From Sphingomonas ginsengisoli An et al. 2013 (GTDB lineage: Bacteria > Pseudomonadota > Alphaproteobacteria > Sphingomonadales > Sphingomonadaceae), in assembly GCF_009363895.1 (NCBI RefSeq), contig NZ_CP045434.1, positions 1,178,001 through 1,242,000 on the forward strand: DNA of 64,000 nucleotides, in the 5' to 3' direction. The notes under the pieces are model-generated. The model made no database searches, was not told the DNA's origin, and saw nothing but the letters and a program-made list of their open reading frames with translations. Positions 1-64,000 of the stretch are shown in pieces (the first letter of the stretch is position 1; each line of letters begins with the position of its first letter). The translations under genes were made by a program, and so were the position numbers.

Positions 1-201
1 GAAGTCGAGCACGCCGCCCTGCTGGGTCTTGAACAGCTCGGCCATGGCGCGGGGGTCGATCCCCGGCATCGGCACGTGGCTGAGCAGACGGAAGAGGATC
101 AGCGCCCCCACCGTGAACCAGATGCGCTTCTTGAGCTCGGTCGCCCGGCTGAAGTTCGAGAACGTAATGCTGGAAGCCAGGCGTTCGGCTGCGGATGCCA
201 T
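1..201 (-). CDS. secY: Protein translocase subunit SecY, N-terminal part (cut by window start)
   Basis: Only the first 67 codons lie in the window; the gene runs off the left edge. The product is the central channel of the SecYEG inner-membrane translocon. The visible part has a short basic cytoplasmic N-terminus, a first membrane segment (around WFTVGALILFRLL) and the conserved MPGIDP turn that follows it in SecY proteins. It lies downstream of rplO with a gap of 100 bases, the usual position at the end of the spc operon. Confidence 0.93.
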   Translation of the reverse strand, partial: MASAAERLASSITFSNFSRATELKKRIWFTVGALILFRLLSHVPMPGIDPRAMAELFKTQQGGVLDF

Positions 202-301
202 TCGAAGTCCTTAAGGAAACAAGGCGGCGGATGGCTCATCAGCCCCCCGCCGCCTCATATAGTCTCGTTACCGCGCTTGAGAAGCGCTGGCGCGAGGCGG
301 C

Positions 302-847
302 TTACTTGCCGGACTTCGCGGCCTTGCTGGCAATGCGCGCCTCTCGCGCCTTGCCCTTCTTGGCAGCAGCGAGTTCGGCCGGAACCTTGCGCTCGATCAG
401 CTCGACGCTGCCGCCGGCCTGTTCGATCGCCTCACGCGCGCCCTTGGACACGCCGGCGACCTTGAGCGCCAGCTTGGCCTTGAGCTCACCCTTGCCGAGG
501 ATGCGAACGCCGTCCTTGCCGCCGCGCGCGATACCCGCGGCCTTCAAGGCGTCGTGGTCGATCGTGCCGTCGGTCTTGAGCGTGCCGGCATCGACCAGCT
601 TCTGGATCGCGCCGAGGTTCACTTCGGCATAGTCACGCGCGAAGATGTTGTTGAAGCCGCGCTTCGGGATCCGCATGTGGAGCGGCATCTGGCCACCTTC
701 GAAGCCGAAGATGCTGACGCCCGAGCGGCTGGTCTGGCCCTTCTGGCCGCGGCCCGAGGTCTTGCCCTTGCCCGAGCCGATGCCCCGGCCGACCCGCATG
801 CGGGACTTGCGGGCGCCTTCGTTGTCGCGGAGTTCGTTCAGTTTCAT
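302..847 (-). CDS. rplO: 50S ribosomal protein L15
   Basis: 181 residues, longer than the 144 of E. coli L15. The glycine-rich N-terminal segment [15 protein letters not shown] and the following [17 protein letters not shown] are hallmark L15 sequence. The last 40 residues form an Ala/Lys/Arg-rich tail that explains the extra length. L15 is a late-assembly protein of the large subunit that contacts 23S rRNA through its extended glycine/basic arm. Confidence 0.97.
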
Positions 848-910
848 GTCAGTGCACTCGCTTTCGCTTTTGTCGCGCAGCCGGCCAACCCGCCGGCGGG
901 GTCGTGAAGC

Positions 911-1087
911 TTAGCGCTCCACGTTCACCAGATGCTGCACCTTGCGGAGCTGGCCGGCGACCTCGGGGGTCTCCTCCACCTCGACGGTGCGATGCATCTT
1001 GTTGAGGCCGAGACCGACCAGCGTCGCGCGCTGGGTCTTGTCGCGGCGGATCGGCGAACCCGTCTGGGTGATCTTGATGGTGGCCAT
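911..1087 (-). CDS. rpmD: 50S ribosomal protein L30
   Basis: 58 residues starting [15 protein letters not shown], the usual L30 length. An in-frame start further upstream would lie inside rpsE, so the ATG at 1085-1087 was chosen; it sits 7 bases after the rpsE stop. L30 is a small single-domain protein of the large subunit, present in proteobacteria but missing in some bacterial lines. Confidence 0.97.
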
Positions 1088-1094
1088 GACAGGC

Positions 1095-1844
1095 TTACTC
1101 CGTGATCGCTTCGGCGGTCGCTTCCGCCTCGGCGCTGGCCATGCCGCCACGGCCGAGCAGGTCGGCGACCTTCTTGCCGCGACGCTGCGCCACCGAACGG
1201 GGGCTGGTCTGTTCCTTGAGCGCCTCGAAGGTCGCCCGGATCATGTTGTACGGGTTCGAGGTCCCGACCGACTTGGTGACCACGTCGGCGACGCCGAGGC
1301 TCTCGAAGATGGCGCGCATCGGGCCACCCGCGATGATCCCGGTCCCCGCCGGAGCGGTGCGGACGGTGACGCGGCCGGCACCGAAGTGACCGAGGCCGTC
1401 ATGGTGCAGGGTGCGGCCATCGCGCAGCGGCACGCGGATCATGGCCTTCTTGGCCGCCGCGGTCGCCTTGCTGATGGCTTCCGGCACTTCGCGCGCCTTG
1501 CCGTGACCGAAGCCAGCGCGGCCTTTGCCGTCGCCGACCACGACCAGCGCGGCAAAGCCGAAGCGCTTGCCGCCCTTCACGGTCTTGGAGACGCGATTGA
1601 TGTGGACCAGCTTCTCGATCAGCTCTTCGCCGTCGTCGTCGCCGCGCGGACCGCCACGACGATCGTCGCGCCGGCCACGGTTGCCGCCGCCGCGATTGTC
1701 ACGACCGCCGCCGGGGCCGCCACGGCCACGACCGCCGCGCGGACCGCGGCCCTCGGTGGCCGGCTGACCGGCGTCGGCGCCCTGGGCCGCCGGAGCCGCG
1801 TCGGGAGCACCCGCCTGGGTCTGGGTTTCAGTCTCGTCAGCCAT
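1095..1844 (-). CDS. rpsE: 30S ribosomal protein S5 with long RGG-rich N-terminal extension
   Basis: 249 residues against about 166 in E. coli. The S5 core begins near residue 75 ([19 protein letters not shown]) and holds the double-stranded RNA-binding fold and the C-terminal S5 domain (AGTGIIAGG). The first 70 or so residues are an Ala/Gln stretch followed by a Gly/Arg/Asp-rich tract with RGG-like repeats ([15 protein letters not shown]). A GTG codon directly precedes the ATG; GTG-ATG follows the rplR stop without a spacer, so the ATG at 1842-1844 was taken. S5 works in decoding fidelity and mRNA unwinding. Confidence 0.96.
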
Positions 1845-1847
1845 CAC

Positions 1848-2201
1848 TTAGAACTCCAGACCGCCCTCTCGGGCGGCGTCGGCCAGGGCCTTGACCCGGC
1901 CATGGAAGAGAAAACCGCCGCGGTCGAACACGACCCGGTCGACACCCGCCGCCTTGGCGCGCTCGGCGAGCGCCTTGCCGACAGCCTTGGCGCCCTCAGC
2001 GGTCGCGCTGGTCTTGCCGCGCAGGTCCTTGTCGAGGGTCGAGGCCGACGCGACCGTGCGGCCGGCGGCATCGTCGATGACCTGGGCGTAGATGTGGCGG
2101 CCCGAGCGATGCACGGACAGCCGCGCCTTGCCCGACGCGCGCGCCTTCAGCGCGGTGCGAACCCGGCGACGACGCCGGTCGAAGAGGGAGAGCTTGGCCA
2201 T
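1848..2201 (-). CDS. rplR: 50S ribosomal protein L18
   Basis: 117 residues, the normal L18 length, beginning [19 protein letters not shown] with the basic N-terminus that binds 5S rRNA. The C-terminus ends in [11 protein letters not shown], typical of L18. Its ATG overlaps the rplF stop by one base (TAATG), which suggests coupled translation. Confidence 0.97.
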
Positions 2202-2737
2202 TACTTCTTCTTCCCTTCCTTGCGGAAGATGAACTCGCCGCGGTACTTGATGCCCTTGCCCTTGTACGGCTCGGGCTTGCGCCAGCGACGGATTTCGGCG
2301 GCGACCTGGCCGACCTTCTGCTTGTCGATGCCGCTGATCTCGACCGTGTTAGGGTCGGGAGTCTTGACCTCGATGCCTTCCGGCACGGCGTAGTTGACGT
2401 CGTGGCTGTAGCCGAGCTGCAGGCGCAGGTTCTTGCCCTGGGCCGCGGCGCGGTAGCCGACGCCGGTGATCTCGAGCACCTTGGTGAAGCCCTCGGTCAC
2501 ACCGGTGACGAGGTTGAGCACGTTGGTGCGCTGCATGCCCCAGGCGGCGCGAGCGCGCTGGCTGTCGTTGACCGGCTGGACGCTGATCTGGCCGTCCTCG
2601 ACGGTGGTGTTCACCAGGTCGTCCATGACGGTCATCGAGAGGGTGCCCTTGGGTCCCTTCACCGACAGGTTGCGGCCTTCGAGGTTGGCGGTCACGCCGG
2701 TCGGAACCGGGACGGGCCTTTTGCCGATGCGGCTCAT
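2201..2737 (-). CDS. rplF: 50S ribosomal protein L6
   Basis: 178 residues starting [12 protein letters not shown], the canonical L6 N-terminus. In-frame codons upstream belong to the rpsH region and are not conserved, so the start is at 2735-2737. The C-terminal signature [14 protein letters not shown] is present. L6 lies near the factor-binding site of the large subunit. The stop codon shares one base with the rplR start. Confidence 0.97.
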
Positions 2738-2738
2738 C

Positions 2739-3134
2739 TTAGAACACCTCCGCCAGCACCTCGCCGCCGACGTTCTGCTCGCGCGCTTCCGCGTCGGACA
2801 GAACGCCACGAGGCGTCGAGACGATGGTCATGCCAAGGCCATTGCGGATCCGCGGCAGTTCGGTTGCGCCAGAATAGACCCGGCGACCGGGCTTCGAGAC
2901 ACGCGCGAGATGCTGGATGGCCGGCTGGCCTTCGAAATATTTGAGTTCGATCCGCAGGCCCTTGTGGCCCGACAGCTCTTCCTCGGCGTAACCGCGGATA
3001 TAGCCTTCGCGCTGCAACACGTCGAGGACGCGGACACGCAGGTTGGACGCCGGCGTCAGGATCGAGTCCTTGCGCGCCTGCTGGCCGTTGCGGATGCGGG
3101 TGAGCATATCACCCAGGGGATCGGTCATTGGCAT
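2739..3134 (-). CDS. rpsH: 30S ribosomal protein S8
   Basis: 131 residues, the standard length. It starts [16 protein letters not shown]; the first ATG is preferred because alphaproteobacterial S8 usually carries two residues before TDPLGD. The C-terminal [16 protein letters not shown] region is well conserved. In E. coli S8 is the translational repressor of the spc operon; whether that holds here cannot be seen. Confidence 0.97.
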
Positions 3135-3146
3135 CAGTGCTGCCCC

Positions 3147-3452
3147 TTACCAGCTCGACTTGGTGAGGCCGGGAATGAGGCCCTTGTTGCCCATTTCCCG
3201 AAGCATCACGCGCGACAGACGGAACTTGCGGTAATAAGCGCGGGAACGGCCCGTCAGCTCACACCGGTTGCGGATCCGCGTCTTGTTACCGTTACGCGGA
3301 AGTTCGGCCATCTTGAGCCGAGCGATCAGCCGCTCGGTCTCGTCGAGCGACTTGTCGTTAGCCTTCGCCTTCAGCTTCGCCAGCTTGGGCGCAGTCTTCT
3401 CGACCAGCTTGCGACGCCGCTCGTTCTTGTTGATGGAACTCAGTTTCGCCAT
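3147..3452 (-). CDS. rpsN: 30S ribosomal protein S14, zinc-independent form
   Basis: 101 residues with the conserved C-terminal half [20 protein letters not shown]. Only one cysteine is present and the paired CxxC zinc ligands of the short S14 form are absent, so this is the long zinc-independent type. It assembles into the head of the small subunit. Confidence 0.97.
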
Positions 3453-3477
3453 GACTTAAGTTCTCTCCTACGGCCGC

Positions 3478-4056
3478 TCAGGCGGCCTGCTTCTGGTCGT
3501 CGGCGGCCGGGAACGGGAAATTGAAGAGGCGCAGCAGTTCGCGCGCTTCCTCATCCGTCTTCGCGGTCGTCGTCACGATGATGTCCATCCCCCGGACCTT
3601 GTCGATCTGGTCGTAGTTGATCTCGGGGAACACGATCTGCTCCTTCAGGCCCATGGCGTAATTGCCACGACCGTCGAAGGACTTGGGGTTGAGCCCACGG
3701 AAGTCGCGGACCCGCGGCAGCGCCACGGTCACGAGACGGTCGAGGAACTCGTACATCCGCTCGCGGCGCAAGGTCACCTTGCAGCCGATCGGCATGCCTT
3801 CACGCAGCTTGAACTGCGCGATCGACTTCTTGGCCTTGGTGATCACCGGCTTCTGCCCGGCGATCGCCTGCATCTCGGCGGCGGCCTGCTCGACCTTCTT
3901 CTTGTCCTGGGTCGCCTCGCCGACGCCCATGTTGATGACGATCTTCTCGAGCTTGGGCACTTCCATGCGGTTCTTGTAACCAAACCGCTCGGTCATGGCC
4001 GGCGCGATGCGCTCGTCATAATCCTTCTTCAGGCGCGCGATATAAGCGTCAGCCAT
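3478..4056 (-). CDS. rplE: 50S ribosomal protein L5
   Basis: 192 residues. Conserved segments are VINMGVGEA near residue 40, [20 protein letters not shown] in the middle and [14 protein letters not shown] after it. L5 binds 5S rRNA and contacts the P-site tRNA. Its start overlaps the end of rplX by 8 bases. Confidence 0.97.
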
Positions 4057-4369
4057 TGATCAGCTCCCCGGACTTGACCGCCACCCGGACCTTCTTGCCG
4101 TCGCGCTCCTCGAAGCGGACGCGGGTCGGCCCGCCGGTCTTCGGGTCGGCATGCGCGACCTTGGACACGTGCAGCGGCGCTTCCTTGCGCTCCAGGCCAC
4201 CCTGCGGGTTCTCCTGGCTCGCCTTGCGATGGCGGACGGCGACATTGACGCCGCTGACGACCACCTTCTGCTCTTTCGGCATGGACTGGACGACCTCACC
4301 GGTCTTGCCCTTGTCCTTGCCTGACAGGACGACGACCTTGTCGCCCTTCTTGATCTTCGCGGCAGCCAT
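4049..4369 (-). CDS. rplX: 50S ribosomal protein L24
   Basis: 106 residues with an N-terminal KOW motif ([20 protein letters not shown]). L24 starts assembly of the large subunit and lies near the exit tunnel. Its ATG shares a base with the rplN stop (TAATG) and its 3' end overlaps rplE by 8 bases. Confidence 0.97.
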
Positions 4370-4737
4370 TACAGAACCTCCGGCGCCAGGCTGATGATCT
4401 TCATGTGCTTGCGGCCGCGCAGCTCGCGCACCACCGGGCCGAAGATACGGGTGCCGATCGGCTCCTCGTTCTTGTTGACCAGCACGGCGGCGTTCGAGTC
4501 GAAGCGGATCACCGAACCGTCGGGACGGCGGATGTCCTTGGCGGTGCGAACGATGACCGCGCGATGCACGTCACCCTTCTTCACCCGGCCCTTCGGCTGC
4601 GCTTCCTTGACGGAGACGACGATGATGTCGCCGACGCCCGCGGTACGGCGCTTCGACCCGCCCAGCACCTTGATGCACTGGACGCGCTTGGCCCCGCTAT
4701 TGTCTGCGACGTCCAGGTTGGACTGCATCTGGATCAT
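4369..4737 (-). CDS. rplN: 50S ribosomal protein L14
   Basis: 122 residues, the invariant L14 length, beginning [17 protein letters not shown]. The segment [13 protein letters not shown] and the C-terminal [10 protein letters not shown] are typical. L14 takes part in an intersubunit bridge. Confidence 0.98.
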
Positions 4738-4768
4738 GGGTTCACCCTATCCTTGACTGCTACGGGGC

Positions 4769-5044
4769 TCAGACGTTGGCCGCTTCGGCGAGGTCCGAAG
4801 CCTTGGCTTCGTTGACCCGCTCGACGACGGTCCAGGTCTTGAGCTTCGACACTGGCGCGCATTCCTGAATGCGCACCTGCTCACCCAGCGAGTAGGCATT
4901 CGCCTCGTCGTGGGCATGATACTTCTTCGACAGCTTGATGATCTTGCCGTAGAGCGGGTGCTTCACCCGCCGCTCGACGCGGACCACCACGGTCTTGTCA
5001 CCCTTGTCGGACACCACGGTGCCGGTGAGGACGCGCTTGGGCAT
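4769..5044 (-). CDS. rpsQ: 30S ribosomal protein S17
   Basis: 91 residues starting [21 protein letters not shown], an OB-fold protein that binds 16S rRNA early in assembly. The conserved [15 protein letters not shown] segment is present near the C-terminus. The gap of 31 bases to rplN is the longest in this part of the operon. Confidence 0.97.
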
Positions 5045-5055
5045 CTATTCTCTCC

Positions 5056-5268
5056 TCAGCCCTGCTGCGCCGGGGCGCTCTTGGAGCGCTGGCCCTGCAG
5101 GGTCTTGATACGGGCGATGGTGCGACGAACCTCGCGCACGCGGCTCGGCTTCTCCAGCTGGCCGGTGGCGGCCTGGAAGCGCAGGTTGAACTGCTCCCGC
5201 TTAAGGTCGCCGAGCTGGGTCGACAGCTGGTCGTCGGTCTGGACCGACAGGTCTTCACGCTTGGCCAT
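5056..5268 (-). CDS. rpmC: 50S ribosomal protein L29
   Basis: 70 residues starting [15 protein letters not shown]; the open frame extends further upstream but that part is rplP read in another frame. The helical hairpin with [17 protein letters not shown] and [13 protein letters not shown] is the L29 signature. L29 sits at the tunnel exit, where trigger factor and SRP bind. Confidence 0.96.
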
Positions 5269-5269
5269 C

Positions 5270-5701
5270 TTAGTCAGCCTCAACCAGGGTTTCACCGAGG
5301 CGGGCAACCACCTTGGTGCGGATGGGGAGCTTCTCGGCAGCCCGCTCGAACGCGGTCTTGGCGAGCGGCCCCGGAACGCCGTCGAGCTCGAACAGGATGC
5401 GGCCGGGCTTGACCCGCGCGACCCAATATTCGGGCGCACCCTTACCCGAGCCCATGCGGACTTCGGCGGGCTTGGACGAGACCGGCAGGTCCGGGAAAAT
5501 CCGGATCCAGAGACGGCCCTGGCGCTTGATGTGGCGGGTGATCGCGCGGCGAGCCGCCTCGATCTGCCGCGCGGTGATCCGCTCGGGCTCCATCGCCTTC
5601 AGGCCGAAGGCGCCGAAGTTGAGCTCGGTCCCGCCCTTGGCGTTGCCATGGATGCGGCCCTTGAAGGCCTTGCGGAACTTGGTGCGCTTTGGTTGCAGCA
5701 T
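5270..5701 (-). CDS. rplP: 50S ribosomal protein L16
   Basis: 143 residues starting [16 protein letters not shown], about seven longer than E. coli L16. The conserved block [20 protein letters not shown] includes the arginine that YcfD-type oxygenases hydroxylate in some bacteria. L16 shapes the A-site region of the large subunit. One base separates its stop from the rpmC start. Confidence 0.97.
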
Positions 5702-5713
5702 GGTTCTCGATCC

Positions 5714-6427
5714 TTACCGGCGACGGTCGTCGTCGCGCGCCGGGCGCACGCCGGAAGTCTGGGCTTCCATCATCAGGCGATCCTGGGCCAGGGGGTCGTG
5801 GCCAAGGATCTCGCCCTTGAACACCCACACCTTGACCCCGCACACGCCATAAGCGGTGTGGGCCTGGGCCTCGGCATAGTCGACGTTGCCGCGCAGCGTG
5901 TGCAGCGGCACCCGGCCCTCGCGATAACGCTCCGAACGGGCGATCTCGGCGCCGCCGAGACGACCGCCGCACTCGATTCGGATGCCCTCGGCGCCCAGCC
6001 GCATCGCCGACTGAACGGCGCGCTTCATGGCGCGGCGGAAAGCAATCCGGCGCTCGAGCTGGTCGGCGATGCCCTGCGCCACGAGGCGCGCATCGACTTC
6101 CGGCTTGCGGATCTCGACGATGTTGAGGCTGACTTCCGACCCGGTCATCTTGCCCAGGGTCTTCTTCAGCTTCTCGATGTCGCTGCCCTTCTTGCCGATG
6201 ATGACACCCGGACGGGCGGCATACACCGAGATGCGGCACAGCTTGGCGGGACGCTCGATGACGACCTTCGAGATCGCGGCCTGCGGCAGCGTCTTGAAGA
6301 TGTATTGGCGGATCTTGAGGTCTTCCAGCAGCAGCCGACCGTAGTCCTGACCTTCCGCAAACCAGCGGCTGTCCCAGGTACGGTTGATCTGCAGCCGAAG
6401 GCCGATCGCAGAGGACTTGTTACCCAT
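5714..6427 (-). CDS. rpsC: 30S ribosomal protein S3
   Basis: 237 residues, starting [13 protein letters not shown]. The KH RNA-binding domain is centred on the [17 protein letters not shown] loop (residues about 70-90). The C-terminal domain holds [21 protein letters not shown]3 forms part of the mRNA entry helicase. The start overlaps the rplV stop by one base (TAATG). Confidence 0.97.
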
Positions 6428-6804
6428 TAGGCTTCTTCCTGCTCGCGCACGACGACGCGGATGCGGCTGAACGGCTTCACGATCCGGCTCGACCGGCCGC
6501 GGGCGCGGGTGGCGAACCGCTTCATGCTGATCGACTTGCCGACCGATGCCTCGGCGACGACGAGCGCGTCGACATCGAGGTTGTGGTTGTTCTCGGCGTT
6601 GGCGACGGCGGAGGCGAGCACCTTGTAGACATCTTCGCTCATCCCCTTAGGGCTGAACTTGAGGATGTTGAGCGCTTCCTCGACCCGGCGGCCGCGGATC
6701 AGCTGCGCCACCAGGTTCAGCTTGCGGGCCGAACCACGGATGGTGTTGCCGACGGCGAGCGCTTCCTTGTCGCCCACCTTGCGGGGGGATGCTGGCTTGC
6801 TCAT
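6427..6804 (-). CDS. rplV: 50S ribosomal protein L22
   Basis: 125 residues; an extension of about 15 residues ([15 protein letters not shown]) precedes the usual L22 start. The tunnel-lining loop ([18 protein letters not shown]) is intact, without the deletions linked to macrolide resistance. It overlaps rpsS and rpsC by one base each. Confidence 0.96.
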
Positions 6805-7079
6805 TAGCGCTTGCCCTTCTTGTCGGCGGCGTGGCCGGGGAAGAAGCGCGTCGGCGCGAACTCACCCAGCTTCATGCCGACCATGTCCTCGTTGACCGAC
6901 ACCGGCACGAACTTGCGGCCGTTGTAGACGTTGAAGGTCAGGCCGACGAACTGCGGCAGGATGGTGGAGCGACGCGACCAGGTCTTGATCGGCGCACGGC
7001 CACCGCCGTCCTGCGCCTTCTCCGCCTTGCGAAGCAGCGACAGCTCGACGAACGGGCCCTTCCAGATTGAACGAGCCAT
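6804..7079 (-). CDS. rpsS: 30S ribosomal protein S19
   Basis: 91 residues beginning [16 protein letters not shown], followed by [23 protein letters not shown], all typical of S19, which sits in the small-subunit head with S13. The start directly follows the rplB stop with no spacer. Confidence 0.97.
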
Positions 7080-7919
7080 TTAGCCCTTCCTCTTGGTCGA
7101 ATGGCGCGACCGGATGATCATCTTGTCGGTCGCCTTGTTGTGACGGGTGCGCGCACCCTTGGTCGGCTTGCCCCACGGGGTCACCGGATGACGGCCGCCC
7201 GAGGTCCGGCCTTCACCACCGCCGTGCGGGTGGTCGACCGGGTTCTTGGCGACACCGCGGGTCAGCGGACGACGCCCGAGCCAGCGGTTGCGGCCAGCCT
7301 TGGCCAGCGTCTGGTTACCGTTGTCGGGGTTCGACACCGCACCGACGGTCGCCATGCAATCCGAGCGGATGTAGCGCTGCTCGCCCGAGTTCAGGCGAAC
7401 GATCACCATCCCGCGGTCGCGGCCCACCACCTGCACATAGGTGCCGGCGGCGCGGGCGATCTGGCCACCCTTGCCGGGCTTGAGCTCGACATTGTGGACG
7501 ATGGTGCCGACCGGCATCTGGCCGATCTCCATCGCGTTGCCGGGCTTCACGTCGACCTTCTTGCCGGCGACGACCTTGTCGCCGGGCGCAAGACGCTGCG
7601 GCGCGAGGATGTAGGCCTGCTCACCGCCGTCGTAGGTGACGAGCGCGATGAACGCCGAACGGTTGGGGTCATACTCGAGCCGCTCGACGGTGGCCGAGAC
7701 GTCCCAGGTGCGACGCTTGAAGTCGACGATGCGGTACTTCTGCTTGTGGCCGCCCGCAATGCCGCGGCTGGTCACATGGCCCTTGTTATTGCGGCCGCCA
7801 GTCTTGCGCTTGCCTTCGGTCAGCGCCTTGACGGGCTTGCCCTTCCACAGCGCCGACTTGTCGACGAGGATGAGGCCACGGCGGGCCGGGCTCGTCGGCT
7901 TATATTGCTTGAGTGCCAT
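7080..7919 (-). CDS. rplB: 50S ribosomal protein L2
   Basis: 279 residues, the normal length. The C-terminal signature [15 protein letters not shown] contains the conserved histidine needed for the peptidyl-transferase region. The N-terminal [12 protein letters not shown] and [19 protein letters not shown] segments match the family. Confidence 0.98.
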
Positions 7920-8242
7920 TAGCCCCGAGCCCCTTCGGTGACGTCGATCGACTGGCCCTCGGCCAGCGTCACGACCGCCTTCTTCACATCCGACCGCTGA
8001 TAGGGCTTGCCCTTCCAGCGCTTCGACTTGCCCTTCTGGACGATGGTGTTGACGCCCGTCACGGTGACCCCGAACAGCGCCTCGACCGCGGCCTTGATCT
8101 GCGGCTTGGAAGCCGTCGGCGCGACCTTGAAGACGACCGCATTATGCTCGGAGAGCATGGTCGACTTCTCGGTGATGTGCGGCGTCAGGACGACGTCGTA
8201 GTGGCGATTGTCGATCGCCTTAGTTTCCGGCTGCTTAGCCAT
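7919..8242 (-). CDS. rplW: 50S ribosomal protein L23
   Basis: 107 residues with the L23 core [19 protein letters not shown] and the C-terminal loop [21 protein letters not shown]23 is the docking site for trigger factor and SRP at the exit tunnel. It overlaps the rplD 3' end by 8 bases. Confidence 0.97.
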
Positions 8243-8861
8243 GGAAGCGGGCCTCCAGCTTCTCGACCGCGGCCTTGGTCAGGACCAGGGTCTCGTGGCG
8301 CATGATGTCGTAGACGTTGGCGCCCATCGCCGGGAGCAGGTTGACCGTCCCCAGGTTCGACGAGGCGCGGGCGAAGCTGACGTTGAGCGCGTCGCCGTCG
8401 ATCACCAGCGCGGTCTTGCCGAAGCCGAGCTTGCCCAGCCGCTCCTGCAGCGCCTTGGTCTTGCCCTCGGGCACATCGAGGTTGTCGACGATGATGAGCT
8501 GGCCGCCCTGGGCCTTGCTCGACAGTGCCATGCGGAGGCCGAGCGCGCGCACCTTCTTGTTCAGCGAGGCGCTGAACACCCGGGCGCGGGCACCGTGGGC
8601 CTTACCACCGCCGATGAAGATCGGCGCGCGGCGATCGCCATGACGAGCGGTACCGCCGCCCTTCTGGCGACCGAACTTCTTGCCGGTGCGGGCCACGTCC
8701 GACCGCTCGCGGGTGGCGCGGGCGGGGGCGCGGCGGTTGACCAGCTGCCAGGTGACCACGCGGTGCAGGATGTCGGCGCGGGGCTCGACACCGAACACGG
8801 CGTCGTTGAGCTCCAGGTCGCCGCTGCCTTGCGCGTCCAGGGTCTTGACTTCGACCTTCAT
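8235..8861 (-). CDS. rplD: 50S ribosomal protein L4
   Basis: 208 residues. The tunnel loop appears as [21 protein letters not shown]. In E. coli, L4 also represses its own operon by binding the S10 leader; the hairpin-rich rpsJ-rplC gap in this window is a possible site for similar control, which is inference. Confidence 0.97.
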
Positions 8862-8864
8862 CGC

Positions 8865-9608
8865 TTAGCCTTCCGTGCTCTCGTCAGCGGCGACCGAGTT
8901 GTCGGCGCTCACGTCGGCGTTGTTGTTCTGCGCGGCCTGGCGGATGCCGGCCGGATAGGGCGCGGTGTCGTGGCGCGGCAGCTTCACCGCGTCCTGGACG
9001 GTCAGCCAGCTGCCCTTGTGCCCGGGCACCGAGCCCTTGACGAAAAGCAGACCACGCTCAGCGTCCGTGCGGACGATCTCGAGGTTCTGCTGGGTGCGGT
9101 TACGGGCGCCCATGTGGCCGGCCATCTTCTTGTTCTTGAAGACGCGGCCCGGATCCTGGCGGTTACCGGTCGACCCGTGCGAACGGTGCGAGACCGAGAC
9201 GCCGTGGGTCGCGCGCAGACCGCCGAAGCCCCAGCGCTTCATCGCGCCGGCCATGCCCTTACCCTGGGTGACACCCGAGATATCGACCAGCTGGCCGGTG
9301 ACGAAATGGTCGGCAGTGATTTCCGCGCCCACGTCGAGGAGCGCGTCCTCGGCGACCCGGAATTCGGCGACCTTGGCCTTCAGCTCAACTTCGGCCTTGC
9401 CGAAGTGGCCACGCTGCGGCTTGGCGACATTCTTCGCCTTGGCCGAGCCGGCGCCGAGCTGAACGGCGGTGTATCCATCTTTATCGGCCTCGCGGCGACC
9501 GACGACCTGCAGCCCCTCCATCTGCAGAACGGTGACCGGCACGTGCCGACCGTCTGCCTGGAACAGGCGGGTCATTCCAACCTTCTTCGCGATCACGCCA
9601 GTGCGCAT
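8865..9608 (-). CDS. rplC: 50S ribosomal protein L3
   Basis: 247 residues from the canonical start [16 protein letters not shown]; six more in-frame codons upstream are not conserved. The central loop [19 protein letters not shown] includes the glutamine that PrmB methylates in E. coli. A charged C-terminal tail ([20 protein letters not shown]) extends beyond the E. coli protein. It follows an unusually long leader after rpsJ. Confidence 0.96.
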
Positions 9609-9630
9609 GATCAGACACTCCCTCACAGAG

Positions 9631-9805
9631 GCCCGTCCTCGCTACCGAAGACGGGCGTGCAGCCCATGAAATGAAGCGTCGCCCCGCTTGGGCTATTTCC
9701 GCTCGGAAGCGGAAAGCGGGGGACGCAGACCGGGTGGTCCTGAGACCAGGACCGCCCGCGGTATCCCTTTAAGTTGCGCTGCAGGATCGCTTCTGAAGAG
9801 GCGAT
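9631..9805 (-). promoter_or_regulatory. Four consecutive hairpins in the rpsJ-rplC gap, possible leader or attenuator
   Basis: The 218-base gap between rpsJ and rplC carries four inverted repeats. 9786-9805 has an 8-pair stem with one G-U pair and a four-base loop. 9731-9758 has a 12-pair stem with one G-U pair and the loop AGAC. 9696-9715 has a perfect 7-pair stem (TTTCCGC/GCGGAAA). 9631-9656 has a 7-pair stem plus three inner pairs. None is followed by a T-run on the minus strand, so simple termination is unlikely. A structured intercistronic leader acting on rplC, or on L4-dependent control, is inference. Confidence 0.5.
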
Positions 9806-9826
9806 TCAACCGCTGCGCGATGGCCC

Positions 9827-10138
<312 letters not shown>

Positions 10139-10380
10139 ATCCACTACCGATGCGAAAGAGCCACCAGGCTGTTGCCAGCCCGAACAACAAGAGGCCGCAC
10201 CCGCCTATTCCCGGTTTCCCGAGGCGGACGACCTCAACGCTAAAAGTTTGGCGACGGGGACGAATCTCCGTCTGTGGAGGCGCCTCTACAGAGGACCGGC
10301 GGTCGGATCAACCCCCGTGTGCAAGTCGCGTCGCCAGGCTCTATGCAAAAGTCGCCTTACATTCGGAGGACGAGGCCCTC

Positions 10381-10767
10381 ATGCGACATGATTTCGACCC
10401 GGCCACGGTCGCACCAGACGGTCGACAGCCCGTCAAATTCCGGCTTTTCGACGATAGCTCGACGTCCCCGTGGCGCGGATTCGTCGAGGGCCGCGCGCTT
10501 GGCGGCGAAGTGACAGTCCTCACCTACGGCACGGACGAGGTCGGGGTCGGTCCCCGGCTGCACGTTCATCCTTATGACGAGACGTTCGTGGTGATCGCCG
10601 GCCGCGCCCGTTTCGAGGTCGGTGACACGATCATCGACGCGGAAGCCGGCGAGGTGGTGTTCGGCCCGGCCGGCGTCCCCCACCGCTTCCGCAACCTCGG
10701 CCCGGGACGCCTGCAGACCGTCGACGTCCATCATTCGCCCCAGTGGATCCAGACCGACCTCGAGTAG
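10381..10767 (+). CDS. Small single-domain cupin protein
   Basis: 128 residues forming one cupin beta-barrel. Motif 1 is HVHPYDETFVVIAGRARFEVG (about residues 60-80), with metal-ligand candidates in HVHPYDE and a glycine at the turn. Motif 2 is PAGVPHRFRNLG (about residues 97-108), with a histidine. Start chosen at the ATG 10 bases after GGAGGA. It may bind a metal ion and a small ligand; no substrate can be named. The gene is read against the ribosomal genes on both sides and shares the terminator region with tuf. Confidence 0.8.
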   Translation: MRHDFDPATVAPDGRQPVKFRLFDDSSTSPWRGFVEGRALGGEVTVLTYGTDEVGVGPRLHVHPYDETFVVIAGRARFEVGDTIIDAEAGEVVFGPAGVPHRFRNLGPGRLQTVDVHHSPQWIQTDLE

Positions 10768-10806
10768 GCACCCGCTGCAATCGACACCACGAAGGCCGCG
10801 GACAGC

Positions 10807-10838
10807 AAAAGGCCCGGCACTCTTGCGAGTACCGGGCC
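10807..10838 (-). terminator. Rho-independent terminator of tuf
   Basis: Inverted repeat 10811-10838: seven G/C-rich pairs (GGCCCGG/CCGGGCC), one mismatch, four more pairs and the loop TTGC. On the minus strand it is followed by TTTT (10807-10810), so it ends tuf transcription. It has no T-run on the plus strand, though it may slow read-through from the cupin gene. Confidence 0.8.
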
Positions 10839-10874
10839 CTCTGTCGTTTCCCCCGCTGATAAAGCGGTTGAAGC

Positions 10875-12065
<1,191 letters not shown>

Positions 12066-12137
12066 GTTACGCCTCTTCTTGGGTTCAAATGGGCCCGCTC
12101 GCCCAATGCGAGCGCGCCCTTAGCGTCAAAAAAATGG

Positions 12138-14231
<2,094 letters not shown>

Positions 14232-14341
14232 GGTCGTCAGTTCCTTAGTGATGTGGGAGGCAGGCCGGTGACCCGCGCTCCCACAATATAGGTAGGGTTT
14301 TTACCAGCGCCACCCGGAGGCGATGCCGAAGGGCTTCTTCC

Positions 14342-14812
14342 TTACCAGCGGTAGTGGCTGAAGGCGCGGTTCGCTTCGGCCATGCGGTGCGTGTCTTCGC
14401 GCTTCTTGACGGCGTTGCCGCGGTTCTGCGCGGCGTCCATCAGCTCGCCCGACAGGCGGCCGGCCATGGTCTTCTCCGACCGCGCGCGGGCGGCGGTGAT
14501 CAGCCAGCGGATCGCCAGCGCCTGGGCGCGAACGTCACGGACCTCGACCGGGACCTGGTAGGTCGCACCGCCGACGCGGCGGCTGCGGACCTCGATGCCC
14601 GGACGGACATTGTTGAGCGCTTCGTGGAAGACCGCGATAGGCTCACGCTTCAGGCGGGCTTCGACGTTGTCGAGCGCGCCGTAGACAATGCTCTCGGCGA
14701 CCGACTTCTTACCGTCCAGCATGACCGAATTCATGAACTTGGACAGGGTGATGTCCCCGAACTTGGGATCGGGGAGAATCTCGCGCTTTTCTGGGCGACG
14801 ACGACGGGACAT
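14342..14812 (-). CDS. rpsG: 30S ribosomal protein S7
   Basis: 156 residues, the normal length, starting [20 protein letters not shown]. Family segments [16 protein letters not shown] and [19 protein letters not shown] are present. S7 organises the head of the small subunit and is the str-operon translational repressor in E. coli. Confidence 0.98.
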
Positions 14813-14872
14813 AGGATTATTCCTTCTTGAGCGGCGCGCCTGCGTCTGATCGCGGCGCGGCCAACGATCAGC

Positions 14873-15244
14873 TTACTTGGGCCGCTTGGCGCCGTACTTC
14901 GAACGGCTCTGCTTGCGGTCCTTGACGCCCTGCGTGTCGAGCACGCCGCGAAGCACGTGGTAGCGCACGCCCGGAAGGTCGCGCACACGGCCGCCGCGGA
15001 TCAGGACGACGCTGTGCTCCTGCAGGTTGTGGCCCTCGCCCGGAATGTAGCTGATGACTTCGCGGCTGTTGGTCAGGCGGACCTTGGCCACCTTGCGCAG
15101 CGCCGAGTTCGGCTTCTTCGGGGTCGTGGTGTAGACACGGGTGCAGACGCCGCGCTTTTGCGGGTTCTGTTCCATCGCTGGGACCTTGGACTTGGCCTTC
15201 TGCGGCTCGCGACCCTTGCGGATCAGCTGGTTGATCGTTGGCAT
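14873..15244 (-). CDS. rpsL: 30S ribosomal protein S12
   Basis: 123 residues starting [11 protein letters not shown]. The streptomycin-relevant loop reads [13 protein letters not shown] with both lysines unchanged, and [12 protein letters not shown] is intact, so the wild-type (sensitive) allele is present. The aspartate methylthiolated in many bacteria lies in [11 protein letters not shown]. It is the first gene of the str operon. Confidence 0.98.
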
Positions 15245-15414
15245 GAAGCCCTTCACCTTTACAGTGCCGGAAGACCCGGCGGTTACTTTGTGCGCTTCAA
15301 GCGCGAAGGCCGGCTGACCCGAGGGTCGCCGGCCGTCTCGCCGCGAAGAGCACAATGTTCAGCTCTGTCCGTTCCATCGGCGATAGGAATCGCCAGGCGG
15401 GACGAACGAGCGGC

Positions 15415-15443
15415 CCAATACAGAGTGCGGGCGAACAGGTCAA
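15415..15443 (-). promoter_or_regulatory. Candidate promoter of the str operon
   Basis: On the minus strand TTGACC (15438-15443) is followed after 17 bases by TATTGG (15415-15420); an alternative -10, TGTATT, overlaps it at a shorter spacing of 15. It lies about 170 bases upstream of rpsL in a non-coding gap. The -35 match is good but the -10 match is weak, so this is tentative. Confidence 0.35.
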
Positions 15444-15489
15444 CGCCGGGTGTAAGCGGGCGGAGCAGCGCCCCGCCCGCCCGCTCGCG

Positions 15490-16254
15490 TCAGCCCTGGC
15501 GGCGCCGGCCGACCTCCTGGATAAAGCGGAAGGTGTCGGCGTCGAAGCCCGGCGACGGCGCCTCGGGCCGGTCCTGCCACTCGCCCATCTTCTCGTACAT
15601 GGCGGTCACCCCGGCGGCCATCGCCGGGGTCGCCATCGCCTTGAACGGGGCGAGCAGATCTTGCCATTCGTCGTAGATGGCGCCGGCCTCGGGGCTGTCG
15701 GGGCCGAGCGGGATCATCGCCTTGGCCCGCGCGCCGAGATCGGCCCATTTGGCGCTGTAGGCCGCCTGGTCGAAGCCCTCGGGCATCTGGCTGGCGGCGA
15801 AGTCGGCCTTGGCCTCGGGCGTCAGATATTGGTCGGACACCTTGTCCCATTGTTCCTTGGTCATGGTCAGTTCCTCATGTCGGATCAGCGAGCAGAAGGT
15901 CGCGGCATCGACGGGCTCGCCGCGGTCGATGCGTGACTTGACCGACACCAGCAGCGCTCGCGCCTCGGCGAGTTCGGCCGTGCGATCGTTAATGACGGCA
16001 AGCTGGGCGTCGATCAGCGCGGCCAGCGGCAGGCTCTGCCCCCGCGTCAGCCGCTCGATCTGCGCCAGCGTCAACCCGGCCTTCTTGAGCGCGAGCACGC
16101 GGTTCAATTGCTCGAGTTCGGCGGGACCGTAGAGTCGCCGGCCGCTGTGGGTCCGCAACGGCGCCACCAGCCCGCGCGCTTCGTAGAAGCGCAGGGCGCG
16201 GCTGGTCAGCCCGGTCTGGCGAGCGACGTCGCGGATGTCGAGCGGGGTCGTCAT
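15490..16254 (-). CDS. MerR-family regulator with TipAS-like C-terminal domain
   Basis: 254 residues. Residues 1-75 are a MerR winged helix (IRDVARQTGLTSRALRFYEARGL, then RLYGPAELEQL) and 76-115 a dimerisation helix. The C-terminal 120 residues are helical and match the TipAS type, which binds bulky amphipathic drugs (WDKVSDQYLTPEAKADFA, QMPEGFDQAAY). Such proteins usually activate their own promoter when ligand binds. A TTGAC-N5-GTCAA dyad lies 17 bases upstream of the start. Ligand unknown. Confidence 0.85.
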   Translation of the reverse strand: MTTPLDIRDVARQTGLTSRALRFYEARGLVAPLRTHSGRRLYGPAELEQLNRVLALKKAGLTLAQIERLTRGQSLPLAALIDAQLAVINDRTAELAEARALLVSVKSRIDRGEPVDAATFCSLIRHEELTMTKEQWDKVSDQYLTPEAKADFAASQMPEGFDQAAYSAKWADLGARAKAMIPLGPDSPEAGAIYDEWQDLLAPFKAMATPAMAAGVTAMYEKMGEWQDRPEAPSPGFDADTFRFIQEVGRRRQG

Positions 16255-16270
16255 AAGACCCCTGTAGCGC

Positions 16271-16285
16271 TTGACGTTAGGTCAA
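16271..16285 (-). promoter_or_regulatory. Dyad operator upstream of the MerR/TipAS gene
   Basis: Perfect inverted repeat TTGAC-GTTAG-GTCAA, 17 bases before the regulator start. On the minus strand it begins with TTGACC, so it can overlap the -35 box. MerR-family proteins typically bind dyads inside the promoter spacer; assignment to this regulator is inference from position. Confidence 0.55.
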
Positions 16286-16441
16286 CTGCAAGCGGAAAAA
16301 TCGCGCGCATTCGACACGTGCAGGTCCGAAATGGAGCCGCGCGTAGGTCGGCGGTAAGCCGGCATGGTTAACACCGCGATCAGCACATTTGCCGCGATGG
16401 ATTCCCCATTGCGCCAGCTTGGGGCGGAGGCCCGATTGCGT

Positions 16442-16921
16442 ATGCACATCATCGCGAAATACTCGCTCGCGGCCGGCACGCTTCTGACCGGTCTTGCAGC
16501 GCCTGCCCACGCCCAGTCGGTGCTGGCGTTCAATGGGCTCGTGACCACATCCTGCATCCTCTCGGTGAGCACGTCGGGTTCCCTCGGCGTCAACACCTCG
16601 ACGGGTACCGAGATCGGGTCGGAACTGTCCGGAGGCGCGGCCGCGGTCCTGACCGTGGTGTCCACCGGCGGGCGGCCCACCCTCACCTTCTCCGCGCCGA
16701 CGATGAGCCAGCGCCCAGCGGCTTACGCCGGGTCGCCGATCATCAACCTGAAATACAGCTCCACCGGAGGCGGCAATCAGAGCTACACCACCGGCCAGAG
16801 CTCCTACACGAGCACGAATGCGCTGGGCGACCTCGTCACGCTCAACATGAAGGCCGACGACAGCGGCGGGTTCGCGGCCGGATCCTACCGCCTGCAAACC
16901 ACAGTGACGTGTCAGCAATGA
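16442..16921 (+). CDS. Exported beta-rich protein, pilin-like
   Basis: 159 residues with a clear signal peptide (MHIIAKYSLAAGTLLTGLAAPAHAQ, cleaved after AHA). The mature part is rich in Ser, Thr and Gly and beta-prone. One cysteine lies near its start (TTSCILSV) and one near its end (TTVTCQ), as in pilins and spore-coat-U-like subunits of chaperone-usher systems. No named family was recognised. In-frame codons upstream of 16442 would put charged residues ahead of the signal sequence, so the ATG at 16442 is preferred. It is the first of three overlapping genes. Confidence 0.65.
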   Translation: MHIIAKYSLAAGTLLTGLAAPAHAQSVLAFNGLVTTSCILSVSTSGSLGVNTSTGTEIGSELSGGAAAVLTVVSTGGRPTLTFSAPTMSQRPAAYAGSPIINLKYSSTGGGNQSYTTGQSSYTSTNALGDLVTLNMKADDSGGFAAGSYRLQTTVTCQQ

Positions 16922-17310
16922 CCCATCGCGCCGGGCTCATCCTTGCGCTGATGTGGGCGGCCGGCCCCGCCGCCGCGGTCGGGCTGGGGCCGCTCAACGC
17001 CGACGGCGTCACGATGAGCGATCGCAAGGGCTTTTATGTCACGCTGATCAACGACGACCGCCGACCCGATGCCCTTCGCCTTTATGCGATCGGCTACGGC
17101 GACGAAGCGGCGCAACCGCGCGTGATGCTGCCCAGCCCGATCCTGACCTTGCCGGCGAATTCCCAGCGGCGCGTGCTGGTGATCGCCAGCGATCTTAGCC
17201 CCGGCGAGACCTTCCGTTTCCGTGTCTGCGCCGAGCGCGCCGACTTTGGCCAAGGAGCCCTGATCCATGCGCGTGTTTGTTCGAAGCTTGTTGCTCGCCG
17301 CATTGGCTGA
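16918..17310 (+). CDS. Exported protein resembling the N-terminal half of a PapD-type chaperone
   Basis: 130 residues with a signal peptide ending in GPAAA. The segment GFYVTLINDDRRPDALRLYAIGYGDE, then VMLPSPILTLPANSQRRVLVIA and LSPGETFRFRVCAE, follows the strand pattern and the proline/hydrophobic signature of a PapD N-terminal immunoglobulin domain. The C-terminal domain of a full chaperone (about 230 residues) is missing. Two cysteines near the end (VCAE, RVCSK) could form a disulfide. Start and upstream stop overlap as ATGA. Confidence 0.6.
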   Translation: MTHRAGLILALMWAAGPAAAVGLGPLNADGVTMSDRKGFYVTLINDDRRPDALRLYAIGYGDEAAQPRVMLPSPILTLPANSQRRVLVIASDLSPGETFRFRVCAERADFGQGALIHARVCSKLVARRIG

Positions 17311-17665
17311 GCCGCTCGTCGCCACGGCCGCCCTGGCGCAGTCCGGCGTCTATCTGCCGCAGGCGCCGCAGGGCCCCGGCGGCGAGGACACGATCGAGAC
17401 CTCGTCGGGAACCCGCTGCCGCCAGAGCATCAACAGCAACGACGGCTATCTCGATGTCGGCATCGCCGGGGCGACCTCGGGCGGGGGCAATGACCCGCGC
17501 TCCTATGTGTTCAACGACGACCGCGGATCGCAAGGGATTGCTTATGCGAGGGTCACCGTTCCGCTCGGCCACAAGCCGACCCGGCTCGATTGCTCGAAAG
17601 TCTATGAGCTCGAGTTGCAGAAGCTGCGCGAGGAACTGGCGCTGCTGCGGATGAACGCCCGCTAG
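17267..17665 (+). CDS. Exported protein with C-terminal coiled coil
   Basis: 132 residues with a signal peptide (SLLLAALAEPLVATAALAQ). The mature part has two cysteines (GTRCRQS and RLDCSKV), a Gly/Asn-rich middle and a C-terminal heptad-like helix (VYELELQKLREELALLRM). No family recognised. Its start lies 44 bases inside the preceding gene, in another frame, which suggests coupled expression. Its stop overlaps the convergent gene at 17662 by 4 bases. Confidence 0.65.
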   Translation: MRVFVRSLLLAALAEPLVATAALAQSGVYLPQAPQGPGGEDTIETSSGTRCRQSINSNDGYLDVGIAGATSGGGNDPRSYVFNDDRGSQGIAYARVTVPLGHKPTRLDCSKVYELELQKLREELALLRMNAR

Positions 17666-18384
17666 CTGGTGAGGCCGCGGCGGCCGAACGCCGGCCGCGG
17701 CGGCACACTCGGGGTCGGTGCGGATGGCGCCGCTCGGGTCGGCTCGGGCGCTGCGTTCGCTTTCGGGGCTTCGCCACTTTCCTTGCGCTGCAGGTAGCGT
17801 GCGAGCGCGGCATCGGGATCGAATCCGTTGCTGCTCGTCGGTTCGCTCTCACCGTATGACGGCGCCGCAGCCGAGCGCGCACCCCAGCCATGCGCCCCTG
17901 CCCCCTTCATCGCGACACCCGCCTCGCCGACCGCCGCGACATGCGCGCGATTGAGCGTCGCGATCAGCAGCGGCAGGTCGCTCTTCGCTACCGCGAGCGA
18001 ATCGGCGTTGACGCGCAATTTCTTGCCGCCGGTGAGGCCACCATCGACCTTGAAGACGAGGAAGGTGGTCCGGTGCACGGGGATGACGAAATAATAGCGC
18101 ATGGTCATCGTCTCGGCGAAGATCGCCTGGACGCTCGACCAGGAAACAGTCCGGCTGCGGCCGGCGGTGCGGATGGTCAGGCCCGCATTGTCCCACTTGA
18201 GCGGCGGCTCGCCGCTGACGGCGTTGCTGATGCCGATCGCGGTCATTCCGCCGAACACCAGCATCATCAGCAAGAACAGCCAGCTGCCGTCGTTCCACCA
18301 CATCCAGCCGGCGCCGAGCGTGAACATCGCTCCGACCAGCGGCGTGGTGCCGAGGCGGGCCGATTTGTAATGGACCGTCTGCAC
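17662..18384 (-). CDS. Two-helix membrane protein of unknown function
   Basis: 240 residues. Two adjacent membrane segments lie near residues 12-50 (TPLVGAMFTLGAGWMWW, LFLLMMLVFGGMTAIGI), followed by a beta-rich cytoplasmic domain resembling membrane-associated PH-like domains (LTIRTAGRSRTVSWSSVQAIF) and a Pro/Ala-rich tail. There is no ATG. GTG at 18384 was chosen because AGGGGA lies 7-8 bases before it; a GTG six codons upstream lacks such a site. Role unknown. Confidence 0.65.
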   Translation of the reverse strand: MQTVHYKSARLGTTPLVGAMFTLGAGWMWWNDGSWLFLLMMLVFGGMTAIGISNAVSGEPPLKWDNAGLTIRTAGRSRTVSWSSVQAIFAETMTMRYYFVIPVHRTTFLVFKVDGGLTGGKKLRVNADSLAVAKSDLPLLIATLNRAHVAAVGEAGVAMKGAGAHGWGARSAAAPSYGESEPTSSNGFDPDAALARYLQRKESGEAPKANAAPEPTRAAPSAPTPSVPPRPAFGRRGLTS

Positions 18385-18446
18385 GCGCTTTTCCCCTGTC
18401 ACGTGCGGGGGAGATTAGCGGCGCAACACTGCCGGACCGTTAACGC

Positions 18447-18851
18447 CTATTCGGTCGTCTTGCCGTCCCATTCGTCCTGATCGTGGTCGCGTTCCGCCTG
18501 CGCCTTGTCCTTGTGGACCGTCCCGTCCTTATGCTCGGGCGGTCCGTAGAGCGTGTAGAATTGCAGCGGCTCGTCGGTGGTGTTCTTGACGTTGTGGCGG
18601 GCGCCGGCGGGGACGATAACCGCCACGTCTTCCTTCACGGCATTCTCCTTGCCGTCGATGACCACCACTCCCTCGCCTTCCTCAAAGCGGAAGAACTGGT
18701 CGCGGTCTTCGTGCACTTCCTCGCCGATTTCCTCACCGGCAGCCAAGCTCATCAGGACGAGCTGGAGATGCTCGCCGGTGTAGAGCACGCGGCGAAAGTC
18801 GTTGTTGGCGATCGTCAGTTCTTCAAGATCGTCGCAGAAACCGCGCTTCAT
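18447..18851 (-). CDS. Cupin-domain protein
   Basis: 134 residues. Cupin motif 1 is EVHEDRDQFFRFEEGEGVVVIDG (about 45-67) and motif 2 is VIVPAGARHNVKNTTDEPL (about 79-97), with the usual His and Glu ligand candidates. A very polar C-terminus (KDKAQAERDHDQDEWDG) ends the protein. This type of small cupin is often annotated as a mannose-6-phosphate-isomerase-like protein, but no enzymatic role is proven. It lies 53 bases downstream of lpd. Confidence 0.75.
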   Translation of the reverse strand: MKRGFCDDLEELTIANNDFRRVLYTGEHLQLVLMSLAAGEEIGEEVHEDRDQFFRFEEGEGVVVIDGKENAVKEDVAVIVPAGARHNVKNTTDEPLQFYTLYGPPEHKDGTVHKDKAQAERDHDQDEWDGKTTE

Positions 18852-18904
18852 GCCTGCCTCCCGGGATGGTCCTTTCCCAACCCCGGTGTGGCACGGGCGT
18901 TCCG

Positions 18905-20323
18905 CTAGATGTGGATCACCCGGTCGTAGGCGGCGAGCACGCTCTCGTGCATCATCTCCGACAGGGTCGGGTGGGGGTAGACGGTCTCGATGAAATCCTG
19001 CTCGACCAGTTCGGCGGTCTTGCCGACGGTGTAGCCCTGGATGAGCTCGGTCACCTCGGCGCCGATCATATGCGCGCCGAGCAATTCGCCGGTCTTGGCG
19101 TCGAACACCGTCTTGATAAAGCCCTCGACCTCACCCAGCGCGATTGCCTTGCCGTTGCCGATCGCCGGGAACTTGCCGACGCGGACCTCGTAGCCGGCTT
19201 CCTTGGCCTTGGCTTCGGTCAGGCCGACGCTGGCGACCTGCGGATGACAATAGGTGCAGCCGGGGATGTTCTTGGGGTCCATCGCGTGCGGGTGGACGTC
19301 CTTGTTGCCGAGGCTCTGCGCGATCGCCTCGGCGGCGATGATGCCCTCGTGGCTCGCCTTGTGCGCCAGCCACGGCGGCGCGGTGATGTCGCCGATCGCC
19401 CACAAGCCCGGCACGTTGGTGCGGCACATCGGATCGGTCTTGAGGAAGCCGCGGTCGGTCGTGACGCCGAGCGCTTCCAATCCGATATTCTCGGTATTCG
19501 GGACGATCCCGACCGCGACGATGCAGTGCGAGAAACGCTGCTCGGCGGCCTTGCCGTCCTTGGTCTTGATCGTCGCGGCAATGCCCTGGCCGTCGCTCTT
19601 GAGGCTTTCGACCCCGGCCCCGGCAAGGATGGTGATGCCCTGCTTGGTCAGCGACTTGGCGAGCGCGTCGCTGACGTCCTTGTCCTCCACCGGCACGATC
19701 CGATCGAGCATCTCGACCACGGTCACCTTGGCGCCCAAGTCGTTGTAGAAGCTGGCGAACTCGATCCCGATCGCGCCCGAGCCGATGACCAGCAGGTCGG
19801 TCGGCATCTCCTTGGGAGTCATCGCATGGCGATAGGTCCAGATCCGCTCGCCGTCGGCCTTGGCGAAGGGCAGGTCGCGGGCGCGCGCGCCGGTGGCGAG
19901 GATGATGTTCTTCGCCTGAAGCTCGGTCGCCTTGCCGTCGGCGCCGGTTACCGTGAGCTTGTCCTTCGCGGTCAGGACGCCCGACCCCATGTGCACCGCG
20001 ATCTTGTTCTTCTTCATCAGGTGCGTGACGCCCTGATTGAGTTGCTTGGCGACCGCCCGGCTACGCGCGACGACCTTGCCGAGGTCGGCCTTGGCCTCGC
20101 CCCCGGCGATCAGGCCGTAGGCGTCGGCGTGCTGCATGTAGTGAAGCACCTCGGCCGAGCGGAGCAGCGCCTTGGTCGGGATGCAGCCCCAGTTGAGGCA
20201 GATGCCCCCCAGATTCTCGCGCTCGACGATCGCGGTCTTGAGCCCAAGCTGCGCGCAGCGGATCGCCGCGACATAGCCGCCAGGGCCCGAGCCGAGGACG
20301 ATGACATCATATTGCTCAGCCAT
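18905..20323 (-). CDS. lpd: Dihydrolipoyl dehydrogenase, pyruvate dehydrogenase E3
   Basis: 472 residues. The N-terminal FAD motif is GSGPGGYVAA. The redox disulfide is C42/C47 in GGICLNWGCIPTK. The NAD-binding motif is VIGSGAIGIEFA, and the C-terminal His-Glu pair lies in YPHPTLSEMMHESV. It reoxidises the lipoyl groups of PdhC. It is one of two lpd genes here; its closeness to pdhC assigns it to pyruvate dehydrogenase. Its start overlaps the upstream HTH-hotdog gene by 8 bases, so the two are likely cotranslated. Confidence 0.94.
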   Translation of the reverse strand: MAEQYDVIVLGSGPGGYVAAIRCAQLGLKTAIVERENLGGICLNWGCIPTKALLRSAEVLHYMQHADAYGLIAGGEAKADLGKVVARSRAVAKQLNQGVTHLMKKNKIAVHMGSGVLTAKDKLTVTGADGKATELQAKNIILATGARARDLPFAKADGERIWTYRHAMTPKEMPTDLLVIGSGAIGIEFASFYNDLGAKVTVVEMLDRIVPVEDKDVSDALAKSLTKQGITILAGAGVESLKSDGQGIAATIKTKDGKAAEQRFSHCIVAVGIVPNTENIGLEALGVTTDRGFLKTDPMCRTNVPGLWAIGDITAPPWLAHKASHEGIIAAEAIAQSLGNKDVHPHAMDPKNIPGCTYCHPQVASVGLTEAKAKEAGYEVRVGKFPAIGNGKAIALGEVEGFIKTVFDAKTGELLGAHMIGAEVTELIQGYTVGKTAELVEQDFIETVYPHPTLSEMMHESVLAAYDRVIHI

Positions 20324-20906
20324 TGCTTGCTTCCTCTGCCGCGATCGGACGCGGTCGGTTGTGTTCATCGAGCGCGACGAAGGTGAACTCGCCCTCCGCC
20401 ACGACTGTTTCAAGATCGCCGTCGCGCGCGCGCCCGACCGCTTCGGCCTTGAGCAGCAGCGAGGTGCGGCCCTGCTTCACCAGGTCGACATAGACACTGA
20501 GCTCATCCCCGACCGCCATCGCGCCGGGGAACTTGAGCCCATCGGCTGCCACCAGGATCGCCTTGCCCGCGCTGTGCCGCGAGGCGAACGACCCGCAGGC
20601 GAGCCCCATCTGGCCCATCAGCCAGCCCCCGAACACGCCGCCATAGGGGTTGGTGTCGGTCGGCATGGCGGTGGTGCGGATGAGTGGCGCACCTCGAGCG
20701 ATTGCGAGCGGATCCTGCAGAAGCTCTTGGACTGAAACGCCCAGAACTGTCGCCAATTTAGTAAGCCACGGCTCTGAAAAGCGCCTCAGTCCTCGTTCTA
20801 GATCGGATAGCTGACCTTTGGACGTGCCAATCTGGCCGGCCAATTGGTCGAGGGTCAGGCCACGCTTCTTGCGCCAAGCCCGCAAGAAATTGATCTCAGA
20901 GGACAA
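20316..20906 (-). CDS. XRE-type helix-turn-helix domain fused to a YciA-like acyl-CoA hotdog domain
   Basis: 196 residues in one uninterrupted frame. Residues 8-64 are a complete XRE/Cro helix-turn-helix (LRAWRKKRGLTLDQLAGQIG, TSKGQLSDLERG, LATVLGVSVQELL). Residues 70-190 are a hotdog domain of the YciA acyl-CoA thioesterase family (TTAMPTDTNPYGG, VFGGWLMGQM, LVKQGRTSLLLKAEA, FTFVALDEHNRPRP). The Asp after SQM that is catalytic in Haemophilus YciA is Gly here (GQMG), and the family GDIFGG reads GGVFGG. Start is TTG, 4 bases after the pdhC stop; no ATG precedes the hotdog part. The HTH part is visibly less GC-rich than its neighbours. It could be an acyl-CoA-responsive regulator or a divergent thioesterase. 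Confidence 0.8.
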   Translation of the reverse strand: MSSEINFLRAWRKKRGLTLDQLAGQIGTSKGQLSDLERGLRRFSEPWLTKLATVLGVSVQELLQDPLAIARGAPLIRTTAMPTDTNPYGGVFGGWLMGQMGLACGSFASRHSAGKAILVAADGLKFPGAMAVGDELSVYVDLVKQGRTSLLLKAEAVGRARDGDLETVVAEGEFTFVALDEHNRPRPIAAEEASNG

Positions 20907-20909
20907 GGC

Positions 20910-22247
20910 CTAAGCCACCAGCCCCAGCGGGTTCTCCACCAGTTCCTTGAGCGTCTTCATCAGGCGGGCGCCGTCGGCGCCGTCGATCGCGCGGTGGTCG
21001 AAGCTGCCGGTGACGCTCATCACGGTAGCGACGGCGAGTTCGTCGCCAACGACATAAGGCCGCTTCTCGCCCGCGCCGACCGCGAGGATCATCGCCTGGG
21101 GCGGGTTGATGACGGCGTCGAACTGCTTGATGCCGTACATGCCCATGTTGCTGATCGACGCGGTGCCGCCCTGATATTCGTTGGGCTGCAGCTTGCCTTC
21201 CTTGGCGCGGCCGGCGAGCTCGTGCATCTCGGTCGAGATCTTGCTCATCGACTTGGCGGCGGCGTCGGTGATGATCGGGGTGATGAGGCCGCCGGGGATG
21301 CTCACCGCAACCGAGATATCGGCGCGGCTGTACTTGATGAGCTCGCCGGGGGTGAAGCTGACGTTGCACTCGGGCACCGCCTCGAGGGCGAGGGCGAGCG
21401 CCTTGATCAGCATGTCGTTGACGCTGAGCTTGACCCCGCGGCCCGACAGGCTCGCGTTGAGTTCGCCGCGTAGCTTGAGCAGCGGATCCAACCGGACATC
21501 GACGGTAAGGTAGATGTGCGGGATCTCACGCTTCGCCTCGGACAGGCGGCGCGCGATCGTCTTGCGCATGTTCGAGAGCTTGGCGACCTCGTGCGGGATG
21601 TCGGTCGTGAACGGCTGCGCGGGCGCCTCGGCGGCCGGGGCCGACGCGGTCGCGGCGGCCGGCGCGGCGGCGGCGGGCTGCGCGGCGGCACCGCCGGCAG
21701 CCTTGCCGAGGTCAGCGCGGACGATGCGGCCGCCGGGACCACTACCGGTCAGGGTCGACAGGTCGATGTTCTGCGCCTGCGCCAGCCGTCGGGCGAGCGG
21801 GCTGGCCTTGACCCGGTCACCGCTCGCGGCGTGCGGAGCCGCCGCCTGGGCGGGCGCGGCCGGGGTCTCGACAGGGGCTGGAGTAGGCGCGGCGGGCGCG
21901 GGTGCAGGCGATGCCGGCGCATCGGCCTTAGGGGCCGGCGCGGCTGGCGGAGCAGCCGGTGCAGGAGCGGCGGGCGCTGCAGCAGCAGCCGCGCTGGCAT
22001 CTTCGCCCTCGCCGGCGATCAGGGCGATCGGCGCGCCGACCTTCACCCCATCGGTGCCCTCGGGAACGAGGATCTTGGCGACGGTGCCCTCGTCGACCGC
22101 CTCGAACTCCATCGTCGCCTTGTCGGTCTCGATCTCGGCGAGGATGTCCCCGCTCTTCACCGAGTCGCCTTCCTTGACCAGCCACTTGGCGAGCGTGCCC
22201 TCCTCCATGGTGGGGGACAGCGCGGGCATCTTGAGTTCGGTCGCCAT
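20910..22247 (-). CDS. pdhC: Dihydrolipoamide acetyltransferase, pyruvate dehydrogenase E2
   Basis: 445 residues. One lipoyl domain is at 1-80 with the lipoylated lysine in ETDKA (K43), then an Ala/Pro-rich linker. The E3/E1-binding domain is near 135-170 ([21 protein letters not shown]). The catalytic domain ends with [12 protein letters not shown], which holds the active-site histidine. It transfers acetyl groups to CoA. The start [17 protein letters not shown] is the family N-terminus; codons upstream are non-coding. E1 genes are not nearby in the window. Confidence 0.95.
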
Positions 22248-22338
22248 GGGGAGCCTTGCTTGAGAGCGGTCGATAAGTGGCCCGCTCAAAGACCAAGCCC
22301 CTTTGCCCGTCAAGCGTCCTGGACTAGACTGGCGGCCG

Positions 22339-22806
22339 ATGGACAGCCCCAAGCGCACCTATCTGGTGGTGATCGATGACAGCCCCGAGGCGCGTCAGGC
22401 GCTGCGCTTCGCCGCGCGCCGCGCCGCCAAGACCGATGGCGCGATCGAGGTGCTGGCGATCACCGAGCCGCAGGATTTCGTCCAATGGGGCGGGGTTCAG
22501 GCGGCGATCGAGGAAGAACAACGGCTGCGGATCGAGGGCAGCGTGTCGAGCGCGGTCGGCGAGATCGTCGATGCTGCCGGGATCACGCCCAACATCATGG
22601 TCCAGGCGGGCGATCCGGTGACCGTCGTCCGCGCGCTCATCGGCACCCGCGACGACATCGCCGCGCTGGTCCTCGGCGCCACCCCCAGCGGCTCCCCCGG
22701 CGTGATGGTCGCCGCCTTCGCCGGCACCGACGCGGGCAAGCTCCCCTGCCCGGTGATGATCATTCCCGGCGGCCTCAGCGACGAGCGGCTTGAGCAGCTT
22801 AGCTGA
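22339..22806 (+). CDS. Universal stress protein family (UspA-like)
   Basis: 155 residues with one Usp fold. The N-terminal strand and loop [22 protein letters not shown] match UspA. The expected ATP-binding G-2x-G-9x-G(S/T) signature is only partly kept ([18 protein letters not shown], then CPVMIIPGG), so nucleotide binding is uncertain. It is transcribed divergently from pdhC with 91 bases between starts. Confidence 0.8.
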
Positions 22807-22930
22807 GGCGATTTCGACACACAGGTTGCATAAAACGGTTGTTCCGAAATCGTTAACCTTGTAACGCCCCCAGAACAATTTACGACCTCTGGCTGCCCGA
22901 TTTGGGGCGAGTTGATCAGGGGGATCTTCC

Positions 22931-23500
22931 ATGTTCGTATCGATGCGCGCCGTTGGCGGCGCCGCTTTCCTGTGCGCCGCGTCGGCGCTTTCGGCGCAAG
23001 CCGCCCCGGCGGTGCAGGCCGCTCCCGCCGTTCCGGTGATGGTCCAGGCCGTCCCTGCGGTCGCCAATGGCAGCATGCTGCCGAGCAACAGCGACATCTG
23101 GCTGAGTCTCGACAATGAAGCCAACAGCAAGAAGGTGCGGGTCGGCGACACGCTGAGCTTCAAGGTCTCGCGCGACGTGATGGTCGGCCAGTATGTCGTC
23201 ATTCCGCGCGGCACGCCGGGTGTCGGCCACGTCTCCTACCGCACCGGCAAGGGCGCGTTCGGCAAGTCGGCCAAGTTCGAGTTCGATATCGACAGCATCA
23301 GCCTCAACGGCCGCACCGTGCCGGTCACCGGTCACTATCGGGTCGAAGGCCAGGGCAACACCGGCGCCGCCGTCGGCGCGGTGGTCGCGGTCGGCGTGTT
23401 CGGCGCCTTCGTGACCGGCCACAGCGCGATCGCCGCGCAGGGTTCGGAATGGAAGGCTTCGACCAAGGAGCCGATCGCGATCCAGATCGCGTCGAACTAA
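22931..23500 (+). CDS. Exported protein with glycine-zipper segment, unknown function
   Basis: 189 residues. A signal peptide (FLCAASALSAQAAP) is followed by an Ala/Pro/Val-rich spacer. The central domain is beta-rich (DNEANSKKVRVGDTLSFKVSRD, VIPRGTPGVGHV). Near the C-terminus GAAVGAVVAVGVFGAFVTG is a glycine-patterned hydrophobic stretch that may insert into a membrane. No family recognised. The upstream gap (22807-22930) contains no other feature that I can support. Confidence 0.6.
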   Translation: MFVSMRAVGGAAFLCAASALSAQAAPAVQAAPAVPVMVQAVPAVANGSMLPSNSDIWLSLDNEANSKKVRVGDTLSFKVSRDVMVGQYVVIPRGTPGVGHVSYRTGKGAFGKSAKFEFDIDSISLNGRTVPVTGHYRVEGQGNTGAAVGAVVAVGVFGAFVTGHSAIAAQGSEWKASTKEPIAIQIASN

Positions 23501-23504
23501 GCTT

Positions 23505-23984
23505 CTACAGCACGCGGGCGAGCAGCTCGCACAGCGCAACACAGCCCGCTTCGTCCTCCGCGTCGAAGCGGGCTTTTTGCGGGCTGTCGAGGTCGAGCAC
23601 GGCGATCAGCTCGCCCTCGCGCACGAGCGGGACGACCAGCTCGCTCTCGCTCGCCGCGTCGCAGGCGATGTGGCCGGGGAAGGCGTTGACGTCGTCGATC
23701 CGCTGGACGCGCTGCTCGGCCGCGGCGGTGCCGCAGACGCCCTTGCCAAACGGGATGCGGATGCAGGCGGGGCGGCCCTGGAACGGTCCGAGCACCAGTT
23801 CGCCGCCGACATTGCGGTAGAAGCCCGCCCAGTTGAGGTCGGGCAGGCTCTCCCAGATCAGCGCCGCGGCATTGGCCATGTTGGCGATGGGATCGGGTTC
23901 GCCGGTGGTCAGCCCCTCGAGCGCAAGCAGCAGGTCGCGGTAGGCGGTGGGCTTGTCGGCCGCGGTGATCTTGAAGTCGTACAT
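23505..23984 (-). CDS. msrC: Free methionine-(R)-sulfoxide reductase, GAF domain
   Basis: 159 residues forming a single GAF domain. The three cysteines of the fRMsr family are present: C74 in RPACIRIP, C84 in KGVCGTAA and C108 in GHIACDAAS. The segments NWAGFYR and GELIAVLDLDSP are also typical. It reduces free methionine-R-sulfoxide in the cytoplasm with thioredoxin. The start MYDFKITAADK was preferred over a GTG five codons upstream. A dispersed repeat lies just upstream. Confidence 0.9.
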   Translation of the reverse strand: MYDFKITAADKPTAYRDLLLALEGLTTGEPDPIANMANAAALIWESLPDLNWAGFYRNVGGELVLGPFQGRPACIRIPFGKGVCGTAAAEQRVQRIDDVNAFPGHIACDAASESELVVPLVREGELIAVLDLDSPQKARFDAEDEAGCVALCELLARVL

Positions 23985-23993
23985 TACCTGCTC

Positions 23994-24083
23994 CGTCACC
24001 CTGAACTCGGTTCAGGGTCCATCGTCGTTCGGTCGCCGCCGCATGTGTGTCACGGTGGATGCTGAAACAAGTTCAGCATGACG
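23994..24083. repeat. Dispersed intergenic repeat, copy 1 (REP-like)
   Basis: Two inverted units face each other: CACCCTGAA...TTCAGGGT at 23997-24018 and GCTGAAACAAGTTCAGC near 24061-24077, ending in ATGACG. Copy 2 lies at 33766-33855 in the opposite orientation with both ends almost identical and a different middle. It separates msrC from arfB. REP-like elements of this kind are common between genes in sphingomonads. Confidence 0.75.
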
Positions 24084-24089
24084 GGCTTC

Positions 24090-24500
24090 TCAGTAATCCG
24101 TCACGCGTCCCCGTCCGGCCTTGACCGCGCCCCTCCCCTTTTTCGTCTCGACCCGTTTCGCCTTGGCGGCGCGGCTTGGCTTGGTCGGGCGGCGGCGGGC
24201 CTGGCGGACATAAGCGGCGGCGATCAGCTCGGCCAGCCGGCGGCGCGCATCCTCGCGATTGGCTTCCTGGGTGCGATAGTTGCGCGCAGTGATAATCAGC
24301 TCGCCGCCGGTGGTCAGTTTGCTTCCCGCCAGCGACTTCAATTTCTCATAGGCGTGAGGCGGCAAGCCGAGGCGATAGACGTCGACCCGCAGCTGGCAGG
24401 CGGTAGCGACCTTATTGACGTTCTGCCCGCCGGGGCCGGTCGCGGCGAGGAAGCGCTCGGACAGCGCGTCCTCGGGAATGACGACCTCGCCCGGGCTCAC
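24090..24500 (-). CDS. arfB: Alternative ribosome-rescue factor ArfB (peptidyl-tRNA hydrolase)
   Basis: 136 residues. The catalytic GGQ motif lies at residues 24-26 (TGPGGQNVNK), within the RF1-like domain, and a basic C-terminal tail (KPSRAAKAKRVETKKGRG) can enter an empty mRNA channel. It hydrolyses peptidyl-tRNA on stalled ribosomes. Start is GTG at 24498-24500, overlapping the stop of the upstream gene as GTGA, so the two are translationally coupled. Confidence 0.92.
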   Translation of the reverse strand: MSPGEVVIPEDALSERFLAATGPGGQNVNKVATACQLRVDVYRLGLPPHAYEKLKSLAGSKLTTGGELIITARNYRTQEANREDARRRLAELIAAAYVRQARRRPTKPSRAAKAKRVETKKGRGAVKAGRGRVTDY

Positions 24501-25180
24501 GGCAGCAGCTCGCGCCAGCGGCCGAAGCGCTCGGGGACGGCGGCGGTGACGTCGATCTCCTCGCGTGGCGCGCGCGGCACGGCGAGCCGCCAGGCGTGGA
24601 GCAGCATGCCCGCGCCCGGCTCGACCATCGCTCCGCCACGCGCGCTCGCCCCGCCGTAGACGGGATCGCCGACGATCGGCGCGTGGAGCCCGCGCGCGGC
24701 GTGGATGCGCAGCTGGTGGGTGCGGCCGGTCTCGGGGCGAAGCTCGACCAGCGACTGGCCCTCGGCGACCGCGATCCGCCGCCACCGGGTGCGCGAGGGC
24801 TTGCCGCCCTCCTCGACCGTCATGCGCCAGCCGTCGCGCTCGCTGGAGACCTTGGCCAGCGGGAGGTCGATCAGGCCCTCCGTCTCGGCCAACTCCCCGG
24901 CGACAACCGCGAGGTAGGATTTGCGCACCTCGCCCGCCTCGAAGCTCGCCTGGATGCGCTTCACCGCCTTGGGGTTGCGCGCCAGCAGCAGGCAGCCGCT
25001 GGTATCCTGGTCGAGCCGGTGCATCGCGACCGGCGGCCGCTGGAAGCCGCACTTGAGCTCGTCGATCCGACTCTCAACGCTCGGCCCGCCTGCGCGCGGG
25101 CGATCGACCGGCAGTCCGGCCGGCTTGTCGATCACCAGAGCTTCGGCGTCGATGAAGATGATCCGGTCGGAAAGGGACAT
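24497..25180 (-). CDS. RluA-family pseudouridine synthase
   Basis: 227 residues. The catalytic motif HRLDQDTSG is at 54-62 with the nucleophile D57; RPETGRTHQLRIH in the middle binds RNA and the C-terminal MLLHAWRL block is typical. No S4 domain precedes it, so it is of the short RluA/TruC type; the target uridine cannot be told. It forms a pair with arfB. Confidence 0.88.
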   Translation of the reverse strand: MSLSDRIIFIDAEALVIDKPAGLPVDRPRAGGPSVESRIDELKCGFQRPPVAMHRLDQDTSGCLLLARNPKAVKRIQASFEAGEVRKSYLAVVAGELAETEGLIDLPLAKVSSERDGWRMTVEEGGKPSRTRWRRIAVAEGQSLVELRPETGRTHQLRIHAARGLHAPIVGDPVYGGASARGGAMVEPGAGMLLHAWRLAVPRAPREEIDVTAAVPERFGRWRELLP

Positions 25181-25252
25181 GGATGCGCGGTGGCACGCCG
25201 CCGCCTGCTCCGCAACAAGGCCGCCCTCTCGTCACTGATGCACAAGCGCAAC

Positions 25253-25267
25253 GATTCCACCGGAATC
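25253..25267. promoter_or_regulatory. Two GANTC methylation sites upstream of ctrA
   Basis: GATTC (25253-25257) and GAATC (25263-25267) form an inverted pair GATTCC-ACC-GGAATC about 140 bases before the ctrA start. GANTC is the target of the CcrM adenine methyltransferase of alphaproteobacteria, and in Caulobacter a GANTC site tunes the ctrA P1 promoter. The sites are seen directly; their role here is inference. Confidence 0.6.
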
Positions 25268-25313
25268 CAGTCGTTTAGGCGATATTAACCTTTGTCGACG
25301 AAATCCCGAATGG

Positions 25314-25349
25314 TTAATGGACGCTTCAAGGCCGTTAAGCTCGCGTAAC
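25314..25349. promoter_or_regulatory. Two CtrA-box-like sites upstream of ctrA
   Basis: TTAA-N7-TTCA (25314-25328) and TTAA-N7-TAAC (25335-25349) each match the CtrA consensus TTAA-N7-TTAA in the first half and partly in the second. Their starts are 21 bases apart, two helical turns. A further TTAA lies at 25285. They sit 54-90 bases before the ctrA start, consistent with autoregulation. Confidence 0.5.
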
Positions 25350-25402
25350 GCTCTATGATGAGCATCGAGTGAGTAACCGGCCTCTGAACGGGGGAACTAG
25401 CG

Positions 25403-26110
25403 ATGCGCGTACTGCTGATCGAGGACGAGCCGACCACCGCCAAGAGCATCGAGCTGATGCTCGGGACCGAAGGCTTCAACGTCTACACGACCGATTTGGG
25501 CGAAGAGGGCCTCGATCTGGGCAAGCTGTATGATTACGACATCATCCTGCTCGACCTGAACCTGCCCGACATGCACGGCTATGACGTACTGAAGAAGCTG
25601 CGCACCGCCAAGGTCGCGACGCCGGTGCTGATCCTGTCGGGCATCGGCGAGATGGACAGCAAGGTCCGCGCGCTGGGCTTCGGCGCCGACGACTATGTCA
25701 CCAAGCCGTTCCACCGCGATGAGCTGGTCGCCCGCATCCACGCCATCGTCCGCCGTTCGAAGGGCCACAGCCAGTCGGTCATCCGCACCGGCAAGCTGGC
25801 GGTCAACCTCGACGCCAAGACGGTCGAAGTGGACTCGAACCGCGTCCACCTGACCGGCAAGGAATATGCGATGCTGGAGCTGCTGTCGCTCCGCAAGGGC
25901 ACCACGCTCACCAAGGAGATGTTCCTCAACCATCTCTACGGCGGGATGGACGAGCCCGAACTCAAGATCATCGACGTCTTCATCTGCAAGCTCAGGAAGA
26001 AGCTGAGCCTCGCGTGCGGCGGCGACAATTACATCGAGACCGTGTGGGGCCGCGGCTACGTGCTGCGCGATCCCAACGAGGCCGAACTGCCCGAAGCGGC
26101 GGTCGCCTGA
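25403..26110 (+). CDS. ctrA: Cell-cycle response regulator CtrA
   Basis: 235 residues. The receiver domain (1-115) has the acidic pocket EDEP, phospho-acceptor D51 (LLDLNLPD) and the lysine in DDYVTKPF. The OmpR-type winged helix (130-225) has [12 protein letters not shown] and [13 protein letters not shown], a recognition helix nearly invariant in CtrA. GGGGGAA lies before the ATG. It controls division, motility or stress genes in different alphaproteobacteria. The last dozen residues ([11 protein letters not shown]) are variable. Confidence 0.95.
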
Positions 26111-26114
26111 CCGA

Positions 26115-27524
26115 TCAGCTCCCGGCCCTCATGCCAAGTGCGAGGGCCGTGGGCACCAGGACCAGGAGTGGGAGCGCGATGACCAGCCAGCGCGGGAGAC
26201 TGCGCTGGCTGTCTCGTATCTGCGCCCACAGCAGCAATGCGGCGAGCGCAGCGGCGAACCAGGTCCACAACTGATAGCGCATCCCGGTCGCGACCCCGAC
26301 CAGGAGATAGCCGCTGCCGTAGAGGAAGCCCGACGCGGCAAGTGCGAGCAATGGCCCGCGCACCCCGAGCGCGAGCCCGGCGATCAGCCCGGCGAGCGCG
26401 ACCAGCAGCCAGACGAACGGCCAGCCGAGCGGACTATGGACGACGAGAGTATCGGCGCTCGCGACGAGCGACCGCGCGGCGTTGGACGCGACCTGGAAAT
26501 GCCAGGGATTGTCGGCCGACTGGATCCAGCCGGTGCTGTCGGGACTGGCGCGGATGAGAAAATAGGTCGCCTGGTTGAAGTGCGCGAGCCGATGCTCGGC
26601 ATAAGCGACGGGATGGTGGCGGATGGCGTCGATCCAGAGCGCCTTGGGATCAAGATCGTCGTCGTCGACCAGCGGCTGGATCGCGTCGAACCCAAGCGGA
26701 CACGGCGTCTTGGCCCAGTCTGAATAGGTGTCCCACTGGAAAGGATCGTAGCAGCGCTCGTTGACCCGCACCGGGTCGGCGACGCCGAGATCGGGAAAGA
26801 CGTTCTGCCCGCTGAAGTGAGTGATCCCGCCAAGGTCGAAGATGACGAGCGACTGCTGGACGCCGGTCTGCTCGGCCTCGAGCGCGCGCGCGATCGCCGG
26901 GCCGATGGCGAGGAAGGCGGCGACGAACAATAAGGCGGCGAGAATTCGCCGCGGCCAGGTCTTGAGCCAGTTCGCGGGGAGCGCGGCGAGTGCGAGCGGC
27001 AGGCAGGCGAGGAAAGCGTTGAAGCGCAGCGCCGCGGCGAACATCAGCAACGCGAAGATCGCGAGGCGGGTCAGCCACTGCCGACCCTCTCCTCGCATGT
27101 CGCCTAACCACAGCACCAAGCCGGTCGCCGCAAGCAGCGAGCCGGCCATCAGGCAGTCCTTGGTCACCGCCCCCATCAGCATCAGCGCGCCGGGCAGCCA
27201 ACCGACCGCGACGAGGCCGAGCGCGGTGCGGCGCCATCCGCGCCGCCACGCCCAGGCGCCGATCAGCGCCAGCCCACCCCACGCCAGCAGGAGTTGCAGC
27301 AGGAGCATCGGCGCCGGGCTGGGCCAGAGGAAGCTCAGCTGTCGCCACAGCCACGCCATCACCGGCGGGTGCCAATCCTCATAAGCGTTGTCGACCGACT
27401 GCTGATATTGCCAGCGCGCATCGTCGATCATCACGCCCGGCCAGAAGCCGCGCGCGGTCAGCAGCAATCCGGCGAGGGCGGCGACCCAGACGGGCCACGG
27501 CCACCGACCGGTCCAGCGTCCCAT
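26115..27524 (-). CDS. Polytopic membrane protein, possible glycosyltransferase-C-type
   Basis: About 469 residues with roughly nine to eleven predicted membrane helices. After the first helix an acidic loop VMIDDARWQYQQS and then DWHPPVMAWLWRQL recall the first periplasmic loop of mannosyltransferase-like GT-C enzymes, where Asp residues bind the lipid-linked donor; this is a loose similarity. A large loop (NERCYDPFQWDTY) separates the last helices. The open frame extends 63 codons further upstream through two short direct repeats; the start at 27524 (MGRWTGRWP) is preferred but uncertain. Confidence 0.6.
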   Translation of the reverse strand: MGRWTGRWPWPVWVAALAGLLLTARGFWPGVMIDDARWQYQQSVDNAYEDWHPPVMAWLWRQLSFLWPSPAPMLLLQLLLAWGGLALIGAWAWRRGWRRTALGLVAVGWLPGALMLMGAVTKDCLMAGSLLAATGLVLWLGDMRGEGRQWLTRLAIFALLMFAAALRFNAFLACLPLALAALPANWLKTWPRRILAALLFVAAFLAIGPAIARALEAEQTGVQQSLVIFDLGGITHFSGQNVFPDLGVADPVRVNERCYDPFQWDTYSDWAKTPCPLGFDAIQPLVDDDDLDPKALWIDAIRHHPVAYAEHRLAHFNQATYFLIRASPDSTGWIQSADNPWHFQVASNAARSLVASADTLVVHSPLGWPFVWLLVALAGLIAGLALGVRGPLLALAASGFLYGSGYLLVGVATGMRYQLWTWFAAALAALLLWAQIRDSQRSLPRWLVIALPLLVLVPTALALGMRAGS

Positions 27525-27531
27525 CCTGAGC

Positions 27532-27556
27532 CGCGAAGTTTCCAAGTTTCCCTGGT
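27532..27556 (-). repeat. Short direct repeat, copy nearer the membrane protein gene
   Basis: Minus-strand sequence ACCAGGGAAACTTGGAAACT followed by TCGCG. It is identical to the copy at 27616-27640 except for one base (ACTTGG against ACATGG). The two are 84 bases apart and lie 8 and 92 bases upstream of the chosen start. Confidence 0.7.
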
Positions 27557-27615
27557 GCGGGGTCAGGATCGGCGCCGAAGGCTGCTCGGGCCAGGCCGTC
27601 TGTCCCGGGACGGCA

Positions 27616-27640
27616 CGCGAAGTTTCCATGTTTCCCTGGT
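27616..27640 (-). repeat. Short direct repeat, upstream copy
   Basis: Minus-strand sequence ACCAGGGAAACATGGAAACT followed by TCGCG; partner of the copy at 27532-27556 with one mismatch. If translated in the open frame both would read GNxETSR. Confidence 0.7.
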
Positions 27641-27867
27641 TCAGCCACCAGTGCGGCGACGAGACGTCGACCTGGCGCTTCCCGCTCCCCTCCCCGTCAT
27701 CCTGCGCCGTCATGACCGAAACCGCCCTCGCCGAGGGAATAGCGAAGCAGGCGAAACCCTATTGTTCAAGCTGGTCGGAAGCCGGGGCCGGCAAAGTTCA
27801 TGTGCGGTCGACGCCCGCGGGACTTGCCGATGCCGGAGAGAGGAAAGACCGGTTAGGTTGGCTGCGC

Positions 27868-28662
27868 TCAGACCTTGAGGCCGCGCTGGCGCAGCACGCG
27901 GTCGAGGCGCGGGGCATGCGACGGGGCCGGCGGCTCGAACCGCTGCCAGCCCTCGCGCCCGAGTTTCTCCATCGGCCGGAACTGCGCCTTATAGGCCATC
28001 CGGTCCGACCCCTCGACCCAATAGCCGAGGTAGACGAAGGGCAGGCCCGCGCGGGCGGCGCGGATGATGTGGTCGAGGATGATGAAGGTGCCCAGTCCTT
28101 TGCGCGCCTCGGGACCGACATCGTAGAAGCTGTAGATCATCGACAGCCCGTCGTTCTGCTGGTCACTGAGGCAGGCGCCGACGAGGCGGCCCGGGCGGCC
28201 GTCGACCGAGGGCTCGCGATATTCGACGACATAGGTGCGGACCGGGGTCTGCTCGACCATGTCGGCGAAGTCGTTCTCGTCCATCTCGGCCATACCGCCG
28301 CCGGGGTGGCGCTGGGCGAGATAGTGGCGAAGCAGCGCATATTGCTCCTCGGTGGTCCACGGCTTGCAGGCGGTGACCTCGAGGTCGGCGTAGCGCTTGA
28401 GCAATTTGCGCTGGGTGCGGGTGGGCGTGAATTCGTTGGCGTCGACCCGGACCGACACGCAGGCCTGGCAGTCGACGCAGCTCGGCCGGTAGGCGACCGA
28501 TTGCGAGCGACGGAAACCGATCCGGCCGAGCGCCTCGTTCAGTTCACTCGCCTGGTGGCCCGACAGCTCGGTAAAGACCTTCCGCTCGGTCTTGCCGGGC
28601 AGATAGGGGCACGGGCTCGGCGACGTGACGAAGAATTTCGGGAAGCGGAAAGGGGCACTCAC
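27868..28662 (-). CDS. bpt: Aspartate/glutamate leucyltransferase (N-degron pathway)
   Basis: 264 residues of the arginyltransferase (ATE) family. The N-terminal half has [14 protein letters not shown] and the conserved [23 protein letters not shown] with clustered cysteines; the C-terminal half has [22 protein letters not shown] and [20 protein letters not shown]. It adds leucine to proteins with N-terminal Asp or Glu, marking them for ClpS/ClpAP. Bacterial members of this length are usually Bpt rather than arginyltransferases. Confidence 0.9.
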
Positions 28663-28855
28663 GAGTCCGGCGGCTCCGGCAAAAGGTTACGAAAATGTTT
28701 ATGTGCCGGTTGAACGCGCATGGGAAGGGGTCGCTCCCTCCCTATCGTGGTTAAGGCGCCAGTCTGTATCGTGGTGGGGCAACGGACCTGCCGCGCGGCC
28801 CCGGCAATCCCGTCGCCGCCTTCGTTTCTCCCTCCCCAAAGGGCCGGGAAGATCG

Positions 28856-30070
28856 TTAATCGAGCCGCTCGCGATGGACCTGGAAGCCCTGCTCCTGGAG
28901 CTTGGCTTCGAGCGCGTCGATGTCGCCGGCGTCGCGCGCTTCGACCTCGACCTCGATCTCGGTGTCCTTGGCGGGCAGCGCGGTGAAGATGCGGTTGTGG
29001 TAGACCTCGACCACGTTGACGCCCTGCTCCCAGATGATCCGGGTGATATTGGCGAGCGCGCCGGGACGGTCCTGGGCGAAGATGCGCAGGCGAGCGATGC
29101 GGCCGCAGCGGACCAGCTCGCGGATGAGGACGTTGGCGAGCAGATGCGTGTCGATGTTGCCGCCGCACAGGATGGTGGCGACGCGCTTGCCGGCGAACTG
29201 CTCTTTCTTCGCCAGGATGAGCGCGAGGCCGGCGGCCCCCGCCCCTTCGACCACGGTCTTCTCGATCCCGACCAGCAGCGCGACGGCATGCTCGATGTGG
29301 CGCTCCTCGACCAGCTCGATGCGGTCGACGTTCTTTGCGATCACCTGGCGGGTGAGGCGACCGGGTTCCTTGACCGCGATGCCCTCGGCGAGCGTGTCGC
29401 CGCCGATCGCGCCGTGCCCTCCCTCGATGACGTTCTTCATCGAGGGGTAAAGGGTCGCCTCGACGCCGATGACTTCAATCTCGGGCTTGAGCGCCTTGAT
29501 CGCGGTGGCGATGCCGCTGATGAGCCCGCCGCCGCCGATCGGGACAACCACGCAGTCGAGATCGGGGACCTGGTCGAGCAATTCGAGCCCGACGGTCCCG
29601 GCGCCAGCCATGATCTTGGGGTCGTCGAAGGGGTGGACGAACACCAGCCCGTCGGCTTCGGCGACGTCAAGCGCATGGGCGTAGGCGTCGTCGAACCGCT
29701 CGCCGTGGAGGATCACTCGGGCGCCATGCTCGCGGGTCTGGCTGATCTTCATCGCCGGGGTGTTGGTCGGCATGACGATGGTGACCGGGATGCCGAGGCG
29801 GCGGCCGTGATAGGCGACCGCCTGGGCGTGGTTGCCAGCCGAGGCGGCGATAACGCCCTTGGCGCGCTCTTCCTCGGTCAGCGAGAGCAATTTGTTGAGC
29901 GCGCCGCGTTCCTTGTAGGCCGCGGTGAACTGGAGGTTCTCGAACTTGAGCCAGACATCGGCGCCGGTGATCTCGGAGAGGGTGCGGCTGCGCTGGGTCG
30001 GGGTCAGCTGGACCGCGCCGGCGATCTGCTCCGCGGCGGCGCGGATGTCGGACAGGGTGGGAAGCTCCAT
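28856..30070 (-). CDS. ilvA: Threonine ammonia-lyase (threonine deaminase) with ACT domain
   Basis: 404 residues. The PLP lysine lies in FTAAYKERGALNKL, the phosphate loop in GGGGLISGIATA, and SAGNHAQAVA is typical. The last 75 residues are one ACT domain (RIFAQDRPGALANITRIIWEQG). It turns threonine into 2-oxobutanoate, the first step to isoleucine. One ACT domain at this length marks the short class, which can be either catabolic (TdcB-like) or biosynthetic; without a second threonine deaminase in view ilvA is the working name. Confidence 0.85.
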   Translation of the reverse strand: MELPTLSDIRAAAEQIAGAVQLTPTQRSRTLSEITGADVWLKFENLQFTAAYKERGALNKLLSLTEEERAKGVIAASAGNHAQAVAYHGRRLGIPVTIVMPTNTPAMKISQTREHGARVILHGERFDDAYAHALDVAEADGLVFVHPFDDPKIMAGAGTVGLELLDQVPDLDCVVVPIGGGGLISGIATAIKALKPEIEVIGVEATLYPSMKNVIEGGHGAIGGDTLAEGIAVKEPGRLTRQVIAKNVDRIELVEERHIEHAVALLVGIEKTVVEGAGAAGLALILAKKEQFAGKRVATILCGGNIDTHLLANVLIRELVRCGRIARLRIFAQDRPGALANITRIIWEQGVNVVEVYHNRIFTALPAKDTEIEVEVEARDAGDIDALEAKLQEQGFQVHRERLD

Positions 30071-30123
30071 GGGCGCCTCCGCTAGCCCTTCCGGCGGAGC
30101 GGAACAATGCTAGGCTGGCGCGC

Positions 30124-31776
30124 ATGACCCGCCCTGCCCTGCTGCTCGCCGCCCTCCTCTGCTCCACGCCGGCGCTGGCCGACACGCTGGTGAACCATGT
30201 GAACGGGGTGCAGGTGACGCCGGCGGGCGGGATCGAGCATTTCACCGGATTGCTGGTCGGCGACGACGGCCGGGTGAAGCGCGTGCTGCATGGCGAGCTG
30301 TTGAAGCTGCCGGGGAGCACCAAGGTCATCGACGGCGGCGGGCGGACCATGTTGCCGGGGCTGATCGACGCGCACGGGCATGTGATGGAGCTGGGGGCGA
30401 GCCGGCTCCAGCTCGACGTGACGGGGACGCGCTCGGTGGCCGAGCTCCAGGCGCGCCTCAAGGCCTATGCGGCGGCGCATCCCGAGCTGCCGTGGATCGT
30501 CGGGCGAGGGTGGAACCAGGAATTGTGGGCGGACAAGCGCTTCCCGACTGCCGCCGATCTCGACGCGGTGGTGCGCGACCGGCCGGTGTGGCTCGGCCGG
30601 GTCGATGGGCATGCGGCGGTCGGTAACAGCGCGGCGCTGCGCGCGGCGGGGGTGACCGCGGCGACCGCAACACCGAGCGGCGGGCGGATCGACAAGGATG
30701 CGAGCGGGCGGCCGACGGGACTGTTTGTCGATGCGGCGACGGGCTTGGTCGAACGCGCCGTGCCGGCCGCGACCCCGGCGCAGAGGCGTGCCGCGCTTTT
30801 GGCGGCGCAGGCCGATCTGCTGAGCAAGGGCGTGACGGCGGCGGCCGACATGGGAACCCCGCTCGACGACTGGCACGCGATGCGCAGCGCCTATGGCGAG
30901 GGCGCGCTCAAGGTGCGGATCATGAGCTATGCGATGGGCCCGGACAATCTCAAGGCGATCGCGGCGGAGGGGCAGACCGGCTGGTCGTTCGGGGATCGGC
31001 TGAAGCTCAACGGGATCAAGCTCTATGCAGACGGCGCGTTGGGATCACGCGGCGCCTATTTGAAGCAGCCTTACGCCGACGCGCCGACGCGCGGGCTGGC
31101 GCTGCTGACCCCGGCCCAGTTGAAGGCGGAAGCGGGCGTGGCGGCCTCCGGCGGGTGGCAGATCGCGGTGCATGCGATCGGCGATGCGGCCAACAACATG
31201 GTGCTGACCGCTTATGAGCAACTCGGCTCGGCGCGGGGCGACCGGCGCTGGCGGGTCGAGCATGCGCAGATCCTGGATCCTGCCGACCTGCCGCGATTCG
31301 CGCGCGACAAGGTGATCGCCTCGATGCAGCCGACGCACGAGACCAGCGACCGGCTGATGGCGCAGGCGCGGCTGGGGCCCAAGCGGCTGGCGGGCGCTTA
31401 CGCCTGGCAGACGCTGACGAAGAGCGGGGCGCGGCTGGCGCTGGGGTCGGACTTTCCGGTCGAGGACCCCAACCCCTTCCCGGGGCTGGCGGCGGCGGTC
31501 AGCCGGCAGGGGCTGGACGACCAGCCGCCGGGCGGTTGGCGGCCGTGGGAGAAACTGACCTTCGCGCAGGCGCTGGCGGGGTTCACCCGTTGGGCGGCCT
31601 GGGCCGGCTTCGCCGAAGGGCGCTACGGCAGCCTCGAGCCGGGCAAATGGGCCGACTTCATCCTGGTCGATCGCCCGGTCGACAAGGTCAGCGCGCACGA
31701 CATGGCGCGGACGCAGGTCGAGGAGACCTGGATCGCGGGCGAGCGGGTGTGGGCTAGGAACCAGCCCGCGCGGTGA
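30124..31776 (+). CDS. Exported amidohydrolase, YtcJ type
   Basis: 550 residues. A signal peptide (LLLAALLCSTPALA) precedes an amidohydrolase of the YtcJ subfamily. Metal ligands are in LIDAHGHV, a lysine in GIKLYADGALGSRG, then a histidine in AVHAIGDAANN and another in RVEHAQI, and the final Asp in LGSDFPVE. Substrate unknown; YtcJ members cleave N-acyl or formyl bonds. It starts 53 bases from ilvA on the other strand. Its 3' end overlaps the convergent dsbD-like gene by 23 bases. Confidence 0.85.
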   Translation: MTRPALLLAALLCSTPALADTLVNHVNGVQVTPAGGIEHFTGLLVGDDGRVKRVLHGELLKLPGSTKVIDGGGRTMLPGLIDAHGHVMELGASRLQLDVTGTRSVAELQARLKAYAAAHPELPWIVGRGWNQELWADKRFPTAADLDAVVRDRPVWLGRVDGHAAVGNSAALRAAGVTAATATPSGGRIDKDASGRPTGLFVDAATGLVERAVPAATPAQRRAALLAAQADLLSKGVTAAADMGTPLDDWHAMRSAYGEGALKVRIMSYAMGPDNLKAIAAEGQTGWSFGDRLKLNGIKLYADGALGSRGAYLKQPYADAPTRGLALLTPAQLKAEAGVAASGGWQIAVHAIGDAANNMVLTAYEQLGSARGDRRWRVEHAQILDPADLPRFARDKVIASMQPTHETSDRLMAQARLGPKRLAGAYAWQTLTKSGARLALGSDFPVEDPNPFPGLAAAVSRQGLDDQPPGGWRPWEKLTFAQALAGFTRWAAWAGFAEGRYGSLEPGKWADFILVDRPVDKVSAHDMARTQVEETWIAGERVWARNQPAR

Positions 31777-33748
31777 GCATCGCGGGGGTGAGGATCTGCG
31801 GCAGTTCCTCGGGTTCCTTGTCGGGCGCGTACCACAGGTAGAGCGGCACGCCGGCGCGGGCGCGGCTTTCGAGGAAGCGGGTGATGGCGGGGTCGCCGTC
31901 GGTCCAGTCGCCGGCGAGCACCGCGACATTCTTCGCCTTGAATGCGTCCTGCACCGGCTGGCGGTCGATCGCGTTGGCTTCGTTGACCTTGCAGGTCAGG
32001 CACCAGTCGGCGGTGAAGTAGACGAACACCGCGCGGTTCTGCGCGCGATAGGCGGCGACCTTGGCCTCGCTCCACACCTCGGCGTTGGTCGGCTTGGTGA
32101 TCACCGCCTGTTCGCCGCGGCCGATCCCAAACAAAGGGACGAGCGCGAGCGCCAGCGCGATGGCGACCGGCGCGCCGAGGGCGGGCTCGCCGCGCATTTG
32201 CCGGCGGCCGGCGATGATGAGGGCGAGGATGAGCAAGCCGGCGGCGACGAGGCCGAGCAGCAGGCCGCTGGTGCCGCCCTGGCGGTAAAGCAGCCAGAGC
32301 GCGGCGGCGGCGCTGAGACCCATCGGCACGGCGAGGATACGCTGGAGGCGGAGCATCCAGGCGCCCGGCTTGGGCAGGCGCCGACGCAGCGCGGGGACGA
32401 AGGCGACGAGGAGGAACGGCAACGCGATTCCGAGGCCGAGCGAGGCGAAGACGAGGATCGCGCCGGCGGCGGGGAGCAGCAGGGCCGCGCCGAGCGCCGC
32501 GCCCATGAATGGCCCGGCGCAGGGGGTCGCCACGAAGGCGGCGAGCGCGCCGGTGGCGAAGCCACCGCGCGGGGATGCTTCGCCGCCGAGCACGGGTAGC
32601 TTGAAGATGCCGAGCAGGTTCACCGTGATGGCGGTGCCGAGCAGCAGCAGGATGAGGATGGTGCGCGAGTCCTGGAGCTGGAAGGCCCAGCCCGCCGCAG
32701 TGCCGCCCGCGCGGATCAGGAGCAGCGCGATGCCGAGCGCGCCGGTCCCGACGATCGCGCCCGCGGTGTAGGCGAGCGCGTCGGCGCGGGCGTGGCGCTC
32801 ATCCCCGCCAGCGCGGGCAAGTGCGAGGGCCTTGAGCGCGAGGATCGGGAAGACGCACGGCATCAGGTTCAAGAGCAACCCGCCGGCGAGCGCGCCGAGC
32901 AGGGCCCAGCCGAGTGCGCCCCACCCCTCGCCCTTCGCCGGCTCGCCGATGGGTGTGCCGCCAGCGGGAACGGAGCCGGGCGTCGCGGCGATCGCGAGGC
33001 CTCCGCTTTGGCCCATGCCGAGCACGCCGTTGATGGTTTGCGGCGGTCGCTTGAAGGTCAGCTCGGCGACCACCAGGTCGCCGTTGCGGAAGAAGCGCTG
33101 CGGCGCGGCATGGTCGAGCGGGACGCCGTCGGCCGGAAAGAAGTGGAGGTTGTCGGCGGCAACGCTCGCCGGCAGCGGGATGCCGAGGCGGACAGCGGTG
33201 CCGCTCGCCTGGAAATGCGCGGCGCTTCCCAGCGGGCGCGGGAGGGCGCGGCGCCAGCCGTCGAAGCGGGCCTGCTCGTCGGTGCCGCCACCAATCGGCA
33301 CGTCCAGGCTGAGCGTGCCCTGCTCGGGGACGCAAATCTCGTCAGTGCAGGCGAGCCAGAAGGCGTGGGCCTTGATCGGCAGTGTGCCGCTGGCGTCCGC
33401 AGGTACGTGTAGCCGGGTGAGGATCGCGTAGGGGCCGGTGAAGACGTAATTCATCAGCCCGGCAATGGTGAGTGTCTTGGGCACCGGGTAGCGCAGTTCG
33501 CCGACGGACGCGCCTTGCGGCAATTGCCAGTCGAGCTTCATCGGCTGGCCGGCGTCGCCGGGGTTCGACCAATAGCCGTGCCAGCCGGGCTCGGGGGTCA
33601 TCAGGATGGCGAGGTCGGTGTCTTGGCCGGGTTTGACCGGGCCATCGACGATCAGCTGCGCGGTGATGTGCGGCTTGGCCGACCCAAGCTGCGCCGTGGC
33701 GGGGACGGCGGTGAGCAGCGCGAGGAGGAAGAGGAGAATGCGGGGCAC
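31754..33748 (-). CDS. DsbD/ScsB-type protein-disulfide reductase
   Basis: 664 residues. Signal peptide (ILLFLLALLTAVPATAQ), N-terminal periplasmic domain of about 260 residues with the ACTDEICVPEQ cysteine pair, central eight-helix DsbD membrane domain (NLMPCVFPILALK, ATPCAGPFMG with its two cysteines) and a C-terminal thioredoxin domain (YFTADWCLTCKVNE). It passes electrons from the cytoplasm to periplasmic thiols. Start is GTG at 33746-33748 behind GGAGAG; codons upstream belong to an intergenic repeat. Confidence 0.88.
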   Translation of the reverse strand: MPRILLFLLALLTAVPATAQLGSAKPHITAQLIVDGPVKPGQDTDLAILMTPEPGWHGYWSNPGDAGQPMKLDWQLPQGASVGELRYPVPKTLTIAGLMNYVFTGPYAILTRLHVPADASGTLPIKAHAFWLACTDEICVPEQGTLSLDVPIGGGTDEQARFDGWRRALPRPLGSAAHFQASGTAVRLGIPLPASVAADNLHFFPADGVPLDHAAPQRFFRNGDLVVAELTFKRPPQTINGVLGMGQSGGLAIAATPGSVPAGGTPIGEPAKGEGWGALGWALLGALAGGLLLNLMPCVFPILALKALALARAGGDERHARADALAYTAGAIVGTGALGIALLLIRAGGTAAGWAFQLQDSRTILILLLLGTAITVNLLGIFKLPVLGGEASPRGGFATGALAAFVATPCAGPFMGAALGAALLLPAAGAILVFASLGLGIALPFLLVAFVPALRRRLPKPGAWMLRLQRILAVPMGLSAAAALWLLYRQGGTSGLLLGLVAAGLLILALIIAGRRQMRGEPALGAPVAIALALALVPLFGIGRGEQAVITKPTNAEVWSEAKVAAYRAQNRAVFVYFTADWCLTCKVNEANAIDRQPVQDAFKAKNVAVLAGDWTDGDPAITRFLESRARAGVPLYLWYAPDKEPEELPQILTPAMLTARAGS

Positions 33749-33765
33749 GGTTCGCTCTCCCCTAG

Positions 33766-33855
33766 CGTCATGCTGAACTTGTTTCAGCATCCATCTTCAA
33801 ACCCGGACCAAGGCCCGTGTGAAGGCATGGACCCTGAAACGATTTCAGGGTGACG
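33766..33855. repeat. Dispersed intergenic repeat, copy 2 (REP-like)
   Basis: Reverse-oriented relative of 23994-24083. The left end GCTGAACTTGTTTCAGC and the right end ACCCTGAAACGATTTCAGGGT are each inverted repeats and match copy 1 almost base for base; the middle differs. It lies between the dsbD-like gene and metH. Confidence 0.75.
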
Positions 33856-33866
33856 CTTTAGTGGCG

Positions 33867-36485
<2,619 letters not shown>

Positions 36486-36486
36486 G

Positions 36487-37515
36487 TCAGGCGGCGAGGA
36501 CCATTGGTTCGAGGCCGGCGAGAACCGTGCGGCGAGGCGCCTGCGGGATCGCGCGGGGCGGCTGGCCTGCCACGGCCTCGGCGATGGCGGCGATGTGCGA
36601 CGGCGTCGTGCCGCAGCAGCCGCCGACGATGTTGACGAGGCCGTCGGCGACCCACTCCGCCACCTGGGCCGCGGTCTCGCTCGCCGCCTCGTCATACTGG
36701 CCGAGGTCGTTGGGCAGGCCGGCGTTGGGATAGGCCATGATCAGCGTGTCGGCCTGTGCCGACAGCGCAGCGAGGTGCGAGCGAAGCTGGGCGGCGCCGA
36801 AGCTGCAGTTGAGGCCGATGGTGACGGGCTTGGCGTGGCGGACGCTGGCCCAGAAGGCTTCCACCGTGTGGCCCGATAGATTGCGGCCGGACAGGTCAGT
36901 CAGCGTCATCGAAATCATGATCGGCGCGAGGTCGAGCGCGGCCATCACCGCCGCCTTGCAGTTCAGCGTGTCGAACACGGTTTCGATGAGGATGAAATCG
37001 GCCCCGCCCTCGAGCAGCGCCTCGGCCTGCTCGCGGTAGGCGGCCTTGACCGTGTCGAAGTCGACCTCGCGAAAGCCGGGATCGTTGACGTCGGGCGAGA
37101 GCGACAGGGTCTTGTTGGTCGGACCGAGCGCGCCGGCGACATAGCGGCGGCGGCCATCGGCTTCAGCGGCGCGGTCGGCGACCTCGCGGATGATCCGCGC
37201 GGCGCAGACGTTCATCTCGGGGACGAGGTCTTCCGCACCGTAATCGGCCTGGCTGATCCGGTTGGCGTTGAAGCTGTTGGTGCCGAGCACGTCGGCGCCG
37301 GCGTCGACGTAGGCCTGGCAGATGGTCGCGATGAGGTCGGGACGGGTCAGGCAGAGCAGATCGTTATTGCCCTTCTGATCCTTCGAAAGACCAGTGTCGC
37401 CGCGATAATCGGCGGCGGCGAGGCCTTCGCGCTGGATCGCGGTGCCATAGGCGCCGTCCTTGATCAGCAGGCGCTTCGAGGCCTCGGCGCGGAGCGCGGT
37501 GGCGGCGTCGGTCAT
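36487..37515 (-). CDS. metH: Methionine synthase, homocysteine-binding subunit
   Basis: 342 residues of the homocysteine S-methyltransferase barrel. Zinc ligands are the cysteine in GLNCSFGA and the pair in [21 protein letters not shown] and [10 protein letters not shown] are typical. It forms the first module of MetH as a separate protein. The start overlaps the metF stop by 4 bases (ATGA), so metF, this gene and the second metH part form one unit. Confidence 0.93.
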
Positions 37516-38438
37516 GTTAGGGCCTTTCGGTCGGCGCGCACCCCGAGCAGGTGGCAGATGGCATAGGCCAGCTCGGCGCGGTTCAGGGTGTAGAAGTGGA
37601 AGTGGCGGATGCCGCTGGCGTAGAGCTGGCCGGCGAGCTCGGCGGCGATGGTCGCGGCGACCAGCTGGCGCGCGGCGGGTTTGTCGTCGAGGCCTTCGAA
37701 CAATTCGTCCATCCACTGGGGAATCGCCGCGCCGCACTGGTCGGCGAACTTGCGGGTCTGGGCGACGCTGCTGACCGGCAGGATACCGGGGACGATGTCG
37801 GCCGCGATCCCGCAGGCGGCGGCGCGGTCGCGGAAGCGGAGGAACGCTTCCGGCGAGAAGAAGAACTGGCTGATCGCGCGGTCGGCGCCGGCGTCAACCT
37901 TGCGCTTGAGATTGTCGAGGTCGGCCTCGGGACATGACGCCTGGGGATGGACCTCGGGATAGCAGGCGACGCTGATCTCGAACGGCGCGATCTTCTTGAG
38001 GCCCGCGACGAGGTCGGCGGCGTCGGCGTAGCCGTCCGGGTGCGGCTCATAGGCCTTTCCGGCTTCGGGCGGATCGCCACGCAGTGCGACGATGTGGCGG
38101 ACGCCGGCGTCCCAATAATGGCGCGCGATGTCGTCGATCTCGGCTTTCGAGGCATCGACGCAGGTGAGGTGCGCCGCGGCGGGGAGATTGGTCTCGCGGA
38201 CGATGCGGGCGACGGTGGCGTGGGTGCGCTCACGGGTCGAGCCGCCCGCGCCATAAGTCACCGAGACGAATTGCGGGCGCAACGGGGCGAGGGTTTCGAT
38301 CGAGGACCACAGGGTCTCGGCCATCTTCTCGCTCTTGGGCGGGAAAAATTCGAAGCTGACGGCGATGTCGCCCTTGGCGGCGGCGAACAGCGGCGCGGGC
38401 TCGGACGAAGGGATGGTGACGAGCGCGGGGCGGGTCAT
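37512..38438 (-). CDS. metF: 5,10-Methylenetetrahydrofolate reductase
   Basis: 308 residues, a single FAD-binding barrel. The catalytic Glu is in SFEFFPPKS; VTYGAGGSTRERT, HIVALRGDPP and QFFFSPEAFLRF match the family. It makes the methyl donor for MetH. It overlaps both the regulator upstream and metH downstream by 4 bases. Confidence 0.95.
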   Translation of the reverse strand: MTRPALVTIPSSEPAPLFAAAKGDIAVSFEFFPPKSEKMAETLWSSIETLAPLRPQFVSVTYGAGGSTRERTHATVARIVRETNLPAAAHLTCVDASKAEIDDIARHYWDAGVRHIVALRGDPPEAGKAYEPHPDGYADAADLVAGLKKIAPFEISVACYPEVHPQASCPEADLDNLKRKVDAGADRAISQFFFSPEAFLRFRDRAAACGIAADIVPGILPVSSVAQTRKFADQCGAAIPQWMDELFEGLDDKPAARQLVAATIAAELAGQLYASGIRHFHFYTLNRAELAYAICHLLGVRADRKALT

Positions 38439-39400
38439 GCGGCTCTCCGGCGGGGCTGGCGGACCGGCGCCTTCCGCCCGGCCCAGAGGGTAACGGTGAG
38501 TTCGCCGCCGGCGAGTTGCTCGACCACCTGGCCCGTCAGCCCGGCCTCGGCGAACCAGCCGAGGATCGCCTCGTCGGCAAAGCCCAGCCGGGCGTGCTCG
38601 GCGCGCTCGCGCAGCTCCTCGCGCTCGTGGGGGGCGAAATCGACGATCAGCAGGCGGCCGTCGGAGCCGAGCAGGCGTGCGGCCTCGGCGATCGCCTGGC
38701 CGGGGGCCTGGGCGTAGTGGAGGACCTGGTGGAGGAGAACGACGTCGGCGCTGCCGTCGGGGAGCGGCAGAGCGTACATGTCCCCCTGGCGGAGCGAAGC
38801 CGGAACCGCCGCCGCCGCGAGCTTGGCGCGGGCGAAGCGGAGCATCTCGCTCGACTTGTCGATGCCGATCGCCTGGGCAGCGTCGCGGCCGAACAGCTCG
38901 ATCATGCGCCCGGTGCCGGTGCCGATGTCGACCAGCCGGCCGAGCGGCTGGCTGCCGAGCGCGCGGACGATGGCGCCTTCGACCTCGCTTTCGGCGACGT
39001 GGAGCGAGCGGATCTCATCCCACACATGCGCATTGGCGGCGAAATAGCGCTCGGCCGCTTCGGCGCGGTCGCGGCGGACGGCGGCGAGCCGGGTCCGGTC
39101 GGTGGCGAAAGCGGCGGCGGTGGCCTCGTCGGCGGCGCCCTCGATAAGGGCGAACAGCGCCTCGGCGACTTCGGGCCGGGCGAGCGTCAGGAACACCCAG
39201 CTGCCCTCCTTGCGCCGCTCGAGCACTCCGGCGTCGACCAGGATCTTCACATGGCGGGAAACGCGCGGCTGGCTCTGCCCGAGCAATTGGGCGAGCTCGC
39301 CCACCGACAATTCGAGTTCCCGCAACAGCGCCAGCACCCGCAGCCGGGTGGGGTCGGCGAGCGCCTGGAACAGGTCGGCAAGAGGAAGCGGCAGCGACAC
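38435..39400 (-). CDS. ArsR-family regulator fused to a SAM-dependent methyltransferase
   Basis: 321 residues. Residues 5-85 are an ArsR winged helix (FQALADPTRLRVLALL, GQSQPRVSRHVKIL). Residues 115-300 are a class I methyltransferase with motif I VDIGTGTGRM (157-166) and VLLHQVLHY. ArsR-type regulators such as SahR control the methionine cycle in proteobacteria; the operon position with metF and metH fits. Start is GTG at 39398-39400, only a few bases after the predicted transcription start, so the mRNA may be nearly leaderless. SAM or SAH as the sensed ligand is inference. Confidence 0.88.
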   Translation of the reverse strand: MSLPLPLADLFQALADPTRLRVLALLRELELSVGELAQLLGQSQPRVSRHVKILVDAGVLERRKEGSWVFLTLARPEVAEALFALIEGAADEATAAAFATDRTRLAAVRRDRAEAAERYFAANAHVWDEIRSLHVAESEVEGAIVRALGSQPLGRLVDIGTGTGRMIELFGRDAAQAIGIDKSSEMLRFARAKLAAAAVPASLRQGDMYALPLPDGSADVVLLHQVLHYAQAPGQAIAEAARLLGSDGRLLIVDFAPHEREELRERAEHARLGFADEAILGWFAEAGLTGQVVEQLAGGELTVTLWAGRKAPVRQPRRRAA

Positions 39401-39409
39401 GGGATAAGG

Positions 39410-39438
39410 ATATAAAGAAGTCTTTATATGAGGTGCAA
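39410..39438 (-). promoter_or_regulatory. Promoter with overlapping palindromic operator for the met operon
   Basis: On the minus strand TTGCAC (39433-39438) and TTATAT (39410-39415) are spaced by 17 bases. Over the spacer and -10 lies a perfect palindrome with 9-base arms, ATATAAAGA-AG-TCTTTATAT (39410-39429), strikingly AT-rich in this GC-rich DNA. Binding there would block RNA polymerase. The first gene behind it encodes an ArsR-type protein, the likely repressor. Confidence 0.75.
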
Positions 39439-39600
39439 GGAGAAACCGCGCCGACCGCCAAACACGGTTCGTCGCAATTGTGCATTGCACCAAGGTTACA
39501 CCTCCACTAAATCCGCGCGCTGGTTTGACCGCAAAGATGCGGCGGGCCGGGCCCTCGGCTTCATTGTGGAGCGAGGTTTTTCGATAGGGATGGACTCACC

Positions 39601-39849
39601 ATGAAGAAGATCGCCATTGTCGCCGTTGCGGTTGCCGGCCTGACCCTCGTCGCCTGCACCAAGAAGACCGACACCAACACCGTCACCACCGAGAACACGG
39701 TGACCACCGAGACCACCACCGACACCAACGCGTCGCTCGACAACGCCGGCGTCGCTGCCGACAACGCGCTCGACGCGGCCGGCAATGCGGTTTCGAACGG
39801 TGCGAACTCGGTCTCGAACGCGACCAGCAACGCCACCAACGCGATGTAA
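39601..39849 (+). CDS. Small threonine/asparagine-rich lipoprotein
   Basis: 82 residues. The signal sequence ends in the lipobox LVAC at residue 19, so the mature protein is lipid-anchored. The rest is low-complexity: Thr-rich (NTVTTENTVTTETTT), then Asn/Ala-rich (DNALDAAGNAVSN, SNATSNATN). Function unknown. It is followed by a strong terminator. Confidence 0.75.
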   Translation: MKKIAIVAVAVAGLTLVACTKKTDTNTVTTENTVTTETTTDTNASLDNAGVAADNALDAAGNAVSNGANSVSNATSNATNAM

Positions 39850-39880
39850 TCGACGCTCGTCACGAGCGTTGTTACACGAA

Positions 39881-39910
39881 GGGCCGTCCGGGCGACCGGG
39901 CGGCCCTTTT
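39881..39910 (+). terminator. Rho-independent terminator after the small lipoprotein gene
   Basis: An 11-pair stem with one G-U pair and the tetraloop GCGA (39881-39906) is followed by TTTT (39907-39910). It ends transcription of the gene at 39601. A second perfect short hairpin, ACGCTCGT-C-ACGAGCGT, lies just upstream (39853-39869). Confidence 0.85.
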
Positions 39911-39928
39911 CGTTTGGGGAGTCGTCGG

Positions 39929-40123
39929 GTGAAGGCAGCGATGAGCGTCGCGGCGCTGGTGATGGCGGTGGCGCTTGCCGGCTGCCGGAGGGCGGAGCCG
40001 GTGGCCGCGCCGACGGCTGCGGAAGCGGCGCAGCTCGACAATGCCGAGGCGGAGTTGAACGCGCTCGGGAATGACGAAGGGCCGACGTCGGGGGACGCCG
40101 GCCCCTCGGGGAATGTGCACTAG
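39929..40123 (+). CDS. Small lipoprotein, unknown function
   Basis: 64 residues from a GTG start, 7 bases after GGGGAG; an ATG four codons later is the alternative. The signal sequence ends in the lipobox LAGC. The mature part is short and acidic (AEAAQLDNAEAELNALG). It comes directly after the terminator of the preceding lipoprotein gene. Confidence 0.55.
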   Translation: MKAAMSVAALVMAVALAGCRRAEPVAAPTAAEAAQLDNAEAELNALGNDEGPTSGDAGPSGNVH

Positions 40124-40132
40124 ACTTCGGGC

Positions 40133-40198
40133 GGGGCCGTCACGGGAGTAAACCCCGTGACGTCGATCAGGTTCGCTGACGCGACCTGTCGGCCGGCC
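40133..40198 (-). repeat. Two-hairpin structured repeat, copy A, downstream of groEL
   Basis: On the minus strand GGCCGGCCGA is followed by a hairpin (CAGGT-CGC-GTCA-GCG-A-ACCTG with one bulged A), then ATCGA and a second hairpin with a perfect 9-pair stem CGTCACGGG/CCCGTGACG. The same layout occurs at 61945-62012. It is also in the right place to end groEL transcription, though there is no T-run. Further upstream the sequence AGCGACGAGACCGCGA may belong to the element. Confidence 0.6.
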
Positions 40199-40262
40199 TT
40201 CGCCGAGTCCGGGGCCAGTTCCTCGACCTCGCGGTCTCGTCGCTAGCCCCGGCCGGCTTGGC

Positions 40263-41918
<1,656 letters not shown>

Positions 41919-41972
41919 TCAGAATAGATGAATTGAGTGAGATGGACGGGGACGATCCCGAGCCCGTTAGCG

Positions 41973-42260
41973 TCAGCCAACGATCCCGAGGATGTCGCTT
42001 TCCTTCATGATGATGAGGTCTTCACCGTCGACCTTGACTTCGGTGCCCGACCACTTGCCGAACAGGATACGGTCACCGGCCTTGACCTCGAGCGGCGTAA
42101 CCTGCCCGCTGTCATTGCGCGCACCGGTGCCGACCGAGACGACTTCGCCTTCCTGCGGCTTTTCCTTGGCGGTGTCGGGAATGATGATCCCGCCCGCGGT
42201 CTTCTCCTGCGCCTCAATCCGACGGACGAGAACGCGATCGTGAAGCGGCCTGAAAGCCAT
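41973..42260 (-). CDS. groES: 10 kDa co-chaperonin GroES
   Basis: 95 residues starting [16 protein letters not shown]. The mobile loop [20 protein letters not shown] that contacts GroEL is intact. A longer in-frame start runs into the CIRCE element and is not used. It caps the GroEL cavity. Confidence 0.97.
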
Positions 42261-42303
42261 GCCTGGAGCCCCTTTGTTGCTCTTAGAGTTGAACCATTTC
42301 GCC

Positions 42304-42330
42304 TTGGCACTCACCTTGGGAGAGTGCCAG
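42304..42330 (-). promoter_or_regulatory. CIRCE element, HrcA operator of groESL
   Basis: TTGGCACTC-N9-GAGTGCCAG, matching the CIRCE consensus TTAGCACTC-N9-GAGTGCTAA at all but one base in each arm, 44 bases before the groES start. HrcA repressor binding here is known to hold groESL down without heat stress. hrcA itself is not in the window. Confidence 0.92.
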
Positions 42331-42391
42331 CGACGCTGCGCATTTGGGTGCCGCCCCCGCCCCTGTCAACGGGTGGCGGCAGTGAAAAAGT

Positions 42392-43780
42392 TCAGGAGGC
42401 GGGGACCAGCCCAAGTGCAGCGCGGCGGCTCCACCGCCACCACATCATCAGCGACACCGCGCCGAGGCCGAGCGCGAGGCCGATCCAGATCCCGACCCCC
42501 TTCAATGGCGTAAGGAAGGCGAGCGCGGCGCCGCAGCCGAGCCCGATCGCCCAATAGCCGAACGCCGCGAACAGCATCGGGACGCGGGTGTCGTGCAGGC
42601 CACGAAGCACGGCCGCGCCGATCACCTGCGCGCCGTCGGCGAGCTGGAAGACGGCGGCGACCAGCAGGAACTCAACCGCCAGCGCGAGGACGGCGGCGCT
42701 GCCGGGTTCGCTGAGGTCAAGGAACAGCCCGGCAAGCTGGCGCGGAACCAGGCACATGACGAGCGCCGAGACGAGCGCGAAGCCGAGCGCGCAGCCGAGC
42801 GCGACCCGGCCCGCAAGGCCGATCCAGCGCGGGTCGCGCGCGCCGTGGGCGTAGCCGACGCGAACGGTTGCCGCCTGACTGAGCCCCAGCGGCACCATGA
42901 AGGCGAAGGCGGCGATCTGCAGGGCGATGACGTGGGCGGCGACCGAGACGGTGTCGATCAGCCCCATCAGATAGACCGCGCAGGAGAAGACGCTGACCTC
43001 GAACGACCAGGTCAGCGCGATCGGGGTGCCGAGCCGGACGAGCTCACGGAAGCGCGGCCAGTCGGGGCGCCACCAGCGGCCGAACAGGTGCATCAGCCGC
43101 AACCGCTTCATGCGTGCGACCGCCAGCCCGAGCGCGATGGCCATGGCGGTGTTGGTGATGACGGTGCTGAGCGCCGAGCCTTCCATGCCGAGCGCGGGGA
43201 GGCCGAGGTGGCCGAAGATCAGCGCCCAGTTGAGCAGCACGTTCAGCGCCACCCCACCGAGCGCGACCGCCAGCGTGACCGGGGTGCGGCCAAAGGCGGT
43301 CAGCGCGGTGCGGAAGAGGAAGACCAGCAGGCCGGGCAGCAGCGCCCAGCGCAGCACGGCCATGAACCGGCCGGCATCGGCCGAGAGCAAGGGGTCTTGC
43401 CCGAGCAGGTGGCAGAGCGGCTCGACCAGGCTCAGCAGCAGCATTCCGGCGAGGCTGTAGAAGCCGACTAGCCACAGCCCCATGCGGAAGCTGCGACGGC
43501 TTTCGCGCACCGCCTCGACCCGGCGGCCGAGCGCGGAGGCGATCATCGGCGCGATGGCGTAGCTAAGGCCGACCCCGGTGAAGAGGATCAGACTGTAGAA
43601 ATTGACCGCGAGCGCCGAGGCGGCGAGCGCGCGGGCGCTCAGCCGGCCGAGCATCAGCACATCGGTGGTGGTGATCGCATTGGCGGCGAGGTTGGAGAGC
43701 ACGAGCGGCCAGGCCAGCGCGAGGCTGGCGCTCAACTCCTCGCGCCAGCCGGCGGGAGCGGCGGCGAGGGCGCGCGGCAT
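42392..43780 (-). CDS. MATE-family multidrug/drug:cation antiporter
   Basis: 462 residues with about twelve membrane helices in two related halves (LAWPLVLSNLAANAITTTDVLMLG near the N-terminus; FSCAVYLMGLIDTVSVAAHVIALQI in the second half). The VLMLG and acidic residues of MATE proteins are seen. It likely exports cationic drugs or metabolites; substrate unknown. The ATG at 43778-43780 was preferred over a GTG 12 codons upstream. Confidence 0.88.
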   Translation of the reverse strand: MPRALAAAPAGWREELSASLALAWPLVLSNLAANAITTTDVLMLGRLSARALAASALAVNFYSLILFTGVGLSYAIAPMIASALGRRVEAVRESRRSFRMGLWLVGFYSLAGMLLLSLVEPLCHLLGQDPLLSADAGRFMAVLRWALLPGLLVFLFRTALTAFGRTPVTLAVALGGVALNVLLNWALIFGHLGLPALGMEGSALSTVITNTAMAIALGLAVARMKRLRLMHLFGRWWRPDWPRFRELVRLGTPIALTWSFEVSVFSCAVYLMGLIDTVSVAAHVIALQIAAFAFMVPLGLSQAATVRVGYAHGARDPRWIGLAGRVALGCALGFALVSALVMCLVPRQLAGLFLDLSEPGSAAVLALAVEFLLVAAVFQLADGAQVIGAAVLRGLHDTRVPMLFAAFGYWAIGLGCGAALAFLTPLKGVGIWIGLALGLGAVSLMMWWRWSRRAALGLVPAS

Positions 43781-43874
43781 GAGCGCTGCCCTAGCGTGGG
43801 GCAGGACGCGCGTCACCTATGGCGCGGGCCCGCGGGCTCGGCTAACCACCACGCCGCATCAGGAGAGCGGTTCG

Positions 43875-45743
43875 ATGAAGTTCGTGCGTGGGGTCTGGCA
43901 TCTGCTGGTCGGGATCAAGGACGCGCTGGTCCTGCTCTTCATGCTGCTGTTCTTCGGGACGCTCTACGCGATCCTGTCGCACCGCCCGGCCCCCGTCGGC
44001 GACGGCGTGCTCGACCTTGCGCTCAAGGGCGCGATCGTCGAGCAGCCGAGCGAGAGCGATCCGGTGGCGGCGTTCGGCGGCGGCAGCGCGCCGCGCCAGT
44101 ACAGCCTGCGCCAGCTCCGCGCCGCGCTCATCGCCGCCAAGGACGACGACCGGGTCAAGGCGGTCGCGCTCGACCTCGACAGCTTCGGCGGCGGTGGCCA
44201 GGCGGCGCTACACGATGTCGGCCAAGCGCTCGACGGCATCCGCCGCGCGGGCAAGCCGGTGGTCGCCTACGCCACCGCCTACACCGACGACAGCTACCAG
44301 CTCGCCGCCCACGCCTCGGAAGTGTGGCTCAACCCGCTCGGCACCGTCGCGCTGGCCGGGCCGGGCGGCACCAACCTTTACTACAAGGGCCTGTTCGACA
44401 AGCTGGGCGTGACCGCCAACGTCTACCGCGTCGGCGCCTTCAAGAGCGCGGTCGAGCCCTACATCCGCAACGACATGTCGCCCGAGGCGCGCGAGAATGC
44501 GCAGAGCCTTGCCGCCAATCTGCTAGAAACGTGGCGCGAGGACGTTCACACCGCGCGGCCCAAGGCGGCGATCGACCCCTATCTGCAGAACATGGCGGGG
44601 GTGGTGACCGCCGCCGGGGGCGACTTCGCCCAGGCGGCGCTGCGCTCTGGCCTGATCGACAAGGTCGGCGAGCGCCAACAATATGAGGCGCGGCTGGCCG
44701 AGCTCGGCGGCGCCGCCGACAAGGAGCGCGGCGGCTACAAGCACATCGCCCTCCCCGCCTACGTCAACGACAAGGTCAAGGACGACGACCACGGCCCAAT
44801 CGGGATCGTCACGGTCGCGGGCACGATCGTCGACGGCAAGGCGCCGCTCGGCACCGCCGGTGGGGACAGCATCGCCAACGTGATCGAAAAGGGCGTTCGC
44901 AGTGGCAAGCTGAAGGCGCTGGTCGTGCGGATCGATTCGCCCGGCGGCTCGGTCACCGCGTCCGAGCGGATCCGCGCGGCGCTGCTCGCGGCCAAGGCCA
45001 AGGGCATCCCGGTGGTCGCCTCGATGGGCAATGTCGCCGCGTCGGGCGGTTACTGGGTGTCGACCGCGGCCAGCCAGGTGATCGCCGAGCCGTCGACCAT
45101 CACCGGCTCGATCGGCGTGTTCGCGGTGCTGCCAAGCTTCCAGGGCACGCTGCAGAAGCTGGGGGTCGGCGCCGACGGGGTGAAGACGACGCCGCAGTCG
45201 GGCGAGCCCGACTTGCTGCGCGGCCCCTCGCCTGAGGCCGGGCAATTGCTGCAGATGGGCGTCAACTCGATCTACGCCAACTTCCTCGGCATCGTCGCCA
45301 AGGCGCGCGGCAAGACGCCCGAGCAGATCAACGCCATCGCCGGCGGGCGGGTATGGGCCGGCGGCCAGGCCAAGCAACTGGGGCTGGTCGACAGCTTCGG
45401 AGGGATGGACGAGGCGATCGCCAAGGCTGCCGAGCTCGCCAAATTGGGTGACGAGCGCGGGGTAACCTACCTCGACCGGCCCAAGAGCTGGAAGTCGGCG
45501 CTCTATTCGGCCTTCCGCGATGACGACGACAGCAGCACCGCCAACGAGGCCGATGGCTTCGCGGTGCTGGGTGGCCGCGGCACCGCCGAACTGATGAGCG
45601 GGCTCGCCCAGGCGCGCGAAGTGCTGAGCGGGCCGACCATCCAGGTGCGCTGCCTCGAATGCGGCCCGGCGACCCCGCCGACGGCGCGGGTCAAGGCCGA
45701 GGACCTCGGCTGGTTCGCGAGGCTGGTGGCGCTGCTGTCCTAG
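43875..45743 (+). CDS. sppA: Signal peptide peptidase SppA, 67 kDa type
   Basis: 622 residues with one N-terminal membrane anchor (LVLLFMLLFFGTLYAIL) and two tandem S49 domains. The general-base lysine lies in the first domain (GAFKSAVEPY) and the nucleophilic serine in the second (ASMGNVAASGGYW). It degrades cleaved signal peptides. AGGAGA precedes the ATG. The last 53 bases overlap the convergent PepSY gene. Confidence 0.92.
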   Translation: MKFVRGVWHLLVGIKDALVLLFMLLFFGTLYAILSHRPAPVGDGVLDLALKGAIVEQPSESDPVAAFGGGSAPRQYSLRQLRAALIAAKDDDRVKAVALDLDSFGGGGQAALHDVGQALDGIRRAGKPVVAYATAYTDDSYQLAAHASEVWLNPLGTVALAGPGGTNLYYKGLFDKLGVTANVYRVGAFKSAVEPYIRNDMSPEARENAQSLAANLLETWREDVHTARPKAAIDPYLQNMAGVVTAAGGDFAQAALRSGLIDKVGERQQYEARLAELGGAADKERGGYKHIALPAYVNDKVKDDDHGPIGIVTVAGTIVDGKAPLGTAGGDSIANVIEKGVRSGKLKALVVRIDSPGGSVTASERIRAALLAAKAKGIPVVASMGNVAASGGYWVSTAASQVIAEPSTITGSIGVFAVLPSFQGTLQKLGVGADGVKTTPQSGEPDLLRGPSPEAGQLLQMGVNSIYANFLGIVAKARGKTPEQINAIAGGRVWAGGQAKQLGLVDSFGGMDEAIAKAAELAKLGDERGVTYLDRPKSWKSALYSAFRDDDDSSTANEADGFAVLGGRGTAELMSGLAQAREVLSGPTIQVRCLECGPATPPTARVKAEDLGWFARLVALLS

Positions 45744-46416
45744 CGCGGCGACGGCGCACCGTCAGCGGCAGCAGCAACAGCGCAAGCATCGTGCCCGCCA
45801 AGGCGGCGAGTCCGAAGCCGATGACCCACGGGTTGTGCGTGTTTTCGCGCTCACCCAGGTCCATGATGTGGAGACCCCACATCCAGTCGTAGAAGCGCCA
45901 CCACCGGGTGCGGCGGGCGATCACCTCGCCCGAGGCCGCGTCGACGAAGAAATGGGTCCCATCGCTGAGATCGACTTCATAGGCCGCGACCGGGCGGCGC
46001 AATTCGAGTGGCGGGTGGGCGGCATCGGTGCGAGACACGCGAACGACCGTGGCGGTGCCGCGATAGCGGGCCATGACCTCGCTGGCCGCATCGGCAGGCC
46101 CGAGCGGTGGCAACAGCAAGCCGCTGTTGGGGTCGGCCAGTCGCGTCGGACCGTCGCGCATCGCCACGACCCAGCGCGGTCCGGTGGCGCGCGATTCGAG
46201 GCTCAGCCGGTCAAGCGGCAATCCGGCGACGTTCGGCGCCACGGCCGGGCCAGTCAGCCGGATGGGCGCGACGGGCGCTAGCAGGTCGGAACCGCGCACT
46301 TCGTCGATCGGCTTCCACACCATGACGACGCCGGACACAGTCCAGAAGAGCAATGGCAGGCCAATGAGCCAGCCGAGCCAGACGTGCCAACGGCGCAGGG
46401 TCCTGCGGAGGCGCAC
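45691..46416 (-). CDS. PepSY-domain membrane protein
   Basis: 241 residues. An N-terminal helix (WLGWLIGLPLLFWTVSGVVMVW) and a C-terminal helix flank a periplasmic PepSY-like region (YEVDLSDGTHFFVDAASGEVIARR). WHVWLGW and the aromatic cluster TRWWRFYDWMWGLHIMD are typical of PepSY proteins linked to iron uptake or reductases. Start is a GTG directly abutting the stop of the gene upstream. Its end overlaps sppA by 53 bases. Confidence 0.8.
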   Translation of the reverse strand: MRLRRTLRRWHVWLGWLIGLPLLFWTVSGVVMVWKPIDEVRGSDLLAPVAPIRLTGPAVAPNVAGLPLDRLSLESRATGPRWVVAMRDGPTRLADPNSGLLLPPLGPADAASEVMARYRGTATVVRVSRTDAAHPPLELRRPVAAYEVDLSDGTHFFVDAASGEVIARRTRWWRFYDWMWGLHIMDLGERENTHNPWVIGFGLAALAGTMLALLLLPLTVRRRRARTAAPPASRTSRGPRP

Positions 46417-47133
46417 CTACTGGGTCAGCGAGCGGGCGAGCGTCCGCAGCACGGGCGCGGGGCGCTCGATGATGTCGCCGTGCGAGGGGATGATGCGCCT
46501 GAGGTCGGGGAGCGCGGCCCACAACTCGAACTGAGCGGCGAGCGCGGGCGCGTCCTTGACGAACATCCGGCGCGCGACGCGCGGGACCTGCGACGCCGGG
46601 CCGAACCCCATCAGCCGGGCCATGATCCACGCCCCCACCCCGCGTGGCGAGCGGACGTGGCCGATGATGTCGTTGGTGACGAGGCTGGTTTCGCCCGCGT
46701 CGTCGACCCTCAGGACGAACTCGATCGCATCGAGCCCGGGCACGGTGATCAGCGTCCGCCCCGTGCCGAGGTCGGCGGTGGTGGTGGTCACCGGCACCGC
46801 CTCGGCGACTTTGGCCCGGGCCCCTTCGGGCGCGACGATCGCGGCCTTGGGATAGCGGCGGTGGAACGGCCTGAGGTCGAGGCGGTGCGCGGGGTTGGGG
46901 ACGATCAGGAAGGCCGGCTGCCCGAGCGCCTCGATCCGCGCCATCTCGGCCTCGGGTAGGCAAATCGGCGAGAAGATGGCGGTGTGGTCGCCGCTCAGCG
47001 CGACCACCGTCATCCGCCGCGGGAAATTGCCGAGCGGCATCGGGATCTGCCCGACAACGGTCAGCAGCCCGGGCGCGACCTCTTGCAGCGGGTCATGGGG
47101 AAGCACCGTCCAGTCGTCGTGGAGCTTCGCCAT
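46417..47133 (-). CDS. DUF4336-type metallo-beta-lactamase-fold protein
   Basis: 238 residues. The start LHDDWTVLPHDPLQEVAPGLLTVVG, the segment FLIVPNPAHRLDLRPFHRRYPKA and the end RRIIPSHGDIIE are in DUF4336 style: a degenerate metallo-hydrolase with His and Asp left in HRLDLRPFH and SHGD. Activity unknown. It is directly followed by the PepSY gene and lies 13 bases downstream of lpd. Confidence 0.7.
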   Translation of the reverse strand: MAKLHDDWTVLPHDPLQEVAPGLLTVVGQIPMPLGNFPRRMTVVALSGDHTAIFSPICLPEAEMARIEALGQPAFLIVPNPAHRLDLRPFHRRYPKAAIVAPEGARAKVAEAVPVTTTTADLGTGRTLITVPGLDAIEFVLRVDDAGETSLVTNDIIGHVRSPRGVGAWIMARLMGFGPASQVPRVARRMFVKDAPALAAQFELWAALPDLRRIIPSHGDIIERPAPVLRTLARSLTQ

Positions 47134-47146
47134 GGCCGGTGCTTCC

Positions 47147-48544
<1,398 letters not shown>

Positions 48545-48552
48545 AAATTCCT

Positions 48553-48634
48553 CGTCATCCCGGCGCAGGCCGGGATCTCAGCTTGCCCGTCGCGCCATTC
48601 ATTCGCTGAGGTCCCGGCCTTCGCCGGGACGACG
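48553..48634. repeat. Inverted-repeat intergenic element (CGTCATCCCGGC type)
   Basis: Two palindromic GC-rich units, CGTCATCCCGGCGCAGGCCGGGAT and GTCCCGGCCTTCGCCGGGACGACG, face each other over a short spacer. Read in frame such elements give VIPAQAGI-like peptides and are widespread between genes of sphingomonads and relatives. It separates lpd from odhB and may shape mRNA ends inside the operon. Confidence 0.8.
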
Positions 48635-48635
48635 G

Positions 48636-49880
<1,245 letters not shown>

Positions 49881-49888
49881 CGAATTCC

Positions 49889-52711
49889 TCAGGAGTTGGC
49901 AGTGGCCGCGGCAGGCTGTTTAGCCTCCACCGCGGCATTGGTCGATTGCGGGGTGCCGAGCGCGTCGCCGATCAGCGCGGCCTGCTCGGCCGCATGGCGC
50001 TTGGCGAGGCCGGTGGCAGGCGAAGCTGAGGCGGCGCGACCGGCGTAGCGCGGACGGAAGTCCTTGCCCGCGGCCTTGAGCGCTTCCTCGATGTAGCTTT
50101 CGACGAAGAACCAGCTGCCGTTGTTGCGCGGCTCTTCCTGGCACCAGACGACTTCTTCCAGCGCGGGCATCGCCTGCAGCCGCTTGACCAGCGGCTCCGA
50201 GGGGAAGGGATAGAGCTGCTCGAGGCGGACGATCTCGATGTCGGTCGCCCCGGCGGCGTCGCGGGCCTCGATCAGCTCGTAGGCGATCTTGCCCGAGCAG
50301 AGGACGAGGCGGCGGGTCTGCCCCTCGGCCGGCGGGTTGAGGTCGGAGAGGATCCGCTTGAAGTGGCTTTCCCCGGTGAAGTCGGCCGCGCTCGAAACCG
50401 CCAGCTTGTGGCGCAGCAACGACTTGGGCGTCATCACCACCAGCGGCTTGCGGAAGTCGCGCAGCAACTGGCGCCGGAGCAGGTGGAAGTAATTGGCCGG
50501 GGTCGTCGGGTAGGCGACCTGGATATTGTCCTCGGCGCAGAGTTGCAGATAGCGCTCGAGCCGGGCCGAGCTGTGCTCGGGACCCTGCCCTTCGAACCCG
50601 TGCGGGAGGAGCAGGACGAGCCCGCTGGCGCGCAGCCACTTGGCCTCGCCGCTGGCGATAAACTGGTCGATGATGACCTGCGCGCCGTTGGCGAAATCGC
50701 CGAACTGCGCCTCCCACAACACCAGCGTCCGCGGGTCGGCGAGGCTGTAGCCATATTCGAAGCCGAGCACGCCGAACTCGGACAGCGGGCTGTCGCGAAC
50801 CTCGAACCGGCCGCTGTTGACGCGGGTCAGCGGCACGAACTTCGACCCGTTGAGCTGGTCGGTCCACACCGCATGGCGCTGCGAGAAGGTGCCGCGGCCG
50901 CTGTCCTGGCCCGACAGGCGAACGTTGTGGCCCTCGGCAAGCAAGGCGCCGAAAGCGAGTGCCTCGCCCGTCGCCCAGTCGAAGTTGGCGCCGCTGCCGA
51001 ACATCTGGCGCTTGGCCTCGATGATCCGCTGGAGCGTCTTGTGCATCGCGAAGTCGGCGGGGATGGTGGTCAGCACCTCGCCGATCCGCTCCATCTCCTC
51101 GGCGTCGATCGCGGTGCCGGTGTTGCGGCGGCCGCTGACCGGCTCGGCGGGACGCTTGAGGCCCGACCAGCGGCCCTCGAACCAGTCGGCCTTGTTGGGG
51201 AGGTAGGTGGCGCCGGCCTCAAACTCGCCCTCGAGCAACTGGGTGAACTCGGCCGTTTTGGCGTCGGCCCACGCCTGATCGATCACGCCCTCGGCGATCA
51301 ACCGGTCGGCGTAAAGCTTGCTGATTGGCGGATGCTGGCGGATCGCGTCGTACATCAGCGGCTGGGTGAAGCTCGGCTCGTCGCCCTCATTGTGGCCGAA
51401 CCGGCGGTAGCACCACATGTCGATGACGATGTCGCGGTTGAATTCCTGCCGGAACTCGATCGCGAGCTTGCAGCAAAAAGTGACCGCCTCGGGATCGTCG
51501 CCGTTGACGTGGAGGATCGGCGCCATGATCCCCTTGGCGACGTCCGACGGGTAAGGCGACGAGCGCGCGAATTGCGGCGAGGTGGTGAAGCCGACCTGGT
51601 TGTTGATCACGAAGTGGAGGCAGCCGCCGGTGCCGTAACCGGGCAGTCCGGAGAAGCTCAGGCACTCCCAGACGATGCCCTGGCCGGCGAAGGCCGCGTC
51701 GCCGTGGAGCAGCACGGGCAGGACCTTGTCGCCCTGCGCGTCCTCCTTGATCACCTGCACCGCGCGCGCCTTGCCGAGCACGACCGGGTTGACCGCCTCG
51801 AGGTGCGACGGGTTGGCCTGGAGCGAGAGGTGGACCTTGACCCCGTCGAACTCGCGATCCGAGCTGGTGCCGAGGTGATATTTGACGTCGCCCGAACCGC
51901 CGACGTCCTTGGGGTTGGCGCTGCCGCCGGCGAATTCGTTGAAGATCGCGCGGTAGGGCTTGCCCATGACGTTGGCGAGGACGTTCAGGCGGCCGCGGTG
52001 GGCCATGCCGAAGGTGACTTCCTCGACCCCAAGCTGGCCGCCATATTTGATCACGCTCTCGAGCGCGGGGATCATGCTCTCGCCGCCGTCGAGGCCGAAG
52101 CGCTTGGTCCCGACGTACTTCTTGGCGAGGAAGCGCTCCCACTGCTCGCCGTGGATCACTTTCTCGAGGATCGCCTGCTTGCCCTCGGGGGTGAAGCTGA
52201 CGCCCTTGTCGCGGCCCTCGATCCGATCCTGGAGGAAGCGGCGCTCGCCAAGATCGTTGATGTGCATATATTCGACGCCGATCTTGCCGCAGTAATTCTT
52301 GCGCAAGGTGGCGACGATTTCGTTGACGGTGGCGGTCTGGAGGCCGAGCGCGCCAGCGATGTAAACCGGGCGGTCGAGGTCGGCGGCGGTGAAGCCGTGA
52401 TACTCAGGGGTGAGGTCGGCGGGCAGCTCGCGGTGCGACAGGCCGAGCGGGTCGAGATCGGCGGCGAGATGGCCTCGCACCCGATAGGTGCGGATCAGCA
52501 TCATCGCGCGGACGCTGTCGTCGGCGGCGCTGTGGAGCGCGGCCTCGTCGATCACGCCGGTCGCGGCGGCAACGGCCTTGGCGCCCTGCTTGACCTGCTC
52601 GATGGTGGCTTCGGTCGGATCGAGCCCGAGATTGAGGTCGTCGAGCGCCGTCACCGGCCAATTGGGCCGTTCCCAGCTCGGTCCTTGCTCAGCTTCGAAT
52701 AGGTCAGTCAC
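49889..52711 (-). CDS. sucA: 2-Oxoglutarate dehydrogenase E1
   Basis: 940 residues. The start is GTG at 52709-52711 after GGAGAG, giving [13 protein letters not shown]. Thiamine-diphosphate-binding regions are seen around [15 protein letters not shown] and [13 protein letters not shown], and the C-terminal transketolase part around [15 protein letters not shown] and [11 protein letters not shown]. It decarboxylates 2-oxoglutarate and loads OdhB. Confidence 0.96.
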
Positions 52712-52756
52712 AGCTACTCTCCGTCCCCCGGATGCCACCGGGGCCCCGCTACCCTT

Positions 52757-53637
52757 TTAGCCGTTCAACAGCGCCTTCAAGGTCTTGCCGAGCTCAGATG
52801 GGCTCGGCGACACGCGGATTCCAGCGGCCTCCATCGCCGCGATCTTGCTTTCCGCGTCGCCCTTACCGCCCGAGACGATCGCGCCGGCGTGGCCCATGCG
52901 GCGGCCCGGCGGGGCGGTGCGGCCGGCGATGAAGCCGACGGTCGGCTTGGAGCGGCCGCGCTTGGCCTCGTCGGCGAGGAACTGGGCGGCGTCTTCCTCG
53001 GCGCTGCCGCCAATCTCGCCAATCATGATGATCGATCTTGTAGCGTCGTCGGCGAGGAACATCTCGAGCATGTCGATGAACTCGGTGCCCTTCACCGGAT
53101 CGCCGCCGATGCCGACCGCGGTGGTCTGGCCGAGGCCCTCGTTCGAGGTCTGGAACACCGCTTCGTAGGTCAGCGTGCCCGAGCGGCTGACGACGCCGAC
53201 ACTGCCCTTCTTGAAGATGTTGCCCGGCATGATGCCGATCTTGCACTCTTCGGGGGTGAGGACGCCCGGGCAGTTCGGCCCGATCAGCCGCGACTTGGAG
53301 CCGTCGAGCGCGCGCTTGACCTTGACCATGTCGAGCACCGGGATGCCCTCGGTGATGCAGACGATCAGCGGCACCTCGGCGTCGATCGCCTCGAGGATCG
53401 AGTCCGCGGCGAAGGGCGGCGGAACGTAGATGACGCTGGCATCGGCACCGGTACGGGCAACCGCCTCTTCCACGGTATCGAACACGGGCAGGCCGATGTG
53501 GGTCGAGCCGCCCTTACCGGGGGTGACTCCGCCGACCATCTGCGTCCCGTAGGCGAGGGCCTGCTGGGTGTGGAAAGTGCCGGTCTCCCCGGTCATGCCC
53601 TGGGTGATGACCTTGGTCTTGCGATTTACGAGAATGC

Positions 53638-53641
<4 letters not shown>
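52757..53641 (-). CDS. sucD: Succinyl-CoA ligase alpha subunit
   Basis: 294 residues. CoA-binding start [20 protein letters not shown] and phosphohistidine loop region ([18 protein letters not shown]) match SucD. It makes succinate with substrate-level ATP or GTP formation. Its partner sucC, normally directly upstream, is absent here; an unknown gene takes that position and overlaps this start by 4 bases. Confidence 0.95.
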
Positions 53642-55106
<1,465 letters not shown>

Positions 55107-55246
55107 CTATGAGTGAGCCGACCGAGGACCGGCGGCGGTGCGAGGGGGCCTCTAGCCCGATGGCAGCCGTCGGGCAACCGCTACCCGGCTCGCGAGTTAC
55201 GCCCTCATCAGACGCGGATTCCCGCGTTACCTAAGAGGAACATCGC

Positions 55247-55624
55247 ATGAAAATCGCATTGGTCATTGCGGGCGCGTCGCTCGCCGCGATCGCGGCGCCG
55301 GCTGCCGCCGACCCCGGTCACGGCCGGGGCCACGACCGCGACCGCGGCAATTATGGCTGGAACGATCGCGGCTGCCCGCCGGGTCTCGCCAAGAAGCACA
55401 ATGGCTGCCTGCCGCCGGGCCAGGCCCGCCGCCTGTCGCGCGGAATGCGTTACGCGCCGGACTACGGCTATCGCGCCTATTCGTACAATTCGATCCCGTA
55501 TAGCGTCCGCCGCCAGTATAATCTGAACCGCAACTACCGTTATTACTACAATGACGGTCAGTTGTACGGCGTCGACCCGACGACCCAGATCGTCCAGTCG
55601 ATCATCCAGTCCGTCCTGCGCTAG
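55247..55624 (+). CDS. Exported RcnB-like protein
   Basis: 125 residues. Signal peptide ([16 protein letters not shown]) followed by a His/Asp/Arg/Gly-rich stretch ([14 protein letters not shown]) and [18 protein letters not shown], a paired Cys-Pro-Pro-Gly motif common in small sphingomonad envelope proteins. The Tyr-rich C-terminal part ([15 protein letters not shown]) resembles RcnB, a periplasmic Ni/Co homeostasis protein. Function uncertain. Confidence 0.7.
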
Positions 55625-56277
55625 GCAGCGGCGATCCGACGACGGAGCCGGCGGCGTAGCCACGCCGCCGGCACCACCACCAAGAGGATGAGCGGCCCGG
55701 CGAACCGGTCGTAGAGGCCGAGCGCGATCGAGATGGCGAGCAGCGCCCCGACCATTCCGGGGATGGCAAGCACCACCGCTTCGAGCTTGAGCTGAAGCTG
55801 CGTGAGCGCAGGGTGACCAAGCTTGCCGATGAAGGCGGCGTAGAGCCACAGCATCAGCTGCACGACGCCGATCGCGGCGAACAGGGTGAAATAATAGGGG
55901 TTGCCGAGGTGCGGACCGTGCATGGCGAACAGCTCGGCGACCGCCGGCGCGAGCGCGACCAGGCACAGCAGCAAGAGGTTGATGATCGTCAGCGGCATGT
56001 CGGCGCGGATCAGCCGCGCGAACATCCGGCGATGGTTTATCCAGAAGATGCCGACGACGAGAAAGCCGAACAAATAGCCGAACATCGAGCGGCCCGACTG
56101 GCGGAGGAGATCGGCGACAGTTCCGTCCCAATGTTCAGGAATCTTGAGCTCGAGCGCGAGCAGGGTGATGGCGATCGCGAAAACACCGTCGGACAGCATC
56201 AGCAGCCGGTCGTAATGGTGCCGCTCGAGATGCTTGGCGAGCGGCTCCGCATCGAACAGGTCGGACGCTTCCCCCAT
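55621..56277 (-). CDS. TMEM175-family (DUF1211) putative potassium channel
   Basis: 218 residues with six membrane helices. Helix 1 carries [21 protein letters not shown], the bacterial TMEM175 signature ([13 protein letters not shown]). Bacterial TMEM175 proteins form tetrameric potassium-permeable channels. A short basic C-terminus ends the protein. Its stop overlaps the convergent RcnB-like gene by 4 bases. Confidence 0.82.
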
Positions 56278-56300
56278 CCCCTCCCCCTTTGTCGTTCGGC

Positions 56301-57737
56301 TCAGCGCCCGCTGGCGAGCTGGCGGATCATGATCTCCCAGTGGAGCACGTCGTCGTAGGCGGCGGCGACCGGGATGCGTTCGTTGAGGCCGTGCGCCCGC
56401 TCGTCGTCGGGGCTGATGCCCCAGCTGCCGTCGACCCCGTAGGTCGGAATTCCGCCGGAGCGGAAGAAGCTGGCGTCGCTGGTGCCGGTCGCCATGCTGG
56501 GGATGACCCGCATCGCCGGGCCGCGCAGCTGGCGAACCGCGGCGGTGTAGGCGGCGAGGACGTCGGAACGGATCGCGGGCACCGGGGTGGGCTTGCCGAT
56601 GAAGGTGCCGTCGGGGGTGATCTCGACCCCCTTGCCGACCAGGGCCTGCAGTTCGGCCTGGACCGCGCGCGGCTCCTCGCCGGGCATGATCCGGCAGTTG
56701 ACGGTGGCCTTGGCGGTTTGGGCCAGCGCATTGTCGGCATGGCCCCCGCTGAGCATGGTCGCGACGCAGCGGGTGCGAGTCTTGCCGGTCTCGAGCTCAT
56801 TGGCCTCGATCGCGTCGGCGGCGGCGCCGTCATTGGGGTTGGCGAGCCAGCGGCGCATGGCGTCGCCGAGCGGCCCCTTCTCGTCGAGCTGGCGCGCCTG
56901 GAAGTAGGCGCGCGTGACGTCGTTGAGCGCTGGGGCGAAGCGGTAGCCCTGGAGCTTCTTCAGCGCGTCGGCGAGCTCGTAGATCGCATTGTCCGGGCGC
57001 GGGCGCGAGCTGTGGCCGCCGCGGTTGTGGACGGTGAAGAAATAGGTCTGGTAGGTCTTTTCTGCAGCGTCGAGCGCATAGCCGAGCGGTCGGCCGGTCT
57101 TATCAAAGGCCCCGCCGCCGCCGTCGGCGTTGAGCGCGAACTCGCTGTCGAGCAGGCTCTTCCACTCGGTCGAGCCTTTGAGTGCGCCGTTCTGCATCGT
57201 CTCTTCGTCGCCGGTGAAGAAGAGCACGATGTCGCGGTCGGGCTTGAACCCTTCGGCCTTGAGCTTGGCGAGCGCGAGGGTGGTGGCGACGATGCCGTTC
57301 TTCATGTCCGACGCGCCGCGGCCGTAGAAATAACCGCCTTCCTCGACGAACTTGAAGGGATCGCGCTCCCAATCCTCGCGCTTGGCCTCGACCACGTCCA
57401 TGTGGCCGATGACCATCATCGGCTTCTTGGTCGGATGCTCGGCCTTCCAGCGGAACAGCAGCGCGGCGGTCTTGTCGCCGGGCAGGCCTTCGTAGGGCAG
57501 GATGCGGATCGAGTCGGCGGGGAAGCCGGCTTCGCGGAGCTTGGCGGCGACGAGATTGGCCATCGCCGGGACCTGGCCGCGCTGGACCACGCTTGGGATT
57601 TCGATGGTCTGCTGGAGGAAGGCGCGTGTTCGGGCCTGCCAGGCAGGGTCGAGCTTGCTCGGGGTCGCGAGCGGCGACGGCGCCGCGGCGGCAGGGATGG
57701 CGAGACCGGCGAGCAGGCAGGCGATGAGGTGACGCAA
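56301..57737 (-). CDS. Exported M20-family metallopeptidase
   Basis: 478 residues. Signal peptide HLIACLLAGLAIPAAAA, metal ligands in VIGHMDVV and GRGASDMKNG, catalytic Glu in FFTGDEET, then the dimerisation domain (NRGGHSSRP). Substrate probably a peptide or amino-acid derivative. The start is TTG at 57735-57737: GGAGGA lies 8 bases before it and it directly begins the signal peptide, while upstream in-frame ATGs would add an unlikely prefix. Its start is 43 bases from the divergent PAP2 gene. Confidence 0.88.
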   Translation of the reverse strand: MRHLIACLLAGLAIPAAAAPSPLATPSKLDPAWQARTRAFLQQTIEIPSVVQRGQVPAMANLVAAKLREAGFPADSIRILPYEGLPGDKTAALLFRWKAEHPTKKPMMVIGHMDVVEAKREDWERDPFKFVEEGGYFYGRGASDMKNGIVATTLALAKLKAEGFKPDRDIVLFFTGDEETMQNGALKGSTEWKSLLDSEFALNADGGGGAFDKTGRPLGYALDAAEKTYQTYFFTVHNRGGHSSRPRPDNAIYELADALKKLQGYRFAPALNDVTRAYFQARQLDEKGPLGDAMRRWLANPNDGAAADAIEANELETGKTRTRCVATMLSGGHADNALAQTAKATVNCRIMPGEEPRAVQAELQALVGKGVEITPDGTFIGKPTPVPAIRSDVLAAYTAAVRQLRGPAMRVIPSMATGTSDASFFRSGGIPTYGVDGSWGISPDDERAHGLNERIPVAAAYDDVLHWEIMIRQLASGR

Positions 57738-57780
57738 GGCTATGTTCCTCCAAGGACCGGGAGAGCCTAGGCTGACCGGC

Positions 57781-58317
57781 ATGACTTGCTCAAGAGCGCG
57801 GCTTGCCTTCGTCGCAATACCGCTTGCGGCGGCGTCGCTGGTGGGCGCAACTCCCGCCGCGGCCAGCCCGGCCGGCTGGAACAGTGCCAGCAACATCTCG
57901 CGTAACCTCACCTTCGGGATGAGCTTCGTGGTGCCGGCGGGTCACGGCGACTGGGACGGGGTCGGGCAAGCCGCCTTGTCGATCGGCGCGGCGGGCGCGA
58001 TCACCCAGGCGCTCAAATGGGCCATACCGGAAACGCGGCCTGACGGGAGCAATCGGATGAGCTTTCCGTCGGGACACACGTCGATGAGCTTCGCCGCCGC
58101 CGCCAGCCTGCAGCAGCGCTACGGCTGGAAGGCGGGCGCGCCGGCGACATTGCTGGCGGCCTTCACCGGGCTGGCGCGGGTCAAGGCCGACAAGCATTAT
58201 GTCCACGACGTGGTGGTCGGCGCGGTGATCGGCGAGGCGGGCGGGCTGCTGCTGACCCATCACCGGCGAACCGGCGCCGCGCCGCCCGCAATGGTCGGGA
58301 TGAGCTTGCGCTTCTAG
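57781..58317 (+). CDS. PAP2-family phosphatase
   Basis: 178 residues with a signal sequence or membrane anchor (LAFVAIPLAAASLVGATPAAA). The three acid-phosphatase motifs are seen: K-and-RP in KWAIPETRP, PSGHTSMS, and ARVKADKHYVHDVVVG with catalytic His and Asp. It probably dephosphorylates a lipid or polyprenyl phosphate at the envelope. The start is the ATG closest to the signal sequence. Confidence 0.85.
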   Translation: MTCSRARLAFVAIPLAAASLVGATPAAASPAGWNSASNISRNLTFGMSFVVPAGHGDWDGVGQAALSIGAAGAITQALKWAIPETRPDGSNRMSFPSGHTSMSFAAAASLQQRYGWKAGAPATLLAAFTGLARVKADKHYVHDVVVGAVIGEAGGLLLTHHRRTGAAPPAMVGMSLRF

Positions 58318-58535
58318 GGTTGGTCGGCGACGGCGACGTAGCGGCGCTCCCCGCTCGCGCGCTCGAACCAGACTTCGGTGAGGAGGCCGGTCTCGGGATC
58401 GACGAAGCGCTCGCCGGTGCGGGTCCAGCCGGGGCCGAGCGGCGCGCCGGCGGCCGGGTGGCGGTAGCGCCGCTCGAGCAGGACGGTGACGACCGCCACC
58501 AGGCCGATCACCAGCCACACGAGGAGAGCGCTCAT
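58314..58535 (-). CDS. Small membrane protein with soluble tail
   Basis: 73 residues: one N-terminal membrane helix (LLVWLVIGLVAVVTVLL) followed by a polar part (GWTRTGERFVDPETGLLTEVWFE) that looks like a small beta domain. No family recognised. It overlaps the upstream YbjQ-like gene by 4 bases (ATGA) and the convergent PAP2 gene by 4 bases. Confidence 0.65.
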   Translation of the reverse strand: MSALLVWLVIGLVAVVTVLLERRYRHPAAGAPLGPGWTRTGERFVDPETGLLTEVWFERASGERRYVAVADQP

Positions 58536-58852
58536 TGCGGCTCGACGCGGACGGCGGTGCCGTAGGCGACCACCTCGCTCATCGTCTGACCGATCTCGCC
58601 GCTGTCGAAGCGCATCATCACCACCGCGTTGGTGCCCATTGCGGTGGCGTTCTGGACGAGGCGGTCGATCGCGTGGCGGCGGGTCTCCTCGACCAGCGCA
58701 GTATATTCCTTGATCTCGCCCCCGCCGATCGAGCGGATGGCTGCGGCGAGGTTGCCGCCGAGGCTGCGGCTGCGGACGACCACGCCGAACACCTGGCCGA
58801 AGGCTTCCACGGTGCGGTGGCCGGCGACATTCTCGGTGGTGGTGACGATCAT
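58532..58852 (-). CDS. YbjQ/UPF0145-family protein
   Basis: 106 residues, the usual length. It has the family start IVTTTENVAGHRTVEAFGQVFG, RSRSLGGNLAAAIRSIGGGEI and VMMRFDSG. Members form rings and were once annotated as heavy-metal-binding; the function is not settled. It is coupled to the small membrane protein downstream. Confidence 0.88.
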   Translation of the reverse strand: MIVTTTENVAGHRTVEAFGQVFGVVVRSRSLGGNLAAAIRSIGGGEIKEYTALVEETRRHAIDRLVQNATAMGTNAVVMMRFDSGEIGQTMSEVVAYGTAVRVEPQ

Positions 58853-58918
58853 GGCTTTCCCCTCCCTGGTCAGGGGCGGAAAGCTAAGTCAGCGTCTGCG
58901 GACCCGCAAGCGGGTGCG

Positions 58919-60301
58919 TCAGGGCTTGGGCGGCGGGGCGACGTAGGGCTTGAACGCGCCGCCGGGGACCGCACTAGCGACGGGGCTTTCCCAACCGTCG
59001 GCGCTGACGGAGGAAACGCCGAACACCCAGTCGTCGACGCGGACGTGGCGCAAATCGACGTAGCCCGTGCAGTTCGGCGGGGTCTCTTTTGGCGCGCAAC
59101 TGTTGTCCGCTGGGCTGGACTCCTGCCACTGATTCGCGTCCGTTCGCCGCCAGCGAATGACGTAGGAATTGGCGCCGGGCACTTGGCGCCAGGTCACGTG
59201 CGTGTCCGTACTGACCGCGCCTTCCACCTTCGCCTCCGGCGGCGGGGGAGCCATGGCCAGGGCCATAAGCGCGGCGGTGTTCAGCTTCACGACTTTGGTG
59301 AGGTAAGGGAAGTCCATCTTGTCGATGGTGTCGCCATTGACCTTGCCGCCTTCGGTCCGCAGGTCCTGGTGCTGCTGGTCGTAATTCTCGACCGCGACCG
59401 AGAGGCGGACGGCGGGAAAGCCGTTGTTGAGGAATTCGGTGTGGTCGCCGCCCCGGCCGAAACGGTCGTTGCGCCAGACCTGCATGACGTCGAGCCCGAT
59501 GCCGGGGAGGCGCTCGGCAAGGCGGTCGAGGAAGCGGCTGATATTGCGGCTGGGCGAGTCGTTTTCGCCGCCGAGGCTGCGGATCGCCTTCGCGAGCTCT
59601 TCATGCCCCTGCCAGCGCGGGCCCTCGGAAAAAACCCGGACGACCTTGTCGTTGCAGACGCCGTCCGAACCACACGAGTTGCCGATGATGTCGTTGTTGA
59701 GATTGGCGATGACGTTCCAACCCTGCGCCTTGGCATAGTCCGCCAAAATCTTGCCGCCGAGCAGCCCCTGCTCCTCGCCCGAAAGCGCGGCGTAGACGAT
59801 GGTGCCGGGAAATTTCTGCCTCGAGAGGACACGGGCCGACTCGAGCACCGCGGCGGTGCCCGAGCCGTCGTCGTTGGCGCCGGGCTCGACCGCGTCGACG
59901 TTCATGATGTCGGTGACCCGGCTGTCGATGTGGCCGGTGATGATGACGACGTCGTTGGGTCGCTCGGTCCCGCGCTGGATGCCCACCGCGTTGCAGACTT
60001 TCGTCGGGACCGGCACGCGGGCCTGCGGCTGGACGATGTCGCAGGTCTGGAGAGTCTGGAGACCGTCCTTCTTGAGCTCGGACTCGGCCCAGCGGACCGC
60101 CGCCCCGATGCCGCGCTTCTTATCGGTCTGCGACGAGAGCGTGTGGCGGGTGCCGAAGGCGACCAGCCGCGCGACCGTGTCATAGATTCGCTGCTGACTG
60201 ACCTGGTCGACGGTGGCCTGAAGGCGCTGGTCCTGAGCGGTGGTCTGCGCGGCGGCGGGCGCGGCGAGCAGGATGAGCGGCAGCAACGCAATCGAACGCA
60301 T
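58919..60301 (-). CDS. Exported M28-family zinc peptidase
   Basis: 460 residues. Signal peptide (IALLPLILLAAPAAAQ), M28 domain with metal ligands in TGHIDSR, GANDDGSGTA and LSGEEQGLLGG, and HTEFLNNG toward the end of the domain. The last 100 residues look like a fibronectin type III domain (WRQVPGANSYVIRWRRTDAN). Likely an aminopeptidase in the periplasm or outside. Confidence 0.88.
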   Translation of the reverse strand: MRSIALLPLILLAAPAAAQTTAQDQRLQATVDQVSQQRIYDTVARLVAFGTRHTLSSQTDKKRGIGAAVRWAESELKKDGLQTLQTCDIVQPQARVPVPTKVCNAVGIQRGTERPNDVVIITGHIDSRVTDIMNVDAVEPGANDDGSGTAAVLESARVLSRQKFPGTIVYAALSGEEQGLLGGKILADYAKAQGWNVIANLNNDIIGNSCGSDGVCNDKVVRVFSEGPRWQGHEELAKAIRSLGGENDSPSRNISRFLDRLAERLPGIGLDVMQVWRNDRFGRGGDHTEFLNNGFPAVRLSVAVENYDQQHQDLRTEGGKVNGDTIDKMDFPYLTKVVKLNTAALMALAMAPPPPEAKVEGAVSTDTHVTWRQVPGANSYVIRWRRTDANQWQESSPADNSCAPKETPPNCTGYVDLRHVRVDDWVFGVSSVSADGWESPVASAVPGGAFKPYVAPPPKP

Positions 60302-60380
60302 GGGCTAGGAACTCCTCGGCCCGACTCACTGGCATCGGCGGCTCGGCTTGGCTAGGGGCTCAGCCCAAGAGGAGACCCCC

Positions 60381-61880
60381 ATGCGTAGCATCGATCATTT
60401 CATCGGCGGCGGCAGCCACGCGGCCGGCGAGCGTCAGGCCGAGGTGTTCAACCCGTCGGAGGGCGCGGTCCAGGCGACTGTCCGGCTCGGCACCGTCAGC
60501 GAGCTGCAGAAGGCGGTCGATGCCGCCAAGGCGGCGCAGCCGGCGTGGGCCGCGACCAATCCGCAGCGCCGGGCGCGGGTGATGTTCCGCTACAAGGAGC
60601 TGATCGAGCAGCACATGCAGGAGCTCGCCGAGCTCTTGTCGAGCGAGCATGGCAAGGTCGTCGCCGACGCAAAGGGCGACATCCAGCGCGGGCTGGAAGT
60701 GATCGAATATACGTGCGGGATCCCGCAGGCGCTGAAGGGCGAATATACGCAAGGAGCCGGTCCGGGGATCGACGTCTATTCGCTGCGCCAGCCGCTCGGC
60801 ATCGGCGCGGGGATCACCCCGTTCAACTTCCCCGCGATGATCCCGATGTGGATGTTCGGCATGGCGATCGCCTGCGGCAACGCCTTCATCCTCAAGCCCA
60901 GCGAGCGCGATCCGAGCGTGCCGGTGCGGCTGGCCGAGCTGATGCAGGAAGCGGGGCTCCCCGACGGCATCCTCAACGTCGTGCACGGCGACAAAGAGAT
61001 GGTCGACGCCATCCTCGACCACCCCGACATCGCGGGGATCAGTTTCGTCGGCTCCTCCGACATCGCGCAGTACATTTACAGCCGCGGCACCGCCAACGGG
61101 AAGCGCGTGCAGGCATTTGGTGGCGCCAAAAACCACGGCATCGTCATGCCCGACGCCGACCTCGACCAGGTGGTCACCGACCTGACGGGCGCGGCCTTTG
61201 GCTCGGCCGGCGAGCGCTGCATGGCGCTGCCGGTGGTGGTGCCGGTCGGCGAAGAGACCGCCGACCGCCTGCGCGAGAAGCTGATCCCCGCCATCGAGGC
61301 CCTGCGGGTCGGTGTCTCGACCGATGCCGAGGCGCATTACGGCCCGGTGGTCAGCCAGGCACACAAGGAAAAGGTTGAGAGCTACATCCAGATGTGTGTC
61401 GACGAGGGCGGCGAGCTGGTCGTCGACGGCCGTGGCTTCTCGCTTCAGGGCAATGAGAAGGGCTTCTTCGTCGGCCCGACCTTCTTCGACCATGTCACCA
61501 CCGACATGCGCTCGTACAAGGAGGAGATCTTCGGCCCCGTCCTACAGATGGTCCGCGCGGCCGACTTCGAGGAAGCGGTGCGGCTGCCGAGCGAGCACGA
61601 CTATGGCAACGGCGTCGCCATCTTCACCCGCAACGGCCACGCCGCGCGCGAGTTCGTCAGCCGGGTCAATGTCGGGATGGTGGGCGTCAACGTGCCGATC
61701 CCGGTGCCGGTCAGCTATCACAGCTTCGGCGGGTGGAAGCGCTCGGGCTTCGGCGACATCGGGCAATATGGGCAGGAAGGCTTGCGCTTCTGGACCAAGA
61801 CCAAGGTCGTCACCCAGCGCTGGCCCGACGGCGGCGTGGGTGACGCGGCGAATGCGTTCATCATTCCGACGATGGGGTGA
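60381..61880 (+). CDS. mmsA: Methylmalonate-semialdehyde dehydrogenase, CoA-acylating
   Basis: 499 residues. Catalytic cysteine C280 in GSAGERCMAL, Rossmann signatures GIGAGITPFNFPAM and FVGSSDIAQYIY. GAGGAG lies before the ATG at 60381. It acts in valine and inositol breakdown and gives propionyl-CoA and CO2. It heads the valine-degradation cluster that runs to the window end. Confidence 0.93.
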   Translation: MRSIDHFIGGGSHAAGERQAEVFNPSEGAVQATVRLGTVSELQKAVDAAKAAQPAWAATNPQRRARVMFRYKELIEQHMQELAELLSSEHGKVVADAKGDIQRGLEVIEYTCGIPQALKGEYTQGAGPGIDVYSLRQPLGIGAGITPFNFPAMIPMWMFGMAIACGNAFILKPSERDPSVPVRLAELMQEAGLPDGILNVVHGDKEMVDAILDHPDIAGISFVGSSDIAQYIYSRGTANGKRVQAFGGAKNHGIVMPDADLDQVVTDLTGAAFGSAGERCMALPVVVPVGEETADRLREKLIPAIEALRVGVSTDAEAHYGPVVSQAHKEKVESYIQMCVDEGGELVVDGRGFSLQGNEKGFFVGPTFFDHVTTDMRSYKEEIFGPVLQMVRAADFEEAVRLPSEHDYGNGVAIFTRNGHAAREFVSRVNVGMVGVNVPIPVPVSYHSFGGWKRSGFGDIGQYGQEGLRFWTKTKVVTQRWPDGGVGDAANAFIIPTMG

Positions 61881-61944
61881 GCCGGAGCGGCGGAGCAGAA
61901 CATGAGCGCAGCGAAGCGAGCGACGTTCTGCCTACGACCGCGAC

Positions 61945-62012
61945 GGCCGGCCGACCTGCAGCCGCCAAGGCTGACAGGATCGACGTCACGGAATTTAGTC
62001 CCGTGACGGCCC
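61945..62012 (+). repeat. Two-hairpin structured repeat, copy B, at the 5' end of the RidA-like gene
   Basis: GGCCGGCCGA, then a hairpin (CCTG-CAGCC-GCCAA-GGCTG-A-CAGG, one bulged A), then ATCGA and a second hairpin with an 8-pair stem (61984-61991 with 62001-62008). Copy A at 40133-40198 has the same two-hairpin order and the same GATCGACGTCACGG and CCCGTGACGGCC blocks, while the first stem has different bases that still pair. The GTG at 62003 lies in the last arm. Confidence 0.6.
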
Positions 62013-62392
62013 GGTCGCGCACAACCGGCCCCTCTCCTTACGAAATCGCCTACGGCTTCTCCCGCGCCGTCCGCGTCGGGGACCCAATCCTCATCTCGGG
62101 CACGGCGCCGGTCGAGCCCGACGGGTCATCCACCCCAGGTGACGCAGCCGCCCAGGCGAGGCGGTGCTTCACCATCATCCTGACCGCGATCGAGGAACTC
62201 GGCGGGACCGCCGCCGACGTGGTGCGGACGCGGATGTACATCACCGATCCGGCCGACGCCGATGCGGTCGGCGCGGTGCATGGCGAATTGTTCGGCGACG
62301 TGCGGCCGGCCGCGACGATGGTCGTCGTTGCGGCGCTACTGCGCGACGAATGGCGGGTCGAGATCGAGGCCGAGGCGTTGCTGGCTCGCTGA
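62003..62392 (+). CDS. RidA-family protein (YjgF/UK114), start ambiguous
   Basis: 129 residues from GTG at 62003. The RidA core is clear: YGFSRAVRVGDPILISGTAPV, QARRCFTIILTAIEELGG, VVRTRMYITDPADAD, and the final PAATMVVVAAL. RidA proteins deaminate reactive imines and enamines; this subgroup lacks proof. A GTG at 61877 overlapping the mmsA stop (GTGA) is also in frame and would add 42 residues translated from the repeat element. The family length favours 62003, but that codon lies within a predicted hairpin. Confidence 0.75.
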   Translation: MTARSRTTGPSPYEIAYGFSRAVRVGDPILISGTAPVEPDGSSTPGDAAAQARRCFTIILTAIEELGGTAADVVRTRMYITDPADADAVGAVHGELFGDVRPAATMVVVAALLRDEWRVEIEAEALLAR

Positions 62393-62474
62393 CGGACACC
62401 GTGCCGTAAGCGCGGACCCGTCTTTCGCCCGGCCGCTCTGGAAACTCGCCGATGAGGGGGCTAGGGCCGGCGCC

Positions 62475-63617
62475 ATGCAGCAATTCGAGCTCACCGAGGA
62501 TCAGCAGCAGATCCAGGAGATGGCGCGCCAGTTCACGGCCGCCGAGATCACTCCCCATGCGGCCGAGTGGGACGAGAAGCACATCTTCCCCAAGGCGACG
62601 ATCCGCCAGGCCGCCGAACTGGGTTTCGGAGCGATCTATGTCTCCGAGGAGAGCGGCGGGATCGGGCTCGGACGGCTCGAGGCGGCGCTGATTATGGAGG
62701 CGATGGCCTATGGCTGCCCTTCGACCAGCGCCTTCATCTCGATCCACAACATGGCGTCGTGGATGATCGACCGCTTCGGCGGGCCGGAGGTCAAGGAGAA
62801 GTATCTCCCGTCGATGATAACGATGGAGCGGATCGGCAGCTACTGCCTGACCGAGCCGTCGTCGGGATCGGACGCCTCGGCGCTCAAGACCAGGGCCGTG
62901 CGCGACGGCGACCATTATGTCGTGTCGGGCTCCAAGGCGTTCATCTCGGGCGGCGGCGAGAACGAAATCTACGTCACCATGGTCCGCACCGGCGAGGACG
63001 GCCCCAAGGGCATTTCGTGCCTGGTGATCGAGAAGGACATGGCCGGTGTCAGCTTCGGCGCCAACGAGAAGAAGCTGGGCTGGCATTCGCAGCCCACCGC
63101 GCAGGTCAATTTCGACGAAGTGCGGGTGCCGATCGCCAACCGCGTCGGCGGCGAGGGCGAGGGCTTCCGCATCGCGATGATGGGATTGGACGGCGGGCGG
63201 CTCAACATCGGCGCCTGTTCGCTCGGCGGCGCGCAGCGCTGCCTCGACGAGGCGGTCAATTACACCAAGGAGCGCAAGCAGTTCGGCAATGCGCTGGCCG
63301 ACTTCCAGAACACCCAGTTCATGCTGGCCGACATGGAGACCGAGCTGCAGGCGGCGCGCTGGCTGCTCTATGTCGCAGCGGCCAAGGTCAGCGCCAATGC
63401 GCCCGACAAGACCAAGTTCGCGGCGATGGCCAAAAGGCTGGCGACCGACACCGGCTCGAGCGTGGTCGACCGGGCGCTCCAGCTCCACGGCGGCTACGGC
63501 TATCTGCAGGACTATCCGATCGAGCGCTTCTGGCGTGACTTGAGGGTCCATTCGATCCTGGAAGGCACCAACCAGATCATGCGGGTGATTACCGCGCGCG
63601 AAATGCTGCGCCAGTGA
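62475..63617 (+). CDS. Acyl-CoA dehydrogenase, probably isobutyryl-CoA dehydrogenase
   Basis: 380 residues. FAD and substrate segments YCLTEPSSGSDASALKT and KQFGNALADFQNTQFMLADM, and the end ILEGTNQIMRVI with the glutamate expected as the general base, all fit the short-chain acyl-CoA dehydrogenase family. Position between mmsA and a 3-hydroxyisobutyryl-CoA hydrolase points to isobutyryl-CoA (valine) as substrate. Confidence 0.88.
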   Translation: MQQFELTEDQQQIQEMARQFTAAEITPHAAEWDEKHIFPKATIRQAAELGFGAIYVSEESGGIGLGRLEAALIMEAMAYGCPSTSAFISIHNMASWMIDRFGGPEVKEKYLPSMITMERIGSYCLTEPSSGSDASALKTRAVRDGDHYVVSGSKAFISGGGENEIYVTMVRTGEDGPKGISCLVIEKDMAGVSFGANEKKLGWHSQPTAQVNFDEVRVPIANRVGGEGEGFRIAMMGLDGGRLNIGACSLGGAQRCLDEAVNYTKERKQFGNALADFQNTQFMLADMETELQAARWLLYVAAAKVSANAPDKTKFAAMAKRLATDTGSSVVDRALQLHGGYGYLQDYPIERFWRDLRVHSILEGTNQIMRVITAREMLRQ

Positions 63618-64000
63618 CCGACGACGTCCTTATCGAGGTCGAAGGGCCGCTCGGTCGCATTCGGCTGAACCGGCCCAAGGCGATCCACGCGCTGACCCGC
63701 GAGATGTGCGAGGCGATCTCCGCCGCGCTGCTCGAGTGGCGCGATGACGCGGCGATCAAGGCGGTGGTGATCGACCATGCCGAGGGCCGTGGCTTCTGTG
63801 CCGGCGGCGACGTGGTGATGCTGGCGCGCAGCGGCGCCGCGGACGGACGCGATGCGGCGGGCTTCTTCTTCGCCGAATATCGTCTCAACCACCTGTTGTT
63901 CACTTGTCCCAAGCCGACCATCGCGATCATGGACGGGATCACGATGGGCGGCGGCGTCGGCATCGCCATGCCCTGCAAATATCGCGTCGCGACCGAAAAT
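63614..64000 (+). CDS. 3-Hydroxyisobutyryl-CoA hydrolase / enoyl-CoA hydratase family, N-terminal part
   Basis: 129 codons are visible; the gene runs off the right edge. It starts with GTG overlapping the stop of the acyl-CoA dehydrogenase as GTGA. LNRPKAIHALTREMCEAI, GRGFCAGGDVVML and MDGITMGGGVGIAM are crotonase-fold segments; CAGGDV and the MGGGVG stretch match 3-hydroxyisobutyryl-CoA hydrolase. It would follow the dehydrogenase in valine breakdown. Confidence 0.82.
   Translation, partial: MTDDVLIEVEGPLGRIRLNRPKAIHALTREMCEAISAALLEWRDDAAIKAVVIDHAEGRGFCAGGDVVMLARSGAADGRDAAGFFFAEYRLNHLLFTCPKPTIAIMDGITMGGGVGIAMPCKYRVATEN

Follow-up and report, generated by a model that had tools for sequence, protein, structure and literature searches.

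Helix-turn-helix–hotdog proteins in the sphingomonad pdh operon: a candidate new class of CoA-sensing gene regulators

The fusion gene and its setting

The window, by which we mean the whole analysed stretch of 64,000 nucleotides from Sphingomonas ginsengisoli, carries a single frame of 196 amino acids on the minus strand of positions 20316-20906, with a TTG start and no internal stop. Its neighbours are two genes which, from their sequences, we take to be pdhC and lpd, and the gene order within the window agrees with the location between them given by the original prediction. The three genes are as follows.

20316..20906, minus strand: XRE helix-turn-helix (HTH) plus YciA-like hotdog fusion gene (open reading frame, Pfam, NCBIfam and the same sequence in a single-contig genome)
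20910..22247, minus strand: pdhC (dihydrolipoamide acetyltransferase, E2), the upstream gene (list of open reading frames; 22247 is a chosen start codon)
18905..20323, minus strand: lpd (dihydrolipoamide dehydrogenase) (open reading frame; the ATG at 20323 is a chosen start codon)

Only 3 nt separate the pdhC stop (20910-20912) from the start of the fusion gene, which at its other end shares 8 nt with lpd if the latter begins at its likely ATG (20323). Given this spacing, translational coupling with both pdhC and lpd appears likely. A search upstream of pdhC for a candidate operator found no inverted repeat at least 12 nt long. An assembly artefact was considered and ruled out, since the single-contig 3.04-Mb genome contains the same fusion-gene sequence and ten further HTH-hotdog loci were found (see below). 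Very long plus-strand reading frames lie antisense to the apparent fusA (11100-14291) and to lpd (18866-20386); in our judgement these are an effect of high GC on reading frames and not genes.

The protein has the two-domain anatomy originally proposed, with the parts placed as follows.

20715..20885, minus strand: XRE-type HTH, residues 8-64 (Pfam HTH_31/HTH_3 over cut-off; AlphaFold2 helices)
20337..20687, minus strand: hotdog domain, residues 74-190 (Pfam 4HBT; Foldseek best match 3bjk)
20604..20606, minus strand: codon of Gly101, at the position of the catalytic Asp44 of HI0827 YciA (alignment)

Matches over the Pfam cut-offs were obtained for HTH_31 (9.2e-14, residues 7-62), HTH_3 (5.3e-12, residues 8-62) and 4HBT (1.2e-8, residues 88-156). 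An AlphaFold2 model built from a 36-row alignment (pLDDT 88.5) contains two well-formed domains, HTH then hotdog, with HTH helices at residues 7-14, 19-26, 30-37, 45-55 and 59-63. Pfam and the model thus agree on a five-helix XRE domain.

The hotdog domain and its missing Asp

The hotdog is of the YciA type in fold, as 3bjk (E 8.5e-14, TM by target 0.81), 5dm5 and 1yli lead the Foldseek list. The closest NCBIfam hotdog model is YciA PRK10694 (residues 69-190, 2.9e-20); the score of the YciA equivalog is not reached (72.5 bits vs a cut-off of 162). Residue 101 is Gly in the window protein, Asp in HI0827 YciA (1yli) and Ala in 3bjk, which is titled as an Asp44Ala mutant. According to PMC10560148, D44 is the key catalytic residue of HI0827 YciA, the depression at D44 consists of residues 29-35, K52, 58-61 and 125-131, and the enzyme is strongly inhibited by CoA.

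The family survey covered 397 genomes and gave a match in 295 of them, at 150 places or more; the named members fetched include Sphingomonas, Sphingomicrobium, Erythrobacter and Qipengyuania. In all, 260 loci with a hotdog were assembled (215 unique). Of the unique loci, 203 are linked to at least one of pdhC and lpd, and 193 to both, where linked denotes tblastn identity of 55% or more within the fetched stretch. The set is non-random: 30 loci, L015, L019, L020 and L027 among them, were chosen for open frames of at least 168 aa, and another 80 are the best matches. A search across the class found matches in 117 of 289 genomes, and the best 30 were turned into loci.

The missing Asp noted in the original prediction stands, with Gly101 aligned to Asp44 of HI0827, but it is not peculiar to this protein. 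Asp is absent in 175 of the 203 linked hotdogs, the position being occupied by Ala in 137, Gly in 37, Val in 1 and Asp in 28. Within the same family, the 12 unlinked hotdogs all retain it, as do all 26 fetched hotdogs of other families (from the best 30 of the 117 matching genomes). No pdhC or lpd was found in these 26 loci at 55% identity or more, a threshold at which distant pdh genes could be missed. The three class-wide loci of the same family, besides the window, are pdh-linked and all carry Asp. A first protein search gave 3237 matches, and Gly occupies the Asp position in all 120 relatives listed from it. In the window's genome, ten matches to the 4HBT domain were found at E <= 0.001, and since the FGGW..QM motif is confined to the fusion gene, no Asp-bearing YciA was found there. 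Many members of the genus have a second hotdog, about 40% identical, in which Asp is kept in 10 of the 10 such loci fetched.

The loss of Asp is accompanied by other changes. Column comparison reveals that in the Asp-less proteins Gly replaces Asp/His at position 90, Val/Leu replaces Thr at position 118 and PGAM replaces HxPV at positions 127-130, and no new conserved acid appears in place of Asp44. By register, positions 90 and 118 correspond to HI0827 33 and 61, which fall within the acyl depression (29-35, 58-61) as described in PMC10560148. The absence of Asp alone is no proof of lost activity. Taking the pocket as a whole, we infer that the pdh-linked Asp-less hotdog has probably lost catalysis and kept ligand binding.

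Helix-turn-helix domains at the pdhC-hotdog junction

The original prediction also took the lower GC of the HTH part as a hint of recent capture, and alignment with the nearest relative supports this. The segment concerned is as follows.

20694..20909, minus strand: inserted segment, edges approximate (DNA alignment to the nearest relative, G437/L124; flank identity; low GC3)

The HTH part is the more AT-rich (GC 55.1% vs 68.0%; GC3 0.61 vs 0.81). In the nearest relative, whose hotdog is 93% identical, the HTH is missing and pdhC leads directly into the hotdog, with merely the hotdog's own start codons (18 nt) at the site; the window is therefore read as having a clean in-frame insertion of about 210 bp, which replaces the hotdog's own start. 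The flanks are 94% identical on the pdhC side (300 nt) and 89% identical on the hotdog side (360 nt). Between residue 52 and Met81 there is no ATG, GTG or TTG codon, so the hotdog of the window has no such start of its own before the conserved motif. A protein search with the HTH alone did not identify the donor, as none of 8 candidates reached E <= 0.001. The HTH DNA gave no match in six genus relatives, in a search that is weak for want of a positive control. Searches of phages and plasmids returned 34 and 126 records with generic XRE matches; every match was below 60% identity, and the highest among those listed reached 50.9%.

Among the 120 listed relatives, a whole or partial HTH was found in P0002, P0003, P0005 and P0115, most of the others being hotdogs of about 127 aa with identities of up to 93%. 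A second search used a longer query frame, took only the hotdog for scoring and excluded short proteins; it gave 76 matches. Fusions with different HTHs over the Pfam cut-offs were P0002, P0005, P0153 and P0158; the HTH of P0003 comes from a precomputed list, that of P0115 is truncated, and those of P0138, P0147 and P0168 are below cut-off. This search also returned other N-terminal domains and fusions to DUF559. The latter domain (PF04480, endonuclease-like) is present on the hotdog-family proteins P0139, P0154, P0161 and P0165, following the hotdog in P0139. In P0162, P0170, P0172 and P0173 the Asp-less hotdog is preceded by another type of N-terminal domain, some 75 aa long and containing a C-x-x-C pair; in the two that were scanned (P0162, P0173) this domain gave no Pfam match.

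Across the survey, a profile search of N-terminal extensions found an in-frame HTH in 11 loci, namely the window and 10 of the 203 unique linked loci (L012, L015, L019, L020, L027, L067, L073, L080, L134 and L151). The profile was built partly from the fused HTHs that it detected, and a recheck with Pfam passed 9 of the 10, L020 falling below the HTH cut-off (21.6 vs 23 bits). Two HTH stretches precede a single hotdog in L073 and L151. Six-frame translation of the pdhC-hotdog gap in 170 partly duplicate loci placed 12 of 12 HTH frames in the frame of the hotdog. A scan of the 215 unique loci (E <= 1e-4) returned the same ten HTH loci plus six HTH genes elsewhere, and no separate HTH gene in the pdhC-hotdog gap; the hotdog-lpd gap of 193 loci contained one weak HTH match (E 0.04). 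The first usable start codon (ATG, GTG or TTG, counted from 10 nt before the pdhC stop) lies -1 to +7 nt from that stop in all ten HTH loci. Moreover, GC3 of the 210 nt preceding the hotdog is lower than that of the hotdog in all ten, as it is in the window (11/11). HTHs occur in 11 of 176 Asp-less loci, window included, and 0 of 28 Asp-bearing loci, which are too few cases to show that loss of Asp is required for gain of an HTH.

Conservation of the HTH between pdhC and lpd, raised by the original prediction, was not borne out. A match is present in 68 of the 71 genomes of the window's own genus. An HTH fusion occurs in 5 (window, L012, L134, L151, L158) of the 61 with a fetched pdh-linked hotdog, a set that includes the window's genome and was not frame-selected, and the closest relatives have none. 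In 6 of the 7 other matching genomes the sole match has about 40% identity, as the unlinked type does (G416 being the one fetched), and G438 has a partial match. A lack of the HTH in relatives had been named as evidence against the fusion; most relatives, the nearest included, do lack it, yet it recurs in frame in the ten other loci.

The identities of the two domains are decoupled. The hotdogs of L067 and L134 are 96% identical and their HTHs 22%; the corresponding values are 91% and 17% for L012/L151 and 88% and 26% for P0002/P0005. Divergence at synonymous sites is mixed: dS of the HTH exceeds that of the hotdog in L015/L080 (2.5 vs 0.47) and window/L134 (2.1 vs 0.89), is reversed in L015/L019 (0.25 vs 0.39) and is undefined in two of the five pairs. 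In L015/L019, dN of 0.083 against dS of 0.246 points to purifying selection on the HTH.

On an 88-row hotdog tree the HTH label needs 16 changes, at least 9 of them forced by well-supported branches, and a single origin is found in 0% of bootstraps. Rows of this tree were chosen around the HTH cases, with 20 labelled, including four that are fragmentary or weak (P0138, P0146, P0147, P0168); it spans only 123 columns, its bootstrap is unsettled and 48 of 500 shuffles were equally low. It includes the metagenome rows P0147, P0168, P0162 and P0173 and leaves out P0170. A quick 223-row tree without any of these five needs 14 changes for 18 labelled rows, at least 9 forced, and the label is partly clustered on it, since 0 of 500 shuffles were as low. 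That a single ancestral fusion was followed by losses was considered and appears unlikely: unrelated HTHs are found on near-identical hotdogs, and in two of the five pairs compared the HTH has a higher dS than the hotdog. Replacement of the domain on an older fusion is possible, because change counts do not separate gain, loss and swap.

The junction also varies in other ways. In the 203 loci the interval between pdhC and the hotdog ranges from under 60 to over 600 nt, and small genes with their own stop form clusters resembling SH3-type lipoproteins (34 loci), small membrane proteins (24) and DUF559 (11). When representatives of these were compared with 132 in-frame extensions, the membrane and lipoprotein types gave 0 matches and the DUF559-like type matched 20 aa of L099. 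Ten in-frame extensions match plus-strand gap frames of other loci, which we read as other frames of the same DNA.

A putative one-component regulator

On balance we find it probable that the locus encodes a non-catalytic module for binding CoA esters that has repeatedly been turned into a one-component regulator, with a logic like that of FapR and an independent origin. Synteny shows that, in one family of sphingomonads, pdhC and lpd came to flank a YciA-type thioesterase gene, and in a large subgroup the catalytic Asp was lost along with other acyl-pocket residues while the protein stayed highly conserved. The Asp-less hotdog would have kept binding of CoA or acyl-CoA and become a non-catalytic ligand module. 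The sequences show that in-frame capture or exchange of XRE domains has taken place repeatedly on this hotdog, at its junction with pdhC, including a recent event in the window's lineage. The product would be a one-component transcription regulator. CoA esters would bind to its hotdog oligomer, the probable ligand, in view of the PDH setting, being acetyl-CoA or free CoA as a readout of PDH flux, and binding would alter the attachment of the HTHs, or HTH pairs, to DNA. As the HTHs are lineage-specific, operators should differ between lineages too, and one common operator is unlikely given that HTHs differ among near-identical hotdogs. What the fusions share may be the signal rather than the target. 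With HTHs so different, it is doubtful that all of them act on pdh itself or on any other common target, and since the fusion arose several times with unrelated HTHs, a single conserved regulator of pdh is unlikely and the DNA targets probably differ between species. Moreover, most Asp-less hotdogs have no HTH, so the hotdog must have another role without it. A broader proposal, which we hold only tentatively, is that the Asp-less hotdog could be a family-wide sensor of CoA esters, with its N-terminus an exchange site for unrelated XRE domains, so that one conserved sensor would be re-aimed at different operators from species to species.

Three other explanations have to be weighed. The hotdog might be a trigger enzyme, still catalytic through slow or different thioester chemistry and other residues, the HTH only adding autogenous regulation of the pdh operon. 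Asn86, Asp84, Asp134 and Glu135 are indeed invariant across the 36-row alignment, the pocket is highly conserved, and most Asp-less hotdogs persist between pdhC and lpd with no HTH. However, the pdh-linked Asp-bearing group conserves these acids too, no new acid replaces Asp44 and the pocket changes go towards Gly, Ala, Val and Leu, which leaves this explanation unlikely. It is quite unlikely that the HTH is a repressor domain of phage or mobile-element type which represses incoming elements, with the hotdog hexamer serving only as a platform for oligomerisation. Such a role would explain the variable specificity, and it fits the exchange of HTHs on near-identical hotdogs such as those of L067/L134, the lower GC3 of the HTH in 11 of 11 loci and the matches to XRE regulators of phages and plasmids; but those matches, all below 60% identity, are generic for XRE, and no target elements were identified.

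The variable interval and its other small genes would also be expected if the junction were merely a permissive site for insertion and the fused HTHs near-neutral passengers. Yet the other cassettes barely match the in-frame extensions, whereas the HTHs are fused in frame; some seven HTH groups, by our own grouping, would all be in frame by chance with a probability of about (1/3)^7, and the HTH of L015/L019 is under purifying selection. We regard passengers as distinctly unlikely.

How enzymes evolve into transcription regulators mostly has to be deduced from end products such as FapR. In this case the intermediates occur together in living relatives, as Asp-bearing hotdogs, Asp-less hotdogs without an HTH, and Asp-less hotdogs with one HTH or two, and two genomes, one carrying the insertion and one lacking it, can be compared at 93% hotdog identity. 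Each step of the change from enzyme to regulator is directly testable, in a candidate new class of CoA-ester sensor. If the broader proposal is true, a metabolic regulator has been rewired in modular fashion through the stages of catalytic enzyme, dead binder, regulator and tandem-HTH regulator.

A literature search with incomplete journal coverage found no paper describing a fusion of an XRE HTH to a YciA-like hotdog. FapR, the malonyl-CoA-responsive regulator of lipid synthesis in Firmicutes, is alike in joining an N-terminal HTH to a hotdog that has apparently lost catalysis and serves as the ligand-binding domain, as PMC516016 describes. The distinction from FapR made in the original prediction holds for both domains: the HTH of FapR is DeoR-like and that of the window protein XRE-type (Pfam HTH_31/HTH_3), and the hotdogs are of the FapR and YciA types respectively. 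No FapR model is among the 14 NCBIfam matches of the window protein, the best being YciA, and none of the 50 Foldseek matches listed is named FapR, all being acyl-CoA thioesterases or hydrolases. Moreover, unlike FapR, the type described here sits in an alphaproteobacterial pdh operon, and its HTH was captured repeatedly and is not conserved. YciA/HI0827, a TE6 hotdog, shares fold and sequence over window residues 70-191, but the window protein has Gly for Asp44, an altered pocket, an added N-terminal HTH and an NCBIfam score below the cut-off. With regulators of the XRE/Cro-C1 class it shares the HTH domain (chains of SinR, ClgR and the 434 repressor were matched by sequence), and it differs from SinR, ClgR and the phage repressors by its C-terminal hotdog. 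XRE regulators with a metabolite-sensing C-terminal domain exist, for example the XRE-cupin type. The one-component logic of an XRE HTH joined to a metabolite-binding domain is common to both, binding by the window protein being predicted; in contrast to the cupin type, the sensor here is a hotdog, and near-identical sensors differ by exchange of the HTH.
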